Shown here in pieces: positions 1 through 64,000 of a DNA stretch of 64,000 nucleotides. Position 1 is the stretch's first letter; every line of letters starts with the position of its first letter. The DNA lies in NCBI GenBank assembly GCA_014297435.1, contig JACOQA010000003.1:62001-126000 (forward strand), given 5' to 3'. Position numbers and translations under genes: made by a program. The notes beneath the pieces were generated by a model. The model was not told the origin of the DNA, searched no databases, and saw only the letters and a program-made list of their open reading frames with translations. Source of the stretch: Candidatus Nanohaloarchaea archaeon. GTDB lineage: Archaea; Nanohalarchaeota; Nanosalinia; Nanosalinales; Nanosalinaceae.

Positions 1-844
1 CAACCTTTTCCTGTATGATATCGGTAAAACTAATATCGCCCTCAATATATGCATCAGAGGTCCTATAGTCGGCCATCCCCTCAATTTCATAATTACCTCC
101 TTCAATATTACCTCTCCAGATACCTGTAATCTCTCCAAACTCGCCCGGCTCCAACTTGACTTCATTAAAGTTTATTACCCCCTCCCTTCGTCCATTTTCA
201 ACAACTGTGGCGTTCCCTTCCGTGATCGATGTTGTAACAGTACCTGTATTCCTCATCTGTGCGATTACTTGAACTTCATTCTCCCCTATTCTAATCCCTC
301 TGAGATCAGCAAGTTTCACCTCTCTTTCTGCATTACCGTCCACCCTAAACACAAATCTAGGCACGGTAAGTCCAAGTGTTGAAGTCCCATAACCAGAACC
401 TGTCGCTCTATCCAGTCGCGGGTTAAGATTGACTGTTCCAACGTGGTAGCCAGGTTCAGCATCATTTGGGATATTGAGACTGAATGTCATCTTGCCCTGC
501 GCGTTAATTGTACCTCCCGAGTAACTGTACTCCTTGGTAGTGTTGGGGTTTATACTATAATCTTGCTGGAAATCTGCCCACGATTCAAAGTCTTCCTCCG
601 ATACTTCATCCGGTTCAGTAAACTGTCCCGAAAATATATCCGAGACCATGGGCTTTCCCAAATTTGGTTGTAAATTGAATACGTCATCCACGTCACTCGT
701 GACAACATAGAATGTAATGTCGAGACTTTGGCCGGGTTCAACATTACCTAAGTCTTTGAAGCCGGGAGCCACCCCAACTGAAACCGATGCTACTGTTGAG
801 ACCATAAAGACCAATAACAGGATTACTGAAAGCTTTCTTCTCAT
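1..844 (-). CDS. Secreted surface protein, C-terminus cut by window edge
   Basis: An uninterrupted reverse-strand frame runs from the ATG at 844 to the left edge, giving about 281 residues. The N-terminus MRRK followed by a hydrophobic stretch to about residue 25 is a signal peptide. The remainder is rich in short beta-type patterns of the kind found in archaeal S-layer or CARDB/Fn3-like extracellular domains (for example VEPGQSLDITFYV and VIAQMRNTGTVTT), so an exported multi-domain surface protein is likely. A TATA-like element on the same strand at 871-880 lies about 30 nt upstream. The gene is divergent from the secreted protein at 1171. No specific function can be named. Confidence 0.8.
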   Translation of the reverse strand, partial: MRRKLSVILLLVFMVSTVASVSVGVAPGFKDLGNVEPGQSLDITFYVVTSDVDDVFNLQPNLGKPMVSDIFSGQFTEPDEVSEEDFESWADFQQDYSINPNTTKEYSYSGGTINAQGKMTFSLNIPNDAEPGYHVGTVNLNPRLDRATGSGYGTSTLGLTVPRFVFRVDGNAEREVKLADLRGIRIGENEVQVIAQMRNTGTVTTSITEGNATVVENGRREGVINFNEVKLEPGEFGEITGIWRGNIEGGNYEIEGMADYRTSDAYIEGDISFTDIIQEKV

Positions 845-932
845 CACTGTCCAAAAATAAGAATCACCCAATTAAATAGGTTTGATCTAGTTTCCAGCAA
901 TTTGACGTCAACCCTTGTCATCCCCACCAACC

Positions 933-940
933 TTTTTATA
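933..940 (+). promoter_or_regulatory. TATA box of the leader/gene at 1171
   Basis: TTTTTATA at 933-940 predicts a transcription start near 960-965, exactly where the structured leader begins. This leaves an untranslated leader of about 205 nt before the ATG at 1171, exceptional in a genome where many genes look leaderless. Confidence 0.5.
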
Positions 941-960
941 CAAGCCCCGGGAATTCAGCT

Positions 961-1130
961 CTAGGGGAGTTTTAGCATGGGGAGAAAAACTCAAAGTGGT
1001 TGAAACATGTCAAGAAGCAAAGTAAATCGAAGAGAACTCTTCCCAGTATACAGTACCCCTAGATATTTCTCTTTTCATCCAGCTGAAGGGTTAGCTGATC
1101 AGTGTGAACCCGATTCTAGACCCTATAGGG
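961..1130 (+). ncRNA. Candidate structured leader or small RNA
   Basis: The non-coding stretch 845-1170 holds several complementary segments. CTAGGGG (961-967) pairs with CCCCTAG (1056-1062) and would enclose a domain of about 90 nt. Inside it GAGTTTT can pair with AAAACTC. Downstream GGGTT (1088-1092) pairs with AACCC (1107-1111), and CCCTATAGGG (1121-1130) is a perfect palindrome. The first helix begins at the predicted transcription start. I find none of the conserved SRP RNA or RNase P RNA motifs. It is either a cis-acting leader of the gene at 1171 or an independent RNA. Confidence 0.35.
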
Positions 1131-1170
1131 CTGGACTCAAAACCCCCAAAAACAAAATAGAGGTGATTAA

Positions 1171-2238
1171 ATGAACAAGAAAGTGCTTACAGCACTAGCA
1201 GTTCTTTCACTCGTAGCCATGTCTGGCTCCGCAGCTGCACAGGGAAACGAGTCATCAACAGTTGATGTTTCAGTTTCCAGCAAAGTAGCAGTTGACGTCA
1301 AGCCAGCAAGCCTAACCTACTCAGACATAGGCGTAGGAACCCAGTCAACCGCTTCAGACAGAAATTTCAAAGCTGTAGAAGTAGAGAACATCGGATCTGA
1401 GTACGTTGACAGAGTATGGGTAAACTCGACAAGTCCTAGCGATTCTCCTTTCGGATCCGGATCAGCAAGTCAGTACGATGCAGGTAACTTCCTACAGGTC
1501 AAACCTGCAAACTACTCAACTAAGTTGAGCGGAGACGATAAGGACTTCCACTACGTTAACAGGAAGGAATTTATCGCAAACGAAGATAACAACGCACAAG
1601 TACCTTCCTACATTCAGACAGACGGACAGTGGACGCTAGCAGGATCCGCAAGTACAACAGATCCAACAAACGTTTGGGTCGGCAGAATGAGGATGGGAGA
1701 CAGTAACTACTTCTTCGCAATCGGATCGGCATCCAGTAGTTGTGATACAGACAACACAGGAACACCGGTTATGAGAATTGCGAACACTCCTCAGGACGAT
1801 GACCAGATTGGTACAGTCGACTTCTCCAACAGTGGAGATGACTGGACACAGTACAACATTACGTCATCGACCACCGATTACGGTCTGACTGGTTCAGGTC
1901 CTACCGACATCAACGGAGTTAATCTATCACTTGGCACAGGAGCCAGTGAAGTCAACAGGACTTACGACGTCTTGACAGACTGTGATGACAGCAACCCACA
2001 CGTTATCAGAACTCGTTACAACGCTCAGGCTGGAGATGCATCAGATCTGACAACTGACGGAGTCAGAACGTCTTACCTACTGAGCTCAGTAGGAAACTCT
2101 GGCGGCATGCTTGAGCCAGGTAACGCAGTCACGATCAACACTGCTGTAGAAGTTCCACAGGGTGTTGCTCAAGGTAGCGTTGGACAGGGTAAGTTAACTG
2201 TCCTAATTACGGCTGACACATCTCAGACCACAAATTAA
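1171..2238 (+). CDS. Secreted protein of unknown function (355 aa)
   Basis: The protein starts with a clear signal peptide (MNKK, hydrophobic core, cleavage after about SAAAQ at residue 24). The mature part is acidic, rich in Ser, Thr, Asn and Gly, has many N-x-S/T sequons and contains no C-terminal membrane helix. Regions such as VEVENIGSEYVDRVWVNST look like beta-sandwich strands of archaeal envelope proteins. The start is supported by GAGGTGATT, an extended Shine-Dalgarno match, 3-11 nt upstream of the ATG. It has its own promoter and a long structured leader, and is followed by a T-rich tract. It may be an abundant surface or pilus-like protein, but I do not recognise a family. Confidence 0.8.
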   Translation: MNKKVLTALAVLSLVAMSGSAAAQGNESSTVDVSVSSKVAVDVKPASLTYSDIGVGTQSTASDRNFKAVEVENIGSEYVDRVWVNSTSPSDSPFGSGSASQYDAGNFLQVKPANYSTKLSGDDKDFHYVNRKEFIANEDNNAQVPSYIQTDGQWTLAGSASTTDPTNVWVGRMRMGDSNYFFAIGSASSSCDTDNTGTPVMRIANTPQDDDQIGTVDFSNSGDDWTQYNITSSTTDYGLTGSGPTDINGVNLSLGTGASEVNRTYDVLTDCDDSNPHVIRTRYNAQAGDASDLTTDGVRTSYLLSSVGNSGGMLEPGNAVTINTAVEVPQGVAQGSVGQGKLTVLITADTSQTTN

Positions 2239-2261
2239 GCTGATTAAGTCAGTCTGATCAA

Positions 2262-2282
2262 AACCATTTTCTTTTCTTCTTT
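2262..2282 (+). terminator. T-rich terminator after the secreted protein
   Basis: The tract after the 1171 gene (about 2262-2282) is a run of T interrupted by a few C and A, typical of archaeal intrinsic termination, and precedes the promoter of the MoxR operon. Confidence 0.4.
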
Positions 2283-2354
2283 ATCTTCCGACTAAAGTTG
2301 AAGGACCACTGTAGAAAATCGGTTTTTTATTCAGTCTTTCTCAAATCGTTAGAT

Positions 2355-3365
2355 ATGACTAACCAATACATGGAGCTCTCGGAGGAAGAGATGGCCGAGA
2401 AGGCTGACGAGTTCCAAGAAAAAATCCGTACGATGGAGAAAGAAGTCCAGAAAGGATACATTGGGCAGGAAGACGTTATCCACAAAATCCTTCTATGCAT
2501 GGTTGCGAACGGCAACATTCTGCTTGAAGGCGTTCCCGGACTTGGAAAATCATTCCTTGTCGAGACCTTAGCACGAGTCGTAGAAGGCACAGAGATGCAT
2601 CGTATCCAGTTCACACCGGACAAACTACCTTCAGATATTGTAGGTACTGAGGCATATAACGAGGACAAAGGTTTCTACGTTGAGAAGGGACCGATCTTCG
2701 GAAACTTTATTTTGGCGGACGAGATTAACCGTGCTCCGCCGAAAGTTCAGAGTGCGATGCTTGAGGCGATGCAGGAGCACAAAGTTTCTATTGGCGATGA
2801 GACATTTCATTTACCGGAGCCTTTCTTCACTATGGCAACACAGAACCCTGTAGAACAGGGAGGAACTTATCCGCTTCCGGAGGCACAGATCGACCGATTC
2901 CTTTTCAAGATCTACTTGGATTATCCGAAGAAACATAACGAGCAGAAGATTATCGACATGAACGCAAACATAATGGACGAGGAAGACTTCGATGTTTCTC
3001 CTGTAGTCACTAAACAAGATGTGTTGGATATTCAGGATTTCTCTCAAGTTGTAACTGTTTCGGATGAGATCAAGGCTTACATCGTTGACCTTGTCGATGC
3101 TTCAAGAAATCCTGGTGACTACGGTATGGAGTACTCAGAGTACATCGATTGGGGCTGCACGCCGAGGGCTTCGATCAACCTTGCCTTAGCGGGCAGGGCG
3201 AACGCTCTCTACAACGGAAGACATTATGTCACACCAGAGGATATTCGTGCCGTAATCAAGGACGTCTTCATTCACAGAATTATTTTGAACTACGAGGGCG
3301 AAGCACAAGGACTTGAGGTAGAGGACGTTATCCAGAATATTGTTGACAGGGTTCCGGTGCGGTGA
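2355..3365 (+). CDS. MoxR-family AAA+ ATPase
   Basis: This is a MoxR ATPase, a chaperone-type AAA+ protein that acts with VWA-domain partners to mature other proteins. Walker A is GVPGLGKS (residues 59-66). The Walker B region reads LADEINRAPPKVQSAM, followed by sensor 1 in MATQNP and the C-terminal lid with TPRAS. The length of 336 residues is usual for the family. A TTG start at 2298 is possible, but ATG 2355 is preferred because TTTTTTATT at 2323-2331 lies about 27 nt upstream, as in leaderless genes. It heads an operon with DUF58 (next start 4 nt after this stop) and VWA genes, the classic MoxR-DUF58-VWA set. Confidence 0.93.
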   Translation: MTNQYMELSEEEMAEKADEFQEKIRTMEKEVQKGYIGQEDVIHKILLCMVANGNILLEGVPGLGKSFLVETLARVVEGTEMHRIQFTPDKLPSDIVGTEAYNEDKGFYVEKGPIFGNFILADEINRAPPKVQSAMLEAMQEHKVSIGDETFHLPEPFFTMATQNPVEQGGTYPLPEAQIDRFLFKIYLDYPKKHNEQKIIDMNANIMDEEDFDVSPVVTKQDVLDIQDFSQVVTVSDEIKAYIVDLVDASRNPGDYGMEYSEYIDWGCTPRASINLALAGRANALYNGRHYVTPEDIRAVIKDVFIHRIILNYEGEAQGLEVEDVIQNIVDRVPVR

Positions 3366-3369
3366 TACG

Positions 3370-4263
3370 ATGCCAGATGTCGAGGACTACATCTCAAGAA
3401 AAGAAATCAGGGACGAGCTAGACGCCGAAGTCAAACGGGTTTCATCACTCTTCCGCTTCGTTCTCAAATACCAGAGACACTTCCAACCGAGCGGGGTAGA
3501 GTTCTCCGGACTAAGACAGTACCTTCCTTCCGATGATGCTTCAAGGATTGACTGGAAGAACTCTGCGGGAAAGGAAGATCTGTTTGTTAAACAGTACGAG
3601 GAAGAGCTTGACATGGACATCTTCATAGTTTTTGACGCTTCAGATACAATGCTGTTCGGTACGGCAGAGAAACTGAAGTCGGAGTACGCCGCCGTGGTTT
3701 CTGCAGCACTTTCCTTTGCTTCGATTGAGGCAGGTATCAACGTTGGATTCGGGATGTGGGCTGACGGACAGCAGATCTTCATGACACCTCAAGGTGGACA
3801 CGATAGATATCAAAGAATACTGGACGAACTGACAAAGCAGAAAAATTATGGTGGAAGCTTCAACCTTGAAAATGCTATAAACGATGTTATCGGACAGATA
3901 AAAGAAAACACTGCTATATTTGTTGTCTCCGACCTGATCGATGTGGAGGGCGAATGGAAATCAAAGGTAACGCTAGCTTCGATGAAGTTCCGGCACACTA
4001 TGACAATAATGGTGAGAGACCTGAGAGATTACAAGCTTCCAGACTCCGGAAATATACGTTTCGAGTCGGCTGATGGAATGAAACAGATGGTTGTCGATAC
4101 GGGAAGTGTAAGAGAGAAATATAATGAAGAAGCCCAGAAGCAGGAAAACGCAATCGAGGAAAAAGTGGAAGGTGCTGGGTCAAGTTTTTTGAAAATCGAC
4201 ACTAGGAAGAAGTTCTCTTCAAGGTTCGCGGAGTTCTTTGACAACGACGAAGGTGAATGGTAG
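3370..4263 (+). CDS. DUF58 domain protein, MoxR partner
   Basis: DUF58 proteins contain a VWA-like fold and accompany MoxR ATPases. The signature is visible: SGLRQYLPSDDASRIDWKNSA followed by a VKQYEEE segment and the metal-site-like core FIVFDASDTM. The start is set at ATG 3370 (MPDVEDY), with a GGTGAT ribosome-binding site overlapping the moxR stop; the earlier in-frame start at 3340 would overlap moxR. The length of 297 residues is normal. No signal peptide or membrane helix is apparent, so it should be cytoplasmic. Its 3' end overlaps the VWA gene by 7 nt, indicating translational coupling. Confidence 0.88.
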   Translation: MPDVEDYISRKEIRDELDAEVKRVSSLFRFVLKYQRHFQPSGVEFSGLRQYLPSDDASRIDWKNSAGKEDLFVKQYEEELDMDIFIVFDASDTMLFGTAEKLKSEYAAVVSAALSFASIEAGINVGFGMWADGQQIFMTPQGGHDRYQRILDELTKQKNYGGSFNLENAINDVIGQIKENTAIFVVSDLIDVEGEWKSKVTLASMKFRHTMTIMVRDLRDYKLPDSGNIRFESADGMKQMVVDTGSVREKYNEEAQKQENAIEEKVEGAGSSFLKIDTRKKFSSRFAEFFDNDEGEW

Positions 4264-5216
4264 GAATGCAGCTAATTTTCACAGATCAGTACGCATCAAT
4301 CCTGCTCGTTATGAACGCTCTCGCCCTCCTTTTCTACTATGGAGCTAAGAAAAAGAAACGTCAGAGAGCTATGAAGTTCGGAAACTACTCGACACTTCAG
4401 AAGGTTGCAGGTAAGAACTTTCTCAAGTCAAGCAACGTTATACTGGTAACCCGGATGCTGGCGTTAACCGCTTTAATCGTAGGGCTCTCCCAACCTGTTA
4501 TAGTCCAGGAAACCATGTCCTCCAACTCAGATTATATTATTGCTATGGACTCTTCAAGCTCTATGCTTGAATCGGATCTCGAACCCACAAGATTCAGGTC
4601 ATCGAAAACAATTTCTCAGGACTTTATTTCAAGACTGTCGAACCAGACGAGGGTTGGCGCGGTAAGTTTCGCAGGAGAGGTGAATAAAGAATCAGGTTTG
4701 ACTTCTGAAAAGCAGCAGGTATCTATGGATATTGAAAACACTGAGATCGGTTCCACTGCAGGTACCGCTATCGGAGACGCACTATACACATCAAGTTCTA
4801 TGCTTCTTGAGACAAACCGTTCAAGAACCGTGATTCTGATTACGGATGGTCGTAACAACGTTGGAAGCCCTCTGAACGAGTCTGTTGAGTTTGCGAATAG
4901 TCATAACGTGGAGATTAATACTGTCGGGATAGGCGAATCAAACCGTTCGACAGAGAACTTTGGAACCGTTGATGGACAGAACGCTTCAAAAGCCGAGTTC
5001 CCTAACCTGAACGCATCTAAACTGAGAAATATATCCAACTCGACAGGAGGAGAATTTGTGACAGCCTCAAACAGTACGAGTTTAGAAAATGCTTTCCTCA
5101 GTTTTGAGCAGAAAGATGAGAGACGTCCAATATCCCGTTATTTCATCCTACTTGGCGCGGCTTTATTGCTTATCGAGTGGATTCTGGGAACAACCCGATA
5201 CAGCATCCTACCTTAA
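4257..5216 (+). CDS. VWA-domain membrane protein (BatA-like)
   Basis: This 319-residue protein has an N-terminal hydrophobic segment, a second helix near residues 60-85, a von Willebrand A domain and a C-terminal membrane helix (FILLGAALLLIEWIL). This is the BatA/aerotolerance architecture, with the VWA domain outside the cell. The MIDAS metal site is visible as DSSSS (DxSxS), with the threonine loop GSTAGTAIGD and the later ITDGRNN. ATG 4257 overlaps the DUF58 stop by 7 nt; an ATG three codons later is an alternative. It should bind an extracytoplasmic protein with help from MoxR. The nearby secreted proteins are possible clients, which is inference. Confidence 0.88.
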   Translation: MVGMQLIFTDQYASILLVMNALALLFYYGAKKKKRQRAMKFGNYSTLQKVAGKNFLKSSNVILVTRMLALTALIVGLSQPVIVQETMSSNSDYIIAMDSSSSMLESDLEPTRFRSSKTISQDFISRLSNQTRVGAVSFAGEVNKESGLTSEKQQVSMDIENTEIGSTAGTAIGDALYTSSSMLLETNRSRTVILITDGRNNVGSPLNESVEFANSHNVEINTVGIGESNRSTENFGTVDGQNASKAEFPNLNASKLRNISNSTGGEFVTASNSTSLENAFLSFEQKDERRPISRYFILLGAALLLIEWILGTTRYSILP

Positions 5217-5247
5217 ACCCTTATTTAATACCTCATAATTATGGTTC

Positions 5248-6771
5248 ATGACTGAGGAAAACACCGAGAGTCTCGAGCCAGATGAAGTCATAAAGATCGT
5301 GAAGGGAACAGTTCCAGAACTAAAGGAAGAGTTAAGAGAAGAAGATTTTTCTCATCAGCAGCTTCAAAAAATACTCAGGTCTGAGAAAGCGCTTAAAGAT
5401 CGTAAAACAGCTAAGAACTTTATTAATAAACAAATAAATGCGCTAGAAGTTAAAGAAGAACTTAATGGAGCCGAGAAAGAAATCAAGAAACTTGAGGAAC
5501 GTCTTGGTAATATAGAAGATATAGAGGGCTTTCATACAGCGGCAGAAGCATCCGATATAGACTCTGAAGAACTGCTGGAGGTTGCAAACTCCACCGTTGA
5601 AGATTTAGAGGAGTTTATAGAAACTAAAAAGATAACTCGCGACAATCTGGAAACACTTCTCAGTATTGAAAAAGATGCCAAGAACCGTAGAACAGCGATA
5701 AAACTTCTAGAAAGAAAGATAGAGAAGAGGAAAGGTGAAGAAAAACTGGAGAAAGCCGAGGAAGATCTTGAAGAATTTGAAGAAGATCTCGAGGAAATTG
5801 ATCCAGAGGAGCTTGCAGATGAAGCACTTGGCGACATACCTGAAGATTCATATGATAAGGCGAAAACGGAATCTAAAGAGGAAAGCCAATCAAAAGAGAA
5901 AACAGAAAAATCTGATAAGACGGAAGAGAGGAGTGAGGAAGAATCAGAAGAGGCCGAAGAAGCTGATGAAGAGGATTCCGATGAAAAGGAGCAAAAGGAA
6001 GAGAATCTGGAAGAAGATGAACAGGTTTCCGAGAAAGAGAAGAAGCAGGAACTTGCTGAAGACATAGACCTTCCAGAAGGTGTTAACTTGGAAGATATCA
6101 GTCTTGAGGATCTTAAGGAGCTTAAAAATGAGAAAAATGAGCGTGAACAACTTATACAGGATTTGATGGAAGAAGGTCTGAACGAAGAAGAACTGCGTAA
6201 TACTTCAACTTCTGATCTTAAGACAATCAAGGATGAGATGTCTGATAAATCGGAGAACGAAGAACAGGAAGATGAAAAGCAAGAAGAGCAGGACAGTGAA
6301 GAACTGAAAGAGGAAGCTGAGCACGATCTTGAGATGCTGATGGGCGCTGTAAAAGATTCCGAAGATGCTTCCGATGAGGACTCGGGTCCGAGCGCCATGG
6401 ACCAGCTTAGAGACGTTAAATCAAAAGTTACGAATGTTTTCAACCGCGGAAGCAATTCAGAAGAATCTGACGAACGAATCGAAGCTGAAGACGTAATCGA
6501 GCTACTAGAAGACTACCGAGAGGAAGACAAGAGAGAGGCTGCTATAAAGACAGCGCAAATCATGAAAGGTTATCTAGAATATTCTAGAGGGATAGAGAGG
6601 GAGATGACTTACAAGGAGCTTTCTGAAAACCTTGAATCTGACTCAGATGAGATGGAGAAGCTGAAAAGCTTCTTTGAAAGAATGAATACTGATCAGTACA
6701 CCGGCAATATCAGAGAAGATGATATTGGCGAGGTAATTGACTGTGCGGAAGAAGTTGTGAACTCAGGTTAA
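5248..6771 (+). CDS. Large acidic coiled-coil protein with a duplicated N-terminal module
   Basis: I do not recognise a family. Residues 12-63 and 107-158 are diverged copies of one module of about 52 residues (TVPELKEELR... aligned with TVEDLEEFIE..., both ending in K-R-K/R-TA then a KxI helix). The middle, about 160-370, is extremely Glu/Lys/Asp/Ser-rich, low complexity and probably disordered or coiled coil. The C-terminal 90 residues, about 415-507, are a more ordered helical domain (AIKTAQIMKGYLEYSR, MTYKELSENL) weakly like DUF4129 tails found in MoxR/DUF58 clusters. It follows the VWA gene after 31 nt and is cytoplasmic, so a cluster-specific adaptor is plausible. Confidence 0.8.
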   Translation: MTEENTESLEPDEVIKIVKGTVPELKEELREEDFSHQQLQKILRSEKALKDRKTAKNFINKQINALEVKEELNGAEKEIKKLEERLGNIEDIEGFHTAAEASDIDSEELLEVANSTVEDLEEFIETKKITRDNLETLLSIEKDAKNRRTAIKLLERKIEKRKGEEKLEKAEEDLEEFEEDLEEIDPEELADEALGDIPEDSYDKAKTESKEESQSKEKTEKSDKTEERSEEESEEAEEADEEDSDEKEQKEENLEEDEQVSEKEKKQELAEDIDLPEGVNLEDISLEDLKELKNEKNEREQLIQDLMEEGLNEEELRNTSTSDLKTIKDEMSDKSENEEQEDEKQEEQDSEELKEEAEHDLEMLMGAVKDSEDASDEDSGPSAMDQLRDVKSKVTNVFNRGSNSEESDERIEAEDVIELLEDYREEDKREAAIKTAQIMKGYLEYSRGIEREMTYKELSENLESDSDEMEKLKSFFERMNTDQYTGNIREDDIGEVIDCAEEVVNSG

Positions 6772-6774
6772 AGC

Positions 6775-7296
6775 ATGAACCCTCCTAAGTATATAGAAGA
6801 TCTTGAAAGCTCTGAGAGACGAAAAAACTACTTTAAACATATTACAGTCTCTCTAAGTATAGTAGTTTCTTTTCTTATTGTCGGTCCTCTGGTTCATGAG
6901 GTCGCTCATCTGGGCGTATTAATTCTGCAGAACTGCAGCTATTCCACCAGCTTTAATCTTACTTTACTAAAAGGGATTTATGCTTCGGTAACTCCTTACT
7001 GTTCTCCCGAAACTCTTGGAGTATCGATATTTTACGCCTCGGGCTATGTGTCTACCCTCATTTTCTCCGGTCTTGCTCTCTTACCGAAAAAGTTTCGTGA
7101 ACATCTTTCAGGCATAGCTATAGGTTCAGCTCTCTCAGTACTTACAACTATAGGTTCGAAAGGCGATATCCAGAACTTATCTCAGTCAGCAGGAATCGAA
7201 AACACTATAGTCTTAATCTCGTTATTCATTATACCTGCTTTAGTTGTTAGCCTTCTTGGTGTGAAGAGAATTGTTGATCTAGAAGGGGAGGAATGA
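6775..7296 (+). CDS. Integral membrane protein with HExxH motif
   Basis: The 173-residue protein has about four hydrophobic helices. Within the first one lies HEVAH, an HExxH zinc-site motif, in the context GPLVHEVAHLG, as in M50-type and related intramembrane metalloproteases. The third ligand, usually an Asp in a later helix, is not obvious; D168 near the C-terminus is outside the membrane region. It starts 4 nt after the coiled-coil gene and is probably the last gene of the MoxR operon. Its end overlaps the end of the convergent surface-protein gene by 18 nt. A protease role is inference from the motif alone. Confidence 0.72.
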   Translation: MNPPKYIEDLESSERRKNYFKHITVSLSIVVSFLIVGPLVHEVAHLGVLILQNCSYSTSFNLTLLKGIYASVTPYCSPETLGVSIFYASGYVSTLIFSGLALLPKKFREHLSGIAIGSALSVLTTIGSKGDIQNLSQSAGIENTIVLISLFIIPALVVSLLGVKRIVDLEGEE

Positions 7297-9009
7297 AACG
7301 CTGAAGACCCCGTAGTAGCTCAATGTCATGTAAAGCAGTATGAAAACCTCTCCCATAAGCAAGAATACGAATGGGGCTCTTGCCAGAACCGAGTCTGCAT
7401 CCATTCTATTCTTCAGTATAGCGTAAAGAGCCAGAAGGATGGTCCAGATGATCGCCACTACCGGAGGTCTATCTTCCTGCGGGATTAATCCTTCTTCAGG
7501 TGTTATGCTGAAGTTGATGTTGCTGAATGAGTATGCTCCGTCCGCACTCGACACTATCATCGTTGCGTTACAGGTTTCTGCGGAGTTTGCAGCCTTTATA
7601 GAGAGATCAAGCGAACCTGACTCGTTTATACCCAGGCTGTCGATCGTTCCTGTCTCGACCACTCCACAGTCTTCAGTGTTCTGAAATCTTGCGGTAATGT
7701 TTTGTAGAGGTTTTCTACCGGTGTTCTGGATCAGTATTGGAAGAGGTTGGGTCGCATTAGTTTTTACTGAGACGGAACTCGGAGCTTCCTGTATTGAAAC
7801 CTTTGAAGTGAAGTTATCCTGCTTCACATCTACAGTGAAGTAGTCGAGATCTAGATCTGTTTGAGGGTTCGTTGCTCTCACAGGAATAATGTATCTGCCC
7901 GGTTCTTGATCTTCTGGGGGTCTAACAAAAACTTCACGTGTAACGTTTTCTCCGGCAGAGAGATTAGCGACCTCTGCATTCCTTACCTGCCAGTCGGGTC
8001 TTGTCTCAGTTATTTCAGGTGTTATCTCAATGTCGCTAGCAGTAGCATTACCTATATTCTGTACATAGAGTTGTGCCGGAGCGAAGCTTCCCTGTGTCGC
8101 GTCATAAGAGCTATTTACAGGCTCAATATCTATTTTTAGAACCGGCGCTCTTGACTGACCGGGATTAGGATTGTCTCCTGGCGTTGGTTCAGGTACTGGC
8201 TCCGGTTCCGGTTCCGGGACCGGTGTCTCTCCAGGATTAGGATTATCTCCTTCTACAGTAGTGTTTGATTCTTCTCCGGTCTGGTTAGCGTCTTGCGGCT
8301 GGGTTACATCGCTCGTAGAGTTACCTGTTTTGTTTCCAATTGTAGCGTTTGTGTCTCCAGTATCGTTAATATCTTCAGGGGTCGGTTCACCCGTGTTGTT
8401 TGCGGTATCGGTTCCTCCGGATTCGCCTAATGTATCAAGTATAGCAAAGTTAGCGAAACCCTCGTTGCTCTTCTCTTTAACTGTATTATTTTCGAATTGG
8501 CAAGTGTAGTTAAAATCCAGCCTTCCAGTATAGTTACCTCCGCCATAATCTGTGATTGCTCGGAACTGTCTCATGTAGAAGGCTTCGGTATCTTCATCTG
8601 CAGTAACATTCGCATCCTCTGAAGTGATGTAGTGTGGTATAAAGTAGGTTTCAGAGTACTCAACAGTATCGTTTGTCTGGTTGTTTAAGGTCTGCAGACT
8701 GAGGTCTATAGGCTCTCCCGTAGGCTCACCTGGCTCCCATACATCGGGTTCCCTTGTAACTTCCATCGAAACGTTAACAGAAATGTTAGCGTTTCCAGTA
8801 TTGAATATAGTTGTGCTGAAGAATCCTTTCTCTCCAATACCCATGTAAGAAGGTTCTGTCGATGTGTTACCAGGAGACGAAATATCAGTAAAGCCTATAC
8901 TGCAAGTGCTATCTGTGGAAACACCTACGTTCGAGTCTTCGGCCGAAGCTCCAAAGCTCATCAAAACAAGTACTAGTAGCACAGCATAGGTCAGTACAGC
9001 TTTTTTCAT
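7279..9009 (-). CDS. Membrane-anchored surface protein with Pro-Glu linker
   Basis: The protein has a signal peptide (residues 1-23), an extracellular region with a CARDB/Fn3-like pattern (IFNTGNANISVNVSM, about 30-190), and an Asn/Thr/Pro-rich linker (about 195-288) ending in Pro-Glu repeats. A second group of beta domains follows (about 290-510, with VQNIGNATASDIEI and IQNTGRKPLQNITA), then two C-terminal membrane helices (about 518-535 and 546-570). There are many N-x-S/T sequons. NEW-like domains of this type are common in archaeal envelope proteins. It is the last of four same-strand genes; its ATG directly follows the upstream stop (TGAATG). It may be a client of the MoxR/VWA system. 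Confidence 0.82.
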   Translation of the reverse strand: MKKAVLTYAVLLVLVLMSFGASAEDSNVGVSTDSTCSIGFTDISSPGNTSTEPSYMGIGEKGFFSTTIFNTGNANISVNVSMEVTREPDVWEPGEPTGEPIDLSLQTLNNQTNDTVEYSETYFIPHYITSEDANVTADEDTEAFYMRQFRAITDYGGGNYTGRLDFNYTCQFENNTVKEKSNEGFANFAILDTLGESGGTDTANNTGEPTPEDINDTGDTNATIGNKTGNSTSDVTQPQDANQTGEESNTTVEGDNPNPGETPVPEPEPEPVPEPTPGDNPNPGQSRAPVLKIDIEPVNSSYDATQGSFAPAQLYVQNIGNATASDIEITPEITETRPDWQVRNAEVANLSAGENVTREVFVRPPEDQEPGRYIIPVRATNPQTDLDLDYFTVDVKQDNFTSKVSIQEAPSSVSVKTNATQPLPILIQNTGRKPLQNITARFQNTEDCGVVETGTIDSLGINESGSLDLSIKAANSAETCNATMIVSSADGAYSFSNINFSITPEEGLIPQEDRPPVVAIIWTILLALYAILKNRMDADSVLARAPFVFLLMGEVFILLYMTLSYYGVFSVSFLPF

Positions 9010-9714
9010 TCAGATCATCCTGATTATGTAGATACCGGTTCCGATTATGCCTAAAACCAGTAGAAAGGTCAGATCTGACCCAGTATCTTCAGAAATAGTT
9101 TGACTCTCTCCGTCTTTATACCTTTTCGAGCTATTACTATCTGAACTCGTATTTTCCATAGTTATATTCTCTTTATCATCTTTCTCTTCGTAGGTATATT
9201 CGACCTCTGGATCCTTATAGCTATCCTCTTCGACCACTTTCGTATCCATAGGAACTAGTGGATCAACTTCTGCATCGAAAGTTTTATCGAGAACAGCTAC
9301 AACACGGTTGGATATAGAGTAAGAGGAATTGGTTTGTTTAAGACCTCTAACCGTTATAGGAAGTTTGAAGTTGTTATCGTTTCTGTAACGATTTACATCT
9401 AGATCTAAAGTTATGGTTCGGAGTTCGAAATAGTTGCCGTCTAGATAGTAAAGGTTTTCCGTATTCTCGGGGTTTTCTACAATACTTGGCTTTAGAGTTA
9501 TATTTTTACCTTCCAGGCTGAATTCTGAAGTGTTTCTGCTCTCTACAACGACTTGTAAAGGTTGCTCGCCAGTGTTAAGAAGCTGGAGATCCATTTTTGA
9601 GTCAAGACTGTTTATCCTTATGTTTGAGGAAGAATCAACGATTCCTAGGCTTGCTAAACCGGAAGAAATCATCCCTGGAATAAAGAGTATGATCAATATT
9701 TTTCGTTTATTCAA
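9010..9714 (-). CDS. Membrane-anchored extracellular protein, unknown
   Basis: The 234-residue protein has an N-terminal signal or anchor (MNKRK then a hydrophobic stretch to about 20), a beta-rich extracellular domain (about 25-165), an acidic Ser/Glu/Lys-rich stalk (about 165-210) and a C-terminal membrane helix (LTFLLVLGIIGTGIYII). This is the layout of a stalked surface protein with a short internal tail. It lies between two other surface-protein genes, 6 nt after the upstream stop and with its own stop abutting the next start, so the three are co-transcribed. No family is recognised. Confidence 0.78.
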   Translation of the reverse strand: MNKRKILIILFIPGMISSGLASLGIVDSSSNIRINSLDSKMDLQLLNTGEQPLQVVVESRNTSEFSLEGKNITLKPSIVENPENTENLYYLDGNYFELRTITLDLDVNRYRNDNNFKLPITVRGLKQTNSSYSISNRVVAVLDKTFDAEVDPLVPMDTKVVEEDSYKDPEVEYTYEEKDDKENITMENTSSDSNSSKRYKDGESQTISEDTGSDLTFLLVLGIIGTGIYIIRMI

Positions 9715-9720
9715 AGCTAT

Positions 9721-11040
9721 TCAACCCGTTAAGTTGGCTTTAAAGTAGATTTTTCCGGTATAGTCGTCCTGTATTAATCCTTGAGGTATGTCAAGCCAGA
9801 AGTAGGAAATTATTGACGACCCTGGTTTTATTTGCTGATCTATTAGGCTGTAGTTCTGAGAAAGCGGGGTTTCCGTAGACACATCGTTGGTTAAACTATA
9901 TGATAGGTTGCCTGCGCCTATAGAATACTCGTTTGGTTTGCTATTTGATTTCAGAGGATCTGCTTTCGTCCAGAGCTTATCAACTGTATTGCTACGTTGA
10001 GGTACCGAGACTTCGTAGCCATCAGAATTATTGAGAGCTGGATTGTCCTCAGTTCCAGGCGATAAAGCTCCAAAGTCCATGCTGCTCCATCCCAAGTTGA
10101 TCAACGCAAGACCGGTTACCTCAACCAGCTTATCCGGCGAATCCTGTGAATCAATCTTTGAATAAGAAGAACTTGAGTTGATATCAAGCAGACGGAAACT
10201 TCCTCTCTCACCCGTCGAGTTTACATCCCAGCTCAAACTACAGGATTCTCCCGAAGACAGAGCACAGCTCTTTTCTGAAGAACCAGTCAAGTAGAAAGGC
10301 TTCGAAAACTTATCGGAAATTAGTGTATCTGCAGTCGAAGATTCGTTGTATCTGGGCGTTATGTAAACTGTGCCACAATCTCCATTAGAGCATGATATTG
10401 AAGCGTTAAGGTCGAATGTTTTGTTCTGCGTTACCGAGATATCATTCTTCGGATCCTCAAAAATGAGATCTATATTACCAAGCTTGGTTACATTAAGTTG
10501 ATGGTTTTCCCGACTTCCAGACATGTTAGACGAGTCATTAACCTCAAAGCTTTGATCATACAGTTGAGAAGACTGTGAAGATATGTTTACGATATATTTG
10601 GCATACATTACTTCTCCAGAGTTGAGCGTCCCTCCTTTCAAAGTATTCCAGGACACTTTTCCCGAATTAGAGGTTCCTGAGTCATAGTCTTGAGATATAT
10701 TATACCAGATCTTTTTCACATCCCAGGAGTTATCTAGACCGTCATGAAACAGGCTGTCGGACTCGTTTAGCTCCCATGACTGACCCCCCTCGTTTGTTAT
10801 ACGGAAATCGAACCTGTATAAGCCAGAGTAGCTCTGATTAAGTTCAAAGGTAGTGTTAAGACCTTCATCAATCTTGACGCCACCTGTCTCTTTCTGTGCT
10901 TCGGAGAGATATGTAACGTTGTGAACGCTTACTTGAGTTACGTTAGGCAGAGTGCCTTCAGTTGATCCAAAGGTATCTGCAGAGACACCGCCAGAAACCA
11001 GTATCGAAAGAAAGAGTAGAAGGCTTATCTTCTTATTCAT
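9721..11040 (-). CDS. Secreted surface protein, unknown (439 aa)
   Basis: The start is set at ATG 11040 (MNKKISLLLFLSILVSGG) because this places a signal peptide at the N-terminus; the longer reading frame up to 11106 adds 22 basic residues unlike any signal. The mature protein is beta-rich and carries paired cysteines (SCSNGDC and a later CALSSGESC) that could form disulfides. It has many N-x-S/T sequons and no C-terminal helix, and ends in KANLTG. It is second in the four-gene reverse-strand operon. With neighbours of similar build it probably contributes to an envelope complex; the molecular role is unknown. Confidence 0.78.
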   Translation of the reverse strand: MNKKISLLLFLSILVSGGVSADTFGSTEGTLPNVTQVSVHNVTYLSEAQKETGGVKIDEGLNTTFELNQSYSGLYRFDFRITNEGGQSWELNESDSLFHDGLDNSWDVKKIWYNISQDYDSGTSNSGKVSWNTLKGGTLNSGEVMYAKYIVNISSQSSQLYDQSFEVNDSSNMSGSRENHQLNVTKLGNIDLIFEDPKNDISVTQNKTFDLNASISCSNGDCGTVYITPRYNESSTADTLISDKFSKPFYLTGSSEKSCALSSGESCSLSWDVNSTGERGSFRLLDINSSSSYSKIDSQDSPDKLVEVTGLALINLGWSSMDFGALSPGTEDNPALNNSDGYEVSVPQRSNTVDKLWTKADPLKSNSKPNEYSIGAGNLSYSLTNDVSTETPLSQNYSLIDQQIKPGSSIISYFWLDIPQGLIQDDYTGKIYFKANLTG

Positions 11041-11077
11041 CTGCTTAGAACACTTTTCTGCCTCGATCTTATTAAAT

Positions 11078-11518
11078 CTAGATGAAGCGTATCGAGATGC
11101 CGGCAACCTCCCCCATTATCGCCACAAGCGCCAGCCACTGATATGAAGTATAGTAGGCTTCCAGCCCTGATTCCGTTGTCTCAAGCGATTCGAAAGATGA
11201 TCCTGCCTCATTGATTCTTCTGGCCGCAGTCAGAATCCTTTCAGCAACTGGTGTGCCGGTACGTGAAAGAGCATCGAGATCTGACTGGAACTCGTTTGAA
11301 TTGATTATTGCCGTTGCCTCCGAAATCTTTGCGTTTGATGATTTCACGTCCTGTAAAGCAGAATTGAAACTTAATGCGCCGTGGATAGATACGATTAGTA
11401 GAGCGGTGGATGCAATTATAGTTATCTTGCTCAGTTCAAATCTTTCGATTCCATAGGTTTCGTGGACGTCCTCTAGCTTCCTCTCGATGTTTGAAAGCTT
11501 TGATTTCTTGGACTCCAT
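11078..11518 (-). CDS. Small two-helix membrane protein with extracellular coiled coil
   Basis: The first 27 residues are charged and cytoplasmic. A membrane helix follows at about 29-50 (ITIIASTALLIVSIHGAL), then about 75 helical residues with heptad character, and a second hydrophobic helix at about 127-146 that ends the protein (WLALVAIMGEVAGISIRF). No family is recognised. It is first in the surface-protein operon (9721, 9010, 7279 follow on the same strand). A role in anchoring or assembling the secreted products is inference from context. Confidence 0.7.
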   Translation of the reverse strand: MESKKSKLSNIERKLEDVHETYGIERFELSKITIIASTALLIVSIHGALSFNSALQDVKSSNAKISEATAIINSNEFQSDLDALSRTGTPVAERILTAARRINEAGSSFESLETTESGLEAYYTSYQWLALVAIMGEVAGISIRFI

Positions 11519-11601
11519 AACCCGGATTTATTTGTGGCGGTTTAAATTGTGCACGGCAAGACACCGGGGTCGTTTAAAAATTTCCAGCCGTTGTTAGTAT
11601 T

Positions 11602-12006
11602 ATGGGAATAAAGCTTTGGATGGTTTTCGAGGCAGTAGCCGCTGAGAAAGCTGATGTAGAGGAATCTTTAGAAGATCACGTAGACGCTATGAAGTCCGAA
11701 GACGATATAGATATAATTGAAATTGAAAAGGACGAAACAGAGAGGATGGAAGATCCGCATCCAAGTCTTGACGAAGGCTACTCTCAAGTATTAGAGATGC
11801 GGGCAGAGTTCGGATCCTTCCCCAAGGCAGTAGAAACAGTAATCAACTACGGTCCGACATACGTACAGGTCGAAGGTCCTGACTCCTACACTATGGATCT
11901 GGCAGAGTCACAGGAAAGTCTTCAGAGTGTCGCGAAGACTATGCATAAGTACGCGCAGATGGGTGCAGGAGGAGTGCTTATTTCCAAAGCCGGAGACGAA
12001 AACTAG
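11602..12006 (+). CDS. Conserved archaeal hypothetical protein
   Basis: This is a 134-residue soluble acidic protein beginning MGIKLWMVFEAVAAEKADVE. The run of a helical N-terminus, YSQVLEMRAEFGSF, then INYGPTYVQVEGPD and a C-terminal helix ending MGAGGVLIS resembles a family I associate with many archaea, but I know no function for it. It is transcribed away from the reverse-strand surface operon and is followed after 25 nt by the membrane-bound winged-helix regulator, so the two may share a transcript. Confidence 0.75.
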   Translation: MGIKLWMVFEAVAAEKADVEESLEDHVDAMKSEDDIDIIEIEKDETERMEDPHPSLDEGYSQVLEMRAEFGSFPKAVETVINYGPTYVQVEGPDSYTMDLAESQESLQSVAKTMHKYAQMGAGGVLISKAGDEN

Positions 12007-12031
12007 ACGGCTCAACACCGAGGTTTCACGA

Positions 12032-12922
12032 ATGAGGAAAACAGCGTTAATCGTAGGACTTATTTTTATGACAGCTGCAGCCTCAGCAACCATAGTTGAA
12101 TCCGAGGAGGTAAATGTTGATCTTGCATCCGGCGATGTCGAGGTCGATCTCTACATACAAGAACTTACCTCTTCCTCAATAAGCTACACGACGAGTTACA
12201 ATATTGAAGATGTTGAAGCCAGTATAAACGGTCAAGAACTTGATTGTTCTACTGAAAGCCTTCAGTTCGGATCTGAAATAAGCTGTGATACCGAAATGAG
12301 AGACAACTTTTCCGTCAAACTTAATTTCTCCTCCGACAACCTTGTCTCTACGAGACAGAATGCCAATATTCTAAGATACAGCCACTCTGTTTACAGACCT
12401 ACACAGGAATACAGAATGCGTGTTCTTCTCCCTCAAGGCACAGGACTTCTTGATGAAGACGAAGTCTCAATCCCTGTAGTATCCCCTGAAGATTACAGAA
12501 CAGGCAGCAACGGTCGCAGGATATTCGTGGAGTGGGATCAAAACCCTCAGCTTGGCGATACACTCAACTTTCAGATAGTCTATGATAAATACGAGAACTC
12601 GAACGGCTTCCCTGTGGCAATGGCTCTCTCAATACTAACGACTCTGATTGTTGCAGGACTTGGATACTTCGGCTACAAGAGACTGAACAGAGAGAGCGTG
12701 GAATCAGTCTATGACCAGCTTTCAAGTGATGAGATAGATGTGATTGAGCTATTGAGAGAAAATGAGGGAGAGATGCTACAGAAAGATGTTGTAGACCGAT
12801 CTGATTACTCAAAGGCTAAGATATCAGGAGTAGTATCCGAACTGGTTGATAAAGAGATAGTCACGAAGGAGAAAGAAGGAAGAAGCAACAAGCTACGAAT
12901 AGTCTCAAAATACTCTCATTGA
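12032..12922 (+). CDS. Membrane-bound winged-helix regulator
   Basis: The start is set at ATG 12032, which gives a signal peptide (MRKTALIVGLIFMTAAASA) and 296 residues. An extracellular beta domain follows (about 25-195), then one membrane helix (about 200-220, VAMALSILTTLIVAGLGYFGY) and a cytoplasmic winged-helix domain (about 232-294: SSDEIDVIELLRENEGEMLQ, SKAKISGVVSELVDKEIV). The wing KEKEGRSNKLRIV is visible. This is the DUF7345-TM-DUF7343 layout of archaeal membrane-anchored transcription regulators, which are proposed to sense outside conditions. Sitting among envelope genes, it may control them; this is inference. Confidence 0.83.
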   Translation: MRKTALIVGLIFMTAAASATIVESEEVNVDLASGDVEVDLYIQELTSSSISYTTSYNIEDVEASINGQELDCSTESLQFGSEISCDTEMRDNFSVKLNFSSDNLVSTRQNANILRYSHSVYRPTQEYRMRVLLPQGTGLLDEDEVSIPVVSPEDYRTGSNGRRIFVEWDQNPQLGDTLNFQIVYDKYENSNGFPVAMALSILTTLIVAGLGYFGYKRLNRESVESVYDQLSSDEIDVIELLRENEGEMLQKDVVDRSDYSKAKISGVVSELVDKEIVTKEKEGRSNKLRIVSKYSH

Positions 12923-12923
12923 A

Positions 12924-13217
12924 CTAACGGCTTTTAGCTATAGGAAGTATCTGAATATTCCCGTCTTCAATTTTCCTGCATACACACTCAAGTTCTGTAG
13001 CGTTTTCTACTCTTTCGGACAAGTCTACTTCGATAGAACCAGGAGGATAACAAGCTATTGAACCGTTGAAACTCTGGTTCTGCTGTATAGTATTCTCAAT
13101 CTCCTGGCAATTCGAGACATTTGATCCAGGAACCAATAAGACCGAAATCAACAACCCGAACAAAAGCCCTACTGAGCCAACGGCAACCACTAACCTACTC
13201 CGTTCCATTTTCTTCAC
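12924..13217 (-). CDS. Small single-helix extracytoplasmic protein
   Basis: The 97-residue protein has a membrane helix at about residues 8-30 (LVVAVGSVGLLFGLLISVLLV) and an external domain with four cysteines (NCQEIENT, IACYPP, ELECVCRK). Its start overlaps the upstream thioredoxin-like gene by 23 nt, so the two are translationally coupled. A small membrane-tethered cysteine protein next to a membrane thioredoxin suggests a redox partner or substrate, which is inference. ATG 13208 (fourth codon) is an alternative start. Confidence 0.68.
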   Translation of the reverse strand: MKKMERSRLVVAVGSVGLLFGLLISVLLVPGSNVSNCQEIENTIQQNQSFNGSIACYPPGSIEVDLSERVENATELECVCRKIEDGNIQILPIAKSR

Positions 13218-13962
13218 CTGTCGTGTTAGAGGTTAGGTTGTCTCTGGTAGAGTTCAGTATTTCGCGAATGTTTTCTGTACTTCTGTTAGTTGGTTCTGTA
13301 GCGTTGACTTGATTTGAAATAACATTTTCAAGTTCTTCTTTCGACTGGAAACCTCTGTAAACCTCTCCTTCGATTATAAGAGCCGGGTATGAGCTTACAT
13401 TATGATATTTTTGGACGAAATTAATGTGCTTCATATCTAGATCAGTGTCCAAGGGATATACTGCAAGCTTATCCTCGTACTCATCTCTTAGATAGGTAAG
13501 AACGGTTCCTTGGTCCTCACATGCGCCACAGTCTTTCTTAGTGTAGAGATAAATTACATCAACCATTTTCGAGTCGCAACTTTTCTCCAGAGTTCTTACC
13601 TCAATCAAGTTCTGCACAAGCAAGTTCATGTAACGCTTTTTCAAGGTCTGGTAATCTGATGCCTTGAACTTACTGGATCTTTCATGAGCCGCAACCTTCT
13701 TTCTGAGTTCTTCTATTTCAGGCTTTGAGGTATCAATCCAGTTTTCCATAGCTCGGCATTCGCTTGATTTAGCTTCTTCTGCAAGCTGGAGGCTTAATGA
13801 CTGAGATCTTTGTTCTACTTCAATCTGTTTAATGCTCTCTCTTAATTCAGCAGTCTTGTAATCTTGAAGTGTTATGCCCGCTGCAAGGATCACAGAGAAA
13901 ACTAGGGCTGTTGAAAGTACTGCAAGTATCAGATATTTCCAGTCAACTTTTCTGTCTACCAT
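13195..13962 (-). CDS. Membrane-anchored thioredoxin-fold protein
   Basis: The 255-residue protein has an N-terminal helix anchor (about 10-30), a long helical stalk with coiled-coil pattern (about 35-125) and a thioredoxin-like domain (about 132-220). The active-site-type motif is KDCGAC (CxxC) and the cis-proline loop is SSYPALI, both as in thioredoxins. The domain should lie outside the membrane and act on disulfides of secreted proteins. A Ser/Thr/Asn-rich tail with sequons follows. It overlaps the glycosyltransferase gene by 7 nt and the next small protein by 23 nt, forming a three-gene operon. Confidence 0.83.
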   Translation of the reverse strand: MVDRKVDWKYLILAVLSTALVFSVILAAGITLQDYKTAELRESIKQIEVEQRSQSLSLQLAEEAKSSECRAMENWIDTSKPEIEELRKKVAAHERSSKFKASDYQTLKKRYMNLLVQNLIEVRTLEKSCDSKMVDVIYLYTKKDCGACEDQGTVLTYLRDEYEDKLAVYPLDTDLDMKHINFVQKYHNVSSYPALIIEGEVYRGFQSKEELENVISNQVNATEPTNRSTENIREILNSTRDNLTSNTTGEENGTE

Positions 13963-15173
13963 ATTTTCTTACCTCCTCTAATCTCCTCTAGAGCTGCCGA
14001 GATCCAGAATGCCGCGTAAAGCATTCCGTAAACGGTCAGGAACAGTATGTAGTGTACCTTTCTCTCCCACAGGCTTAAGTCCTCTTCCGATGTCCTGAGA
14101 CTGTAGTAAAGCATCACAAGTCCGGCTCCACCTAAAACCAGGTAGAATAAATGGAATATTGAAAGGGACTGAACTGATAGAGATAGACCTCCTATAGGTA
14201 TTGTACCTACCAGCATGAAGGTGTGGAACATCTGGATTATGCCTGTTATGATCTTGTAGGTCAGATGCGTAAGTAGGAAGACCGTGACCGTTATGAACAA
14301 TAGGTTGAACGGTAGTATAATCACCCCAAGATTACCGTATCTAGGATTGAACCAGAGCTCGTCGTATTCAATAATATTATTTATGTAGCCACGGTACCAG
14401 CGAGTTCTCTGTCTAAACAGACCTTTGAGTGTTGAAGGAGATGGCGTGTCAACGTATGCATTGGTCGAGTTCTTTATCTTCGCACCGTTCTTGTACATTC
14501 TGAACGCAACTTCCATATCCTCAGTAAGGGTTTCCTCATCCCACCCCCCTATTTCCTTGAGATATTCTGCATCATAAATACTGCCCGGTCCAGGCATTAC
14601 CCACTGAGAATCAAAGATTCCGAACAGCTTTCTCAAGAAAACATTGTATATGAACTCCGCCCACATGACTTTCTCCGACCACGTCTGAGGATTCTTAACT
14701 TTCATAGCAGGCGTTACACCCTTCACTCCATCTTCCTCGAAGTATCCGACCATAGCCTTTACCATTCCCGGTTCTGCAACTGAGTCAGCGTCCATGCAGC
14801 CTATAAGTTCGGTATCTACTTTTTCAAGCACTTGATTCATGGAATTTGCTTTGCCGGAGTTCTCCTTATCTACTATTTCAATACGGTCTTTGAATTGACT
14901 CATTTTCTCAAGTGTTGAGTCCTTTGAACCGTCGTTGATAGCTATAATCTCTAGATTGCCAGGATAATTCTGTTCAAGTAGAGAGTTTATGCACTCCTCA
15001 ACATATTCCTCTTCGTTGTAAGCCGGAACCAAGAACGTTACCGATGGAAACCTAGATGGAACCGGATCTGTATAGACGTCTTTCCTGTTCAAGAAATACA
15101 CTAATAGCCATAAAGATACCGAAAAAATCATAACTGCGAATATTCCGATGTATAGAATGTCGATTAACTGCAT
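13956..15173 (-). CDS. Membrane glycosyltransferase, family 2
   Basis: This is a processive-type GT2 enzyme like those making polysaccharides. It has an N-terminal helix (about 8-28), a catalytic domain (about 45-270) and several C-terminal helices (about 285-400). Catalytic landmarks are VPAYNEEEYVEEC, NDGSKDST (nucleotide-sugar binding), MDADS (DxD), LTEDME (general base) and RQRTRWYRG, the QxxRW motif of hyaluronan- and cellulose-synthase-like enzymes. The length of 405 residues is typical. It heads a reverse-strand operon with the thioredoxin-like protein. The likely role is envelope polysaccharide or glycan synthesis; the sugar cannot be read from sequence. Confidence 0.88.
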   Translation of the reverse strand: MQLIDILYIGIFAVMIFSVSLWLLVYFLNRKDVYTDPVPSRFPSVTFLVPAYNEEEYVEECINSLLEQNYPGNLEIIAINDGSKDSTLEKMSQFKDRIEIVDKENSGKANSMNQVLEKVDTELIGCMDADSVAEPGMVKAMVGYFEEDGVKGVTPAMKVKNPQTWSEKVMWAEFIYNVFLRKLFGIFDSQWVMPGPGSIYDAEYLKEIGGWDEETLTEDMEVAFRMYKNGAKIKNSTNAYVDTPSPSTLKGLFRQRTRWYRGYINNIIEYDELWFNPRYGNLGVIILPFNLLFITVTVFLLTHLTYKIITGIIQMFHTFMLVGTIPIGGLSLSVQSLSIFHLFYLVLGGAGLVMLYYSLRTSEEDLSLWERKVHYILFLTVYGMLYAAFWISAALEEIRGGKKIW

Positions 15174-15294
15174 CTCTACCGCTGTTTAAATGAGGTCGAA
15201 TCATCTTCTTAAAATAAATTATTCCGACCCCGATCCTGAGAAAAATATCGCCGGGGCTTTTTTGAAGAGAGAAGACATGAGAATCATACATCTC

Positions 15295-16362
15295 ATGAAA
15301 ATCTCCGTAGTAATCCCTGCATACAATGAGGAGGAGAAGTTGGAAGACTGCTGTGAAGAAGTGATCCAAAGAAAGACTGTAGGAGAAGTCTTGATAGTTG
15401 AGGACGGTTGCACAGATAGTACGCCCAAGATTGCTTCTAGAATTGCGTCAGAAAACGACAAAGTGAGACACATACATAAAGAAGAGAAACTAGGGAAAGG
15501 AAGAGCTATTGAAATAGGTTTTGAGAACACTTCATCAGACATAGTATGTTTCATGGATGCTGATCTTTCGACCGATTTGTCCGCACTTGAAAGACTTCTA
15601 GAGGAGTTTGAGGACGGAGCGGACCTTGTAATCGGAAGCCGTTACATGAAGGAGAGCAGATGTGAGAGAAAAGCAGTTAGATCGGGTCTAAGCAGGATTT
15701 ACAACATTCTTGCGTCAAAAATGTTAGGTAATTCAATTAAAGACCGTCAATGCGGGTTTAAAGCATTAAGAAAAAGTTCTTTTGAAGAACTGAACGACTC
15801 AATCCAATCTAATGGATGGTTCTGGGACACCGAACTCATCTATAGGGCTAATCAATCAGGGATGATCGTAAGAGAAATATCTGTAGATTGGAGACCTTCT
15901 GGAGAGTCTGAAGTTAATATCGGTTCTGCAAGCCTAGAGATGCTGAGAGGTCTTATAGGATTGAAGGAAGAGCAGCATCCACGTTTGGCAAAATATGTGC
16001 GTTTTGCTTCGGTTGGAGCAGTTGCAGGCGTACTCAATTCAGTAATCCTTTTCACACTGACCGAGTTCTTGAATTTACACTACCTAGCAAGCTCTGCAAT
16101 AGCTATAGAGACAGGGATAATATTCATGTTCTTCATAAATAATCATTTCACGTTTGAAACTACGAAAAAAGGATTGGAGAATGTTGTTGAGGGAATAATT
16201 CGTTCAAACCTCGTCCGGTCAGCAGGAATAGGTCTTTACTTCATAACGCTCTACGCTTTAACTGAAGCAGGAAGCTACTACCTAATCTCTAACGTCATAG
16301 CTCTTTTCATATCCTCCATTCTAAACTTCATAGGCGAGAAGCGATTTAATTGGAAGGAATAG
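15295..16362 (+). CDS. Dolichol-phosphate-sugar synthase fused to GtrA-like membrane domain
   Basis: Residues 1 to about 215 form a GT2 domain of the DPM1/DPG type: MKISVVIPAYNEEEKL, VEDGCTDST, CFMDADLSTD, VIGSRYM and the DRQCGFKA segment. Residues about 245-355 form a four-helix GtrA-like domain (VRFASVGAVAGVLNSVILF to NFIGEKRFNW). The fusion would transfer a sugar to a polyprenyl phosphate and move or anchor the lipid. ATG 15295 is chosen because it begins at the conserved IS-V-V-I-P strand; in-frame ATG 15277 and the longer frame from 15190 add unconserved residues. It feeds lipid-linked sugar to enzymes such as the adjacent GT39-like protein. Confidence 0.87.
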   Translation: MKISVVIPAYNEEEKLEDCCEEVIQRKTVGEVLIVEDGCTDSTPKIASRIASENDKVRHIHKEEKLGKGRAIEIGFENTSSDIVCFMDADLSTDLSALERLLEEFEDGADLVIGSRYMKESRCERKAVRSGLSRIYNILASKMLGNSIKDRQCGFKALRKSSFEELNDSIQSNGWFWDTELIYRANQSGMIVREISVDWRPSGESEVNIGSASLEMLRGLIGLKEEQHPRLAKYVRFASVGAVAGVLNSVILFTLTEFLNLHYLASSAIAIETGIIFMFFINNHFTFETTKKGLENVVEGIIRSNLVRSAGIGLYFITLYALTEAGSYYLISNVIALFISSILNFIGEKRFNWKE

Positions 16363-17578
16363 AGAGATTATAGATCCTGTAGTTTATACATGAGTTTTCA
16401 AAGCTTTTAACAATCTTGTAGTCTTTTTCAGAACTCATAACTGCAAATGATGCATTTTCTTCAGCATTTAAATCCTGAAGGGATTTCCATGGAGAATAAA
16501 CTGATCTGTCAAGCTCAAATCCCGCTATAGCCCAGTTATCAGTTACAATACTGCCTTCCAGACCTTCAGCATAATCAAGCGCTTGATGAAGTGGTTCTCC
16601 GCACTCATTATGAGTATTGTAATTAGCAGTTACAGCAATTCCGGAAGTGAGTATCATTAAAGAGGATACTGCGATAAACAAGTTTCTGTCTAGACCTCTG
16701 TAGGCGATTAATATTACAAAGGGTAGTGAGGCAAGCCAGTAACGCTGGAATGAATTTCCTGAAAACAGAAGCATGAATAATGTGTATGATAAAAGCATGG
16801 ATTTCTCAACGATGGGCGAGTCTCTCCATCCGTAAGCGGTTGCAGGCAAAAGGGTTGAGAGCACAGAGATCATAGACATAATACTTGGAATGGTTGCAGC
16901 AAACATCCCAGAACTTGACCATTTAGTAACCCGGGTCACATACATGACAACCTTTGAGAATGGACTTCCGTATTCAACAAGGCTGTAACCCATAAACGGC
17001 AGAGCTCCAATGAAGCCACCTCCGATATAATTTATAATCCCTCTCCTGTTATCAAAGACGAACGCTAAAGCCATTCCTAAGGCAAAGATAAAGAAGAGGT
17101 AGCGGAACGTAGCAGCAACCGACAATAATATTCCTGCCGAAAGAAAATTTCTCTTCCTATACATGTAAAGCGATCCAAGTATGAATAACAATGCAGGAAC
17201 GTCAGTATAGACTCTAGCCGACCAGTGGAGCATTAATGGGGCGAGACCGAAAAAAGCAGTTGGCAAAACCGGATCGTCGAACTCTCTTTCAGCCAACCTA
17301 TAGAATACGAGTATAGAGGCAATTCCGAACATCATTACTGCGAGTCTTGCTGCAAGTACTGAGTCTCCTGTTATTGTCCATATTCCGGCAATAATAAAGG
17401 ATATTGCTGCAGGTCGACTCTCCTCAAAGTTCCCCTCCTGTCCCGAAAAATGCTCTGCATTCAGTAAAAATGAACCCTCATCCCACTCTAGGAAGCCGTT
17501 GAAAGCGAAGAAACCGGAAATAAGAGTGAAGAGAATTAATATGATGAGAAGACGGGAATTGATATTTCCTAGATCCAT
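16346..17578 (-). CDS. Multi-helix glycosyltransferase, GT39/ArnT-like
   Basis: The 410-residue protein has about ten membrane helices. Near the N-terminus is WDEGSFL, the acidic motif in the first external loop of GT39/ArnT/PMT enzymes, followed by ESRPAAISF and the RLAVMMFG helix. These enzymes use polyprenyl-phosphate sugars to glycosylate proteins or lipids at the outer face. Its gene is convergent with the polyprenyl-phosphate sugar synthase fusion, ending inside it by 17 nt. Together they make a plausible donor-and-transferase pair for the surface proteins to the left; the acceptor is unknown. Confidence 0.8.
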   Translation of the reverse strand: MDLGNINSRLLIILILFTLISGFFAFNGFLEWDEGSFLLNAEHFSGQEGNFEESRPAAISFIIAGIWTITGDSVLAARLAVMMFGIASILVFYRLAEREFDDPVLPTAFFGLAPLMLHWSARVYTDVPALLFILGSLYMYRKRNFLSAGILLSVAATFRYLFFIFALGMALAFVFDNRRGIINYIGGGFIGALPFMGYSLVEYGSPFSKVVMYVTRVTKWSSSGMFAATIPSIMSMISVLSTLLPATAYGWRDSPIVEKSMLLSYTLFMLLFSGNSFQRYWLASLPFVILIAYRGLDRNLFIAVSSLMILTSGIAVTANYNTHNECGEPLHQALDYAEGLEGSIVTDNWAIAGFELDRSVYSPWKSLQDLNAEENASFAVMSSEKDYKIVKSFENSCINYRIYNLSIPSN

Positions 17579-17610
17579 AGGTCTTTTTACTGGACTTTCC
17601 GTCTTAAACC

Positions 17611-18765
17611 TTAGTCGTTCTTCATTAGTTCTCTGAGGAAGACTGTGGCGTAGCTTCCTTTCGGAAGATCGAACTTTACAGTCATCTTGTTCTTGTTCAT
17701 GTTGAGGTCGTCGTCCTCTATCTCCAGAACCTCAAAGTTTCTGAAGTCGGCGAACGCCCTTCTGTAAGTTCCTTCCGACCTCAGTTCAGGGAAATCTTGA
17801 AGCCTGAAGTCTTCCTGTTTGACTCCTTCTTCCTCAAGCACTTCTTCGATCATGTTTTCAGGTTTGTTGTCCTTCAAGTCGGTTTTAAAGCCTACTAGAG
17901 GGATTTCGTACTCCGGATCAAACCAGTCCTCTTCCAGAAGCTTTGAGAGAACTCTGTTGAATACCCATGACTGGTATGCGTGGACAAATAGCTGCTGGAG
18001 ACCTTCTGGAAGTCTCTTGATAGCTCCTTTGTAGTCTCCTTCGTTCTTTGTTATGTGGTAGAGAAGTGCCTTCTCATATCTATACTGCTCAGGGAATTTT
18101 TCCGCAGCGTCTTCAGGATCTCTTGTTTCCCATAGCTCATCTCTGATCTTCCTTATCGACTTGTATTCTTCATCGTAAGGCTTCGCGATATAGGTCCATA
18201 CTGCTTCCTCGAAGTTTCCTTTAAGAATATGTCTTCCGACCTGGTGAGTGATAGGTCTCGCGGATCCGAATCTCTGTCTTCCGAAGTAGTTAGGGAACTT
18301 GCCTTCAAGTTCTTCTACAGTTTTGAGAGAACGGTTTCTCAGGTCCTCGATTGGGAACATTAGTTGTCTGACAGTGATCTCGAATCTATTGGCTGATAGG
18401 TTACCAAGCCCGATGTAGTCTCCTTTTCCAACAACCTCCAAATCAAACTCGTCCGTGAATACCTGGTTCACATCCATTTCATCGACGCCTTGGATTGAAA
18501 TGTACTGTTCTGTTACAGCTCTCTTGTCTTTGTTTCCTGCGTATCCTATTCTGTCTTTTGAGATGTGGAGCATGTTGGAGAGCTTATCTATAGCATCCAT
18601 AGTTGTCATGTTCTGTTTTCTAAGTTTCACGATTAGATGGTCGCCCTCTCCTGTGTCATGGGAAGCCATCTCGGTGACTATGAAGTCGTTCACCTGTTCC
18701 TTTATCTCTCCTTTAATTCCTGTTGTTTCAGTGTAATACTCTAGATTCATCACGTCGTCCATCAT
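17611..18765 (-). CDS. truD: tRNA pseudouridine synthase TruD
   Basis: TruD makes pseudouridine 13 in tRNA. The catalytic motif GYAGNKDKRA (residues 74-83, catalytic Asp80) is intact, and the family motifs NRFEITVR and YFGRQRFGS are clear. The length of 384 residues fits archaeal TruD. ATG 18765 overlaps the pth2 stop in an ATGA arrangement, which supports this start; ATG codons at 18762 and 18750 are alternatives. It forms a tRNA-related pair with pth2. Confidence 0.95.
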   Translation of the reverse strand: MMDDVMNLEYYTETTGIKGEIKEQVNDFIVTEMASHDTGEGDHLIVKLRKQNMTTMDAIDKLSNMLHISKDRIGYAGNKDKRAVTEQYISIQGVDEMDVNQVFTDEFDLEVVGKGDYIGLGNLSANRFEITVRQLMFPIEDLRNRSLKTVEELEGKFPNYFGRQRFGSARPITHQVGRHILKGNFEEAVWTYIAKPYDEEYKSIRKIRDELWETRDPEDAAEKFPEQYRYEKALLYHITKNEGDYKGAIKRLPEGLQQLFVHAYQSWVFNRVLSKLLEEDWFDPEYEIPLVGFKTDLKDNKPENMIEEVLEEEGVKQEDFRLQDFPELRSEGTYRRAFADFRNFEVLEIEDDDLNMNKNKMTVKFDLPKGSYATVFLRELMKND

Positions 18766-19109
18766 TCTATCAACCTCAATTCTCCAGTTAAACTATCAAT
18801 TTTGTCCGATTCTGCCGGTCCGATTGCTAGCGCAGTCTTGCTCCCGGGTTCGACTTCGGTGTGCCCGGCATCTTTTACTAGGTATGCCGGCAGTTTATTA
18901 TATTTCGCATCGGTAAGCAAATCCTCTAACTTCCGATCTCCGCTCCCTAATATGACTTTTTTAGCTCCCTTATTATCCCAATCTTCTCTCTTCTCAGCAC
19001 CAGCCTTTTTGTAGGCGCCTAGAGAAGCATGTGCTACTTGTGCTGCAGTTTTACCCTTGGATAGTCCAAGTTGTTCGTTCACCACTATTACTTGTTTAAG
19101 CTCTGACAT
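18762..19109 (-). CDS. pth2: Peptidyl-tRNA hydrolase, archaeal type
   Basis: Pth2 recycles peptidyl-tRNA released from stalled ribosomes. The 115-residue protein shows the family landmarks: KQVIVVNEQLGLSKGKTAAQVAHASLGAY at the N-terminus (with KGK and QVAHA), LPAYLVKDAGHTEV, and TALAIGPA near the end. The length is exactly that of the family. The gene precedes truD with a 4-nt overlap. No strong Shine-Dalgarno sequence is visible before the ATG. Confidence 0.95.
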   Translation of the reverse strand: MSELKQVIVVNEQLGLSKGKTAAQVAHASLGAYKKAGAEKREDWDNKGAKKVILGSGDRKLEDLLTDAKYNKLPAYLVKDAGHTEVEPGSKTALAIGPAESDKIDSLTGELRLIE

Positions 19110-19268
19110 TGGTATTAATTGTATTTACATTACCTTTCAGATTTTAAGTACCTTTTGGTAACAACTATACTGACCTTGAAGTCAAGTACACTTGACCATT
19201 TTATCCCCAAATACTAAATAAACAATCCAAAGAACAAACCTCGAAAAGTAGCAATCGAAACAGAAAAG

Positions 19269-19374
19269 TGGGTCCACCCAGATTCGAACTGGGGATCTTC
19301 GCCTTGTAAGGGCGACGTCTTAGTCCAAAGCCAGCAGAGCTGAAACCTTGGATAACCAACTAGACCATGGACCC
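19269..19374 (-). tRNA. tRNA-Val (UAC) with a 32-nt D-loop intron
   Basis: Read on the reverse strand, the acceptor arm GGGTCCA/TGGACCC, anticodon stem-loop CGCC-CTTACAA-GGCG (anticodon TAC, Val), T-arm CCCAG-TTCGAAT-CTGGG and discriminator A are all intact. The D-arm is interrupted by 32 extra bases, about 19320-19351, between GGTTAT and GACG. Removing them restores a normal D-stem (GTC/GAC) and a 74-nt tRNA. The insert itself folds: TCCAAGG pairs with CTTTGGA and CAGC with GCTG around TCT. CCA is not encoded. The intron boundaries can slide by one or two bases. Confidence 0.9.
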
Positions 19375-19424
19375 TACTATACTGTGAAAAAGGAGATGAA
19401 CTCTTTTAAACCTCTACACAATCA

Positions 19425-21281
19425 TCAAATCTCCTTCCTTAATATAGGGTCGTAGACCTGATCGCCTTTCGAATAGTAAGGATAATATACAAGTTCAGGT
19501 TCAGGATATCCTAAAGCTTCCTCATCTTTCTGTTTCTCAATAAGTTTTTCGGCATCGACTCGTTCATCGACAAGCTCTTGGTCAAAGTAACTGTCTTCAA
19601 CCGCCAACTCTTTCTCTTTGACTTTGCCTTTAGCCCTCAACTTTTCTATTATTGATGCGACTTTTGAGATAGAGTCCTCACGCTTTTCAACAATTTCTTG
19701 CTTGTCCATACCTTTCTGGATCATCGAAGTAATCTCTTCTTCCTCGTCGGAAAGCTTGTTTTCCTCGGCTTTAACTTCGCCGTTAACTGCATCGATCAAA
19801 AGCTTTTTCTCGCCATCCTCTACCATGTAGAGCGGGTAGTAAGCTACATCGAACTTGTGACCTTTCTCGGTCTCAACCTCCTCCTTCGACCTTTTAGGCT
19901 TGAACATCTTGATCTTATCCTTTTCTTCGTAGTTCTCGGAAGTCTGTGTTACGCCACCGTGCTTTGACTTTCTGGTTCTTACATCGGTCATAACCGGGTA
20001 GTCGTTTCCAAGTATGAAGCAGACCCCTGGAGGGAGCGACTTGATCATGGACTCAACTTCACTCGTTATTCCTTCGAACGATTTCGAAATAGCTTTTAGG
20101 TCGTTCGGGTTAGTAACTCTCAGAATAAACTGGGTGTTACACTGAGAAAGAACGTTTTTGTCGATCCTTGCCGGCCTCTGGGAGATAACACCGAGACCTA
20201 AACCGAACTTTCTTCCCTCAGATGCGATCTTTCTCAGTATGTCGTTTGATAGTGCTTTGCCGAAGCCCTTCTCAGGTGCGAAGTTGTGAGCCTCCTCTAT
20301 AACCATTATGAAAGGCGGGATCAGATTCTTCTTCCTTAACTCGAACATTCTTTTCGCTAGCATGAACATAGTCATCTCAGCTGTCTCCGGTTCAACAGCC
20401 TTCAGGTTGATGACCGTGGCCTCTCCAGGAGTTAATAGTTCTTCAAGATCGGCCGGGTCCTCTGTAAACAGTCCGGACTCGTCGAGCTGTTCCATCGAAT
20501 TCAAAAGATTCCACTTAGCTGTAGAATCTTCCTGAGAAACCGCATCCATCAGACCGGTTAGTGTATAATCATCCTCTTTATCTCTCAACCGTTTTAATGC
20601 GTTGTAAAGAACTCCCATCTGCGAATTCGTTAAATTATCAGGAATAACATTCAGCAATTCTTTTTTCTCCATGTTAACCGATGAAAAGCTTAGGGGTAGC
20701 GCCTCCTGGTTGATATCGGTGTTTGGAGAATATTCCGTAACCTCGTAACCTCTGGAACCTCCATCCTCTTTCTCCGGGTTAGGAAGTTTAAGAGAGGAGA
20801 ATTCACCGTGAGGATCTATGACCATAATAGGCAGATCCTGCTCAAGCATCTCCTCACATAATACGCCCGTAAGATAGCTCTTTCCGGCGCCTGTCTGTGC
20901 TAGGACGCCAAAGTGCTTGTAGAAGTCGTCTTTGTTAACAAAAATGTCGATGTCCGGGTTCGTTTCAAGGTTACCGACCTGAAGACCTGAATCCTTCAGT
21001 CCTAATGTGTCGGAGATTAATTCCTGATCTGCTGAGTAGACGATCGATCCTGGTTCTATAACTCTTCTCGGTGCTTTGGTTAGTCCTTTGTCCCTGTATC
21101 CGATTATGTTGGCGTTTGCCATGGTCTCTCCATCAGGTTTCTTCGTTACCTGTTCAACCTGTCCCAGAATCCATTTATCGTTACTTTTAACCGAGATAAA
21201 GTCGAACTTCTTCACTTCTTCTGTAGCTCTAAATTTGAAGGATGATGTGTCGACGTTTCCTTCGATCGTCCCTAGCTTCAT
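19425..21281 (-). CDS. herA: HerA-like DUF87 ATPase
   Basis: The 618-residue protein has an N-terminal HAS-barrel-like beta region (about 1-85), a RecA/FtsK-type ATPase domain with Walker A AQTGAGKS (128-135), Walker B IMVIEEAHNF and the SQRPARIDKNVLSQC sensor segment, and a helical C-terminal tail (about 480-618). HerA enzymes are hexameric DNA translocases that work with NurA nuclease in end resection; no nurA is next to it here. The C-terminal region, with a conserved-looking YYPYY segment near the end, is longer than in minimal HerA, so a HerA-related paralogue with another partner is possible. Confidence 0.88.
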   Translation of the reverse strand: MKLGTIEGNVDTSSFKFRATEEVKKFDFISVKSNDKWILGQVEQVTKKPDGETMANANIIGYRDKGLTKAPRRVIEPGSIVYSADQELISDTLGLKDSGLQVGNLETNPDIDIFVNKDDFYKHFGVLAQTGAGKSYLTGVLCEEMLEQDLPIMVIDPHGEFSSLKLPNPEKEDGGSRGYEVTEYSPNTDINQEALPLSFSSVNMEKKELLNVIPDNLTNSQMGVLYNALKRLRDKEDDYTLTGLMDAVSQEDSTAKWNLLNSMEQLDESGLFTEDPADLEELLTPGEATVINLKAVEPETAEMTMFMLAKRMFELRKKNLIPPFIMVIEEAHNFAPEKGFGKALSNDILRKIASEGRKFGLGLGVISQRPARIDKNVLSQCNTQFILRVTNPNDLKAISKSFEGITSEVESMIKSLPPGVCFILGNDYPVMTDVRTRKSKHGGVTQTSENYEEKDKIKMFKPKRSKEEVETEKGHKFDVAYYPLYMVEDGEKKLLIDAVNGEVKAEENKLSDEEEEITSMIQKGMDKQEIVEKREDSISKVASIIEKLRAKGKVKEKELAVEDSYFDQELVDERVDAEKLIEKQKDEEALGYPEPELVYYPYYSKGDQVYDPILRKEI

Positions 21282-21369
21282 CGATAAGAAACGGTTCTCA
21301 TACCATATTCAAAAAACTGTCTCGGGCAGGGGAATGGAATTTAAGAAGCTGGTTCATAACTGTTTGAAT

Positions 21370-21804
21370 ATGGAGATTGGCGAAGACCTGAAGAAGAACC
21401 TTATCTTTCTCGGAGCAACACTAGTTTTGATCTCACTGGTTTTCGCCGGAAAAAACGTTATTACGCCAGAAGACCCGGTAAAAGTAGGTTTCACAGAAGT
21501 TACAACTGAATGTACAGGTATTGATGCCGGAGTCTGTATCGGATTCCAGCAGAGAGATCACACAACCTATAACTATGACAACTATTCTGAAGCTGAACCA
21601 GGTACAGAGAACTACTACAGGAGGGTTGAAGCTGAACTGATGTACCAGGCTTACAGTATCTGCGATCAGGACACTAAAGGCATGGAATGGACAGATCAAG
21701 CATCTTATGACAACAAAACTGCCACCGAATGGATGGAGAACGAGAACGTCCAGCTATTGCCTTGTAAGGAGACTTTCTACAGACCTCTGAATGCAACGAA
21801 GTAG
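21370..21804 (+). CDS. Single-helix membrane protein with external Cys domain
   Basis: The start is set at ATG 21370 (MEIGEDLKKNLIFLG) because ATTTAAG at about 21338-21344 lies 26 nt upstream, as in leaderless genes; the long frame reaching 21076 is antisense to herA. The 144-residue protein has one helix (about 10-28) and an extracytoplasmic domain with cysteines (TECTGIDAGVC, YSICDQDT, LLPCKE). It resembles a DUF of archaeal secreted proteins, but I cannot name it. It is divergent from herA and followed by ndk on the same strand. Confidence 0.68.
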   Translation: MEIGEDLKKNLIFLGATLVLISLVFAGKNVITPEDPVKVGFTEVTTECTGIDAGVCIGFQQRDHTTYNYDNYSEAEPGTENYYRRVEAELMYQAYSICDQDTKGMEWTDQASYDNKTATEWMENENVQLLPCKETFYRPLNATK

Positions 21805-21855
21805 GCTATTAAAAATCTTCTTCACCGATTTTCTGTTATAAGAGGTATTCAAACT

Positions 21856-22347
21856 ATGTCTGACGCAGAGTATGTTGAAAGAACTTTTGTCGCACTAAAA
21901 CCTGACGCAGTTAAGAGAGGTCTTGTCGGAGAGATCACATCCCGTTTCGAAGATGCTGGCTTCAAGATCATGGGAATGAAGATGGTTCAAGCCACAGACC
22001 AGCTTCTCGAACAGCACTATGCTGAGCACGTTGACAAGCCTTTCTACGATGGCCTAGCAGGATTCATGAAGTCAGGTCCTGTCGTCGCCATGGTTCTGGA
22101 AGGAGTTCATGCAGCCGAGAACCTGAGAAAGATTGTTGGAGATACAGACGCTTCAGAAGCACATCCAGCAACCATCAGAGGGCGTTACGGTCACATGTCA
22201 ATGGACTACGCGGACGATGCAGGAAGACACTACAAGAACCTTGTGCACGCTTCCGAGCCCGGAGAGGCAGAAGAAGAGATCGAGATCTGGTTCGAAGAAA
22301 GCGAGCTTCACGAGTATGACCACTCGCAGGACGAACACGCCAGATAA
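21856..22347 (+). CDS. ndk: Nucleoside diphosphate kinase
   Basis: Ndk transfers phosphate between nucleoside tri- and diphosphates. The N-terminal FVALKPDAVKRGLVGEI, the central VVAMVLEG and GDTDASEAHPATIRG segments, and the active-site histidine in NLVHASE are present. The usual HGSDS after the catalytic His is HASEP here, a common archaeal variant. At 163 residues it is about 10 longer than usual, with an acidic tail typical of halophiles. GAGG at 21842-21845 gives a ribosome-binding site 10 nt before the ATG. Confidence 0.96.
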   Translation: MSDAEYVERTFVALKPDAVKRGLVGEITSRFEDAGFKIMGMKMVQATDQLLEQHYAEHVDKPFYDGLAGFMKSGPVVAMVLEGVHAAENLRKIVGDTDASEAHPATIRGRYGHMSMDYADDAGRHYKNLVHASEPGEAEEEIEIWFEESELHEYDHSQDEHAR

Positions 22348-22379
22348 CCTTTTACATTTCACTTCTCATTTTATTCTAC

Positions 22380-22586
22380 ATGGCTGAAGATAATAGACTC
22401 TAAAGATCGGAAAGCGATAGAATTCTTGGAGGCGTATGTGGAGGTATAGCCGAAGTATACGACTTCGATCCTTCAATTGTAAGACTTGTAGCATTGGCTG
22501 CAATATTCTTTGGAGTCGGATCTCCTGTATTAGCTTACATAGTGGCGTGGATAATCATTCCTTCTGAAGGAGAGGTAAAACAATAG
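22380..22586 (+). pseudogene. pspC: PspC-domain gene with in-frame TAA
   Basis: From ATG 22380 the frame reads MAEDNRL, then TAA at 22401-22403, then RSESDRILGGVCGGIAEVY and continues as a complete PspC domain (DFDPSIVRL, one membrane helix, VAWIIIPSEGEVKQ) to TAG at 22584-22586. PspC proteins normally read RLYRS here, so the stop replaces an expected Tyr codon (TAT or TAC). No ATG, GTG or TTG lies between the stop and the start of the domain. All other features of the 68-codon gene are intact, so this is a fresh nonsense mutation, a sequencing error or recoding. It is convergent with pheT. Confidence 0.8.
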
Positions 22587-22617
22587 ATATTTGGAGAAGA
22601 AGGAGCAAAGATATCCT

Positions 22618-24261
22618 CTATTTCAACTTCCTTAATCTTTCTAGATCAAGCTCGAATCCTGCAGCCTTCTTCTCAAGCTTCCAGTTCTCTAGAACCTTCG
22701 AATCAAGCTCACCGATAAATCCTATTTTCTCGCCTCCAAGGAATACGTCCGCAGACCTTTTTGTTCTCATAAACGACTTTTCGTCCTCCTTTATCTCGAA
22801 ATCGATACCTAGGTCACGTTCAAGTACCTGAAGCTTCTGCTTCGCATCTGTGTAATCCACTTCTGAATCAGATACGATAAATGCAAGCTTTCTTTTGTTA
22901 GATGCGCCTGTTGCAGATTCGTCGATTTTGGAAACATCCGCAGTCTCGAAGAACTCCTGTGGGTAAGCCCGATGTTTATTCTCCTTCAGAACTTCTAGCA
23001 TGGAAGGTAGAAGCCAGCTTCTAAGTGTCGAATACTCTTCTGTTAAAGCATTTTCCAGCTTGACGTTGCCTTCGACGTTTCTTTCCATTCTGTCGAACAG
23101 TTTTTCTTCGCTCGATAAGGCGTGAGTATAGGCTTCCATAGCTCCGGCATCCGTCATCACATCTCTTATTAGATCTGATAATTCAGTAATAGATTTTAGA
23201 CCACCCTCTTGATCCACTTCTGGAGTTTCAGGTTCAATACTGTCGTATCCATGCGCGATAACAACATCTTCTATCAAGTCATACTGATGCATTACGTCGG
23301 TTCTGTAGCAGGGAACTTCGACCATGATACCCTCATCGTTTTTCCGGGCTCCGTACTTCATCATCTGCAGCCTCTGGACAATTTCGTCCTTGTCTAAATC
23401 GATTCCTGAAACCGATCTGAAGTATTCCTCGTCAAGCACCATTTCTTCCGGTTCAAGGTTAGGCATTTCCATCTCGTCAACCCGGACTTTCTCGATTGTT
23501 CCTCCTCTTTCTTCCAGAGCTGTTGCCAATATGTTCAAGGCTTTCTGAACGGTCTCTCTATGCTTTCCTGTAACATCTATGAATACGTCGGTCGTGTTTG
23601 GTTCGACTTCAGTTAATTGGTTGTTGATTATTGGAGGGAAGGATAGAACTTGATCTTCCGAGTCAACAATCACCGGATATTTCTCCTCGTCTTCAAGAAT
23701 CCAAGAGAACTCCTTTCCTTTCTTGTGTTCGCCAAGTATCTCTCCGAGTTGCATCTGCTTCTGTTTTTCCAAGGGTTTGAACGATACCGATTCAGGCTCC
23801 ACGGCTTTGTACGTAAACGGTGGTTCGAGCTCAGAAAGGTCGTGTAAACCGATCGCCAGCTTATCTCTTCTTCTACCCATAGTTTCATGCATTTTCTCCT
23901 GTAGCTGGATCAGTCCGTTGATCTTCTTTTCTGAAAGCTCAACATCTCTGATAACAGATCCTCCGATGAAAGGTCTTACCTCTGATACCGACGAGTCCAC
24001 TTCAACATTTATTTCAGGTTCTTCGGCAGTGTAGTTTTTTCGACCTGTCTCGATCTCGAAGAATCCTCTGTAAGCTCTTGCTAGTCCCTCTACTGAGAGG
24101 CAGTCAGGTCTGTTCGGATAAGTTTCAACATCACATACGTTTCCGTCGATGGAGTGCCAGTGGACCCCCATGAAAGATCCTTCCTCTATCAGTTTTTCGT
24201 TTTCGATTTCCTCTCCAACCAGTTCGATAAACTCTCTTCTATCTATCTCGATACTTGCCAT
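22618..24261 (-). CDS. pheT: Phenylalanyl-tRNA synthetase beta subunit
   Basis: PheT pairs with PheS to charge tRNA-Phe. The 547-residue archaeal-type subunit shows the N-terminal B1-like region (ETYPNRPDCLSVEGLARAYRGF), the B3/B4 domain, the SFPPIINNQLTEV segment, the B5 domain (ISGIDLDKDEIVQRLQMMKYG) and the catalytic-like core with LRSWLLPSMLEVL and FIGELDSKVLENW. The length matches archaeal PheT and lacks the bacterial N-terminal extension. It starts 2 nt after the pheS stop, so the two are one operon. Confidence 0.96.
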   Translation of the reverse strand: MASIEIDRREFIELVGEEIENEKLIEEGSFMGVHWHSIDGNVCDVETYPNRPDCLSVEGLARAYRGFFEIETGRKNYTAEEPEINVEVDSSVSEVRPFIGGSVIRDVELSEKKINGLIQLQEKMHETMGRRRDKLAIGLHDLSELEPPFTYKAVEPESVSFKPLEKQKQMQLGEILGEHKKGKEFSWILEDEEKYPVIVDSEDQVLSFPPIINNQLTEVEPNTTDVFIDVTGKHRETVQKALNILATALEERGGTIEKVRVDEMEMPNLEPEEMVLDEEYFRSVSGIDLDKDEIVQRLQMMKYGARKNDEGIMVEVPCYRTDVMHQYDLIEDVVIAHGYDSIEPETPEVDQEGGLKSITELSDLIRDVMTDAGAMEAYTHALSSEEKLFDRMERNVEGNVKLENALTEEYSTLRSWLLPSMLEVLKENKHRAYPQEFFETADVSKIDESATGASNKRKLAFIVSDSEVDYTDAKQKLQVLERDLGIDFEIKEDEKSFMRTKRSADVFLGGEKIGFIGELDSKVLENWKLEKKAAGFELDLERLRKLK

Positions 24262-24263
24262 TT

Positions 24264-25646
24264 TTATTTAGACCTCCATACAGGTGTTTCTTCGATCAGT
24301 TTTGTGTCGTTGCTGTAGAGATCTCTCAAATCATCTAATTCTGCAGCCATCATCCCGATCCTTCCGATTCCAAGACCCCATGCCAATACTGTTGCTTCTA
24401 CACCTATCATCGGTTCTACAACCTCGGGACGGAACAGTCCTGCTCCCCCCATGCCTAGCCATTCTTCCTCAACTTCATCCCAGACCTGTACCTCAACACT
24501 CATCTCCGTGTAAGGATAGTACGTCGGAATCAGCCTGAACTCATCATAACCCATCTTCTCGAAGAACTCTGAAAGATAGCCTTTGAGATGAGCGAAGTTC
24601 AGATCCTCTCCAACCACAATTCCCTCAGCCTGATCGAAGTCAGCAAGATGGGTTCTGTCAACGGTTTCATTCCTGAAAGCTCTTCCTATTACAAAGTATT
24701 TTGCCGGAAGATCTTCCTCATCAAGTTCATGAAGCTTTCTTGCGGAAGCTGCTGTAGTATGTGTTCTGAGAACGTTCTGCTCCGAATCCTCCCTTGACCA
24801 ATCGTATCCCCAGCCTTTAGAACCGGTTTCCCAGCCGTTCTCATGTGCATTCTTTATGTAGTCGACCTTATCACCGTACTCGGATAGATCGGATTTCTCA
24901 GGGTTCTCAACGAAGAACGTGTCCTGAAGATCCCTGGCAGGATGATCCTGGGCAATATAAAGTGCGTCGAAACATGTGAAGCCAGGCACTACATAACCTC
25001 CTTCCATCTCCTTAAAGCCCATTTCAATCCATTTCTGTTTGGCGTAATCTATTACCTCACGGTAGAAATGTTTCTTACCTGTTCTAGGTGTTTTCGCGGA
25101 AGCCTCAACGTTAAAGTCTTCCTTAATATCCTTGAGATCAGTATCTTTCCCTTTTTCTGTTAGTCTGACGTTCCGAATCTTGCTTGTTTGAACTTCGACA
25201 AGTCCTCTTTCCTCATCGGGCTCTTTGAAGTCTCCTACGTTCAGTCTTTCCTTCAAGCCATCAGTTCCTAGAGCTTCTCTGCCTTCCTGTGTTAACTCAG
25301 CTTCTCCCTGATCTATTCTTATCCAGCTTTTCTGTCTTGCTTTTCCAAGCGCCACATCGATCTCAAGATCCTGTAGTTCCGACATCTCCTTCGGTCCATC
25401 TTCCAATCTTTCAATTAAACGATGTTCCGGAGAACCGTTCTCAACAACTTTTTTGCCTTCCTCTGTAAGGGATCTTTCCAGTTCTTCCTCTTCTTCTACT
25501 TCAACAAGTTCTTCATCCTTCAGTTCAAGAACCGCTCTGTTGACCATGGACTGGTCGAAGCCTTCTTCCTCGAACTGTTGGATAGTCTTCGATGTATCGG
25601 ATTTCAGCTCTTCTAAGACTTTCTTAGCCTGCTTGGAAAGTTTCAC
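24264..25646 (-). CDS. pheS: Phenylalanyl-tRNA synthetase alpha subunit
   Basis: PheS is the catalytic subunit. Residues 1 to about 150 are winged-helix repeats that recognise tRNA (SKTIQQFEEEGFDQSMVNRAV and later copies), and the class II core follows. Motif 2 is visible as FRNETVDRTHLADFDQAEG and motif 3 as GLGIGRIGM. Substrate-pocket segments HPARDLQDTF and RTHTTAASA are present. At 460 residues it is a normal archaeal alpha subunit. It lies directly upstream of pheT. Confidence 0.96.
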   Translation of the reverse strand: MKLSKQAKKVLEELKSDTSKTIQQFEEEGFDQSMVNRAVLELKDEELVEVEEEEELERSLTEEGKKVVENGSPEHRLIERLEDGPKEMSELQDLEIDVALGKARQKSWIRIDQGEAELTQEGREALGTDGLKERLNVGDFKEPDEERGLVEVQTSKIRNVRLTEKGKDTDLKDIKEDFNVEASAKTPRTGKKHFYREVIDYAKQKWIEMGFKEMEGGYVVPGFTCFDALYIAQDHPARDLQDTFFVENPEKSDLSEYGDKVDYIKNAHENGWETGSKGWGYDWSREDSEQNVLRTHTTAASARKLHELDEEDLPAKYFVIGRAFRNETVDRTHLADFDQAEGIVVGEDLNFAHLKGYLSEFFEKMGYDEFRLIPTYYPYTEMSVEVQVWDEVEEEWLGMGGAGLFRPEVVEPMIGVEATVLAWGLGIGRIGMMAAELDDLRDLYSNDTKLIEETPVWRSK

Positions 25647-25682
25647 ATCCCCGAGTTTTCGATGAAAGCTTTAATATTTACT

Positions 25683-26411
25683 TCAGGTCGTCTCAACTAT
25701 CGCGCCCATCAAAACCAGAACAGCTCCTAATAATACCAGTTTTAGGTAGTCCATCCAGGTTTCAAGATCGAAATGTTCTCTGTATAGAGCTCCTGATATC
25801 AGTGAACCTGCGATACCTGCAACGATAAATCCTGTCATCTCGAAGGATGCGTGAGGGATATAGCATAGAGGAGATGGTGTAGGCGTACATCCCAGTAGCG
25901 CTGTTGTTGACTGTGCCTGATTTATTAGGTAACCAAAGAAAACTCCGAGAACTGAAGCGTTCCATGTCAGGATAAAGGATCCTGCGCTTCCAATTATTGA
26001 AGCGACTGCAAGTATCGACGTATAGACTATCATGTTGTTTGCTAAAACACCTACGAAAGATACAGAATTCGTGGCGTAACCTGTAACCCCGATTATCTCA
26101 TTCTGGATACTGAATGCTTCCGGCATGTAGAAACCGAGGGCTGTGAATGCCGCAACTTCTCCTGCAAAGATAGCTCCGTAAACCATTATCTCGTCCATGT
26201 GCGGAGCATTGTTCTTTTCATCTTCAAGGAAAAACCTTGTTAGCGGATAAACCAAAGGTATCGCCGCAAATATTACGGCAAGAACGTCTGATTGAGTAGG
26301 GAAAAGAAGTTCTGCCGCAATAAAACCGATTATTGATGCGACTGCTCCTAAAGCGAATAGTAGGGGGAAGTTTTCTGTCTGCTCCTCACGGTAGATCAGT
26401 TCCGGCAGCAT
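25683..26411 (-). CDS. SpoIIM/DUF95-family membrane protein
   Basis: The 242-residue protein has about six membrane helices. The family signatures are LANNMIVYTSILAVASIIGSAGSFILTWNASVLGV and IPHASFEMTGFIVAGIAGSLI, corresponding to the PHG-x-FE motif of stage II sporulation protein M proteins, which are widespread in archaea. The archaeal function is unknown. In bacteria SpoIIM works with peptidoglycan hydrolases that are absent here. It is upstream of nothing obvious and separated from the next gene by 36 nt, so it may be the end of the trpS operon or a single gene. Confidence 0.85.
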   Translation of the reverse strand: MLPELIYREEQTENFPLLFALGAVASIIGFIAAELLFPTQSDVLAVIFAAIPLVYPLTRFFLEDEKNNAPHMDEIMVYGAIFAGEVAAFTALGFYMPEAFSIQNEIIGVTGYATNSVSFVGVLANNMIVYTSILAVASIIGSAGSFILTWNASVLGVFFGYLINQAQSTTALLGCTPTPSPLCYIPHASFEMTGFIVAGIAGSLISGALYREHFDLETWMDYLKLVLLGAVLVLMGAIVETT

Positions 26412-26447
26412 TAATCTAGAATGAAAGGGCGTGGTTTAAACCGGTTT

Positions 26448-26825
26448 TCAATCGACCTTAGCGTAATCCGATGGAGAGGCAGAAACCAACTGCTTATCTT
26501 CCGTGATGCGGTCAGCCCATTTGAAGACCGATTCTCTTCCTCCCGGTGAGAGAACACGTTCAGCATGATCTAGAACCAGTTCGTCCTCCTCACTTAGTTC
26601 GACATCCTCATCAACGTAAACTACCGCTCTGTTGTAATCTGTCATGACTTGTAGTTCTGTGTTGTCTGATTCGAGCGCATAATCGGCTTCTCCATAGATA
26701 TTATCCAAGTCGATATAGATGTCTATTTCCGTTCCAATCGGAAGACTGTGATCTGCATCCGTCTCTAGATAATCTTCGAAAGCGTATCTTGATTCCAAGG
26801 TTGAAAGCACCTTAGAAACGGTCAC
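26448..26825 (-). CDS. Hypothetical acidic protein (125 aa)
   Basis: A soluble acidic protein that I do not recognise. It starts with GTG at 26825; a TTTAAA element at about 26833-26842 would fit a leaderless GTG at 26810 better, which would shorten it by five residues. It shows alternating strand-like segments (TEIDIYIDLDNIYG, LQVMTDYNRAVVYVDED) and a C-terminal helix. It follows trpS after 27 nt on the same strand. Confidence 0.6.
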   Translation of the reverse strand: MTVSKVLSTLESRYAFEDYLETDADHSLPIGTEIDIYIDLDNIYGEADYALESDNTELQVMTDYNRAVVYVDEDVELSEEDELVLDHAERVLSPGGRESVFKWADRITEDKQLVSASPSDYAKVD

Positions 26826-26852
26826 CGTTCAGTTTTAAATAAGAAATGAGGT

Positions 26853-27953
26853 TTAGTTGAAGTCGAAGTTCTCCTCAATATACTGTTCGACTTCTTCCGA
26901 TGCCTCCTCCCGCTTTCTCTGGTGTTCGGTAAGGAACTCCTCAATCTTCTCCTTTGCGATCTGCTTTAACTCTCCGGAAAGCATTTCTCCAGAAGAGTAT
27001 TCTCTCCGAATCCTTTCGAGTTCCTCATCATCTTTGATCAGGTGGAACGCCAGCAGCTCGAAGACCATGTCCTCCTCAACGTCAGCTCCTTTTTCTCTGT
27101 GCTCTTCAAGCGAATCTTTTCCTCCTGTCTTCGCCTGATCGATTTTCTCTTTGGCTTCTTCAACTGAGTCGGTTAGAGCGATGTAGCTTTTAGGTTTACT
27201 TGAACTCATCTTCCCTCCCTGCAAACCACGCATGAACTTGTTGTATGTTGAAGCAGGTTTAACGAATTCCTGATCACGGTACTTTCTTGCGACCTCACGA
27301 GTTAAACGGATATGAGGATCTTGGTCAATTCCCACAGGCACTACTGTCGGCTTTGAACCTCCGTTTTCCGAGAACTGAGGTCTCAGAATATCAGCGTACT
27401 GTACTTGGGCAGATGACATCTTTGCCGGGTCTGCATTCCCATAAGTAGCCTCCATCTCATTCTGCGTTAGATAGCGTCCGAACATCGCCGCCTTCGCTAG
27501 ATGGTCGTTGCCTGCTTGAGACTGGAAGTAGAAATCGATGTTTTCCAGATCGATTCCTAAAGCAACATAGTTTTTCAGGTACTCCTCGACTACGAGCTCT
27601 CTCGCTTCCTCAAGACTCATATTTCGAGTGTTGTATGCCTCTATATCTGCTGCGGCAATCGTTATCTCGGCTCCCATCTCCTGGTACATCTTGATCTGGT
27701 CGACGACGCATTTGTGTCCGAAGTGGAAGACCCCTGAAGGCATGATGCCCGTGATCATAGCAAAATCATCTCCCTCATCTCTCGCATCCAGAAGCTCGTC
27801 TAGGTCTCGATGTCCGAAGATGATGCCTCTACGGATAAACCTGTGATCGGGAAGTCTTTCCTCTATCTCCTCGATCGGTTCTATACCGAACTTATCCATT
27901 TTTTCACTGTAGTTACCTAGCTCGACGTCGCCCCATGGATCGATATCTGCCAT
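26853..27953 (-). CDS. trpS: Tryptophanyl-tRNA synthetase
   Basis: This class I synthetase charges tRNA-Trp. The HIGH-type signature is SGVFHFGH and the KMSKS loop is KMSSS (in GGKMSSSKPKS). The archaeal/eukaryotic features PVGIDQDPHIRLTREVARK and an N-terminal extension (DPWGDVE) are clear. The start is set at ATG 27953 (MADIDPWGD), one nt after the upstream stop; the frame extends to 28028 but that part overlaps the upstream gene. The protein is 366 residues. It is co-transcribed with two small unknown genes upstream. Confidence 0.95.
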   Translation of the reverse strand: MADIDPWGDVELGNYSEKMDKFGIEPIEEIEERLPDHRFIRRGIIFGHRDLDELLDARDEGDDFAMITGIMPSGVFHFGHKCVVDQIKMYQEMGAEITIAAADIEAYNTRNMSLEEARELVVEEYLKNYVALGIDLENIDFYFQSQAGNDHLAKAAMFGRYLTQNEMEATYGNADPAKMSSAQVQYADILRPQFSENGGSKPTVVPVGIDQDPHIRLTREVARKYRDQEFVKPASTYNKFMRGLQGGKMSSSKPKSYIALTDSVEEAKEKIDQAKTGGKDSLEEHREKGADVEEDMVFELLAFHLIKDDEELERIRREYSSGEMLSGELKQIAKEKIEEFLTEHQRKREEASEEVEQYIEENFDFN

Positions 27954-27954
27954 T

Positions 27955-28335
27955 TTATGTAGCCTCTTGGACGGTTTTTGATCGCGCATTTTCATATAAC
28001 TCATCGAAAACCTGTGTTTCCTCACCACGAAGCGTCATAAACTCCACTTCACCGAAGACTGTTGCCCTGTAATCACTGGTTTCCTGAGGTTTTACGGCAG
28101 CTTCTCCCTCAAAGTACGAGCTGAGAGCTCTTTCGATTTCACCGTAACCCGTGTTTGATCTCACTCCAACTATATCGTCCTCAAAGGTTTGCATGAAGCT
28201 GCGAAGACCTTCCTCAGAGCTCAGACTTGAATAAAGGAGTTCTCCATCTTTTTCCCGGCAAACCGCGTACTTCTGGTCTCTGAAGTGTATTCCGGGAAGT
28301 GATGGTTCTGTCTCATCAGAAAATCTATAGGTCAT
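27955..28335 (-). CDS. Hypothetical protein upstream of trpS
   Basis: I do not recognise this 126-residue protein. The start ATG 28335 (MTYRFSDETEP) overlaps the preceding gene by 11 nt; a longer frame to 28365 is possible but increases the overlap. It shows strands and helices of a soluble alpha/beta protein (GIHFRDQKYAVCREKDGELLY; EGLRSFMQTFEDDIVGVRS). It ends 1 nt before trpS, so translation is probably coupled. No motif suggests a link to tryptophan. Confidence 0.62.
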   Translation of the reverse strand: MTYRFSDETEPSLPGIHFRDQKYAVCREKDGELLYSSLSSEEGLRSFMQTFEDDIVGVRSNTGYGEIERALSSYFEGEAAVKPQETSDYRATVFGEVEFMTLRGEETQVFDELYENARSKTVQEAT

Positions 28336-28615
28336 CGTATCCCTCCACATAACATGGATCTTCAATCCCGAACTCCCTTTCTACCGCAGCCTCAGAAGCT
28401 TCAAGTGCATTGTAAGCCTCGCTTTCTGTAAGTTCATCTAGGAAAGAAGCGTTGTACGAGGGTTGCTCCGGATCTTCGAATGAAAGAATTTGAGCAGGTC
28501 TTCCGTCCGAAACCTCGGGAAAAGCGTCTGTTAAGACCGCATATTCAGATTTATTTGTCGAAGGAAAAGTTTCAACTTCGAGTTCTTCTACGTAGGTTTC
28601 GCCAAAAACATCCAC
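28325..28615 (-). CDS. Hypothetical protein, first in trpS operon
   Basis: A 96-residue soluble acidic protein with no recognised domain. Its N-terminal half reads as strands (YVEELEVETFPSTNKSEYAVL) and its C-terminal half as a helix with alternating acidic residues (TESEAYNALEASEAAVEREFG). It overlaps the next gene by 11 nt. Start ATG 28615. Confidence 0.58.
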   Translation of the reverse strand: MDVFGETYVEELEVETFPSTNKSEYAVLTDAFPEVSDGRPAQILSFEDPEQPSYNASFLDELTESEAYNALEASEAAVEREFGIEDPCYVEGYDDL

Positions 28616-28712
28616 CCTCTCGAGCTTTAAGTTGTGTTTCCATCATGATTCACGTCATCTAAAACATCATTCCAAAGCCTTAAATAGGTTATTTCCTGTA
28701 CTGCGGCTTTCT

Positions 28713-28922
28713 ATGGCAGCATTACGTCTAGAAAAAAATTATAGAGCATATCTAGAAGATTGGAAACTGAAGACTGTGCCATGACTTCTCTAGAATTGAT
28801 GAAATACGGAAAAATATAGATAAACCTATATTAACAATCTTAGAGATAGCTCTGTCCGGTTTCGTTAGCCTCTCTTTTCCAAAAGCGTCCACCTTTCAGA
28901 GACATAATAAATGGTTAGAGGG
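28713..28922 (+). pseudogene. Possible frameshifted gene remnant
   Basis: The stretch 28616-28929 holds no intact gene. CTTAAATAGG at about 28679-28688 is a TATA box 26-30 nt before ATG 28713, whose frame gives 23 residues (MAALRLEKNYRAYLEDWKL...) and stops at 28784. In the next frame the text continues as DFSRIDEIRKNIDKPIL, then a hydrophobic stretch, to about 28922. The two parts could be one short protein broken by a frameshift. I do not recognise it, and the evidence is only the promoter and the joined frames. Confidence 0.3.
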
Positions 28923-28929
28923 AAGTTCC

Positions 28930-29688
28930 TTAAATGTTCATCTTCTCCGCCTTGAATCCAAGCATTCCCTCATAGCCATCATTCGACATCAAAATAGGGT
29001 AGAAGGATTCCTCAGCAACAAGTTCCTCACCATTTCTCTTGGCGAATACGGTTCCTTCCTTCACTAGGTCGAAGTTCGTGGCCTTGAATTCCCAATCCCC
29101 CTCCACTGTTTCGTAGTACTTGAAGTAGTTTGGATCTGAGAGTTCGAATTCGCGTTCGATTATTCCTTCTGCAGCAAGGTAGTTCAGTAGTACGTTGAAA
29201 CCATTTTCTACAGCTTGATCCGAGCCTTGTAGTCCGGTCTCGACAACTATGCCTGTGACCTCGCCGTTCAAGGTTCCGTTGCTTTCAGAGAAATAAACAG
29301 CATTTTCCACTCCTGCTTTCCTGCACATCTCCTTCGTATCTTCATTCAGATGTGAGAGAGTTGCGAATGGTTCGGGATGGGAACGAGTAGTGTGAAGATC
29401 AAGGACATTCATGCCTTTTACTTCTTCGAGTATTTTGGCAGCTAGTCTTTCCTCGTGTTTATCGCTTTCCAAATCTCCCGGGAAAGAACGGTTGAGATCT
29501 GCTTCCAAGTACCTTTTGTCTTTCTCTAATGCTTCTTCGTTAGCTATTACAAGTTTCAAAGGCTTCTTGACTTGTATATCCGAGTTAAGAAATCTTTCTA
29601 TCACTTTTTTACCGCAAGGTTCGTCACCGTGTATTGATCCGACAACGGCATGTTTCGGCTCGCCTTCTCCAAGTTTCTCTACTCTCAT
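28930..29688 (-). CDS. M14-type amidohydrolase (aspartoacylase/succinylglutamate desuccinylase family)
   Basis: The zinc-site motifs of the AstE/AspA branch of M14 enzymes are present: GSIHGDEPCG (HxxE), DLNRSFPG (substrate arginine) and LDLHTT (third ligand). The C-terminal half carries the small beta domain usual in the family. At 252 residues it is compact. The substrate, an N-acyl amino acid or similar, cannot be told from sequence. It lies 23 nt after pgk on the same strand and may share its transcript. Confidence 0.85.
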   Translation of the reverse strand: MRVEKLGEGEPKHAVVGSIHGDEPCGKKVIERFLNSDIQVKKPLKLVIANEEALEKDKRYLEADLNRSFPGDLESDKHEERLAAKILEEVKGMNVLDLHTTRSHPEPFATLSHLNEDTKEMCRKAGVENAVYFSESNGTLNGEVTGIVVETGLQGSDQAVENGFNVLLNYLAAEGIIEREFELSDPNYFKYYETVEGDWEFKATNFDLVKEGTVFAKRNGEELVAEESFYPILMSNDGYEGMLGFKAEKMNI

Positions 29689-29711
29689 AGCTAAGGTTTG
29701 AAGGCTAACGA

Positions 29712-30884
29712 TTATGAATACTTTTCAAGTGCCTCGACAGCTTCCAACTTTTCGCCAGACATCAATCGGACAAAGGCACCTCCCGCAATAGATACATGGG
29801 AGAAGTCTTCAAGCTCATAACCGAAGCGTTCTACCAGTGAAGAAGTATGTCCTCCTCCGAGAACAGTGAAACCTCCATTCTCGGCGATACCATCTACAAC
29901 TTTTTTGGTTCCATCCTCGTGTTGTTCGAAAGCGCCCATAGGACCCTTCATGAGTACTGAGTCAGCCTCCTCTATAACTGAAACGTAGTTCTCGGTCGTT
30001 TCTTTTCCTATGTCCCACGCCATCGTGTCTTCAGGTACTTCGCCGGTTTCGAAGTTGCCCTCTTCTGTCGAGACATCTACTGGAACTACTATCTTTTCTT
30101 CGTATGTTTCTAGAAGTTCTTCTAACTCCTCTTGTTTCGAGTCGAAGCCTTTCTCCTTTATCCAATCGGCTTTACCACCAAGATCATATCCTTGGATAGT
30201 TAGTGCAAGTTCTCCAGGTATGCCTCCTAGAAGAACCTTGTCGACTTTTTCTATCATCTCCTCCAGCATTCCTACTATATCTGAAGGCTTCTCACCTCCC
30301 AGAACCAATACAGGATTATCTAATTCGTCCCTAACTTTCCGACAGTTCGAAAGCTCCTTTTCCATAACCGGACCGGCGTAAGAATCAAGCAGTGGCGCGA
30401 ATCCTACTATCGATCCATGAGATCTGTGAGCTGCTGAGAACCCGTCGTTCACAAACAGGTCGAACTCTTCAGCTATTTTTTCAACAAAAATATCGTTTGA
30501 ATGACCTTCCGGCGTTGCATTTCTCAGTTCTTCTGAAAGGAAACGAACATTCTCAAGTAACGCAATATCGCCGTCAGACATGGAATTAACTTCGTCCGAT
30601 AGTTCGTTCCCGAAGAACGATTCAACAAACTCGACGTCCCGACCAATATTATTTTCTAAGTGATCGGCGTGTTCCTCAAGCGATAGGAAATCTTTTCTTC
30701 CCGGTCTTCCTTGATGCGCTAGGACAAGTGTTTTGGCTCCTCGTTCAGATATCATCTCGATAGTTTCAAGGTATCGTTTGAACCGTACTGTCTCCTGTGG
30801 TTCTCCGTTTTCAACCGGAAGATTGAGATCTGTCCTGAGAACTACTTTTTTGCCTTCAAGATCGGCTTCTTCGAGAGTGTTCAT
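29712..30884 (-). CDS. pgk: Phosphoglycerate kinase
   Basis: Pgk transfers phosphate between 1,3-bisphosphoglycerate and ADP in glycolysis. Motifs include VVLRTDLNLPVENG, the HQGRPG basic patch, DGFSAAHRSHGSIVGF, LGGEKPSDI and the C-terminal LGGGHTSSLVE nucleotide loop. The 390-residue length is normal for archaea. The TATA-like element at about 30926-30935 on the reverse strand gives a leader of about 15 nt before ATG 30884. It shows that the organism has at least the lower glycolytic steps. Confidence 0.95.
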   Translation of the reverse strand: MNTLEEADLEGKKVVLRTDLNLPVENGEPQETVRFKRYLETIEMISERGAKTLVLAHQGRPGRKDFLSLEEHADHLENNIGRDVEFVESFFGNELSDEVNSMSDGDIALLENVRFLSEELRNATPEGHSNDIFVEKIAEEFDLFVNDGFSAAHRSHGSIVGFAPLLDSYAGPVMEKELSNCRKVRDELDNPVLVLGGEKPSDIVGMLEEMIEKVDKVLLGGIPGELALTIQGYDLGGKADWIKEKGFDSKQEELEELLETYEEKIVVPVDVSTEEGNFETGEVPEDTMAWDIGKETTENYVSVIEEADSVLMKGPMGAFEQHEDGTKKVVDGIAENGGFTVLGGGHTSSLVERFGYELEDFSHVSIAGGAFVRLMSGEKLEAVEALEKYS

Positions 30885-30987
30885 GCTGAAAGGTTCGTAT
30901 AGCTTGTTTTTGAAGCTTCCCGGACCGTATAAAAATCTTCTCTGATATTAGTTGATTAGGTGCCACGAATGAAAGGTGGATGTTTTG

Positions 30988-31007
30988 GACTGTCCTCAGA
31001 GACAGTC
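30988..31007 (+). repeat. Perfect hairpin between pgk and glyS
   Basis: GACTGTC (30988-30994) and GACAGTC (31001-31007) form a 7-bp stem around CTCAGA. It lies in a 220-nt gap after a TATAAAAAT element (about 30927) that could also serve the forward strand, and before the glyS promoter. It may be part of a small RNA starting near 30953 or a local structure; nothing else is seen in the gap. Confidence 0.35.
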
Positions 31008-31040
31008 ACGGTTTAGAACTCTGGAACCATCTAGAGTCTT

Positions 31041-31049
31041 CTATAAATA
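31041..31049 (+). promoter_or_regulatory. TATA box of glyS
   Basis: CTATAAATA at 31041-31049 predicts transcription from about 31070 and a leader of about 35 nt; GAGG at 31094-31097 is the ribosome-binding site 8 nt before ATG 31106. Confidence 0.55.
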
Positions 31050-31105
31050 CAGCTTAAAACCTTCAAAAAGATCGGTCTCGACTGTTTCTCCATGAGGTAT
31101 CTGAA

Positions 31106-32851
31106 ATGACTGAAAGTACTAGCGAGAAACTTGTCGAAGTTGCGAAGAGGAGAGGATTCTTCTCACAGACCGCTGAAAGCTACGGCGGTGTCGCAGGCTT
31201 CTACACCTTCGGACCTGAAGGCGCAGAACTAAAGAGAAATATCGAAAACCTGTGGAGAGACCGTTTCAACACAAAAGAGGGGCATCGAGAGATAGAAGCT
31301 CCTACGATTATGCCTGAACCGGTTTTCGAAGCATCAGGACACTTAGAAACGTTTGACGACATGATAATCGAGTGCCCGGAATGCCAATCGTCTATAAGAG
31401 CTGACCACTTGGTTGAGGACAACACGAACATAGAGGAGGCTGAAAGCTTCCCAACTGACAAAGTTGAGCAGATCATCGAGGACGAAGACCTTGTCTGTTC
31501 CTCATGCGGATTTGAACTATCGGGAATCGATGTAAACGATTTCAACCTAATGTTCGAGACCAATATCGGACCAGGAGACTCGAACCCTGGCTATTTGAGA
31601 CCGGAGACAGCTCAAGGTATCTTCGCGGAGTTCCCACGTTTCAAGGAATACGCGAGAAACCAGTTGCCTTTCGGAATCACCCAGATCGGTAAAGCCTACA
31701 GGAACGAGATATCGCCACGGAAATCGATTATCAGGGTAAGGGAGTTTACCCAAGCCGAGCTTGAACACTTTATCCATCCTCACGATGATGAACCTAACCT
31801 GGAGAAAGTTGAGGACGTTGAGCTCGTGCTTTACCCCGCAACTGAACAGCAGAAAGACGAGGGCGAGTACAAGAAAATGACGGTAAATGAAGCTGTTGAG
31901 AAGAACGTCATCGAAAGTGACTGGGTAGCTTATTATCTCGGTGTCGCGAAGCGGTGGTACAGCCGTGTCGGTATCGACATGACTCGATTCCGTTACAGAC
32001 AGCATCTTGAAGGCGAGAGAGCGCATTACGCCTCAGACTGTTGGGATGCAGAGGCTGAGATTGATGGCGACTGGATAGAGATATCCGGTTTCTCGGACAG
32101 AGGCTGCTATGACCTGAAAAAACACCAGGAACATTCGGAGGAAAGCTATGAGATCTTCGAGCAGTTCGATGAACCTGTAACCGAGGAAAAAGCTAAGATC
32201 GATCCTGACATGTCCTGGATGGGACCGACTTACGGAGATCACGCCTCAGAAATCCTAGAAGAGCTGGAGAGAATGGTTGAAGAAGAGCCTCAGATCTTCG
32301 AGAGAAAGTCTGAGCTAAGGATCGAGTTCGACGAGAAAACGTTTAACATCCCTGTCGACAAGCTTAACTTCGAAATCGTGGAGGAAGAAAAGAACGGTGA
32401 GAGACTTCTTCCTCACGTCATCGAACCTTCCTTCGGTGTCGACCGAATCCTTTACGCTGTTATGGATCACAGCTTTGAGGAGGATGAGGTTGATGGTGAA
32501 GAGAGAACCGTTCTCAGCTTTGAGACTGAGGTCGCGCCTTCACTTGTCGCCGTCTTCCCATTAATGGATAAGGACGGAATGGGAGAGAAAGCCCGTGAAG
32601 TAGCCGAGAACCTTAGAAGCAAAGGTTTCGAGACCCGTTACGACGACTCTGGTGCTATAGGCAGAAGGTACCGGAGGCAGGATGAGATCGGTACTCCTTA
32701 CTGTGTGACGGTCGACCACGAGACCTTGGAGGACGGAACCGTTACAGTCAGGGATAGAGATTCGACCGACCAGAAAAGAGTCGATCTTGAGGAACTTGAA
32801 AAAGTTCTTGAGAGGCTTGGAGAAGGAGAAATTAGTTTCTCCGACCTCTAA
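31106..32851 (+). CDS. glyS: Glycyl-tRNA synthetase (alpha2 type)
   Basis: This 581-residue class II enzyme charges tRNA-Gly. The N-terminal RRGFFSQTAESYGGVAGFYTFGP, the catalytic motif GKAYRNEISPRKSIIRVREFTQAE (motif 2), the SGFSDRGCYDL pocket and EPSFGVDRILY (motif 3) are intact. The C-terminal anticodon-binding domain (VAVFPLMDKDG to RDRDS) follows. Four cysteines (CPECQSS and CSSCG) form a zinc site inside the insertion domain, as in archaeal enzymes. The gene has its own promoter and a T-run after its stop. Confidence 0.96.
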   Translation: MTESTSEKLVEVAKRRGFFSQTAESYGGVAGFYTFGPEGAELKRNIENLWRDRFNTKEGHREIEAPTIMPEPVFEASGHLETFDDMIIECPECQSSIRADHLVEDNTNIEEAESFPTDKVEQIIEDEDLVCSSCGFELSGIDVNDFNLMFETNIGPGDSNPGYLRPETAQGIFAEFPRFKEYARNQLPFGITQIGKAYRNEISPRKSIIRVREFTQAELEHFIHPHDDEPNLEKVEDVELVLYPATEQQKDEGEYKKMTVNEAVEKNVIESDWVAYYLGVAKRWYSRVGIDMTRFRYRQHLEGERAHYASDCWDAEAEIDGDWIEISGFSDRGCYDLKKHQEHSEESYEIFEQFDEPVTEEKAKIDPDMSWMGPTYGDHASEILEELERMVEEEPQIFERKSELRIEFDEKTFNIPVDKLNFEIVEEEKNGERLLPHVIEPSFGVDRILYAVMDHSFEEDEVDGEERTVLSFETEVAPSLVAVFPLMDKDGMGEKAREVAENLRSKGFETRYDDSGAIGRRYRRQDEIGTPYCVTVDHETLEDGTVTVRDRDSTDQKRVDLEELEKVLERLGEGEISFSDL

Positions 32852-32853
32852 AC

Positions 32854-32871
32854 TTTTTTTCTTTCTTCTCT
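32854..32871 (+). terminator. T-rich terminator after glyS
   Basis: A run of eight T followed by a pyrimidine-rich tract begins three bases after the glyS stop, typical of archaeal termination. Confidence 0.55.
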
Positions 32872-32913
32872 AGAGTGCCTATATTGATAAAATAGGGTTC
32901 CGCATGGTTGCGT

Positions 32914-33813
32914 ATGGTCGAGTGTTCTGAATGTGGGAAGGAAACTATGAGCTTCACCTGCAAGTACTGCGGTGAGAAATACTGTTCAGAGCACCGGCTA
33001 CCTGAGAACCACAACTGTGACGGTTTAGAGGAAGAGATTGAGAAAAAGAAGGAGGAAAGCCAGAAATGGTTCGAGGAAAAAGAAGTCAAAAATCCCGCAC
33101 CCTCAAAGGCACAGCCAAAAAAGCCTTCACTGTTTGAAGACATACTAAGAACATTTAGAAATAATGCCACGCTAAGCATAATTACATTTACTACGTTTGC
33201 GTTCTTCCTGCAGACGATGTTTGGCGGAAGTCTGAACGAAAGCCCTCTAAGCTATTTCGTTCTACAGTCTCAGCTTTCCGATGTAATCGCACAGCCTTGG
33301 ACACTGATCACAGTCATGTTCATGCACGGAGGACTGTTCCATCTCTTTGCCAACATGATCACCCTGTATTTCTTCGGAGAACCTATAGAGAAGACTGTAG
33401 GATCATGGAACTTCCTCAAGTTCTACTTCCTGTCCGGACTAGCAGCAAGTATTGGATTTGTTGCGGTTAGAAACATCCTATCACTTTACCAGGGAGTAGG
33501 AGTGTTCGGACCCGCAGTCGGAGCTTCAGGCGCAGTAGTCGCATGCTTCGCGGCAGTAGCCATGCTTTATCCAAGAGCCGAAGTCCTACTTTACTTTGTG
33601 TTCCCGATGAAGATTAAGACTGCTCTCTACGCCTTCGGAGGACTTGAACTTTTCAACCTAGCAGCTAAAGCTGCAGGACATACTTTACCTGTCATAGGCG
33701 GTTTCGCATCATCAGCACACCTCACAGGCATGCTAGTAGGAATATGGTACGGAAGAAAATTGAGAGATAAGTATGCCAACCAAAGAGGAGTCTTCGACTT
33801 ATTTGGAGCGTAA
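32914..33813 (+). CDS. Rhomboid protease with AN1 zinc finger
   Basis: Residues 1-36 form an AN1-type zinc finger: C4, C7, C16, C19, C24, H27, H33 and C35 have the family spacing. A charged linker (about 37-75) leads to a six-helix rhomboid domain. Catalytic Ser205 lies in GASG (203-206), His269 in SSAHLTGM, and the H-x3-N pair (H143, N147) of the oxyanion region is present. This should be an intramembrane serine protease with a cytosolic zinc finger for partner binding. ATG 32914 is chosen as the first ATG in frame before the finger; TTG 32908 would add only two residues. The substrate is unknown. Confidence 0.9.
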   Translation: MVECSECGKETMSFTCKYCGEKYCSEHRLPENHNCDGLEEEIEKKKEESQKWFEEKEVKNPAPSKAQPKKPSLFEDILRTFRNNATLSIITFTTFAFFLQTMFGGSLNESPLSYFVLQSQLSDVIAQPWTLITVMFMHGGLFHLFANMITLYFFGEPIEKTVGSWNFLKFYFLSGLAASIGFVAVRNILSLYQGVGVFGPAVGASGAVVACFAAVAMLYPRAEVLLYFVFPMKIKTALYAFGGLELFNLAAKAAGHTLPVIGGFASSAHLTGMLVGIWYGRKLRDKYANQRGVFDLFGA

Positions 33814-33850
33814 GATTTTTAATTTCCGGACAAGAAACTAGTGAAGACTG

Positions 33851-34324
33851 GTGTCAAAACACGTGCTATATGATGATGGAGAAAAAATTCTCTTGCAAAG
33901 ACCTAACGAACTTCTATCAGATAACAGGTTCGTCGAACAGGCAAAATCGCCTTTGACACTTATTTCTGAGGCAGATCAGAGATATGCAGCACATATAGAG
34001 GAGTATCTCTCCGAAGACACAAGAGAACTCGAACCCAGACTTGAACTAAGGGTGAATCCGTCATCAATACAGTACTATCTTGAGCCCGGCGATGTAGGAC
34101 AGATAAAGAGAAATATTGATGGCGAGATACGAGTTAATGGAGATTCCTACCCTGTCAACGTCAGATTTGAATCCGAGATGTATGAAGGAGAGATGGACGT
34201 ATTTGTGTATTCAAACTTCCAGGATCCTCGGATAGAAGCCCTTGCAGGAGAATCAGCGACCGTCAAAATGGATGAAAATCCTGTAGAAAATGTTTTCAAC
34301 CCTCAGAAAAACATGGCGTTCTAA
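33851..34324 (+). CDS. Hypothetical protein (157 aa)
   Basis: The protein starts with GTG at 33851 and no ATG is near. It is soluble and acidic with a helical N-terminal half and a beta-rich C-terminal half (GDVGQIKRNIDGEIRVNGDSYPVNVRFESE). No family is recognised. A TTTTTAATT element lies about 35 nt upstream. Its last 4 nt overlap the end of the convergent EndA-like gene. Confidence 0.62.
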   Translation: MSKHVLYDDGEKILLQRPNELLSDNRFVEQAKSPLTLISEADQRYAAHIEEYLSEDTRELEPRLELRVNPSSIQYYLEPGDVGQIKRNIDGEIRVNGDSYPVNVRFESEMYEGEMDVFVYSNFQDPRIEALAGESATVKMDENPVENVFNPQKNMAF

Positions 34325-34866
34325 GGAGTAACACGGTCAACCTCGTAGTAGGTGACCTGTCTTTCGGAGTCTACTACCGCCCACATCATCGTCGCCCTGA
34401 TATTTTGAGCTAAACGCACAGCTCGGGACATCTCCTGATAAGCCTGGTTATAATTTTCGGGAACCGCATTAACAATCCACTTCGTATGTTCCCTATCCTC
34501 CTTCGGACCATCCTTGTAAGGGTTAACGCCTCTAGGATAGACTCTGAAGTGGGCGCCAAACTTGAACCCCGTCTTTACAATATAGCCTCTTTCCCTAAGA
34601 TCAGAGTAGACAGCATACTTTTGATCGAAATCATCGTCCATGCCGGAAAACTTCTGGAACATACTCTCACGACCCATAACCTCGTTATCGGAATCAACTA
34701 CCTCAAGTTCTTCACGGTCCACAAGATGCAATGCTTCAACTAGAGAAAGCTCTAGGTAATCATCGTCAATATATTTTCCGTAGTAGAACTCGGAATGAAC
34801 TGTTTCTGCATCTTCTTCATCCCAGACCTTTACTTTTGCGTCCGATAGTTTTCCTTCAGCAGTCAT
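34321..34866 (-). CDS. endA: tRNA-splicing endonuclease subunit, catalytic Lys replaced
   Basis: The 181-residue protein has the N-terminal EndA domain (YYGKY, LSLVEALHLVD) and the catalytic fold (YAVYSDLRERGYIVKTGFKFGAHFRVY, then HTKWIV and MSRAVRLAQNIRATMMWAVVD). Y110 and H127 match the catalytic Tyr and His. The third residue, a Lys in the usual SVRK stretch, falls on A158 in NIRAT; spacing from His is 31, as in the Methanocaldococcus enzyme. It may be a structural beta-like subunit or a weak enzyme. ATG 34866 is preferred: TTAAAAG lies 25-30 nt upstream and the size matches single-domain subunits; ATG 34914 is an alternative. Confidence 0.85.
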   Translation of the reverse strand: MTAEGKLSDAKVKVWDEEDAETVHSEFYYGKYIDDDYLELSLVEALHLVDREELEVVDSDNEVMGRESMFQKFSGMDDDFDQKYAVYSDLRERGYIVKTGFKFGAHFRVYPRGVNPYKDGPKEDREHTKWIVNAVPENYNQAYQEMSRAVRLAQNIRATMMWAVVDSERQVTYYEVDRVTP

Positions 34867-34892
34867 ACCACAAAAGAAGTTTGGACAGTCTT

Positions 34893-35453
34893 TTAACTCA
34901 GCGGGTTCTCCCACTCGAAGCTGTGATCGTAAACTTCGTCCACTGCTTTGGAAACAACAGGATAAATTTTTCCTGACTCTAACCCTGTTTCCTCTGTTAC
35001 ATACCAGGAAGGATCCACTCGATTCTTAGTCTCTATGTAAATTTCAGAACTGTCGAAATCCCACCCATAGTTCTTGTTATCCATAAAGTAAAGTACATCG
35101 GTCAGTTCTGGCACTCTGACCTCCCTACCATCAATATTTACCTTTGAATTATTCTGAAGTTCTCCAGGCTCTAGTCTGTCCCATTTCTTCTCTCTACTTT
35201 GCTCTTTAGGGACATAGGCTTCGATTGTTTCGATTTCGCCTTCAAAACCATCGACGTGATCCACAAATTCCTTTACATTTCTTTCAGTCTCCCAGAAGAA
35301 TCTGTACACCGGCTCCCCGCCAAACTCCTTGGTTTTAACCGCTTCTATACTGAAAGGATCCGATTCTACTTCAACTATGAAATTTTCTCCGTTTTCATCG
35401 ATCCTGTCAGTCTTACGTTTATCGACCTCAAGTTCAGATTCTCGGATAGACAC
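34893..35453 (-). CDS. Hypothetical protein upstream of endA
   Basis: A 186-residue acidic soluble protein, not recognised. It has a ferredoxin-like strand-helix alternation at the start (NFIVEVESDPFSIEAVKTKEF, PVYRFFWETERNVKEFVDHVDG, IETIEAYVPKE) and a second half with VRVPELTDVLYFMDNKNYGWDFD. It runs on the same strand as the EndA-like gene, whose promoter appears to lie in its 3' end. It may have an RNA-related role by context only. Confidence 0.6.
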   Translation of the reverse strand: MSIRESELEVDKRKTDRIDENGENFIVEVESDPFSIEAVKTKEFGGEPVYRFFWETERNVKEFVDHVDGFEGEIETIEAYVPKEQSREKKWDRLEPGELQNNSKVNIDGREVRVPELTDVLYFMDNKNYGWDFDSSEIYIETKNRVDPSWYVTEETGLESGKIYPVVSKAVDEVYDHSFEWENPLS

Positions 35454-35514
35454 AACACTACTATTACAGCTTAACAGTTATAATGTAGCACCCTATACGA
35501 CATGTAAAGCCTGA

Positions 35515-36174
35515 TTAGAAACTGTCAAGACCGCTTTGATCGGCTTCCTTAAGTATTCTCTCAGCAGTGCTCCATGACTCTCTCGTCTCCTCAGGCAGCT
35601 GCCCTTTCTCATCGACAAATTTCTCCAGGAAATTGATCGTTGGTTTGTCGTGGGGATAGCCCGACTTGAAATCGTAACCATACTTCGACTTCAACTCATC
35701 TACATGGTTTTCCCTAGCTGATTTTGCGATGATTGATGCTGCGGAAACAATCGGAAAGTTATCGTCCGCTTCATGTTCAGCAGTAAAGTCACGATCCTGG
35801 AAACGTGAAGGTAATTCTTTCTTCATCTTTCTGATGAAACGATCGCCGTCGGGTTCAGGAAGATCAACAATTATCTTATCCGCATCCGACCGTTCTATAA
35901 CATCTGTAAACCCTTGGATCTCTATCTCGTTTAACGACATTAACTCACGAAGCTCATCGATCTCAGACGCAGTTATCTCTTTAAGAAAAGGTTCTCCCAT
36001 CTCTCTAAGTTCTTCGGCGAGACGCTCTCTCTTTTTATCGCTAAGTTTCTTCGAGTCTTTGACTCCTATGTTCTCTACCTCTTCCAGTTTTTCTTCTTCG
36101 ACCATGAAGCCGCCGATAAACATCGATCCGATGACCGGACCTCTTCCTGCCTCATCAACCCCTAGAACTTTCAT
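35515..36174 (-). CDS. rnhB: Ribonuclease HII
   Basis: RNase HII removes ribonucleotides from DNA-RNA hybrids. The catalytic DEAGRG begins six residues after the chosen start (MKVLGVDEAGRGPVIG), followed by VKDSKKLS, the AEHEADDNFPIVSAASIIAK segment with the third acidic residue, and the SGYPHD loop. The start is set at ATG 36174; the longer frame to 36222 adds 16 unconserved residues. The resulting 219 residues match the archaeal family. Confidence 0.94.
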   Translation of the reverse strand: MKVLGVDEAGRGPVIGSMFIGGFMVEEEKLEEVENIGVKDSKKLSDKKRERLAEELREMGEPFLKEITASEIDELRELMSLNEIEIQGFTDVIERSDADKIIVDLPEPDGDRFIRKMKKELPSRFQDRDFTAEHEADDNFPIVSAASIIAKSARENHVDELKSKYGYDFKSGYPHDKPTINFLEKFVDEKGQLPEETRESWSTAERILKEADQSGLDSF

Positions 36175-36291
36175 AGAACATTTTCGGTCACCATAGCTTT
36201 TAGACTTACCTGAACAGAACACTAGATAGGAAGGATTTCAACAGGGCTGTCATACTTTAAAAGATTCACCTGCTCTATTTTCTTTAGAGAC

Positions 36292-36366
36292 AGCGGGGTG
36301 GAGCAGCCAGGAGTGCTCGTCGGGCTCATAACCCGGAGGTCGCTCGTTCAAATCGAGCCCCCGCTA
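36292..36366 (+). tRNA. Initiator tRNA-Met (CAT)
   Basis: The acceptor stem AGCGGGG/CCCCGCT begins with an A-T pair, and the anticodon stem CGGGCTCATAACCCG carries three consecutive G-C pairs next to the loop, both hallmarks of archaeal initiator tRNA. The T-arm GCTCG-TTCAAAT-CGAGC and discriminator A are intact. CCA is not encoded. A TATA-like TTTTAAAAG lies about 30-35 nt upstream. Confidence 0.95.
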
Positions 36367-36374
36367 TTAATCGT

Positions 36375-36924
36375 TTACTTGACTTTAGGCTTCTTCTCAG
36401 CTATCCTAAGGATATCAGGATAATCATCAACGCCAGAGATAGTAAGATAGTGTGAATCATCGCAATTTGGACCAGTGGTATTTGCTTCTACGTCGAGCTC
36501 GTTGAGAAGCTTCCTAACGCCTTCGAGCCCTCTTCTGTTCATGGACTTGACCCTCAACCTGTTATATTGGGGTTCGTAGTGACCTTCATCCCTGATGAAG
36601 GCTCTTAACCACTCAATCTTCTTATCCGCCAGTTCAAAGATTCTTGAACCCACAATCCATTTGTCGGACGAGAATTCGCCGACCTTTCGTTGGAGTTCTT
36701 CTACAATTGGGATCGATTTGACTTTTTACCTCCTCTTCATACCGATACATATCGACATCAAAAATTTTGTTCATATCCTCACGGAACTCTCTCAGATTTT
36801 CATCTACCACATTTGTGTAAACCACTATGGCTCTTCTGTTACAATCTCTTTCATTTGTCTCATAGAATGAAGCGTAACCGTCTCCCCAGAGCCTTGCATG
36901 TATTCTTACCAAAGCCGTTTTCAT
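36375..36924 (-). pseudogene. Frameshifted LAGLIDADG-type homing endonuclease
   Basis: Two overlapping reverse-strand frames join into one protein of about 182 residues. The first, from ATG 36924, carries LAGLIDADG motif 1 (ALVRIHARLWGDGYAS) and AIVVYTNVVDENLREF. The second carries motif 2 (IEWLRAFIRDEGHYE) followed by RLRVKSMNRRGLEGVRKLL and HYLTISG, the usual end of such half-domains. A one-base shift near 36704-36716 restores continuity. It could be a decayed gene, a sequencing error or a frameshift site. It ends 8 nt from tRNA-iMet, a common place for mobile introns and their endonucleases; no intron is seen in that tRNA. Confidence 0.75.
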
Positions 36925-37034
36925 AACTAGAATAAGGAGGGACAATTACTCTTACTTTTAATCCGCAGAGTTCCGGCAATTCCGTTAGATATCTGTTCTT
37001 TATAGCTTGATTACGTTTTAAACAATTTTTAAAG

Positions 37035-37054
37035 ATTTATTCGTTTGAATAAAT
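37035..37054. repeat. 8-bp inverted repeat upstream of the HypA-like gene
   Basis: ATTTATTC (37035-37042) and GAATAAAT (37047-37054) are perfect inverted copies around GTTT in a very AT-rich stretch (36945-37241) that otherwise holds no gene. It could be an operator or a terminator hairpin. Confidence 0.35.
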
Positions 37055-37241
37055 TTACAAACAATTCTATATAGGCATAAAATCACGAAAAAACACTTTC
37101 ACCTATTCTCGATTGTCGGTGAACATTCCGGATGTTTCTGGATTCCGATCCGTTAACTTAAATAAGGTTGTTAGTTTTTGTATTCATGTTAGGACACTGG
37201 GGAGTGTTGTATCAAATGGCGGAAAGGTCGTAAATACAAAA

Positions 37242-37595
37242 ATGAAGAAACTCGGAAACGTCTTGATCGAAGTAATGCAGGACCTCTCTAGAGTCTCGAC
37301 TAACGGAGAGGCGACCGTCAAAGTCAACAGAACCATGTGCTCACCGGAAAGATTCGAACAGCTCTTCAACTACTTCTCGAAAGGAACGATACTAGAAAGA
37401 ATCAACCTCAACGTCCAACCGATGGACTCCAAACTTGAATGCGGTTGCGGATACGCCGAGGTTATCGATGAAGAACATAATGGATACGATCGCTGTCCGC
37501 AATGCGGAAGGTTCGCCGACATTAAAGACACCGACTATCAGCTTGTTGATCCTCACCCTGAGAAGGCGATGGAACGCAAAAGCATCCGATTCTGA
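37242..37595 (+). CDS. HypA-like zinc-ribbon protein
   Basis: The 117-residue protein follows the HypA plan: an N-terminal alpha/beta domain (LGNVLIEVMQDLSRV, PERFEQLFNYFSKGTI) and a zinc ribbon (ECGCGY and RCPQCG). The nickel-binding MHE start of true HypA is replaced by MKK, and no hydrogenase genes are in view, so a zinc-only role is likely. The start is set at ATG 37242; the frame extends to 37113 but the added residues are unlike HypA. CTTAAATAAGG at about 37158-37168 may be the promoter, giving a leader of about 55 nt. Confidence 0.72.
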   Translation: MKKLGNVLIEVMQDLSRVSTNGEATVKVNRTMCSPERFEQLFNYFSKGTILERINLNVQPMDSKLECGCGYAEVIDEEHNGYDRCPQCGRFADIKDTDYQLVDPHPEKAMERKSIRF

Positions 37596-37631
37596 GAAGA
37601 GTTTAAAACTATTCGTTTCTCTATATTGTTT

Positions 37632-37715
37632 ATGCTTTCGGCGATTAACATGAAAGTTTCTTGGATGACCGGGAGCATGACTGCTATCGTTTCGATTATT
37701 ATGCCGATCAACTAA
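37632..37715 (+). CDS. 27-residue hydrophobic mini-protein
   Basis: ATG 37632 opens a 27-codon frame (MLSAINMKVSWMTGSM then TAIVSIIMPIN) ending in TAA, with one short hydrophobic helix. GTTTAAAAC at about 37600-37609 lies 25-30 nt upstream, so a leaderless transcript is plausible. It is too short for confidence by composition alone, but promoter spacing and membrane-like content support it. The rest of 37596-37843 shows nothing else. Confidence 0.42.
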   Translation: MLSAINMKVSWMTGSMTAIVSIIMPIN

Positions 37716-37843
37716 GCTTTCTTTTGATCGGCCTCGTTGATTTTTCTGAATTTCGAGGTTGATACCAAAATGAAAACTAGAACACTACAACGCAACGCCG
37801 TACATAAAAAATCTAAGAAAAATCCCGATAAGGAGAGCTATCA

Positions 37844-38152
37844 ATGTCGCTAAGACAAGAAACACAAGAGAGTTATGTTAGACCTCTGGATCTCCAAGTC
37901 GATATAGACCAAACAGATTACGATGAACTGAAAGAATACGGAGGTTCCGAGGTACGTGATATCGCAGGTACTGAAGCAGTCGATCTTTATTCAGGGGATG
38001 ACTGGACCGATGCAGAGCTTACTGCGAGAGCTATAAATCTTGATGATGGCGCCTATATCCTTTCTGTCACCGAACACCAGGCAGATAGCTATACAGATTT
38101 AGAAGAGCTTGGACCTGTAGAAGATATCCTAGAAGGAAAAGGTTTGCCTTAA
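37844..38152 (+). CDS. Hypothetical acidic protein (102 aa)
   Basis: A soluble, strongly acidic protein with no recognised domain. A GGAG ribosome-binding site lies about 8 nt before ATG 37844. It precedes tRNA-Lys by 35 nt, and a T/C-rich tract after its stop may be a terminator. Confidence 0.6.
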   Translation: MSLRQETQESYVRPLDLQVDIDQTDYDELKEYGGSEVRDIAGTEAVDLYSGDDWTDAELTARAINLDDGAYILSVTEHQADSYTDLEELGPVEDILEGKGLP

Positions 38153-38187
38153 AAAATTTCTTTCTTCTCTTTCAATTGTACCGGCAT

Positions 38188-38261
38188 GGGCCGGTAGCTC
38201 AGTCTGGCAGAGCGCTTGGCTCTTAACCAAGTGGTCGCGGGTTCAAATCCCGTCTGGCCCA
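38188..38261 (+). tRNA. tRNA-Lys (CTT)
   Basis: The acceptor GGGCCGG/CTGGCCC (one G-T pair), D-arm with AGCTC and GAGC, anticodon stem-loop CTTGGCTCTTAACCAAG (anticodon CTT) and T-arm CGGGTTCAAATCCCG form a complete 74-nt tRNA with discriminator A. CCA is not encoded, and there is no intron. Confidence 0.96.
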
Positions 38262-38326
38262 AAATCATTCTCCAATCAAATTCTGGATAGAAACCGACCT
38301 ATGATACATGTGATATATTAATCTAG

Positions 38327-38643
38327 ATCGACCTTCTTCGAAGCCGCGAAGAAACTAACGGAATATCTATCTGGTTATTCGGTTCCTCCAACACTTATAC
38401 TTTCGGACATGAAGCACATCAGGACGATGACGATACAAAGTTCAAGGTTCTCTACCTGATAAATGAGACTTCCGAAAATCCAATTTCTCTGCAAAAGAGT
38501 ATCTCACCGGACCTTTCGCCCAGCCAATCGAACTTAAAGAAAACCGATTCAATGACTTGGAAGATACCTATCTTTATGCTGAAGGAATAGTCCGTTCAGA
38601 AGATTCAGATCCTGATACTTTAGAGAGATTGCTTGAAAAATAA
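38327..38643 (+). pseudogene. Frameshifted, headless gene remnant
   Basis: The gap 38262-38681 contains coding-like text. One frame reads SIWLFGSSNTYTFGHEAH then KFKVLYLINETSE from an upstream TAG (38324) without a start codon. Near 38477-38492 it shifts to another frame that reads SAKEYLTGPFAQPIELKEN and LYAEGIVRSEDSDPD, ending at TAA 38643. Acidic composition matches neighbouring proteins. It looks like the remains of a protein of about 105 residues; the family is not recognised. Confidence 0.5.
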
Positions 38644-38681
38644 AACGGGAACTAAAAAACTTTGAAAAGCCAAAAATTAGT

Positions 38682-39146
38682 ATGTCGGATTGGACAGAGG
38701 CAACGCTTCTTTTCATAGTTGAAGATGGAGAAATATTGCTTATCGAGAAGAAGCGAGGTCATGGAAAAGGCTTCTTCAACGGTCCTGGAGGCAAGGTTGA
38801 AAATGATGAGACTATAGGACAGGCAGCCGTACGGGAGACAGAGGAAGAGACAGGTTTGAAACCTTTGAAAGTAAAGAAGATGGCGGTTCTCGAGTTCTAT
38901 TTCGGCGAGGATCCTTTCCAACGTGTGCATGTCTTCAAAACAGATATCTTTGAAGGCGAACTTTCCGAATCCGAAGAGGCTCGACCAGAATGGTTCAAGC
39001 TTGAAGAGATTCCCTACAACAACATGTGGCCTGATGACAAGTACTGGCTGCCCAAAATTCTTAATGGAGAACAGTTCAAGGCTGTTTTTGAATTTGACGA
39101 AGATGGAGATGAAATACTTGATTATGAATTCAATCAAGGAATCTAG
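38682..39146 (+). CDS. NUDIX hydrolase
   Basis: The 154-residue protein carries the full NUDIX box GGKVENDETIGQAAVRETEEETGL (GX5EX7REUXEEXGU pattern), written here in order with all catalytic glutamates present. The flanking segments KKRGHGKGFFNGPGG and LEFYFGEDPFQRVHVF followed by RPEWFKLEEIPYNNMWPDD resemble MTH1-like 8-oxo-dGTPases, which clean oxidised nucleotides. Substrate assignment is inference. It is convergent with the Dph6 fusion gene. Confidence 0.9.
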   Translation: MSDWTEATLLFIVEDGEILLIEKKRGHGKGFFNGPGGKVENDETIGQAAVRETEEETGLKPLKVKKMAVLEFYFGEDPFQRVHVFKTDIFEGELSESEEARPEWFKLEEIPYNNMWPDDKYWLPKILNGEQFKAVFEFDEDGDEILDYEFNQGI

Positions 39147-39164
39147 ATTATACAGAAATTTGGA

Positions 39165-41093
39165 TTAAGGGAAACCTATTACCTCTGTCTCGTACTCTCC
39201 GCCTTCACCTGCAGCGTTGAATCCATACTCTTGGGAGAGTTCGATTAACTCTTTTACAGATTCTTGATCCAACTTCGTTCCCTCCCAAGAATCTTCCAAT
39301 CCTCTTGCAGCTACACGAGTAATCTTCACCTCGAAGCCTTCTCTAATCAACCACTTCATGTATCTTTCCTGATTTTCTTGCCAAAGTGGAGCGAAAACTT
39401 TCAAGCCAAGTTTTTCAGCAATTTTTTCCACGCGGTCACGCTGGTAAGTTGATTCTATGGCTCCAGCGACAACACCCTCAACTCCGAACTCATTCTTCGC
39501 TTTTCTCAAACCTTCCTCAAGATCATCCAGTTCTTTCTCTTTCTCACCTTCAGTCTTCTGAACGATAAGAGGCGCACCTATCTTCTCAGTCTGTCTTTCA
39601 ATCGAAGATTTCTCTTTCCTTGAGTCGAACATGTAGCTATCCTTATTACTCGATCTCAATGTTAGCAGACAAGAGAATTCGTTGTTTCTCCTCTTCATCC
39701 TGTAAATTGCGGCGTTCGAATCCTTTCCTCCGGAAGTTAGACCTACGAGCCTTCTGTTCGGTTTGTCTCTAAAGGAGTTTAGATATTCCTGTTTGTGGTC
39801 GAAGCCCCTCTCTTTTGAAAGGCGCGATATTGCTTTGTCGAAGTTTGAGCCGTATTGTGCAGCCGTCTTCTTTCGCCAAGCCACTTTTTCCGGAACTCCT
39901 AATTTCTCAGCGGCTTTACGCAAAACATACTTCCTGTAATCATCCTTTACTTTGTAATCTTCCGGTAAAGTCAAAGCATGTCTAATTAGTTCGTGATCGA
40001 GGAATGGAAGCCTCAGCTCATAACCGTTCCTAAGACTGACTACATTGTCCCTGTATAGATCGCCTTCAAAAATTCTTCTCAGCCCTGATAGACACTCCTT
40101 GTTGAGGTAGCCCTGTTGTCTGTGGTAGCCGGCGTAGAGCTGTTCAGAGCCGAGACCAGACATAACTACTTTTTCTTCGCCATTCAGAGCAAAATGAAAC
40201 GGAAGTGCGACACCGTTCTTTACTACTGATGTTGAAGATATCCAGTCCGAGATTTTGGGAAGAGCTTTCTCAACTTCATTTAGATCAGCCTCGTAGCTTT
40301 CAACCTCGAGTCCCATGTCTTCGGCGATCTCTTCCGCCCACTCCATGTCTCTCGGTGCATTGACATTTCCGTGCTGTATTCCTGCAGTATAGGCTTTGAA
40401 ATCTTTACCTAGTTCCTGTAAAGTTGCTGCGATCAAGGTTGAGTCGACTCCTCCGGAGAAAAGCAGTCCTAAATCTCCTTCTGGAATCCTTTTCTCAACC
40501 GCTTCCAAGAATTTTTGTTTTATCTCTTCGGCGGCATCTTCGATATCTTTCCGCTCTTCAACATCTATCTCAAAGAACTCTCTCTGCTCAAAGGCGATCT
40601 CCTCTGTCTCTATATTATATTTTAGTATTTGTCTTGGATGGAGTTCGCGGGCTTCTAAACCCTGTTTCTCGAGAGCCTGTTTTTCAGAAGCAAATACGAA
40701 AGGCTCCTTTGAATACCAGATAGGGTTCACTCCTAACAGGTCGCGTGCCAATATTATTTCCTGGTCTTCTCTGTATGCGAATGCATAGATTCCATCTACG
40801 TCATCAAGTGCTTCAAGACCTTTTCTTTCTAGAAGTGCGTGGAGAAGCTCTGCATCGTTATCAACATCTATACCATATTCTTCCGCAAGCTCTCTCCAGT
40901 TGTAAATCTCGCAGTTAGCAGTAAGAACGCCTTCATTTTGGAGAGGTTGTTCTACTTCGCCTACTACTGAGTGAAGCACATGTCCAAGCGAGAAGTCTGC
41001 ATCGTTTAATTTGGTTGAGCTACCTCTATGACTCTGTTCTTCAATTATCTTTTCTACAGTTTCAGGATTTTCTGCTCCTGCTATTCCACACAT
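39165..41093 (-). CDS. dph6: Asparagine-synthase-like / Dph6 diphthine-ammonia ligase fusion
   Basis: Three domains are visible. Residues 1 to about 175 are a class II glutamine amidotransferase with catalytic Cys2 (MCGIAG) and SHRGS. About 185-430 is an asparagine-synthase-type domain with PP-loop SGGVDS (213-218) and SGLGSEQLYAGY. About 447-642 is a DUF71/Dph6 domain with a second PP-loop SGGKDS (454-459), EGVVAGAIESTYQRDRVE and GEGGEYET (629-636). Dph6 amidates diphthine on EF-2 using ammonium and ATP. The fusion could supply ammonia from glutamine to that step, which is inference. The target histidine is conserved in EF-2 in this window. Confidence 0.9.
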   Translation of the reverse strand: MCGIAGAENPETVEKIIEEQSHRGSSTKLNDADFSLGHVLHSVVGEVEQPLQNEGVLTANCEIYNWRELAEEYGIDVDNDAELLHALLERKGLEALDDVDGIYAFAYREDQEIILARDLLGVNPIWYSKEPFVFASEKQALEKQGLEARELHPRQILKYNIETEEIAFEQREFFEIDVEERKDIEDAAEEIKQKFLEAVEKRIPEGDLGLLFSGGVDSTLIAATLQELGKDFKAYTAGIQHGNVNAPRDMEWAEEIAEDMGLEVESYEADLNEVEKALPKISDWISSTSVVKNGVALPFHFALNGEEKVVMSGLGSEQLYAGYHRQQGYLNKECLSGLRRIFEGDLYRDNVVSLRNGYELRLPFLDHELIRHALTLPEDYKVKDDYRKYVLRKAAEKLGVPEKVAWRKKTAAQYGSNFDKAISRLSKERGFDHKQEYLNSFRDKPNRRLVGLTSGGKDSNAAIYRMKRRNNEFSCLLTLRSSNKDSYMFDSRKEKSSIERQTEKIGAPLIVQKTEGEKEKELDDLEEGLRKAKNEFGVEGVVAGAIESTYQRDRVEKIAEKLGLKVFAPLWQENQERYMKWLIREGFEVKITRVAARGLEDSWEGTKLDQESVKELIELSQEYGFNAAGEGGEYETEVIGFP

Positions 41094-41116
41094 AAAAACC
41101 GTTTTTCGATCGAAGA

Positions 41117-41126
41117 TTTTTATTCG
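41117..41126 (+). promoter_or_regulatory. TATA box of the small protein at 41148
   Basis: TTTTTATTCG at 41117-41126 lies 22-31 nt before ATG 41148, which decides that start over the longer frame reaching 41028. Confidence 0.45.
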
Positions 41127-41147
41127 AACCTAGCAATTTCATACTAC

Positions 41148-41345
41148 ATGAAGGAAAGACTTGAACATGCACTACATGAGAACGGCGAACTCATGGTTCT
41201 AACCGACTCAGGCGAAGAGCACGAACTCCATAAACATAATTGCGAGTTCCACGACGACGGTTTTATCGAGATTGATGCTGCCGAGAAAGTTCACTGGTTA
41301 AACTGCGAGAAAATTGAACGTTACTGGATTCACAAGGAGTTTTAG
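41148..41345 (+). CDS. Small hypothetical protein (65 aa)
   Basis: ATG 41148 is chosen from the TATA spacing; the longer frame is antisense to the amidotransferase gene. The 65 residues are rich in His and acidic residues (HELHKHNCEFHDDGFIEID) and read as a small beta barrel-like fold with strands LMVLTDSGE and FIEIDA. Similar small proteins occur in halophilic archaea, without known function. Its stop overlaps the nucS stop by 4 nt. Confidence 0.62.
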   Translation: MKERLEHALHENGELMVLTDSGEEHELHKHNCEFHDDGFIEIDAAEKVHWLNCEKIERYWIHKEF

Positions 41346-42130
41346 TCCTCACTGTACTGTGCGCCGAAGTCGCTCAGACCTCTCTGGGAGTTATCGACTC
41401 CTTCGTAGCTCGCTATAACATCCTCCATATCGACCTCGACAAACTCCAGCCCTCTTTCCTCCAGGTAGTCGAGAATCTTCTCCGTCATCTTCGGTGCTAC
41501 TAAGATACCCCTAATCTCTCCAGAAAACTCTTCTTCTATCTCTTCGACGTATCTTTGAAGTTGGAGAACTGTGTTGTAGTCCGGATTTCTCTTCACCTCA
41601 ATAACCGTGTAGTTTTCGTCTTTGTCTCTGGCAAAGACATCGATGAATCCGGCAGGAGACTCTTTTTCACGCTCGACAACCTTTAAGCCCTCTTCAACGA
41701 TTCCCGGTTCTTCCTCTATCGATTCGTGTATGTCGACTTCGTGACCTCTTATCTTGAGATCGCTTTTGTCGACTAGCTGGGTTACTATAACTGTTTCGAT
41801 CTCCTCGAATCTTATTTCGACGAGTTCATCCGGATTCTTTCTCCGCGCTTCAAGGAGAAGCTCTTCGTTCTCTTCGTCTACTTCGACAGAGTATGAGTCT
41901 ACTTCAGGCTGCCAGTTTTTTGGCTGGTAGTTCTCCGGACCGTGAACAAGTAAGGCCGAGTCCTGTTTCTTGATGACAAGTCTCTCTCCTCTATCAAGCT
42001 TTGAGGATGCTCTTCCTTTATAATTGACAGAGCAAAGACCATTGACCTGTACCGTTACGTCTCTTATAAGGTATTCTTCCAGAGCTTCTTTAGCCCGTTT
42101 TAGATCGGGTTTTTCAAGGAGTTCTTTCAC
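41342..42130 (-). CDS. nucS: Mismatch-specific endonuclease NucS/EndoMS
   Basis: NucS cuts both strands at mismatches and acts with PCNA. The 262-residue protein has the N-terminal DNA-binding beta domain (LCSVNYKGRASSKLDRGERLVIKKQD) and the C-terminal RecB-like nuclease with GFIDVFARD then TVIEVKR (catalytic D and ExK), followed by QLQRYVEEIE. Length and order match archaeal NucS. A PCNA-binding C-terminal peptide is not obvious; the tail reads SDFGAQYSED. It is divergent from radC. Confidence 0.93.
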   Translation of the reverse strand: MKELLEKPDLKRAKEALEEYLIRDVTVQVNGLCSVNYKGRASSKLDRGERLVIKKQDSALLVHGPENYQPKNWQPEVDSYSVEVDEENEELLLEARRKNPDELVEIRFEEIETVIVTQLVDKSDLKIRGHEVDIHESIEEEPGIVEEGLKVVEREKESPAGFIDVFARDKDENYTVIEVKRNPDYNTVLQLQRYVEEIEEEFSGEIRGILVAPKMTEKILDYLEERGLEFVEVDMEDVIASYEGVDNSQRGLSDFGAQYSED

Positions 42131-42279
42131 AGTACATCAAAGGGTTCACCTAATAGTTATATTGGGTTTGCTGTCAGAGACCTCTTCCCTAGGAACTAGG
42201 TGTGTCGTTGAATGTTTCTTCTAACCTGTTTTGGTGTGAAGAGCTGGTTTTAAGCCAACGTTACGAATCTTCTCAACCC

Positions 42280-42951
42280 ATGGACTACAGGATCAAGGAT
42301 CTGCCCGAATCCGAACAGCCGAGACAGAAACTTCAGGACCACGGAGTAGATTCACTGACCGAGGCAGAACTCCTCTCACTAATAATAAGAACCGGCACCG
42401 AGGGCAAAAACGTTGAAGAGTTATCCTCCGAGATCCTTAGCTCATACCATATCTCGAGCTTAGCTGACAGAAAGCTTGAGGAACTGAAACAGTTCCGCGG
42501 AATTTCGGATGTAAAAGCTTCACAGGTTCTAGCAGTAGGAGAATTATCAAGAAGAATGAAGAACGAGCCCAGACAGAAGATCGACTGTCTGTCCGACCTA
42601 GAAGCACTTGTGCAGGACATGAAATATTTAGAGACAGAAGAGCTCAGGCTTTTTCTTTTATCTTCCGGCAACGAAGTCCTCGGAAAACACACCTTTGAAG
42701 GGCGTGTCGACAGCGTTAACTTCAGTTACCGGGAAATATTCAGAGAGGCTGTAAGATCAAATGCGGCAGCCGTGATAATGGCGCACAATCATCCTTCAGG
42801 CTACTCAAGACCTACTGAGAAGGACGTCAAGACAACCAAGCAGATGATTGAACTGGGCGAGAAACTTGATGTAACACTCCTGGATCATGTTATAGTAGGG
42901 GAGGATGTGTCGAGTATGAGGCGGTCGAACCGGCTCGAATTCGGAGACTGA
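42280..42951 (+). CDS. radC: RadC-like JAB-domain protein
   Basis: An N-terminal helix-hairpin-helix region (about 1-95, with LSLIIRTGTEGKNVEELS and LKQFRGISDVKASQVLAVGEL) precedes a JAMM metalloprotease-like domain. The metal motif AHNHPSGYSRPTEKD and the upstream glutamate region are intact. RadC proteins are widespread in bacteria and rarer in archaea; despite the name their role in repair is unproven. ATG 42280 gives 223 residues and follows a GGTTTTAAG TATA-like element by about 30 nt; the longer frame from 42202 lacks family residues. Confidence 0.9.
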   Translation: MDYRIKDLPESEQPRQKLQDHGVDSLTEAELLSLIIRTGTEGKNVEELSSEILSSYHISSLADRKLEELKQFRGISDVKASQVLAVGELSRRMKNEPRQKIDCLSDLEALVQDMKYLETEELRLFLLSSGNEVLGKHTFEGRVDSVNFSYREIFREAVRSNAAAVIMAHNHPSGYSRPTEKDVKTTKQMIELGEKLDVTLLDHVIVGEDVSSMRRSNRLEFGD

Positions 42952-42990
42952 AGTACCTCCTTTAATACCTTTCGGATATATCCTCCCACC

Positions 42991-42999
42991 TATATAAAG
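42991..42999 (+). promoter_or_regulatory. Promoter of the RNA polymerase operon
   Basis: TATATAAAG at 42991-42999 predicts transcription from about 43020, giving a leader of about 40 nt ahead of rpoH. No other strong TATA box is seen before nusA, so rpoH to rpoA2 should be one transcript. Confidence 0.65.
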
Positions 43000-43063
43000 T
43001 TTACTTAGGTCATTCTTGAACGTAGCTTCTCAAAATACGATATCTCGCGCGAGGCTTTCAAAC

Positions 43064-43300
43064 ATGGCAATGGATGTATCAGATCACGAGGCAGTTCCAC
43101 AACACAGAAAACTCGAGGAGGACGAAATTGAAGAAGTTCTCGAAAAATACGACGCAGACAGGAGCGATCTACCTAATATAGAAAGGACGGACGCTGCCTT
43201 AAAGCAGATGGACGTTGAAGTAGACGACGTCATCGAGATCGTACGTGAAAGCCCAACCGCAGGAGAGTCAGTCTACTACAGAGTTGTAGTCGAGCCGTAG
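43064..43300 (+). CDS. rpoH: RNA polymerase subunit H (Rpb5 C-terminal)
   Basis: RpoH is the archaeal counterpart of the Rpb5 assembly domain. The sequence DVSDHEAVPQHRKL to ESPTAGESVYYRVVV matches the whole family. ATG 43064 (MAMDVSDH) is chosen because GAGG at 43051-43054 is 9 nt upstream; ATG 43070 is an alternative. A TTG at 43016 would add residues not in homologues. It starts the operon in the usual archaeal order, 8 nt before rpoB2. Confidence 0.94.
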   Translation: MAMDVSDHEAVPQHRKLEEDEIEEVLEKYDADRSDLPNIERTDAALKQMDVEVDDVIEIVRESPTAGESVYYRVVVEP

Positions 43301-43308
43301 GTGACACA

Positions 43309-44766
43309 ATGCAGAGAGAATTCCTAGACCAGCTGATCAATCGCAACATCGTCAAACACCAAGTAGAATCATACAACCGTTTCGTCGAAGAACGAGTTAC
43401 CGCAATTCTTAACGAAGTCGGCGAGATCAAACCGGAGCTTCCGGACGGCGAAGAACTTGTAATCAAGATCGTCGACGTAAACATTGAAAGACCGAAGATC
43501 AACGAAGCCGACGGCTCAGTAAGAAAGATTACCCCGAAAGAAGCCCGAATGCGCGACCTAACATACTCCTCAGAGATCAAAGTCAAGATGACACCGATCT
43601 TCGAAGGAGTACAGCAGGAATCTGAAGAAGTCACGATCGGAGAGATCCCTGTCATGGTCGGCTCAGACCTTTGCTGGTCAAGCGACTGGGACGAAGAAGA
43701 GAAAAGAGAGCATGGAGAAGACCCAGAGGATCCTGGAGCATACTTCATCATCAACGGATCAGAAAAAACACTGATCTGTATGGAAGAAATGGTTAACAAC
43801 AAGCCAATCTACCAGGACGACGACGGAGAGCAGACATGCAGAATTAACTCCGAGAACCAGGGTTATGTTCAGAGACACGTTCTCAGAAGAGATGGAGACG
43901 TCGTAAACATTTCATTCGCAAACGTCAAGAAAACACCGGCAGTCTCACTTCTAAGAGCACTAGGACTCGAAACCGACAAAGAAATAGTTGAAGCAATCGG
44001 CGAAGAGTACGCTTCCGAAGTCTACCTAAACATGTACGAAACAGGAGCATCAAACAAGGAAGAAGCCTACGAGTACGTAGCCAACCAGGCAGGAATCACA
44101 AATGACATCGAGGAAAGAGTCGACTCGATTCTTGACGAATATCTTCTACCACACCTAGGTCAAGAACCTGATATGAGAGAAGAGAAAGCAGAGTTCCTCG
44201 CAACACTGCTCAGGAACACTATCGCTCTCGGTAAAGGAGACATCAAAGAGGACGACATGGACCACTACGCAAACAAGAGGCTCAACCTTGCAGGAGAACT
44301 TCTTGAGATGCAGTTCAGATCCGTCTTCCTTGGAAAATGGGGTCTCCTGGCACGAATGAAATACAACTTCAGAAAATCCGCTAAGAGAGGAAGACTTCCA
44401 TCCCTACAATCCACTATCGTTTCAGATACACTAACAAAACAGATTATGGGCGCTATGGCTACCGGAAACTGGGTTGGCGGAAGAACAGGTATCTGTCAGA
44501 GACTTGACAGAGGAAACAGAATCAAGACACTTGCCCACCTCAGAAACGTTGTCTCGCCGCTCAGCTCGGAAAGACAGCACTTCGAGGCAAGAGATCTACA
44601 CCCAACACAGTGGGGTAGAATCGGACCGATCAAGACGCCGGAAGGTATGAACATCGGACTTCGTACCCATCTGGCTATGTCCGCAAACGTCTCAACAGGA
44701 CTCAACGACATGGAGAGGAACTCGTTGAAAGCCCAGCTCGCTGACATCGGGCTGGACACCATGTAG
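43309..44766 (+). CDS. rpoB2: RNA polymerase subunit B'' (N-terminal half of B)
   Basis: This 485-residue subunit is the N-terminal half of the second-largest polymerase subunit. It runs from QREFLDQLINRNIVKHQVESYN through PGAYFIINGSEKTLICMEEMVNNKP to the conserved LSSERQHFEARDLHPTQWGRIGPIKTPEGMNIGLRTHLA. It ends at the position where B is split in methanogens and halophiles, so the break is natural and not a frameshift. A GGTGAC ribosome site lies before ATG 43309. The rpoB1 gene follows after an 85-nt spacer that holds a mini-ORF. Confidence 0.97.
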   Translation: MQREFLDQLINRNIVKHQVESYNRFVEERVTAILNEVGEIKPELPDGEELVIKIVDVNIERPKINEADGSVRKITPKEARMRDLTYSSEIKVKMTPIFEGVQQESEEVTIGEIPVMVGSDLCWSSDWDEEEKREHGEDPEDPGAYFIINGSEKTLICMEEMVNNKPIYQDDDGEQTCRINSENQGYVQRHVLRRDGDVVNISFANVKKTPAVSLLRALGLETDKEIVEAIGEEYASEVYLNMYETGASNKEEAYEYVANQAGITNDIEERVDSILDEYLLPHLGQEPDMREEKAEFLATLLRNTIALGKGDIKEDDMDHYANKRLNLAGELLEMQFRSVFLGKWGLLARMKYNFRKSAKRGRLPSLQSTIVSDTLTKQIMGAMATGNWVGGRTGICQRLDRGNRIKTLAHLRNVVSPLSSERQHFEARDLHPTQWGRIGPIKTPEGMNIGLRTHLAMSANVSTGLNDMERNSLKAQLADIGLDTM

Positions 44767-44778
44767 GTGATCAAGAAA

Positions 44779-44859
44779 ATGAGAAAAAATACTATGAACA
44801 CGAAACTAGAAGCCACTGAAAATTTCAGAAACCAAGCAGAGGTGAACAAGCTTGACTAA
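44779..44859 (+). CDS. 26-residue mini-ORF between rpoB2 and rpoB1
   Basis: ATG 44779 opens a 26-codon frame (MRKNTMNTKLEAT then ENFRNQAEVNKLD) that ends with TAA at 44857-44859, 8 nt past the rpoB1 TTG start. AGGTGATCA at 44765-44773, complementary to the 3' end of archaeal 16S rRNA, is placed 5 nt before it, the same box used by rpoA1. It may couple rpoB1 translation to rpoB2 or be a real small protein. Confidence 0.5.
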   Translation: MRKNTMNTKLEATENFRNQAEVNKLD

Positions 44860-46657
44860 AGTATTCTTGGACGGAGAGATCGTCGATGAGATCGACGAAC
44901 CTGAAGAGATCAAGGAATCTCTTATTGAAAAGAGAAGATCCGGAGAGATCGACAAGCAGGTCTCAGTCTACTATGCAGAGGACAAGGATGAAGTAAGGAT
45001 TAACTCCGATGCAGGAAGAGTACAGAGACCGGTAATTATTGTCGAAGACGGAGAACCTCAGATGGGAGAAGAGCAGGAAGAAAAGCTCAAGAAAGGTGAG
45101 ATCACACTACAGGATCTCGAACAGGAAGGCGTTATCGAATATATTGACGCTGAAGAGGAAGAAAACACCTACGTCGCTATGGACGAAGACGAAGTAACTG
45201 AAGAACATACACACATGGAAATTGATCCGGCGATCACGCACGGACTTTCCGCATCACTAGTTGTCTTCCCTCAGCACAACAGAGGAGACCGTGTCAACTT
45301 CGGAGCAAAGATGTCCGGTCAGGGAATCGGAATGCACACCAGAGAGTTCCACCAGAGATTTGACACGAACGCAAACGTTCTCAGCTACCCACAGCAGCCG
45401 ATCACAGAAACACAGACATACGACACGCTACTCGAGAACCATCCAATCGGACAGAACATGGTTGTAGCGATCGCTTCGTTCGACGGCTACAACATCGAGG
45501 ACTCGGTAATCATGAACCAGTCCTCTGTCGACAGAGGTCTTGCAAGATCAACATACATGCGTACCTACAAGACAGAAGCACAGAGATTCTGGGGAGGCCA
45601 GAAAGACGAGATCGGAGTCCCTAACAAAGATGTTAGAGGTTACAGATCTGAAGACGCTTATTCACAGCTAGATCAAGACGGAATCGTCAACCCCGAAACA
45701 GAAGTTGATTCGGATGACGTACTAGTCGGTAAGACTTCGCCTCCAAAGTTCCTTGGATCGGGCAGCACCAGCGACGAAGTAAAAATGGGGCTGGCAGACA
45801 GAAGAGAGACCTCTCTAACAGTAAGACACGGAGAAACAGGAAAGGTCGACCACGTCATGGTCTCAGAGACCGGCGAAGGCGACAAACTGATCAAGATGAA
45901 GCTCAGGAACTACAGAATACCTGAACTCGGCGACAAGTTTGCGACAAGGCACGGACAGAAGGGTGTTGTCGGAATGATCGCACCTGAAGAAAACATGCCT
46001 TTCACCAAACAGGGAATAACTCCTGACATGATTCTATCAACACACGCTATCCCAAGCCGTATGACAGTATCACAGCTGATCGAGATTATCGGAGGAAAAG
46101 TCGGAGCACTGCGTGGAGAGAAAGTTGACGGAACAGCATTCCACTCAGAGGACAAAGACGACCTCAGAGATCAGCTTGAGGACCTAGGATTCGAATCAAA
46201 CGGCAAGGAGGTCATGTACGATGGAGTTACCGGCGAGAAGATGGAAGCCGAGATCCTTATCGGACCAGGATACTACTTGAAGCTAGACCACCAGGTCGGA
46301 GACAAGATCCACGCAAGAGCAAGAGGACCTGTAACACTCCTCACAAAACAGCCTACAGAAGGACGCTCACAGGAAGGAGGACTCAGACTTGGAGAGATGG
46401 AAAAGGACGTCTTCGTAGGACACGGAGCATCCCTACTTCTCAAAGAAAGATTCGGAGCCGACTCCACAGAGATCTATGTAGACGACGAAACAGGGGAGAT
46501 CGGTTACTACGACAAGGAACAGGACATACGTGTCAAGCCTGGCGGAGAACCAGGAGACCTCGACAAGACCGAGGTACCACACGCATTCCTCCTGCTGTTG
46601 AACGAGTTGAAATCACTCATGATAGACACAGAACTAAACCTGGAGGACGAAGAATAG
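44852..46657 (+). CDS. rpoB1: RNA polymerase subunit B' (C-terminal half of B)
   Basis: The 601-residue C-terminal half of subunit B carries the hybrid-binding and flap regions. Landmarks are FPQHNRGDRVNFGAKMSGQ, NVLSYPQQPI, NMVVAIASFDGYNIEDSVIMNQSS, LGDKFATRHGQKGVVG, PSRMTVSQLIE and RGPVTLLTKQPTEGRSQEGGLRLGEME. The start is TTG at 44852, supported by GAGGTGA at 44840-44846, 5 nt upstream. The C-terminal zinc ribbon common in other archaeal B subunits is not obvious; the last 100 residues contain no cysteines. Confidence 0.97.
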   Translation: MTKVFLDGEIVDEIDEPEEIKESLIEKRRSGEIDKQVSVYYAEDKDEVRINSDAGRVQRPVIIVEDGEPQMGEEQEEKLKKGEITLQDLEQEGVIEYIDAEEEENTYVAMDEDEVTEEHTHMEIDPAITHGLSASLVVFPQHNRGDRVNFGAKMSGQGIGMHTREFHQRFDTNANVLSYPQQPITETQTYDTLLENHPIGQNMVVAIASFDGYNIEDSVIMNQSSVDRGLARSTYMRTYKTEAQRFWGGQKDEIGVPNKDVRGYRSEDAYSQLDQDGIVNPETEVDSDDVLVGKTSPPKFLGSGSTSDEVKMGLADRRETSLTVRHGETGKVDHVMVSETGEGDKLIKMKLRNYRIPELGDKFATRHGQKGVVGMIAPEENMPFTKQGITPDMILSTHAIPSRMTVSQLIEIIGGKVGALRGEKVDGTAFHSEDKDDLRDQLEDLGFESNGKEVMYDGVTGEKMEAEILIGPGYYLKLDHQVGDKIHARARGPVTLLTKQPTEGRSQEGGLRLGEMEKDVFVGHGASLLLKERFGADSTEIYVDDETGEIGYYDKEQDIRVKPGGEPGDLDKTEVPHAFLLLLNELKSLMIDTELNLEDEE

Positions 46658-46669
46658 AGGTGATCAAGC

Positions 46670-49138
46670 ATGAAGAACATTGAAAGCATCGACTTTGGAA
46701 TTCTGAGCTCGGAAAAAGTTCAGAGAATGGCCGTAAAAGAAATCACAAAGGCAGAGGTCTACGACGCCGACGGATATCCTGTAGAGGACGGCGTCATGGA
46801 TCCTGCACTAGGAGTTATCGATCCTGGCATGACCTGTCCAACAGACGGACAGAGAGCCAGAGAAACAAACGGTCACTTCGGAATGATCACGCTCTCACGT
46901 CCAGTAGTCCACGTACTTCACAACAAGAAGGTAAGAAACCTTCTCAGATTTACATGTCATGAGTGCCACACACTGGCTATTAAGGACGAGAACAAGTCAC
47001 TTAGAAAGTCCAACATGCCTAAGGAGTGTCCTGAATGTGGTACAGAGACCGAGGACGTTGATTTAGACAAACCTTATACTTACTATGATGAAGATGGAGA
47101 GGAACTGAAGCCTGAAGACATCGAGGAACGTTTCGAAAAGATCAGCGATGAAGCAGCAGCAACGCTTGGAGTTGAAGGCGGAAGACCTGAAGATCTAATC
47201 ATTTCGCATCTTCCTGTACCGCCAGTAACGATGCGTCCTTCAATCACACTTGAGACAGGAGAAAGGTCTGAGGACGACATCACACACAAGCTTGTTGATA
47301 TTATCAGGATTAACAAGCGTCTTCAGAACAACATCGAGATCGAGGCACCGGAGTTCATTATCGACGACCTACACGAACTCCTACAGTACCACGTCTCTAC
47401 ACTGTTCTACAACGACATGAGCAACGTACCGCCGGCAAGGCACAGATCCGGAAGATCCCTGAAATCACTTATTGAAAGAGTTCAGGGCAAGGAAGGACGT
47501 TTCAGGCAGAACCTGATCGGGAAGAGAGTTAACTTCTCCGCCCGTACAGTTATCTCGCCAGACCCTAACATCGGGATCAACGAGGTAGGAGTGCCTTACG
47601 AGGTCGCGAAAAAGCTTACTATCAAGAGACAGGTCTCGGAAGACAATATAGAAGATGTACAGAAATGGATTGAGAACGGGAAAGAAGAGCATCCCGGCGT
47701 CAACTATGTCTTCCAGCCTGACGGAAGAAGGAGAAGAGTAACCGAAGAGAACAAGGAAGATCTTCTTGAGACTATCGAGCCTGGAGAAGGCTGGGAAGTC
47801 GAAAGACAGTTGATCGACGGCGACGTCGTACTGTTCAACAGACAGCCTTCACTCCACAGAATGTCGATCATGGCACACAAGGTAAGAGTGCTGCCTTACA
47901 GAACATTCAGAATCAACCCGAACGTCTGCGCGCCTTACAACGCAGACTTCGACGGTGACGAAATGAACCTGCACGTTCCACAGACAGAAGAATCGAGGGC
48001 TGAAGCAGAGGAACTTTTGAAGGTACAGGAGCACGTCAAGTCTCCTAAGACTGGAGGACCGATCATCGGCATGCTTCAGGACTATGTCTCCGGACTTTAC
48101 CTATTGACACAGGAGGATCTTGAGCTTTCCAGAGAGAAAGCGTTCAACCTTCTTGCCGAGGCAGGAGAACACGAGAAGTCGCTTCCTGAAGGAGAGACGA
48201 TTACAGGAAGAGAACTTGTCTCTATCTTCATACCTGACGACATTTCCATTACAATTAATGAGGGAGAGGCAAACGAGATCGTTATTGAGGACGGAACACT
48301 TGAGAAAGGTGTTCTTGAAGAAGACGCTCTCTCAGACTACGGTGGAGAGATTATTCAGCAGCTTAAGATCGAGTACGGATCAGACAAAGTTGCGGAGTTC
48401 CTCAACCGTGTCTCAACTATTGGAGCAGTATTCCTTACACGTAGAGGATTCTCTATCTCGATCGACGACCTCGAAGTTCCAGACGAAGCAACTGCAGATA
48501 TCAGAGGTCTTGTAGACCAGACGGTGGAGGACGCAGAAGAAGTAATTGGAGACTACAGGTCTGGAGAGATGGAGCCGATCACAGGTAAAACCCTTGAAGA
48601 GACGAGAGAAATCAGAGTGACACAGACACTCAACGAAGTCTTCACAGACATCGGAGAGATCATCCGAGACAATGTGGATGAAGAATCTTCAGCCTACATC
48701 ATGGCAGACTCCGGAGCTAGAGGTTCCATGGAGAACGTTACAACCATGGCCGGACTGCTTGGACAGAACTCTGTACGAAGCCAGAGAATTAACAGAGGTT
48801 ACAAGGAAAGAACAACCTCTCACTTCAAACGTGGAGAGCTAAGTCCAAAATCAAGAGGCTTCGTGGCTTCGAGCATCCTAGAAGGGCTTGATGCACAGGA
48901 GATGTTCTTCCACCAGATGTCACAGAGAAAGGCGCTGATGGACAAGTCGCTCCGTACGAAGACTTCCGGATACATGTATCGTAGGCTTTCCAACTCCCTG
49001 CAGGATCTGACGGTTCGAGAGGATCAGACAGTCCGGAACGCTCAGGATGATATCATCCAGTTCCGTGCAGGAGAGGACGGAGTCGATCCACAGAAATCCG
49101 ACAGAGGAATAATCTCTACGGAGATCGAAACCAACTAG
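46670..49138 (+). CDS. rpoA1: RNA polymerase subunit A' (N-terminal half of largest)
   Basis: This 822-residue subunit holds the catalytic NADFDGDEMN loop (three Mg-binding Asp). It has one zinc site (CHECHTLA with CPECGTE) and the clamp-region GHFGMITLSRPVVHV, which carries a histidine and partial cysteines. GKRVNFSARTVISPDPN and DSGARGSMENVTTMAGLLGQ (bridge-helix region) are intact. GAGGTGATCAAGC immediately precedes the ATG, an extended Shine-Dalgarno match. It follows rpoB1 by 12 nt and precedes rpoA2 by 12 nt. Confidence 0.97.
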   Translation: MKNIESIDFGILSSEKVQRMAVKEITKAEVYDADGYPVEDGVMDPALGVIDPGMTCPTDGQRARETNGHFGMITLSRPVVHVLHNKKVRNLLRFTCHECHTLAIKDENKSLRKSNMPKECPECGTETEDVDLDKPYTYYDEDGEELKPEDIEERFEKISDEAAATLGVEGGRPEDLIISHLPVPPVTMRPSITLETGERSEDDITHKLVDIIRINKRLQNNIEIEAPEFIIDDLHELLQYHVSTLFYNDMSNVPPARHRSGRSLKSLIERVQGKEGRFRQNLIGKRVNFSARTVISPDPNIGINEVGVPYEVAKKLTIKRQVSEDNIEDVQKWIENGKEEHPGVNYVFQPDGRRRRVTEENKEDLLETIEPGEGWEVERQLIDGDVVLFNRQPSLHRMSIMAHKVRVLPYRTFRINPNVCAPYNADFDGDEMNLHVPQTEESRAEAEELLKVQEHVKSPKTGGPIIGMLQDYVSGLYLLTQEDLELSREKAFNLLAEAGEHEKSLPEGETITGRELVSIFIPDDISITINEGEANEIVIEDGTLEKGVLEEDALSDYGGEIIQQLKIEYGSDKVAEFLNRVSTIGAVFLTRRGFSISIDDLEVPDEATADIRGLVDQTVEDAEEVIGDYRSGEMEPITGKTLEETREIRVTQTLNEVFTDIGEIIRDNVDEESSAYIMADSGARGSMENVTTMAGLLGQNSVRSQRINRGYKERTTSHFKRGELSPKSRGFVASSILEGLDAQEMFFHQMSQRKALMDKSLRTKTSGYMYRRLSNSLQDLTVREDQTVRNAQDDIIQFRAGEDGVDPQKSDRGIISTEIETN

Positions 49139-49150
49139 AGGTGTTCAAGA

Positions 49151-50269
49151 ATGACAGACAACCAGATTTCATGGAAGGAAAGAGCAGAAAAACTGCCTGA
49201 AACTTACGAGGGCAGAGCTGACTCTGAAGATGAGAAAGAAAAACTGAAAGAACGTTACAGGCAGATGCAGTACGAGCCAGGAGAATCCATCGGTATTGTA
49301 GCCGCTGAGTCTCTTGGTGAGCCTGCCACGCAGCTTACTATGGAAACGTACCACGCAGCTGGTGCGGCACAGGTTTCGCTTACCGCAGGACTTCCAAGAC
49401 TCGAGGAAATTGTGGACGCAAGAAGAAATCCAAAGACACCAGCTATGGACGTCTACCTCCATGAAGATTACAACTCTGAGGAGGAAGCCAAGAAAGTTGC
49501 AAGAAAACTGAGAGAAGTTAAGTTCGGCGATCTAATTAAGAAGGATACTCTTGACATCATGCAGCTCAAAGTCGAGTACGAACTAAACAAAGATCTTCTT
49601 GAGGACTATGACGTCGACCTTGAAGACGTAAAGTCTCGGATCAAGGAGAAGGCGAAGAGAGCCAAGATATCCACAGAAGGAGATACGAAGCTTGTACTTG
49701 AATCGAACGAGGACGACTACGACCTCAGAGACCTGAAGGACTTAAAGACAAAGTCCGAAGATGCCCGAATTAAGGGAATCAAGGGTATTGAACAGGTTGT
49801 TGTTAACGAACAGGATGATGAGTGGAGACTTCAGACTGCAGGAACCTCGCTCAGAAAGACCTTGAAGATCAAGGAAGTAGATGAGAACAGAACGATTTCT
49901 AACGATCTTTACGAGGTCAAGTCTGTACTCGGAGTTGAAGCCTTGAGAAAGAGAATTATCTCCGAGATCAACGACACTCTGGACGCCCAGGGTATTGGCG
50001 TGGACGATAGACACATCATGCTTCTTGCAGATATGATGACGAAGGAAGGAGAACTCAACGGAACCACAAGATACGGAATCGTGGGTAACAAGGAGTCAAT
50101 CCTTGCAAGATCTGCGTTCGAGGAGACGAAGAAGCATCTCACAACCGGTTCTCTCAGAGGAGAGAAGGACGATCTCGAGGGAATCAACGAAAACCTAATG
50201 GTAGGACAAGCGGTACCAGCCGGAACCGGTCTAATCGACCTAAAGCCTGGGTTCAGCGATGATGAATAG
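49151..50269 (+). CDS. rpoA2: RNA polymerase subunit A'' (C-terminal half of largest)
   Basis: The 372-residue A'' subunit contains the trigger-loop region: GESIGIVAAESLGEPATQLTMETYHAAG, then LTAGLPRLEEIVDARRNPKTPAM. The C-terminal jaw reads LMVGQAVPAGTGLIDLKP. GAGGTGTTCAAG precedes ATG 49151. The split between A' and A'' is general in archaea. It ends the core polymerase genes; a TATA box for nusA follows. Confidence 0.97.
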   Translation: MTDNQISWKERAEKLPETYEGRADSEDEKEKLKERYRQMQYEPGESIGIVAAESLGEPATQLTMETYHAAGAAQVSLTAGLPRLEEIVDARRNPKTPAMDVYLHEDYNSEEEAKKVARKLREVKFGDLIKKDTLDIMQLKVEYELNKDLLEDYDVDLEDVKSRIKEKAKRAKISTEGDTKLVLESNEDDYDLRDLKDLKTKSEDARIKGIKGIEQVVVNEQDDEWRLQTAGTSLRKTLKIKEVDENRTISNDLYEVKSVLGVEALRKRIISEINDTLDAQGIGVDDRHIMLLADMMTKEGELNGTTRYGIVGNKESILARSAFEETKKHLTTGSLRGEKDDLEGINENLMVGQAVPAGTGLIDLKPGFSDDE

Positions 50270-50287
50270 CGCAGAACCAGGTAATGG

Positions 50288-50297
50288 TTTATAAAAG
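50288..50297 (+). promoter_or_regulatory. TATA box of nusA
   Basis: TTTATAAAAG at 50288-50297 predicts transcription from about 50318, ahead of ATG 50349, so nusA has its own promoter after the polymerase operon. GAGG at 50338-50341 is the ribosome-binding site. Confidence 0.55.
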
Positions 50298-50348
50298 CTG
50301 GGTCCGTATCTAAACCTACAAACTTCACATATTTCTAGAGGATACGAC

Positions 50349-50768
50349 ATGGCAACAGTAACATACGACACCGAAAACATCCGAGCGATGAGCCTTTTCG
50401 AATCCATTACCGGAGTCGAAGCAAGAGACGTCATCCTGGAGGACGACGATGCATACTTCATCGTACCTGAAGGGAAGGCAGGAATGGCAATCGGCAAAGG
50501 AGGAAAAGTAGTAAAGAAAGTTCAGAACAACCTAGGCAAAAACGTCAAAGTATACGAGTACAGCGACAACCTAGGAAAGTTCCTCAACAACATTGTGCCG
50601 GTCAACCTAAGAGGAGTCGACATCGAAGACGAAGACTCCAAAGAAGTAGAGATCTCCGTTGCAAGGGACAAGAAAGGCAGAGTTGTCGGAAAGAACGGTA
50701 ACAAGATCGACTCGATCCGTGACATCCTGCAGAGGACTCATGGCGTCGACGAAGTTTCAGTAGAGTAA
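50349..50768 (+). CDS. nusA: NusA-like KH-domain protein
   Basis: Archaeal NusA consists of two KH domains and binds RNA in transcription termination and ribosomal RNA synthesis. KH1 reads FIVPEGKAGMAIGKGGKVVKKVQN (GxxG loop GKGG) and KH2 VARDKKGRVVGKNGNKIDSI (GKNG). The 139-residue length is the archaeal norm. The ribosomal protein L30e gene that sits between rpoA2 and nusA in many archaea is absent here. Confidence 0.94.
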   Translation: MATVTYDTENIRAMSLFESITGVEARDVILEDDDAYFIVPEGKAGMAIGKGGKVVKKVQNNLGKNVKVYEYSDNLGKFLNNIVPVNLRGVDIEDEDSKEVEISVARDKKGRVVGKNGNKIDSIRDILQRTHGVDEVSVE

Positions 50769-50804
50769 AGACGTAAAAGTACCGGTTCTCCATGTAAACT
50801 CTAC

Positions 50805-51107
50805 ATGGTAGAAACTCAACGCTTCTGTCCTAACTGCGGTTCAACGGACGTAGGACCGGATATGCGGAAGACCAACCTACTGGGAGAAGCCGTATTCAAC
50901 CAGAACAAATGGCTCTGCAACGAATGCGGTTATACAGGTATAATGCCGGAGGGCGATCCTGAAGACGAATCTTCTCAGGAGATGGATTTTGAACCGCCTG
51001 AGGACTACCCGCAACAGGACTTTGATGCCGGAAGAGCCTACTTCAAGTACTTCATCTACATATCTATCCCGGCTCTAATAATCTACTTTCTGTATCTTCA
51101 GCTGTAA
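50805..51107 (+). CDS. Zinc-ribbon single-helix membrane protein
   Basis: The 100-residue protein begins with a zinc ribbon (CPNCGS, residues 8-13, and CNECGY, about 38-43), continues with an acidic Pro/Glu/Asp linker and ends in a membrane helix (YFIYISIPALIIYFLYLQL). It resembles zinc-ribbon tail-anchored proteins of unknown role in archaea. It follows nusA by 36 nt and may be co-transcribed. Confidence 0.78.
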   Translation: MVETQRFCPNCGSTDVGPDMRKTNLLGEAVFNQNKWLCNECGYTGIMPEGDPEDESSQEMDFEPPEDYPQQDFDAGRAYFKYFIYISIPALIIYFLYLQL

Positions 51108-51137
51108 CTTTTATTCGAGCTATTCGAACCAAAAGAT

Positions 51138-52694
51138 ATGCCCGGAAGAATAGAAGAGATGGAGAGATTTGAACATATCCTGAAGGTTCTAGCAGAGGAA
51201 GGCTTCGGATCTGCACTCGACAGGATGGATCTGATGCATCACGTACCTGTCGCAAGAAAGATGTCAACACGACAGAAAAAGCCGGGTCCGGAAAGACTTA
51301 GAGAGACCTTCGAAGAGCTGGGTCCTGCATTCATCAAGTTCGGACAGATAATGTCGGAGAGACCTGACCTGATACCTGAAAAATATACCGAAGAGCTAGA
51401 GAAACTGGAAGACTCCGCCCCCAAAGTAGATTACGAAGAGATAGAAAAAATAGTTGGTGACGAGATCGGACTCGAAAAGTTTGATAGATTTGAGAACGAG
51501 CCTATAGCCTCGGCATCTATAGCTCAAGTACACAAAGCTGTTTTGGATGGGAAGGAAGTTGCTGTTAAAGTTAGGAGACCTGACATACAGGAGCGGATGG
51601 ATGAAGACCTGCGTATAATCAGGTACCTAGCTACGAAAGCCGACAAACAACTTGATATAGGAGGAAACATGTTGAAGAAAGAGGCTGAGGAGTTTGCCAG
51701 ATGGACGAGGGACGAGCTTGATTTCGAGAAAGAAGCAAGAAACCTTGAACGATTCCAGAAAAATCTGGAGGACGAGGAAAAGATATTTGTTCCAGATGTT
51801 TATACAGATATTTCTACACGAAAAGTTCTGGTGATGGAGTATGTTGACGCCTTAAAGTGTGACAATACTGAAGCGATGCAGGATCTGGATGTCGACCAGA
51901 AAGAAATCGCAAGAACCGGACTCCGCTCATTCCTCAAACAGCTTCTGCGGGACGGATTTATTCATGTAGATCCTCATCCCTCCAACTTTATGGTAAAAGA
52001 CACAGGAGAACTTGTCTACCTTGATTTCGGCATGATGGCGGATATATCGCCCTCGATGCAGAAAGATATCGGCATGCTGATGATTCACACCTACAACGAG
52101 GACGTTGATCGATTCATGAATACGATAACAGCTATGTCAACTGTTGAGGAAGATGCCGATCTTGAATCGCTCAGGAAAGAAGTTGAGAGAATGGTCATAG
52201 ACTTGAGAGATGCGAAACTCGAGGAAACAAGTATTTCAACGAGTTTGATGCACATAGCAAAGACAGCCGCCGACAAAGGAGTCTACCTTCCTACAAGGTT
52301 CGTCTTGATAGGCAAAGGACTTGTGACCATGGAAGGCATCGGATTAAAGATATATCCCGATTTCGAGTTCAACGACGAGTATCAGAGGATTGTCGAGGAA
52401 CAATTAGCAGAGAACACAGCGAATCCCTCAGAAATCAGTAAATCGCTAGCGTTCAATTTGGTAGAGAACAAGGATCTAGTAACAGATCTGCCAGGGAAGC
52501 TTAACAGAGCGCTTGAACAGGCAGGAAAACCGGATAGAGTTAAGGTCGAAAGTCAGACCCCGGATCTTGTTGTTCCATCTCTGATTGTTGGTTCTGCTAT
52601 AGTTCTTTCAAGCTCCATGAAGAATCGGATGGCTGTCGGTCTCGGAATTCTAGGTTTAGGATATGCCTCACTCCTCTACATGAAGGAACGTTAG
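51138..52694 (+). CDS. ABC1/UbiB-family atypical kinase
   Basis: The 518-residue protein has the family N-terminal KxGQ motif (FIKFGQIMSERPDLIPEKY), the Ala-rich nucleotide loop PIASASIAQVHKA, the ion-pair Lys in VAVKVRRPDI, the catalytic-like HVDPHPSNFMV and DFG (LDFGM). Two hydrophobic stretches end the protein (VVPSLIVGSAIVL and AVGLGILGLGYASLLYM), as in membrane-associated ADCK/UbiB proteins. In other organisms they support quinone or isoprenoid lipid metabolism. The archaeal target is unknown. Its location inside the polymerase-ribosome block is unusual. Confidence 0.92.
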   Translation: MPGRIEEMERFEHILKVLAEEGFGSALDRMDLMHHVPVARKMSTRQKKPGPERLRETFEELGPAFIKFGQIMSERPDLIPEKYTEELEKLEDSAPKVDYEEIEKIVGDEIGLEKFDRFENEPIASASIAQVHKAVLDGKEVAVKVRRPDIQERMDEDLRIIRYLATKADKQLDIGGNMLKKEAEEFARWTRDELDFEKEARNLERFQKNLEDEEKIFVPDVYTDISTRKVLVMEYVDALKCDNTEAMQDLDVDQKEIARTGLRSFLKQLLRDGFIHVDPHPSNFMVKDTGELVYLDFGMMADISPSMQKDIGMLMIHTYNEDVDRFMNTITAMSTVEEDADLESLRKEVERMVIDLRDAKLEETSISTSLMHIAKTAADKGVYLPTRFVLIGKGLVTMEGIGLKIYPDFEFNDEYQRIVEEQLAENTANPSEISKSLAFNLVENKDLVTDLPGKLNRALEQAGKPDRVKVESQTPDLVVPSLIVGSAIVLSSSMKNRMAVGLGILGLGYASLLYMKER

Positions 52695-52725
52695 TTTTAT
52701 CCGTAAGAGTGTGTTTCTCAACTAT

Positions 52726-53871
52726 ATGTCGAATCCTTACGGGGAAAGATTCAGGGAAGACGACGAAAAAGAAAGAGAGATTCAAGAGGATGTGGAGGAG
52801 AAAGAGCAGAAACTGAAGTCATACGAGGAAGATATTGAGAGTAAGGAAAAAACCGTGGAGAAAGAAGAGCAGAACCACGAGAACCCTGAGAAAGTTGCAG
52901 AGCAGGAATATCAGATCGACCAGGAGTTGGAATCTGCCGAAGAACTTGCTCAAGAGATACTGAAAGAAATCAAGGAAGAACTCGGTTTAAGTCTTGAGGA
53001 AGAAGAGATACTCGAGAGCGAGGAGGAAGAGCTAAACCAAGAATTGTCGGATGCAGCTGAAAAGCTCTGGGAGCTCGCACAAGAACTCCAAAAAGATCTA
53101 GACACTGACAATAACAGAAGTTTCAACTTCAACTCATTCTCAAACAGACTAGAATCTGCTTTAGAGGAAGTTGAAGATGGTATGCGCAAAAGCCGTGAGA
53201 TAGTCGAGGAGATTGAGGAGCTCGTTTCCGAACTTGAAGAGGTTGAAGCGGAGGAGACCCAGATATGGGAAGAGCTCGAAGAAGAGGAAGTAGAGGTAAA
53301 GCACGCCGAGAAGGAAGTAAAGGTCGAAGCAGAGGAAAGCCGTAGAGCCTCCGATTCCAAAGCTTTCGATGAAGCGAAACAGGAGAACCAGATGGTCTCC
53401 AAGTTAGAAGCAATGCAGGAAGAGAACGAACATTTCAGTATTGAGCTCGAGACTCAGCTTCAGACCGAAATAACTCGGCTAGAAGAGTTAGCTGGAATGA
53501 TGGATGCAGTTATACAGTCAAAGATGGGAAGCCGTCAGAAAGAGAAAGGCATAATGTACGATCTCGATGTCATCCACAAAGAGCTGACAAAGCTTGCGGA
53601 GAGACAGAACAGGCGTATGAAAAGAAAGATCAAGCAGTTGATTGAAAGGGTTGAGGAGGTCTTTCAGGAGCTTCAGAGGATTGAAGGTACGGAAGAGGAA
53701 GAACTGAAGAAGATAGACCGGGAGATAAAGAAAACCGAGTCTCAGAACAGCAAGTTAATGAAGGCCTCAAACGCCGCAAGCAAGGCAGGAAGCGGAATTA
53801 AAGCGGTAGCCAGCATAGCGATAGTTATCGGCATCTCGGTAGTTGTGATTTCTCAACTCGGTATCCTGTAA
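52726..53871 (+). CDS. Acidic coiled-coil protein with C-terminal membrane anchor
   Basis: The 381 residues from ATG 52726 are almost entirely charged helix with heptad pattern, strongly Glu/Lys-rich. Short ordered parts occur at about 115-140 (DNNRSFNFNSFSNRL) and 245-290 (MMDAVIQSKMGSRQKEKG). The C-terminus ends in a small-residue stretch and one membrane helix (IAIVIGISVVVISQLGIL). It is thus tail-anchored with a long cytoplasmic coiled coil. I do not recognise it. In-frame ATG 52711 is an alternative. It is 31 nt downstream of the ABC1 kinase. Confidence 0.75.
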   Translation: MSNPYGERFREDDEKEREIQEDVEEKEQKLKSYEEDIESKEKTVEKEEQNHENPEKVAEQEYQIDQELESAEELAQEILKEIKEELGLSLEEEEILESEEEELNQELSDAAEKLWELAQELQKDLDTDNNRSFNFNSFSNRLESALEEVEDGMRKSREIVEEIEELVSELEEVEAEETQIWEELEEEEVEVKHAEKEVKVEAEESRRASDSKAFDEAKQENQMVSKLEAMQEENEHFSIELETQLQTEITRLEELAGMMDAVIQSKMGSRQKEKGIMYDLDVIHKELTKLAERQNRRMKRKIKQLIERVEEVFQELQRIEGTEEEELKKIDREIKKTESQNSKLMKASNAASKAGSGIKAVASIAIVIGISVVVISQLGIL

Positions 53872-53880
53872 CCGCCCCTG

Positions 53881-53890
53881 TATAAAAAGG
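53881..53890 (+). promoter_or_regulatory. TATA box of rps12
   Basis: TATAAAAAGG at 53881-53890 lies 21-30 nt before ATG 53911, so the rps12-rps7 transcript is probably leaderless. Confidence 0.6.
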
Positions 53891-53910
53891 TTAACTTCAA
53901 CTTCTGCCAC

Positions 53911-54333
53911 ATGGGTTTGTACAACGCGCGCAAAGTTAGAAAGAAGCGGCAACAGTACCGCTGGAGCGACATCGACTACAAAAGAAGAATGAACAACCTG
54001 AAGGAGAAGTCCGACCCTTTGGAAGGATCCCCTCAGGGAAGAGGAATCGTACTAGAAAAGAGAGGTATCGAGGCAAAGCAGCCTAACTCCGCTATCCGTA
54101 AATGTGTGCGTGTACAGTTGATCAAAAACGGTAAACAACTAACAGCTTTCGTTCCTGGCGACCAAGCAATCGACCACATCGACGAACACGACGAAGTCCT
54201 GATTGAAGGAATCGGAGGAGCAGACTCCGGACCGAAGGGAGACATCCCAACAGTCAGATACAAAGTAATCAAGGTAAACGGCGTATCACTCGAAGAACTG
54301 GTCGAAGGAAACCAGCAGAAGCCAACACGGTGA
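53911..54333 (+). CDS. rps12: Ribosomal protein uS12
   Basis: uS12 lies at the decoding centre. The 140-residue archaeal form shows [41 protein letters not shown] and [23 protein letters not shown], including the PNSA loop that contacts the decoding site. The start ATG 53911 gives [18 protein letters not shown], as in homologues. It lies 6 nt before rps7. Confidence 0.97.
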
Positions 54334-54339
54334 TATAAT

Positions 54340-54966
54340 ATGAGCGACGCAGCAACACTAGACCTAGAAGACGAACTTCTCACCATGGGAAGATGGGATG
54401 CATCCGAAGTAGAGATCGAGGACGACGGACTTGTAAGATACGTCAATCTTGACAACATCCTTGCACCACGTTCTAAAGGAAGACATACAGAGAGACAGTT
54501 CTACAAAGCAGATGTCCCAATCGTGGAACGCCTAATGACACGGCTTCAGGTCGCAGGACACAGAGGAAAGAAACACTACATTACTTCCGGACACAACACC
54601 GGATCCGCAGAATCAATCTGGAACATGATTGAGGAAGCATTCGAGATAATCGAAGACGAGACAGGCGAGAACCCGATCCAGGTACTAGTCAACGGAATCG
54701 AGAACTCTGCACCCGCAGAAGAAGTTGTTACATACCAGAGAGGTGGCGCAAGAGCCAGGAAAGCAGTACTGGTCTCACCTCAGAGAAGAGTTGATCTAGC
54801 TCTGAGACTTCTCGCACAGGGAGCCTACGAGAAAAGACTTGCTGAAGGAAACGACGCAGCAAACGTTCTAGCGAACGAGATTATCCTTGCAGCCAACGGA
54901 GACGACGACGCTCGCTGTGTACGCGAGAAAGAGAGAAGAGAAAGAGAAGCAGAAGGCGCACGTTAA
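54340..54966 (+). CDS. rps7: Ribosomal protein uS7
   Basis: uS7 organises the head of the small subunit. The 208-residue protein includes the conserved RHTERQFYKADVPIVERLMTRLQ, NPIQVLVNGIENSAPAEEVVTYQRGGARARKAV and SPQRRVDLALRLLAQGAY segments, and ends in a halophile-style charged tail. It follows rps12 by 6 nt. EF-2 follows after 224 nt with its own promoter region. Confidence 0.97.
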   Translation: MSDAATLDLEDELLTMGRWDASEVEIEDDGLVRYVNLDNILAPRSKGRHTERQFYKADVPIVERLMTRLQVAGHRGKKHYITSGHNTGSAESIWNMIEEAFEIIEDETGENPIQVLVNGIENSAPAEEVVTYQRGGARARKAVLVSPQRRVDLALRLLAQGAYEKRLAEGNDAANVLANEIILAANGDDDARCVREKERREREAEGAR

Positions 54967-55167
54967 AAACCTCTTCTATCTCTCCTCCATTTTCCATGTA
55001 ACTGACTAATTGTTTTTCTCATCTAAATTCAGAATCCCTCGATAGGATAAGGATGAAGATTAGTTGACCTAAATGGGGTCTCTGAGGCAGGAGAAGCAGA
55101 TTTTAGTGAACAGTGGGCTTCCGTCCTAATAATCCTTTTTTAAAACTTGGAACTTGTTTCTCATACA

Positions 55168-55184
55168 TATAACCTGAGGTTATA
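55168..55184. promoter_or_regulatory. 17-bp palindrome before EF-2
   Basis: TATAACCTGAGGTTATA has 8-bp arms around one G and ends 6 nt before ATG 55191, in the region where initiation or a repressor would act. It resembles the TATAAC/GTTATA boxes in the element near 63.2 kb but with a five-base centre. The rest of 54967-55190 shows no gene. Confidence 0.4.
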
Positions 55185-55190
55185 CTAAAA

Positions 55191-57380
55191 ATGTCTGACA
55201 AAGAGCTTGACGCAATTAAAGGCGTGATCGAAGATCCTGAACACATCAGGAACATCGCGATCGCCGCACACATCGACCACGGAAAAACAACACTAACTGA
55301 CAACTTACTGGCCAGAGCTGGCATGATCTCCGACAAGCTAGCCGGGGACCAGCGCTTCATGGACTTCGATGACCAGGAAGCAGAGAGAGGCATCACGATT
55401 TATTCTGCAAACATCTCTATGGTCCACGAGTTTGATAATGAAGACTATCTTGTAAACCTTATTGACACACCAGGCCACGTTGACTTCGGTGGAGACGTTA
55501 CACGTGCTATGCGTGCTGTCGACGGAGTTCTAGTTCTTGTCGACGCTGTCGACGGAGTTATGCCTCAGACAGAGACCGTTATGAAACAGGCACTTCAGGA
55601 GGGCGTCAAGCCGATCCTATTCATCAATAAAGTAGATCGCCTAATCGAAGAGATGCAGTTGACCCCTGAGGAAATGCAGGAAAGATTTACAGAAATTATT
55701 AGAGGAGTTAACGCAGCACTCAGAAAGTACGCAGACGAAGAAACAGCAGAAGAATGGAAGATGAGCGTACAGGATGGAACAGTTGCATTCGGTTCCGCAC
55801 TGATGAACTGGGCTATCTCGATGCCTTACATGCAAGAAACAGGTATCACCTTCTCAGACCTTATTGACAGAGTAAACGAAGGGGACCACGAAGGACTCAA
55901 GGAAGACGCACCTATTGAGGAAGTAGTACTTGACATGGTTGTCAAGCATCTTGTCAACCCTCAGGAGTCTGCGGAATGGAGAATACCTGCTGTATGGCCG
56001 GGAGATGTATCAAGCGCAGTAGGAGACGACATGATGGAACACGACCAGGACGGAAGACTGGTCGGAGTTGTCACGAACGTTGAAGACGACGAACATGCAG
56101 GAACAATCGCAACCGCACGACTCTTCTCCGGAACAGTACACGAAGGAGACGAACTCTACGGACTAGGAAGCCAGAAGACTGAAAGAGCTCAGCAGGTCGG
56201 AATTTACTCCGGTCCAAGAAAGCTTACAGTCGATTCAGTTCCTTGTGGAAACATCGCAGCGATCACCGGACCTGACTTCTCAACGGGAGAAACATTTATC
56301 CTGAAAGGCGATGATGAGATCCAGCCGTTTGAGCAGATCGAACACGTCTTCGAACCTGTCGTCACAAAGTCGATCGAACCAAAGAGAACATCCGACCTTC
56401 CAAAGCTTATTGAAACGCTAAGAAAGCGTGCGAAGGAAGACAACACGATCAAGGTTGACATCGACGAAGAGACAGGAGAGACACTTGTCTCCGGACTCGG
56501 AGAGCTACACATCGAAGCAAAGATTGAAAGACATCTCGAGGAGAAAGGAATCGACATCGACGTCTCTGAACCTATCGTTGTATTCAGAGAAGGTATCGAG
56601 GATGAGAGTGAAGTCGTAACAGGCAAGTCGCCTAACAGACACAACCAGCTTGAAATCTCAGTAGAGCCTATCGACGAAGACGTCAGAAAGTTCCTCAAGG
56701 AAGACTATGAAGAGATAAAGATGCAGGCGGACGACGAGACAGAAGTTCGTGACGCACTTGTCGATGCAGGGCTTGACCAGGACGAGGCAGACAACATCAT
56801 GGACGCTTACGAGGAGAACCTGTTCATCAACTCTTCAAGAGGTATCAAGAACTTGAGAGAGATCCAGGAGTACCTTGTAGATGCATTCCACGAGTTCTGC
56901 GATGAAGGACCTATGGCAGGAGAGCCAGTTATCGGATTGAAGGTCAAGCTTCACGATGCGAAGCTGCACGAGGACGCGATCCACAGAGGTCCATCCCAGA
57001 TGATTCCAGCAACCAAGGATGCGATGACAAGAGGTTTCCTCGAGTCAACACCTAGAGTAATCGAACCTGTTCGAATCCTCAGGATCGACACCCCGACAGA
57101 CGTTATGGGTGACGCTATGACAGAGGTCTCAAACAGAAGAGGAGACGTACAGGACATGGAGGAGGAAGGAGACTCAACCATCCTGACATGTAAGATCCCT
57201 GTCGAGGAGATGTTTGGGTTCGAAGCTGCATTGAAAGGAGCTACGAACGGAAAAGGCTTCTTCAACAACAAGGACATGATCTTTGAACCACTACCAATGA
57301 ACCTCCAGGAAGAAAAGATCATGGAGATCAGAAAGAGAAAGGGAATGAAGGAAGAAATGCCTTCACTCGAAGAGGAGTAA
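55191..57380 (+). CDS. fusA: Elongation factor 2
   Basis: EF-2 drives translocation. The GTPase motifs are AHIDHGKTTLTDNLL (G1), DRLI region with NKVDRL (G4) and DTPGHVDF (G3). Domain IV carries LHEDAIHRGPSQMIPATKDAM; His598 there is the residue modified to diphthamide in archaea and eukaryotes. The 729-residue length is standard. This conserved target links it to the Dph6 fusion at 39-41 kb. It follows rps12-rps7 in the usual archaeal order. Confidence 0.97.
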   Translation: MSDKELDAIKGVIEDPEHIRNIAIAAHIDHGKTTLTDNLLARAGMISDKLAGDQRFMDFDDQEAERGITIYSANISMVHEFDNEDYLVNLIDTPGHVDFGGDVTRAMRAVDGVLVLVDAVDGVMPQTETVMKQALQEGVKPILFINKVDRLIEEMQLTPEEMQERFTEIIRGVNAALRKYADEETAEEWKMSVQDGTVAFGSALMNWAISMPYMQETGITFSDLIDRVNEGDHEGLKEDAPIEEVVLDMVVKHLVNPQESAEWRIPAVWPGDVSSAVGDDMMEHDQDGRLVGVVTNVEDDEHAGTIATARLFSGTVHEGDELYGLGSQKTERAQQVGIYSGPRKLTVDSVPCGNIAAITGPDFSTGETFILKGDDEIQPFEQIEHVFEPVVTKSIEPKRTSDLPKLIETLRKRAKEDNTIKVDIDEETGETLVSGLGELHIEAKIERHLEEKGIDIDVSEPIVVFREGIEDESEVVTGKSPNRHNQLEISVEPIDEDVRKFLKEDYEEIKMQADDETEVRDALVDAGLDQDEADNIMDAYEENLFINSSRGIKNLREIQEYLVDAFHEFCDEGPMAGEPVIGLKVKLHDAKLHEDAIHRGPSQMIPATKDAMTRGFLESTPRVIEPVRILRIDTPTDVMGDAMTEVSNRRGDVQDMEEEGDSTILTCKIPVEEMFGFEAALKGATNGKGFFNNKDMIFEPLPMNLQEEKIMEIRKRKGMKEEMPSLEEE

Positions 57381-57489
57381 ACTCCCTCCCACATTTTTCT
57401 TTTCCAGATAAATATCTAAGTCTAGCTTTTTGAGCACAATTATCTTCTATTTAGGTCTAGTTAGTCGAACCCACTCGAGAGCAAGCAGG

Positions 57490-57498
57490 TTTTTATAA
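57490..57498 (+). promoter_or_regulatory. TATA box of the gene at 57522
   Basis: TTTTTATAA at 57490-57498 is 24-32 nt before ATG 57522, a leaderless arrangement. Confidence 0.5.
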
Positions 57499-57521
57499 CC
57501 TTTACATGACAACATAAGAGC

Positions 57522-57857
57522 ATGACGGACGACCACGATTATCTACTTGAGGCCGAAGAAGCCCTGAGAAGAACAGGATACCTCGAAGGAGTCTACCTAC
57601 AGGGACCGGAAGTGACACTAACAGCTGCCAACGTAGAAGAGGCGCTGGAAAAAACCGGAGAACAGGACGAGAACATAGACATTATGTTGAAATGTGACAG
57701 GAACTACAGCGGAGATACAGGCGTCTGGGTATACGAGGACGATGATGGAAACGGTCTTGGAGTGGAGGCGCTACCACCCCTACCCGAGGGAGCTGAGGAA
57801 GTAGACAAGGTCAGAGAAACGCTCGAAGACTGGGGAATAGAAATCGATTACAAGTAA
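57522..57857 (+). CDS. Hypothetical acidic protein (111 aa)
   Basis: A soluble, very acidic protein with no recognised domain. A helix (LEAEEALRRTGYLEGV), strands (YLQGPEVTLTAANVEEALE, DIMLKCDRNYSGDTGVWVYEDDDG) and a final helix suggest a small alpha/beta fold. Start and promoter agree. It is a single gene between EF-2 and a small membrane protein. Confidence 0.68.
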   Translation: MTDDHDYLLEAEEALRRTGYLEGVYLQGPEVTLTAANVEEALEKTGEQDENIDIMLKCDRNYSGDTGVWVYEDDDGNGLGVEALPPLPEGAEEVDKVRETLEDWGIEIDYK

Positions 57858-58085
57858 TCGATCCCAAACCCAAAAAGAGCGAAAAACTAAAATTCCGAGA
57901 TCGACCCGGTTTAGGAGAGCGATCTTGACGAGCATCACCCCTCCGTTTATGGTGTCAAAAAAATATTCCGGGATAGAGCTGAACCATAATATTAGTTTTA
58001 ACAGTCAGAGGACTACTCCCCTATGTGAACTCTTTTCTTGACTACCTGAAACCTGACCGAGGAAAACCTTCTTTTAACACTAGTA

Positions 58086-58298
58086 ATGGGTGCTGTATTT
58101 TTCTCAGTTGCAACTCTTGTCATGGTTTTACTTGAAGTAGTCCTGGTCGGAGAGTTTGTTGATCCGCCGACCGCGGAGACCCCAGAGATGGAGTTCCTAC
58201 TGGTTTTCTCGCCCTTAATAGGCATGCTGGCAGCTTTCTACTTCCAGGTCTGTGTGGCGCTTTACTGGGTTAGAGAGCGTTTTGATGAAGCATATTAG
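58086..58298 (+). CDS. Small two-helix membrane protein
   Basis: The 70-residue protein has two membrane helices (about 5-25 and 38-60) with a short acidic external loop (FVDPPTAETPEM). It is not recognised. ATG 58086 is the first in frame after an upstream stop, but no well-spaced TATA box or ribosome site is seen. The stretch 57858-58085 before it shows nothing else convincing. Confidence 0.55.
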   Translation: MGAVFFSVATLVMVLLEVVLVGEFVDPPTAETPEMEFLLVFSPLIGMLAAFYFQVCVALYWVRERFDEAY

Positions 58299-58313
58299 AC
58301 CATTCACAAACCC

Positions 58314-58322
58314 TTTTTAAAG
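58314..58322 (+). promoter_or_regulatory. TATA box of EF-1A
   Basis: TTTTTAAAG at 58314-58322 predicts transcription from about 58342, a leader of about 25 nt before ATG 58368. Confidence 0.55.
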
Positions 58323-58367
58323 TTTAATCGGGTTAACCGAGTTATACGCTGTAGGTGCAAATCAATA

Positions 58368-59654
58368 ATGGCAGATAAACCACACGTTAACTTAGTATTC
58401 ATCGGACACGTTGACCACGGAAAGTCGACCACAATCGGTAGACTTCTGTGGGACACAGAAAACCTTCCAGAAGAAGAGATGCGAAAGCTCGAAGACGCAG
58501 CTGAAGAAGCTGGCAAAGAAACCTTCGGATTCGCATTCGCTATGGACTCACTTGAAGAGGAGAGAGAAAGAGGAGTTACAATCGACCTCGCTCACAAGGA
58601 GTTCGACTCAGACAACTACTTCTTCACAATCATCGACGCTCCAGGTCACAGAGACTTCATCAAGAACATGATCACAGGAGCCTCTCAGGCCGACGCAGGA
58701 GTTCTAGTTGTTGCGGCTGACGACGGAATCCAGCCACAGACAAAGGAGCACGCATACCTCGCGAAGACTCTTGGAATCGACCAGCTAACAGTAGCTGTCA
58801 ACAAGATGGACCTGGCTGACTACGAAGAAGACGGATTCAACGACATCAAAGGCGATGTCGAGGAGCTGCTTAAGGGCGTAGGATTCGACCCAAGCGACAT
58901 CGACTTCGTACCGATCTCCTCGTTCGAAGGAGAAGGAGTCGCAGAGACTTCCGACGAAATGCCTTGGTACGACGGACCTTCCCTACTTGACTCCCTTGAC
59001 AGCCTAGACGAACCTGAGAAGCCTGAGGACCTACCTCTCAGAGCTCCAATCCAGGACGTCTACAACATCTCCGGAATCGGAGCTGTCACAGTCGGTAGAG
59101 TCGAGACAGGAGAGATCTCACCTGGCGACGACGTAACATTCGAGCCAGCCTCCACAAGACACAACGGAAACGTCGGTGGAGAAGTCAAGACAATCGAGAT
59201 GCACCACGAAGAAGTCGACCACGCAGAAGCAGGAGACAACATCGGATGGAACACAAGAGGCGTAGGTCAAGACAAGGTCAAGAAAGGCGACGTCGCAGGA
59301 CCAAGCGACAACCCTCCAACAGTTGTCGAGACCTTCGAAGCACAGATCATCGTCCTCAACCACCCTAACGTAATCTCCGAAGGATACACACCTGTATTCC
59401 ACGTCAACACGGCACAGGTATCATGCACCTTCGAGGAGATCAAGTCGACGATGAACCCTAAGACAGGAGAGACACTAGAAGAAGACCCAGACTACATCAA
59501 ACAGGGTCAGGCAGCAAAGGTCACAATCAGACCACAGCAGCCTCTCGTCATCGAATCTAACGACGACATCCCACAGATGGCACGTTTCGCCGTCAGAGAC
59601 ATGGGACAGACAGTCGGCGCTGGACAGTGTCTATCCGTAAACGAGAAGGAATAA
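58368..59654 (+). CDS. tuf: Elongation factor 1-alpha
   Basis: EF-1A delivers aminoacyl-tRNA. G1 is [10 protein letters not shown]3 is DAPGHRDF, G4 is NKMDLAD, and the archaeal switch I region [21 protein letters not shown] is present. At 428 residues it is a normal archaeal EF-1A, with the acidic surface typical of halophiles. The rps10 gene follows, but after an inserted small gene (59754) and promoter; in many archaea the two are adjacent. Confidence 0.97.
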
Positions 59655-59753
59655 ATTCCCTCCTTCTCATCTCTCTTTTTCAATTTCTATCTATCAGAAA
59701 ACTTGCTTACAAGGTAATCGAAATATATAATATTTCAACTTATTGCTGTAACT

Positions 59754-60014
59754 ATGCCAGGATATACTTCTGTCTTAGCCGGAGCAAGCTTGCTTGGCGC
59801 AGGACTTTTAGCCGTTAGAAGACGTTCTGGAGATGAAGAGTATGAAACTCGGGATCTCGAACCAGCTGAGTTAGGACTCAGTGATTATGAGGACTATCTT
59901 GTTTCTAAAGAAAGAGTGGAAACTCCCGAAGTTTCGGAGGTTATGGACACTCTTGACTCACTTCACACGGAAGAAAGTTACGTGGAACGATTACTGGAGC
60001 CAGAATACGAGTAA
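59754..60014 (+). CDS. Small protein inserted between EF-1A and uS10 genes
   Basis: The 86-residue protein starts with a Gly/Ala/Leu-rich hydrophobic segment (TSVLAGASLLGAGLLAV, residues 5-21), then RRRS and a long acidic helical tail (LGLSDYEDYLVSKERVETPE). This fits a membrane-inserted N-terminus with a cytosolic acidic tail. It is not recognised. A TATA-like AATATATAATATT lies about 25-30 nt before ATG 59754. Confidence 0.62.
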   Translation: MPGYTSVLAGASLLGAGLLAVRRRSGDEEYETRDLEPAELGLSDYEDYLVSKERVETPEVSEVMDTLDSLHTEESYVERLLEPEYE

Positions 60015-60056
60015 TAAGTTACGAGAAACCTTTCATCGTCGAGAGCTTAAACACCA

Positions 60057-60064
60057 TTTATAAG
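60057..60064 (+). promoter_or_regulatory. TATA box of rps10
   Basis: TTTATAAG at 60057-60064 is 23-30 nt before ATG 60087, a leaderless arrangement. Confidence 0.55.
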
Positions 60065-60086
60065 ATTTAACTCGTGAAGAATTGGT

Positions 60087-60395
60087 ATGAAGAGAGCACG
60101 TGTAAAGCTCAGGAGCACAAGCCAGGACAAGATAGATGAACTGGCGGATGAAATCATAGAGATCGGAGAAGAATACGAGGCAGAAATCTCAGGACCAGTA
60201 CCACTACCAACGCAGACACTGAGAATTCCAACAAGGAAAGCTCCTGACGGAGAAGGTTCCGAAACTATTGAGCGCTACGAGATGCACGTCCACAACAGAC
60301 TTATCGATATTAAGGAGTCTGAGAGAGCGTTGAGACAGGTAATGCGTGTCCACGTTCCTGAAGGCGTCGACATCGAGATCGAGCTTGAAGAGTAG
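60087..60395 (+). CDS. rps10: Ribosomal protein uS10
   Basis: uS10 is a small-subunit head protein. The 102 residues run from KRARVKLRSTSQDKIDELADEII through SGPVPLPTQTLRIPTRKAPDGEGSETIERYEMHVHNRLIDI to VHVPEGVDIEIELE, the full archaeal pattern. It is the last of the translation block. Confidence 0.97.
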   Translation: MKRARVKLRSTSQDKIDELADEIIEIGEEYEAEISGPVPLPTQTLRIPTRKAPDGEGSETIERYEMHVHNRLIDIKESERALRQVMRVHVPEGVDIEIELEE

Positions 60396-60507
60396 ATTCT
60401 CAATAATATTTCTTTCTAACTCATTTCTAGTTTAATTGCTAGCTGTGGTCAAACCACAGAGATATTTAAAAATTACCATTTCCAAGTAACAAATGTTAGG
60501 TGGTAAA

Positions 60508-61224
60508 ATGGAAAATAATGGCAAAAATAAAGCAGCCAGAGCTTTACTTGACATAAAAACCAGTGTTGCAGCAAAAACTGAAGGACATGTCGACAGACTT
60601 CAAACAGCAATAGCTCCGGACACGGAAGACAGAAGTATTGACTACAAAATTGAAGACAGAGAAGATCTAACAGTTTACAGAGGACCTAAATCAGTAACCG
60701 TCATGGAGGCATTAGACGCCGATCATTACTCATCAGGCGAACAGTTTGATACAGATCTCAAGCCAATTTCTGAGGACGACATTGAGATCATCGAACAGGA
60801 GACTTATCAAGAGCATAAAAAGTTAGATCCAGAGGAAGTTCTCGAAGCAGAAGAGAAGATTTACACCCAAAAAGCCAGTAGAGACGATGATAAACTCCTA
60901 GAACCGGATGCCAAATACCCTCATGATGATAAACTAGTATGGGACGTGTCTAGTGATGTTAGCAATTCCGTAACAGGGATCTACAACTCCATAGACGAGG
61001 CAGAACTTGAACTCGAATTTACCAAGGACATAACTGATGTAGAATTAGAAAAGGTACAGATCTTGGCAGAAAACATCCACAACCAGGACGATACATCAAC
61101 CTCCCTTCAAGACACTGTCGACTACTCAAAGTTTAAGTCCGAAGATACTTACGACAGGCTTCCAGAAGACATTGAGACCGGGATAGAATTAGATACGGAT
61201 TATTCGGACAGATTTGAGCTATAG
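60508..61224 (+). CDS. Hypothetical acidic protein (238 aa)
   Basis: The start is set at ATG 60508 (MENNGKNKAARALL), 5 nt after a GGTGG ribosome site; ATG 60493 would add five residues. The protein is acidic, soluble and probably largely helical, with no cysteine and no recognised domain (KTSVAAKTEGHVDRLQ near the start; ELELEFTKDITDVELEKVQ in the middle). A GATATTTAAAAATTACC element about 35 nt upstream may be its promoter. It lies between uS10 and tRNA-Ser and may be core or part of the element. Confidence 0.65.
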   Translation: MENNGKNKAARALLDIKTSVAAKTEGHVDRLQTAIAPDTEDRSIDYKIEDREDLTVYRGPKSVTVMEALDADHYSSGEQFDTDLKPISEDDIEIIEQETYQEHKKLDPEEVLEAEEKIYTQKASRDDDKLLEPDAKYPHDDKLVWDVSSDVSNSVTGIYNSIDEAELELEFTKDITDVELEKVQILAENIHNQDDTSTSLQDTVDYSKFKSEDTYDRLPEDIETGIELDTDYSDRFEL

Positions 61225-61374
61225 AATGTCACCAGGGGAGGTTTCCCCTTCCCTCTCTAAATATCGAGAAGGTTTCCAACCTAATTTAAAGTTTCTACCA
61301 GCTTCTAATTTTAGACGGTTCAACAGAGCGCTTCCTATTCCGGAAGGGCTTGACTGATTAAACTCGAGTTTGTT

Positions 61375-61460
61375 GCCGAGGTGACTGAGTGGCTAAAGGT
61401 GCCACCCTGGAAAGGTGGTGAGCGTTACAGCTCTCCTGGGTTCAAATCCCAGCCTCGGCG
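61375..61460 (+). tRNA. tRNA-Ser (GGA)
   Basis: The acceptor GCCGAGG/CCTCGGC, anticodon stem-loop CACC-CTGGAAA-GGTG (anticodon GGA) and a long variable arm of the class II type are present. The T-arm CTGGG-TTCAAAT-CCCAG and discriminator G complete it. CCA is not encoded. A T5 run directly follows the discriminator and may terminate transcription. Foreign-looking genes start about 100 nt beyond, so it is a candidate integration site. Confidence 0.95.
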
Positions 61461-61564
61461 TTTTTCAGCCGTTTCAGGCTCTAACGCCCGGTTTTAGTTC
61501 TCAACTTCTTCAAAATCCTAAAACTTCTCTAAACACTTCAATTCTTACTTAAGGGGTTTCTTTG

Positions 61565-61789
61565 ATGCCTAAGACAGATAGAGATGTTTATATGGAAGAT
61601 AGGGGACGTAAAGGTAAGCAAGATCGTCTTGATAGTTATGCGGATAGTCTAAAAGAATCCGAAGAGGAAAACTTGGATTTAGAAGAAGAACCAACTTTAG
61701 AAGAATCACTTAGTCCTGAAGAGCAACAGGCATTTCTTAAAATGGGCGAGAACGCCAAGAAACTGATTAAAGGTGATACGGATGCCTGA
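61565..61789 (+). CDS. Element gene 1: small charged protein
   Basis: The 74-residue soluble protein (MPKTDRDVYMEDRGRKGKQD then acidic helices) is not recognised. TTG 61562 immediately before the ATG is an alternative. It overlaps the next gene by 8 nt, the first of five coupled genes. Confidence 0.6.
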   Translation: MPKTDRDVYMEDRGRKGKQDRLDSYADSLKESEEENLDLEEEPTLEESLSPEEQQAFLKMGENAKKLIKGDTDA

Positions 61790-61934
61790 GTGTCCATATT
61801 GTGGTGAAGAATTTGAGTCAGAACATAAAGAAGGCGTTCATAGATCGAAAGAGCATGTGAATGAGGATAATATTACTCGCAAAAAGCAAACAGCGAGCAA
61901 AGGCGTATTTTACAAGAACAGCAACGGTGAATAG
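61782..61934 (+). CDS. Element gene 2: C2H2 zinc-finger mini-protein
   Basis: The 50-residue protein carries one classical C2H2 finger: C4-x2-C7-x12-H20-x4-H25 (CPYCGEEF to HRSKEH), followed by a basic tail. Such single-finger proteins are typical of halophilic archaea and their plasmids and viruses, acting as DNA-binding or protein-binding regulators. ATG 61782 overlaps the preceding gene and GGTGAT lies 6-12 nt upstream. The stop is 1 nt before the next start. Confidence 0.75.
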   Translation: MPECPYCGEEFESEHKEGVHRSKEHVNEDNITRKKQTASKGVFYKNSNGE

Positions 61935-61935
61935 C

Positions 61936-62253
61936 ATGAAAGAACAAGAAGACAATCTAGAACAGCTTTTTATCAACGAAAAACCCTACAAAATGATTAT
62001 AAAACTGCTTAGAAACCGTCTAAAGGACGATTTATGTAAACATGATCTTTCTAAGGCGGTTGATTCCACTTATTCACACACAGTTAAAGTGGTTGATCGT
62101 TTTGAAGAACTAGAACTTATCGAAACCAAAAAAGAGGGTAGAAAAATGGTTATTACCCTAACATCAAAGGGTGTTGAGGTTGCTAAGGCTCTCGAAAACC
62201 TGGAATCTGTAAAAACAAAAAAGCTGGATTTAGAAGGAGTTGAATCTGCATGA
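61936..62253 (+). CDS. Element gene 3: winged-helix regulator
   Basis: The 105-residue protein has a winged-helix domain at about 15-80 (MIIKLLRNRLKDDL, SKAVDSTYSHTVKVVDRFEELELIETKKEGRKMVITLTSKG), a MarR/phage-regulator pattern with recognition helix and beta wing. ATG 61936 is preferred because it follows the zinc-finger stop by 1 nt; the longer frame from 61861 is in the finger gene. It is the natural candidate for the protein binding the TATAAC palindromes near 63.2-63.4 kb; this is inference. Confidence 0.75.
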   Translation: MKEQEDNLEQLFINEKPYKMIIKLLRNRLKDDLCKHDLSKAVDSTYSHTVKVVDRFEELELIETKKEGRKMVITLTSKGVEVAKALENLESVKTKKLDLEGVESA

Positions 62254-62363
62254 AAAAGGATTCAATCGCTCAACGTATCTATAACGATTGTAGAAGAAGT
62301 GGATTAGGACATAGCCATTCAATCCGTATAGTTAAAAGCCGTATTGGAGGTATTAAGCAGTAA
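62250..62363 (+). CDS. Element gene 4: 37-residue basic protein
   Basis: ATG 62250 overlaps the regulator stop in an ATGA arrangement and TAA 62361-62363 overlaps the next ATG. The product (MKKDSIAQRIYNDCRR, then GHSHSIRIVKSRIGGIKQ) is basic and probably helical. The tight coupling on both sides is the main evidence that it is real. Confidence 0.55.
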   Translation: MKKDSIAQRIYNDCRRSGLGHSHSIRIVKSRIGGIKQ

Positions 62364-62527
62364 TGTCTGGTTTCTACCGAACCTGTTATTTATGCGGTGC
62401 AGAGATTGACCAAAAGAAAAATTCTAAGCGTTTTGAAATAGAAGGGGAACCTTCTGGAATTCTTTATGGTCATAAACATGAAGTAGAGCGGAAAATCCGG
62501 AGAAACGATAAATATGTAGAGGTTTAG
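62363..62527 (+). CDS. Element gene 5: CxxC...HxH zinc-finger protein
   Basis: The 54-residue protein has C8-x2-C11 (CYLCG) and a later HKH pair (LYGHKHEVERK), enough for one zinc site in a treble-clef or C2H2-like mini-domain, with a basic tail. It starts within the stop codon of gene 4 (TAATG) and ends 4 nt before gene 6. A second tiny zinc protein in one operon supports the plasmid or virus interpretation. Confidence 0.6.
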   Translation: MSGFYRTCYLCGAEIDQKKNSKRFEIEGEPSGILYGHKHEVERKIRRNDKYVEV

Positions 62528-62531
62528 GAAC

Positions 62532-62975
62532 ATGGAAGAGGTTTCTAGCCTTAAAAGTCCTGAAGCTAGAATTGAATCTCTTGAAAAAGCTGTTAGGCAT
62601 TTGAAGGATAAAGTCAGAGAGTTAGAAGAACAAAAAGCCGATTTAAGCGATAGAGTACAGTTTCTTGAAAACAAAGAAGGAAAAAATCAGCCTAACAGAA
62701 AGTTTAAAGTTTCTAAAAGAATTACTAACGACAAAGGAGAATTAGAAAGAGATTTTTATGATGAAAGAGCTAAAAATGTCGCTAAAGAAGTTATGAAGCG
62801 TGGCAAAGCGAGAAGCGGCGAATTTGATAAAATACTCAGAGAACATGATGTCGACGTAAGTAACCCAACTAAATTGAATATAATGCGAAGATATGGCAAA
62901 GCCTTTGATTTTTTCAAGTTTAAAGGGCAGAAAAAAGGCGTTAGAAAGGAATCAGCTTTAATCCATACCCCTTAG
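62532..62975 (+). CDS. Element gene 6: coiled-coil protein with basic C-terminal domain
   Basis: The 147 residues begin with a coiled coil (about 10-50, SLEKAVRHLKDKVRELEEQK), then a basic linker and a helical C-terminal domain (about 75-130, YDERAKNVAKEVMKRGKARS, LNIMRRYGKAFDFFKF). It is not recognised. As last gene before the iteron-like region it is a candidate for binding it, but I see no replication-initiator motif. Confidence 0.65.
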   Translation: MEEVSSLKSPEARIESLEKAVRHLKDKVRELEEQKADLSDRVQFLENKEGKNQPNRKFKVSKRITNDKGELERDFYDERAKNVAKEVMKRGKARSGEFDKILREHDVDVSNPTKLNIMRRYGKAFDFFKFKGQKKGVRKESALIHTP

Positions 62976-63051
62976 AACCCTATTTAGCTCATTATTTTTA
63001 GGTCGAAAAAACCTTAATTTTACACGTTTCTGAAAGAAAGGCATAGCCGGA

Positions 63052-63087
63052 AGTTTAAGGTTTTTGCGATATTGAAAACCTTAAACT
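63052..63087. repeat. 13-bp palindromic pair of iterons
   Basis: AGTTTAAGGTTTT (63052-63064) and AAAACCTTAAACT (63075-63087) are perfect inverted copies around a 10-nt spacer, two iterons facing each other. This could be a dimer-binding site or a cruciform. Confidence 0.8.
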
Positions 63088-63171
63088 ATGTAGCTGGCTG
63101 GTTCTTCTTGTAAAATTCGGTTTTGTCTAGAAGTGTGAAAAAGCGGATTTAATGTTTAAGGTTTTCTAAAA

Positions 63172-63199
63172 TATAACACCATTATATAACACTGTTATA
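63172..63199. promoter_or_regulatory. Tandem TATAACNNNGTTATA-type boxes
   Basis: TATAACACCATTATA (63172-63186, one mismatch in the right half) and TATAACACTGTTATA (63185-63199, perfect) overlap by two bases and lie 13 bp apart. Paired repressor sites are a simple reading. Confidence 0.6.
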
Positions 63200-63347
63200 C
63201 TTTAGAAGTACACTTACAGACTCTTAACGTTAATTTTTTGGCGTAATGACTAAACAGTAAAAAACAGCGTTAAAGCCTAAAACCTTAATCTTCGGGGGGT
63301 TGGGGTCTCTAAGAAACGTGTAAAATTAAGGTTTTTAGCACGGACTT

Positions 63348-63368
63348 AATTATAACGCCGTTATAATT
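63348..63368. promoter_or_regulatory. Operator-like palindrome before the 63380 gene
   Basis: AATTATAAC-GCC-GTTATAATT has 9-bp perfect arms and contains the TATAACNNNGTTATA core. It ends 11 nt before ATG 63380 and overlaps the place where a TATA box or start site should be, so a protein bound here would block transcription. Confidence 0.6.
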
Positions 63369-63379
63369 TAGGACTAACT

Positions 63380-63814
63380 ATGAAACTATCAAACTTAACT
63401 CCCGGAAATTCGGACAGCTCCGGGGCGTTACTCGATTCCGGTGGTCGGGTCGCTGGTTCAATATTTCTTTTAGCGACTATGGCTCTTTTTGGCGGATTCG
63501 AACACGTCACGGGGTATTTAACTAGCGAGGCTTTTACTGTAGCCGGAGTTACCATGCTTTGGGCAGAAGTGGCGGTTATAGCGACTTCACTCTACGCGGT
63601 TGCTAACGCACAGACGACAAAGACAGGTATAAGCACGGCAGGAGCAACTTTACTTGTTTCAAGCGTGGCTTTTGTCTTTTCGAGCGGCTTGACTTCTTGG
63701 GTTAGTGGTTCTGCATCCAAGAGTCTTTTAATAACGGCTATTACGGCAGTAATCTATATAGCAACTATTGAAGGACGAGAGATAGGAGGTGCTGTGAAAA
63801 ATGTCACGAACTAA
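63380..63814 (+). CDS. Four-helix membrane protein (VP3-like?)
   Basis: The 144-residue protein has a polar N-terminus and four hydrophobic helices (about 23-40, 51-76, 86-107 and 113-131) with short loops and a short polar tail. Size and helix number resemble the internal membrane protein (VP3) of haloarchaeal pleolipoviruses, and a secreted protein follows as the spike gene does there; this is a structural analogy, not a homology claim. Its end overlaps the next gene by 14 nt. It lies directly behind the operator-like palindrome. Confidence 0.7.
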   Translation: MKLSNLTPGNSDSSGALLDSGGRVAGSIFLLATMALFGGFEHVTGYLTSEAFTVAGVTMLWAEVAVIATSLYAVANAQTTKTGISTAGATLLVSSVAFVFSSGLTSWVSGSASKSLLITAITAVIYIATIEGREIGGAVKNVTN

Positions 63815-64000
63815 ACTGATCTTCGGCTCACTTGCCGTCCTAAGCCTCATAGGAATGGTTTCGACATCAACCGCCTACCTTTCAGCAACCGACAGCGGAT
63901 ACGACACCAGCAACTACATAACGATCACAGAACCGATCAACAAGACCACAGTTTTCTACGGCGATCTAGAACAAGGAGAAAGCGACACAATAAGTTTTGA
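63801..64000 (+). CDS. Secreted protein, C-terminus cut by window edge
   Basis: ATG 63801 opens a frame that stays open to the edge (66 residues seen). MSRTK then a hydrophobic core to about residue 25 is a signal peptide, followed by a polar extracellular start (SATDSGYDTSNYITIT, NKTTVFYGDLEQGES). It overlaps the membrane-protein gene by 14 nt. It could be a viral spike, a secreted element protein or a surface protein; only the right flank can tell. Confidence 0.68.
   Translation, partial: MSRTKLIFGSLAVLSLIGMVSTSTAYLSATDSGYDTSNYITITEPINKTTVFYGDLEQGESDTISF

Follow-up and report, generated by a model that had tools for sequence, protein, structure and literature searches.

The right end of the window (the whole 64,000-nt stretch of DNA analysed) enters a 9.2-kb provirus integrated in a tRNA-Ser gene, and the repeat array at 62976-63379 is very probably the cis-control region of this provirus. 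A control role for the array is well supported; beyond it, we somewhat favor a combined function, in which the array would act both as a host-dependent replication origin and as the switch of the structural operon.

We recomputed the repeats from the sequence. The six copies of AAAACCTTAA that the initial annotation described in both orientations are exact, and their strands alternate (+-+-+-). The perfect 25-bp inverted repeat stands as described, with exactly 280 nt between its arms, and where one 13-bp facing pair had been reported two perfect ones are present (63052-63064/63075-63087 and 63074-63086/63154-63166). The boxes are nested as three concentric inverted repeats, 1/6 (25 bp), 2/5 (16 of 18) and 3/4 (13 bp), with the same 47-nt spacing between boxes 1 and 2 as between boxes 5 and 6. 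A second motif in the array is the palindrome TATAAC(R)(S)(Y)GTTATA, with two copies there plus one imperfect copy, and a further one near the integrase promoter. The features of the array are:

63007-63031, + strand: left arm of the perfect 25-bp inverted repeat, containing box 1 (repeat search)
63008-63017, + strand: box 1, AAAACCTTAA (exact word count, as for all boxes)
63055-63064, - strand: box 2, AAAACCTTAA
63075-63084, + strand: box 3, AAAACCTTAA
63156-63165, - strand: box 4, AAAACCTTAA
63162-63261, no strand: the 100 nt of the provirus with the highest A+T content (74%), a candidate unwinding element (composition scan)
63172-63186, no strand: imperfect host-type palindrome TATAACACCATTATA (motif search)
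63185-63199, no strand: host-type palindrome TATAACACTGTTATA (motif search)
63279-63288, + strand: box 5, AAAACCTTAA
63312-63336, - strand: right arm of the perfect 25-bp inverted repeat, containing box 6 (repeat search)
63326-63335, - strand: box 6, AAAACCTTAA
63351-63365, no strand: host-type palindrome TATAACGCCGTTATA, in operator position (motif search)

This arrangement is far from chance. The expected count of AAAACCTTAA in the whole 64-kb window is 0.25, with a maximum of 2 over 100 shuffles, and 1000 dinucleotide shuffles of the array region gave inverted repeats of at most 15 bp, versus the 25 bp observed. Note that in 2000 shuffles of the AT-rich 404-nt region some 10-mer reached a multiplicity of 6, low-complexity words included; what makes the array significant is thus the particular word, together with the long inverted repeat and the uniqueness across the genome. 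Across the whole host genome (998,768 bp), just two stray copies of AAAACCTTAA lie outside the array, so the cluster is not scattered over the chromosome, which would have spoken against an origin, and is effectively unique. No other 10-mer cluster of at least four copies per 400 nt was found in the ~300 kb of nanohaloarchaeal DNA scanned.

We found no convincing gene in 62976-63379, in agreement with the initial annotation. The array lies between the ORFs at 62532-62975 and 63380-63814 and is the only large non-coding stretch of the provirus, dividing the early genes from the structural operon. The A+T peak sits within it, overlapping the paired palindromes. As ssDNA, both strands fold far better than shuffles (z -5.2 and -7.0), and the fold is also strong as RNA (z -5.9); an Rfam search of the region gave no match except the tRNA (RF00005), so no RNA gene was recognised at the array. 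A bacterial promoter and terminator scan was not applicable, the host being an archaeon. Cumulative GC skew of the circular form, proposed earlier as a check, does peak near 63.8 kb, though with an amplitude close to that of a random walk, and the strand skews are uninformative on the replication start.

The element carrying the array has small early genes, the repeat region, a structural operon and then a tyrosine integrase on the reverse strand, all described ORFs being open:

61374-61461, + strand: tRNA-Ser (GGA), integration target (ARAGORN; Rfam RF00005)
61448-61461, + strand: attL CCCAGCCTCGGCGT, the 3' end of the tRNA (14 bp; repeat search)
61936-62253, + strand: winged-helix protein of 105 aa, AF_1382/MarR-like, candidate viral regulator (Pfam HTH_27, E 1.8e-4; PDB 2qvo, E 4e-7)
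62532-62975, + strand: 147-aa protein whose N-terminal coiled coil is confidently predicted; the final gene ahead of the repeats
63380-63814, + strand: 144-aa membrane protein, VP3-like, first structural gene (position; weak tblastn)
63801-64000, continuing past the window to 64826, + strand: 341-aa protein of unknown family with hydrophobic ends (ORF calls)
window-equivalent 70480: palindrome upstream of the integrase (motif search)
window-equivalent 70653-70666 (L004:10654-10667): attR, identical to attL CCCAGCCTCGGCGT (repeat search)

The att repeats predict a 9205-bp circle. The host, a nanohaloarchaeon, has an EF-1A 81-88% identical to that of Nanosalina and other nanohaloarchaeal sequences. 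Downstream of the 341-aa protein come a VP4 spike, an ORF6-like protein, a protein in the ORF7 position, an NTPase and the integrase, ending at 70407. PHROG searches assign the VP4-type spike/fusogen (phrog_2231, E 1e-70 over 487 residues), the ORF6-type protein (phrog_1938, E 8e-18) and the NTPase (phrog_1979, E 2e-54), and a Pfam search assigns the integrase to the tyrosine type (PF00589, E 5e-20). By tblastn, the spike matches VP4 of HGPV-1 and others and the NTPase matches pleolipovirus NTPases, at ~21-29% identity to named pleolipoviruses. The VP3-like protein fits by its size and its position upstream of the spike, with a weak tblastn match to HRPV-3 VP1 (E 0.008, small database). The tRNA att repeats and the tyrosine integrase are a trait of temperate members. 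From its gene content, we classify the element as a pleolipovirus-like provirus; no report of a pleolipovirus in a DPANN host was found in the literature searched.

The 341-aa protein, without a match in the phage collection, lies between the VP3-like protein and VP4 and may be a second spike-like protein of the kind reported for His2 and AvPV1. The predicted structure of the 147-aa protein has a mean pLDDT of 62.6, the coiled coil being its sole confident part, and no homologue of it was found. Close relatives of the spike, the NTPase and the 147-aa protein were absent from the viral contigs, as were close relatives of the spike from the GTDB genomes; an alignment-based search with the NTPase returned eight haloarchaeal pleolipovirus genomes and an unrelated contig (L088). 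In one nanohaloarchaeal genome (G014, L238:881-1141), an 87-aa winged-helix protein resembling the 105-aa one of the provirus lies near a palindrome and an RPA-like gene.

The early suggestion of a mobile-element origin or control centre gains from the integrase, att repeats and viral structural module that flank the array, while the origin function is one that we infer. A rep-like gene had been proposed as something to look for to the right of 64000; only structural genes, the NTPase and the integrase are there, the last of these meaning that the flanking element does not lack an integration gene. No replication initiator (HUH RCRE, Rep-Arvir or protein-primed PolB) was recognised by Pfam and PHROG among the ten larger proteins, and the provirus may still encode a highly diverged Rep.

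That no known archaeal origin box occurs in the array holds for ORBs: these host origin-recognition boxes were recovered beside the host orc1/cdc6 and are absent from the provirus, so that the array, if an origin, does not use the host's standard Orc1 boxes. What had been overlooked is that its palindromes are shared with the host orc1/cdc6 region. The palindrome TATAACnnnGTTATA is found inside the array, beside the start of the structural operon, where TATAACGCCGTTATA ends 15 nt before the first structural ATG, and at the integrase promoter. In the host genome, perfect copies at C8:157396, 159094 and 160482 adjoin the orc1/cdc6 and PolD genes; further perfect copies lie at C8:51162 and, beside P4-type primase and recombinase genes, at C11:926. 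This last locus (L177:135-2151) is a second putative integrated element, with a XerA-like recombinase, a P4-type primase and the same palindrome. A protein repeat as the source of the two palindromes inside a 1389-aa host ORF was ruled out, as frames and peptides differ. The PolD large subunit ORF (L175:2-4396) apparently carries an intein (TIGR01445 match).

We then surveyed 28 nanohaloarchaeal genomes, with a reversed-pattern control that gave zero matches in all 28. The palindrome is present upstream of orc1/cdc6 in 16 of the 22 genomes whose sequence reaches far enough upstream (exactly in 15, with a mismatch in the other), about 190-310 nt from the orc1/cdc6 match. Within the host's own family, copies near orc1/cdc6 make up five of seven (G026), five of eight (G027), two of two (G015) and two of three (G011) of all palindromes. 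Several orc1/cdc6 upstream regions have G-tailed ORBs of the form TCCAnnCGAAAnnnnGGGG, and in the host these flank the palindrome on both sides in inverted orientation; with ORBs beside the palindrome at orc1/cdc6, the region is presumed to be the chromosomal origin. The host locus L175:7246-7930 and its orthologs (L179-L198) form the presumed nanohaloarchaeal oriC beside orc1/cdc6 and PolD genes. The role of the palindrome at orc1/cdc6 could be gene regulation, origin action, or both.

The same palindrome as in the array precedes, by sequence comparison, the gene of an HTH regulator. It lies just upstream of the gene of a 114-aa HTH_3 protein in two genomes (G010 and G011). In 21 of 27 loci of this conserved gene, which in the host lies at C1:44607-44906 (L253), the palindrome TATAACnnnGTTATA is found 19-57 nt upstream with at most two mismatches; other stretches of these loci mostly have at least three mismatches. 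The conserved HTH_3 protein is thus the likely binder of the palindrome and a probable autoregulated, replication-linked regulator. No report of this 114-aa protein was found in the literature searched. In single genomes the palindrome also lies upstream of a ribonucleotide reductase gene (G016) or an RPA-like gene (G014), and in the genomes of family f4 it is dispersed among numerous intergenic sites, a distribution that favors a transcription factor as its reader.

In the combined function that we favor, the six boxes, a nested dyad around the A+T-richest spot, would be bound by a virus-encoded protein. Candidates are the 105-aa winged-helix protein and the 147-aa coiled-coil protein, whose gene directly precedes the array. 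Which of them reads the boxes is a guess from position, as is the candidacy of the 147-aa protein as a box-binding or replication factor. Binding would loop or open the DNA and, after excision, host replication proteins would be loaded at the array. The TATAACnnnGTTATA palindromes would be operators of the conserved host HTH regulator; as the palindrome recurs at the gene of this regulator and in the orc1/cdc6 region, viral expression would be tied to the replication state of the host. Binding of the palindrome by the HTH protein, binding of the boxes by a viral protein and replication start at the array are all steps that we infer. The origin role, to which we give a little better than an even chance, is suggested by the position, the dyad array, the A+T peak, the lack of a recognised Rep and the lack of a rival site. 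For the combined function also count the filling by the array of the large non-coding gap between early cassette and structural operon, the element-specific box cluster and the strong fold of the nested repeats.

The main rival, possible but clearly less probable, is a purely transcriptional lysogeny switch, with the boxes as operators through which a viral repressor loops the stretch separating the early genes from the structural operon, with host control added by the palindromes and with replication starting elsewhere, e.g. near attP. The palindromes next to the structural ATG and upstream of the integrase and the viral winged-helix gene close by fit such a switch, as do the palindromes that relatives carry just upstream of several genes, HTH and RNR among them. 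A promoter location of the palindromes speaks for a role in transcription more than in initiation. The absence of host ORBs from the provirus and the random-walk skew amplitude likewise count against an origin, as does the alternation of the boxes, typical iterons being direct repeats rather than alternating inverted ones. However, a nested array of 330 nt that has an A+T peak and folds strongly exceeds the usual archaeal operators in size; moreover, most of the boxes are located away from the core of the structural promoter, and no other origin candidate is equally conspicuous.

We regard as improbable a structured packaging, single-strand origin or terminus element, whose nested repeats would form ssDNA hairpins used in packaging or in rolling-circle replication. 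Pleolipovirus genomes are in some cases single-stranded or nicked, and the ssDNA folding of the array is strong. The SNJ2 origin, a hairpin with an adjacent inverted repeat, also offers a precedent (PMC13107129). Nevertheless, the provirus has no recognisable HUH or Rep-Arvir endonuclease, and all six boxes keep one exact sequence, which pairing alone does not require. Finally, a long inverted repeat enclosing 280 nt of non-coding DNA recalls a mobile insertion, a MITE or IS remnant with 25-bp terminal inverted repeats. This is largely refuted and was rejected: the sequence is single-copy in the genome, no target-site duplication is visible at the arm ends, and internal boxes and operators are not transposon features.

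Compared with the Pleolipoviridae (HGPV-1, HRPV-1, HRPV-10, HHPV3, His2; SNJ2-type proviruses), the provirus shares the order VP3-like, VP4 spike, ORF6, ORF7 and NTPase, the tRNA-targeted tyrosine integrase of temperate members and a size within 7-17 kb; it differs by the low identity of its proteins, the extra 341-aa protein, the lack of a recognised Rep and its nanohaloarchaeal host. The six-box nested dyad is absent from the ten pleolipovirus-type genomes compared. SNJ2, also a temperate pleolipovirus, has a non-coding origin with inverted repeats, in which a 22-nt hairpin and a single inverted repeat follow the Rep-Arvir gene (PMC13107129), whereas the candidate origin here spans 330 nt with six boxes and no Rep-Arvir is recognised. 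Of the ten genomes, only that of AvPV1 (proposed Thalassapleoviridae, PMC10919331), a related virus, approaches the array in repeat density: a mostly non-coding stretch of about 1 kb (L036:11400-12800) holds 15 copies of a GAATTAAGA-type word; its copies all run in one direction, unlike those of the array, and their sequence is other than AAAACCTTAA. This region is a candidate origin or control region of AvPV1, for which no Rep is named in the available text of PMC10919331. The lack of a known replication gene is shared with Epsilonpleolipovirus and HFPV-1, the former also without an assigned host (PMC10599561).

With archaeal oriC, where ORBs lie beside orc1/cdc6, the provirus shares the TATAACnnnGTTATA palindrome of the host's presumed oriC but no ORB match. 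Theta-plasmid iteron origins resemble the array in having several identical short sites and an A+T-rich segment beside the gene of a putative DNA-binding protein; here, however, the sites alternate in orientation and no Rep protein is identified. The search for the 10-mer cluster that had been proposed showed it to be element-specific, and the paired 10-mers occur in no other nanohaloarchaeal genome examined. The box pattern gave 13 matches in viral contigs, among which a low-GC contig (L048:4860-5270) has eight AAAACCTTAA copies in 370 nt in both orientations; it is an unrelated tailed phage, judged convergent and rejected as a relative. With no relative of the cluster in the nanohaloarchaeal genomes and viral contigs searched, conservation gives no test of the function of the array.

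Several pleolipoviruses lack a known Rep, and the available text of PMC10599561 describes no origin for them and leaves their replication open; the array is a compact candidate origin in such a virus. More tentatively, it may represent a new, Rep-less type of archaeal viral origin, in which a small virus-specific coiled-coil protein reads the nested dyad, and the shared palindromes couple the array to a previously undescribed nanohaloarchaeal HTH regulator acting also at orc1/cdc6 and the chromosomal origin. Besides orc1/cdc6 regions and some replication genes, the palindrome marks an HTH gene that is probably autoregulated, as well as two mobile elements. Both proposals, the candidate origin and the replication-linked regulator, are open to DNA-binding assays. 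Overall, the shared palindrome points to a replication-linked nanohaloarchaeal regulator that viruses appear to exploit.
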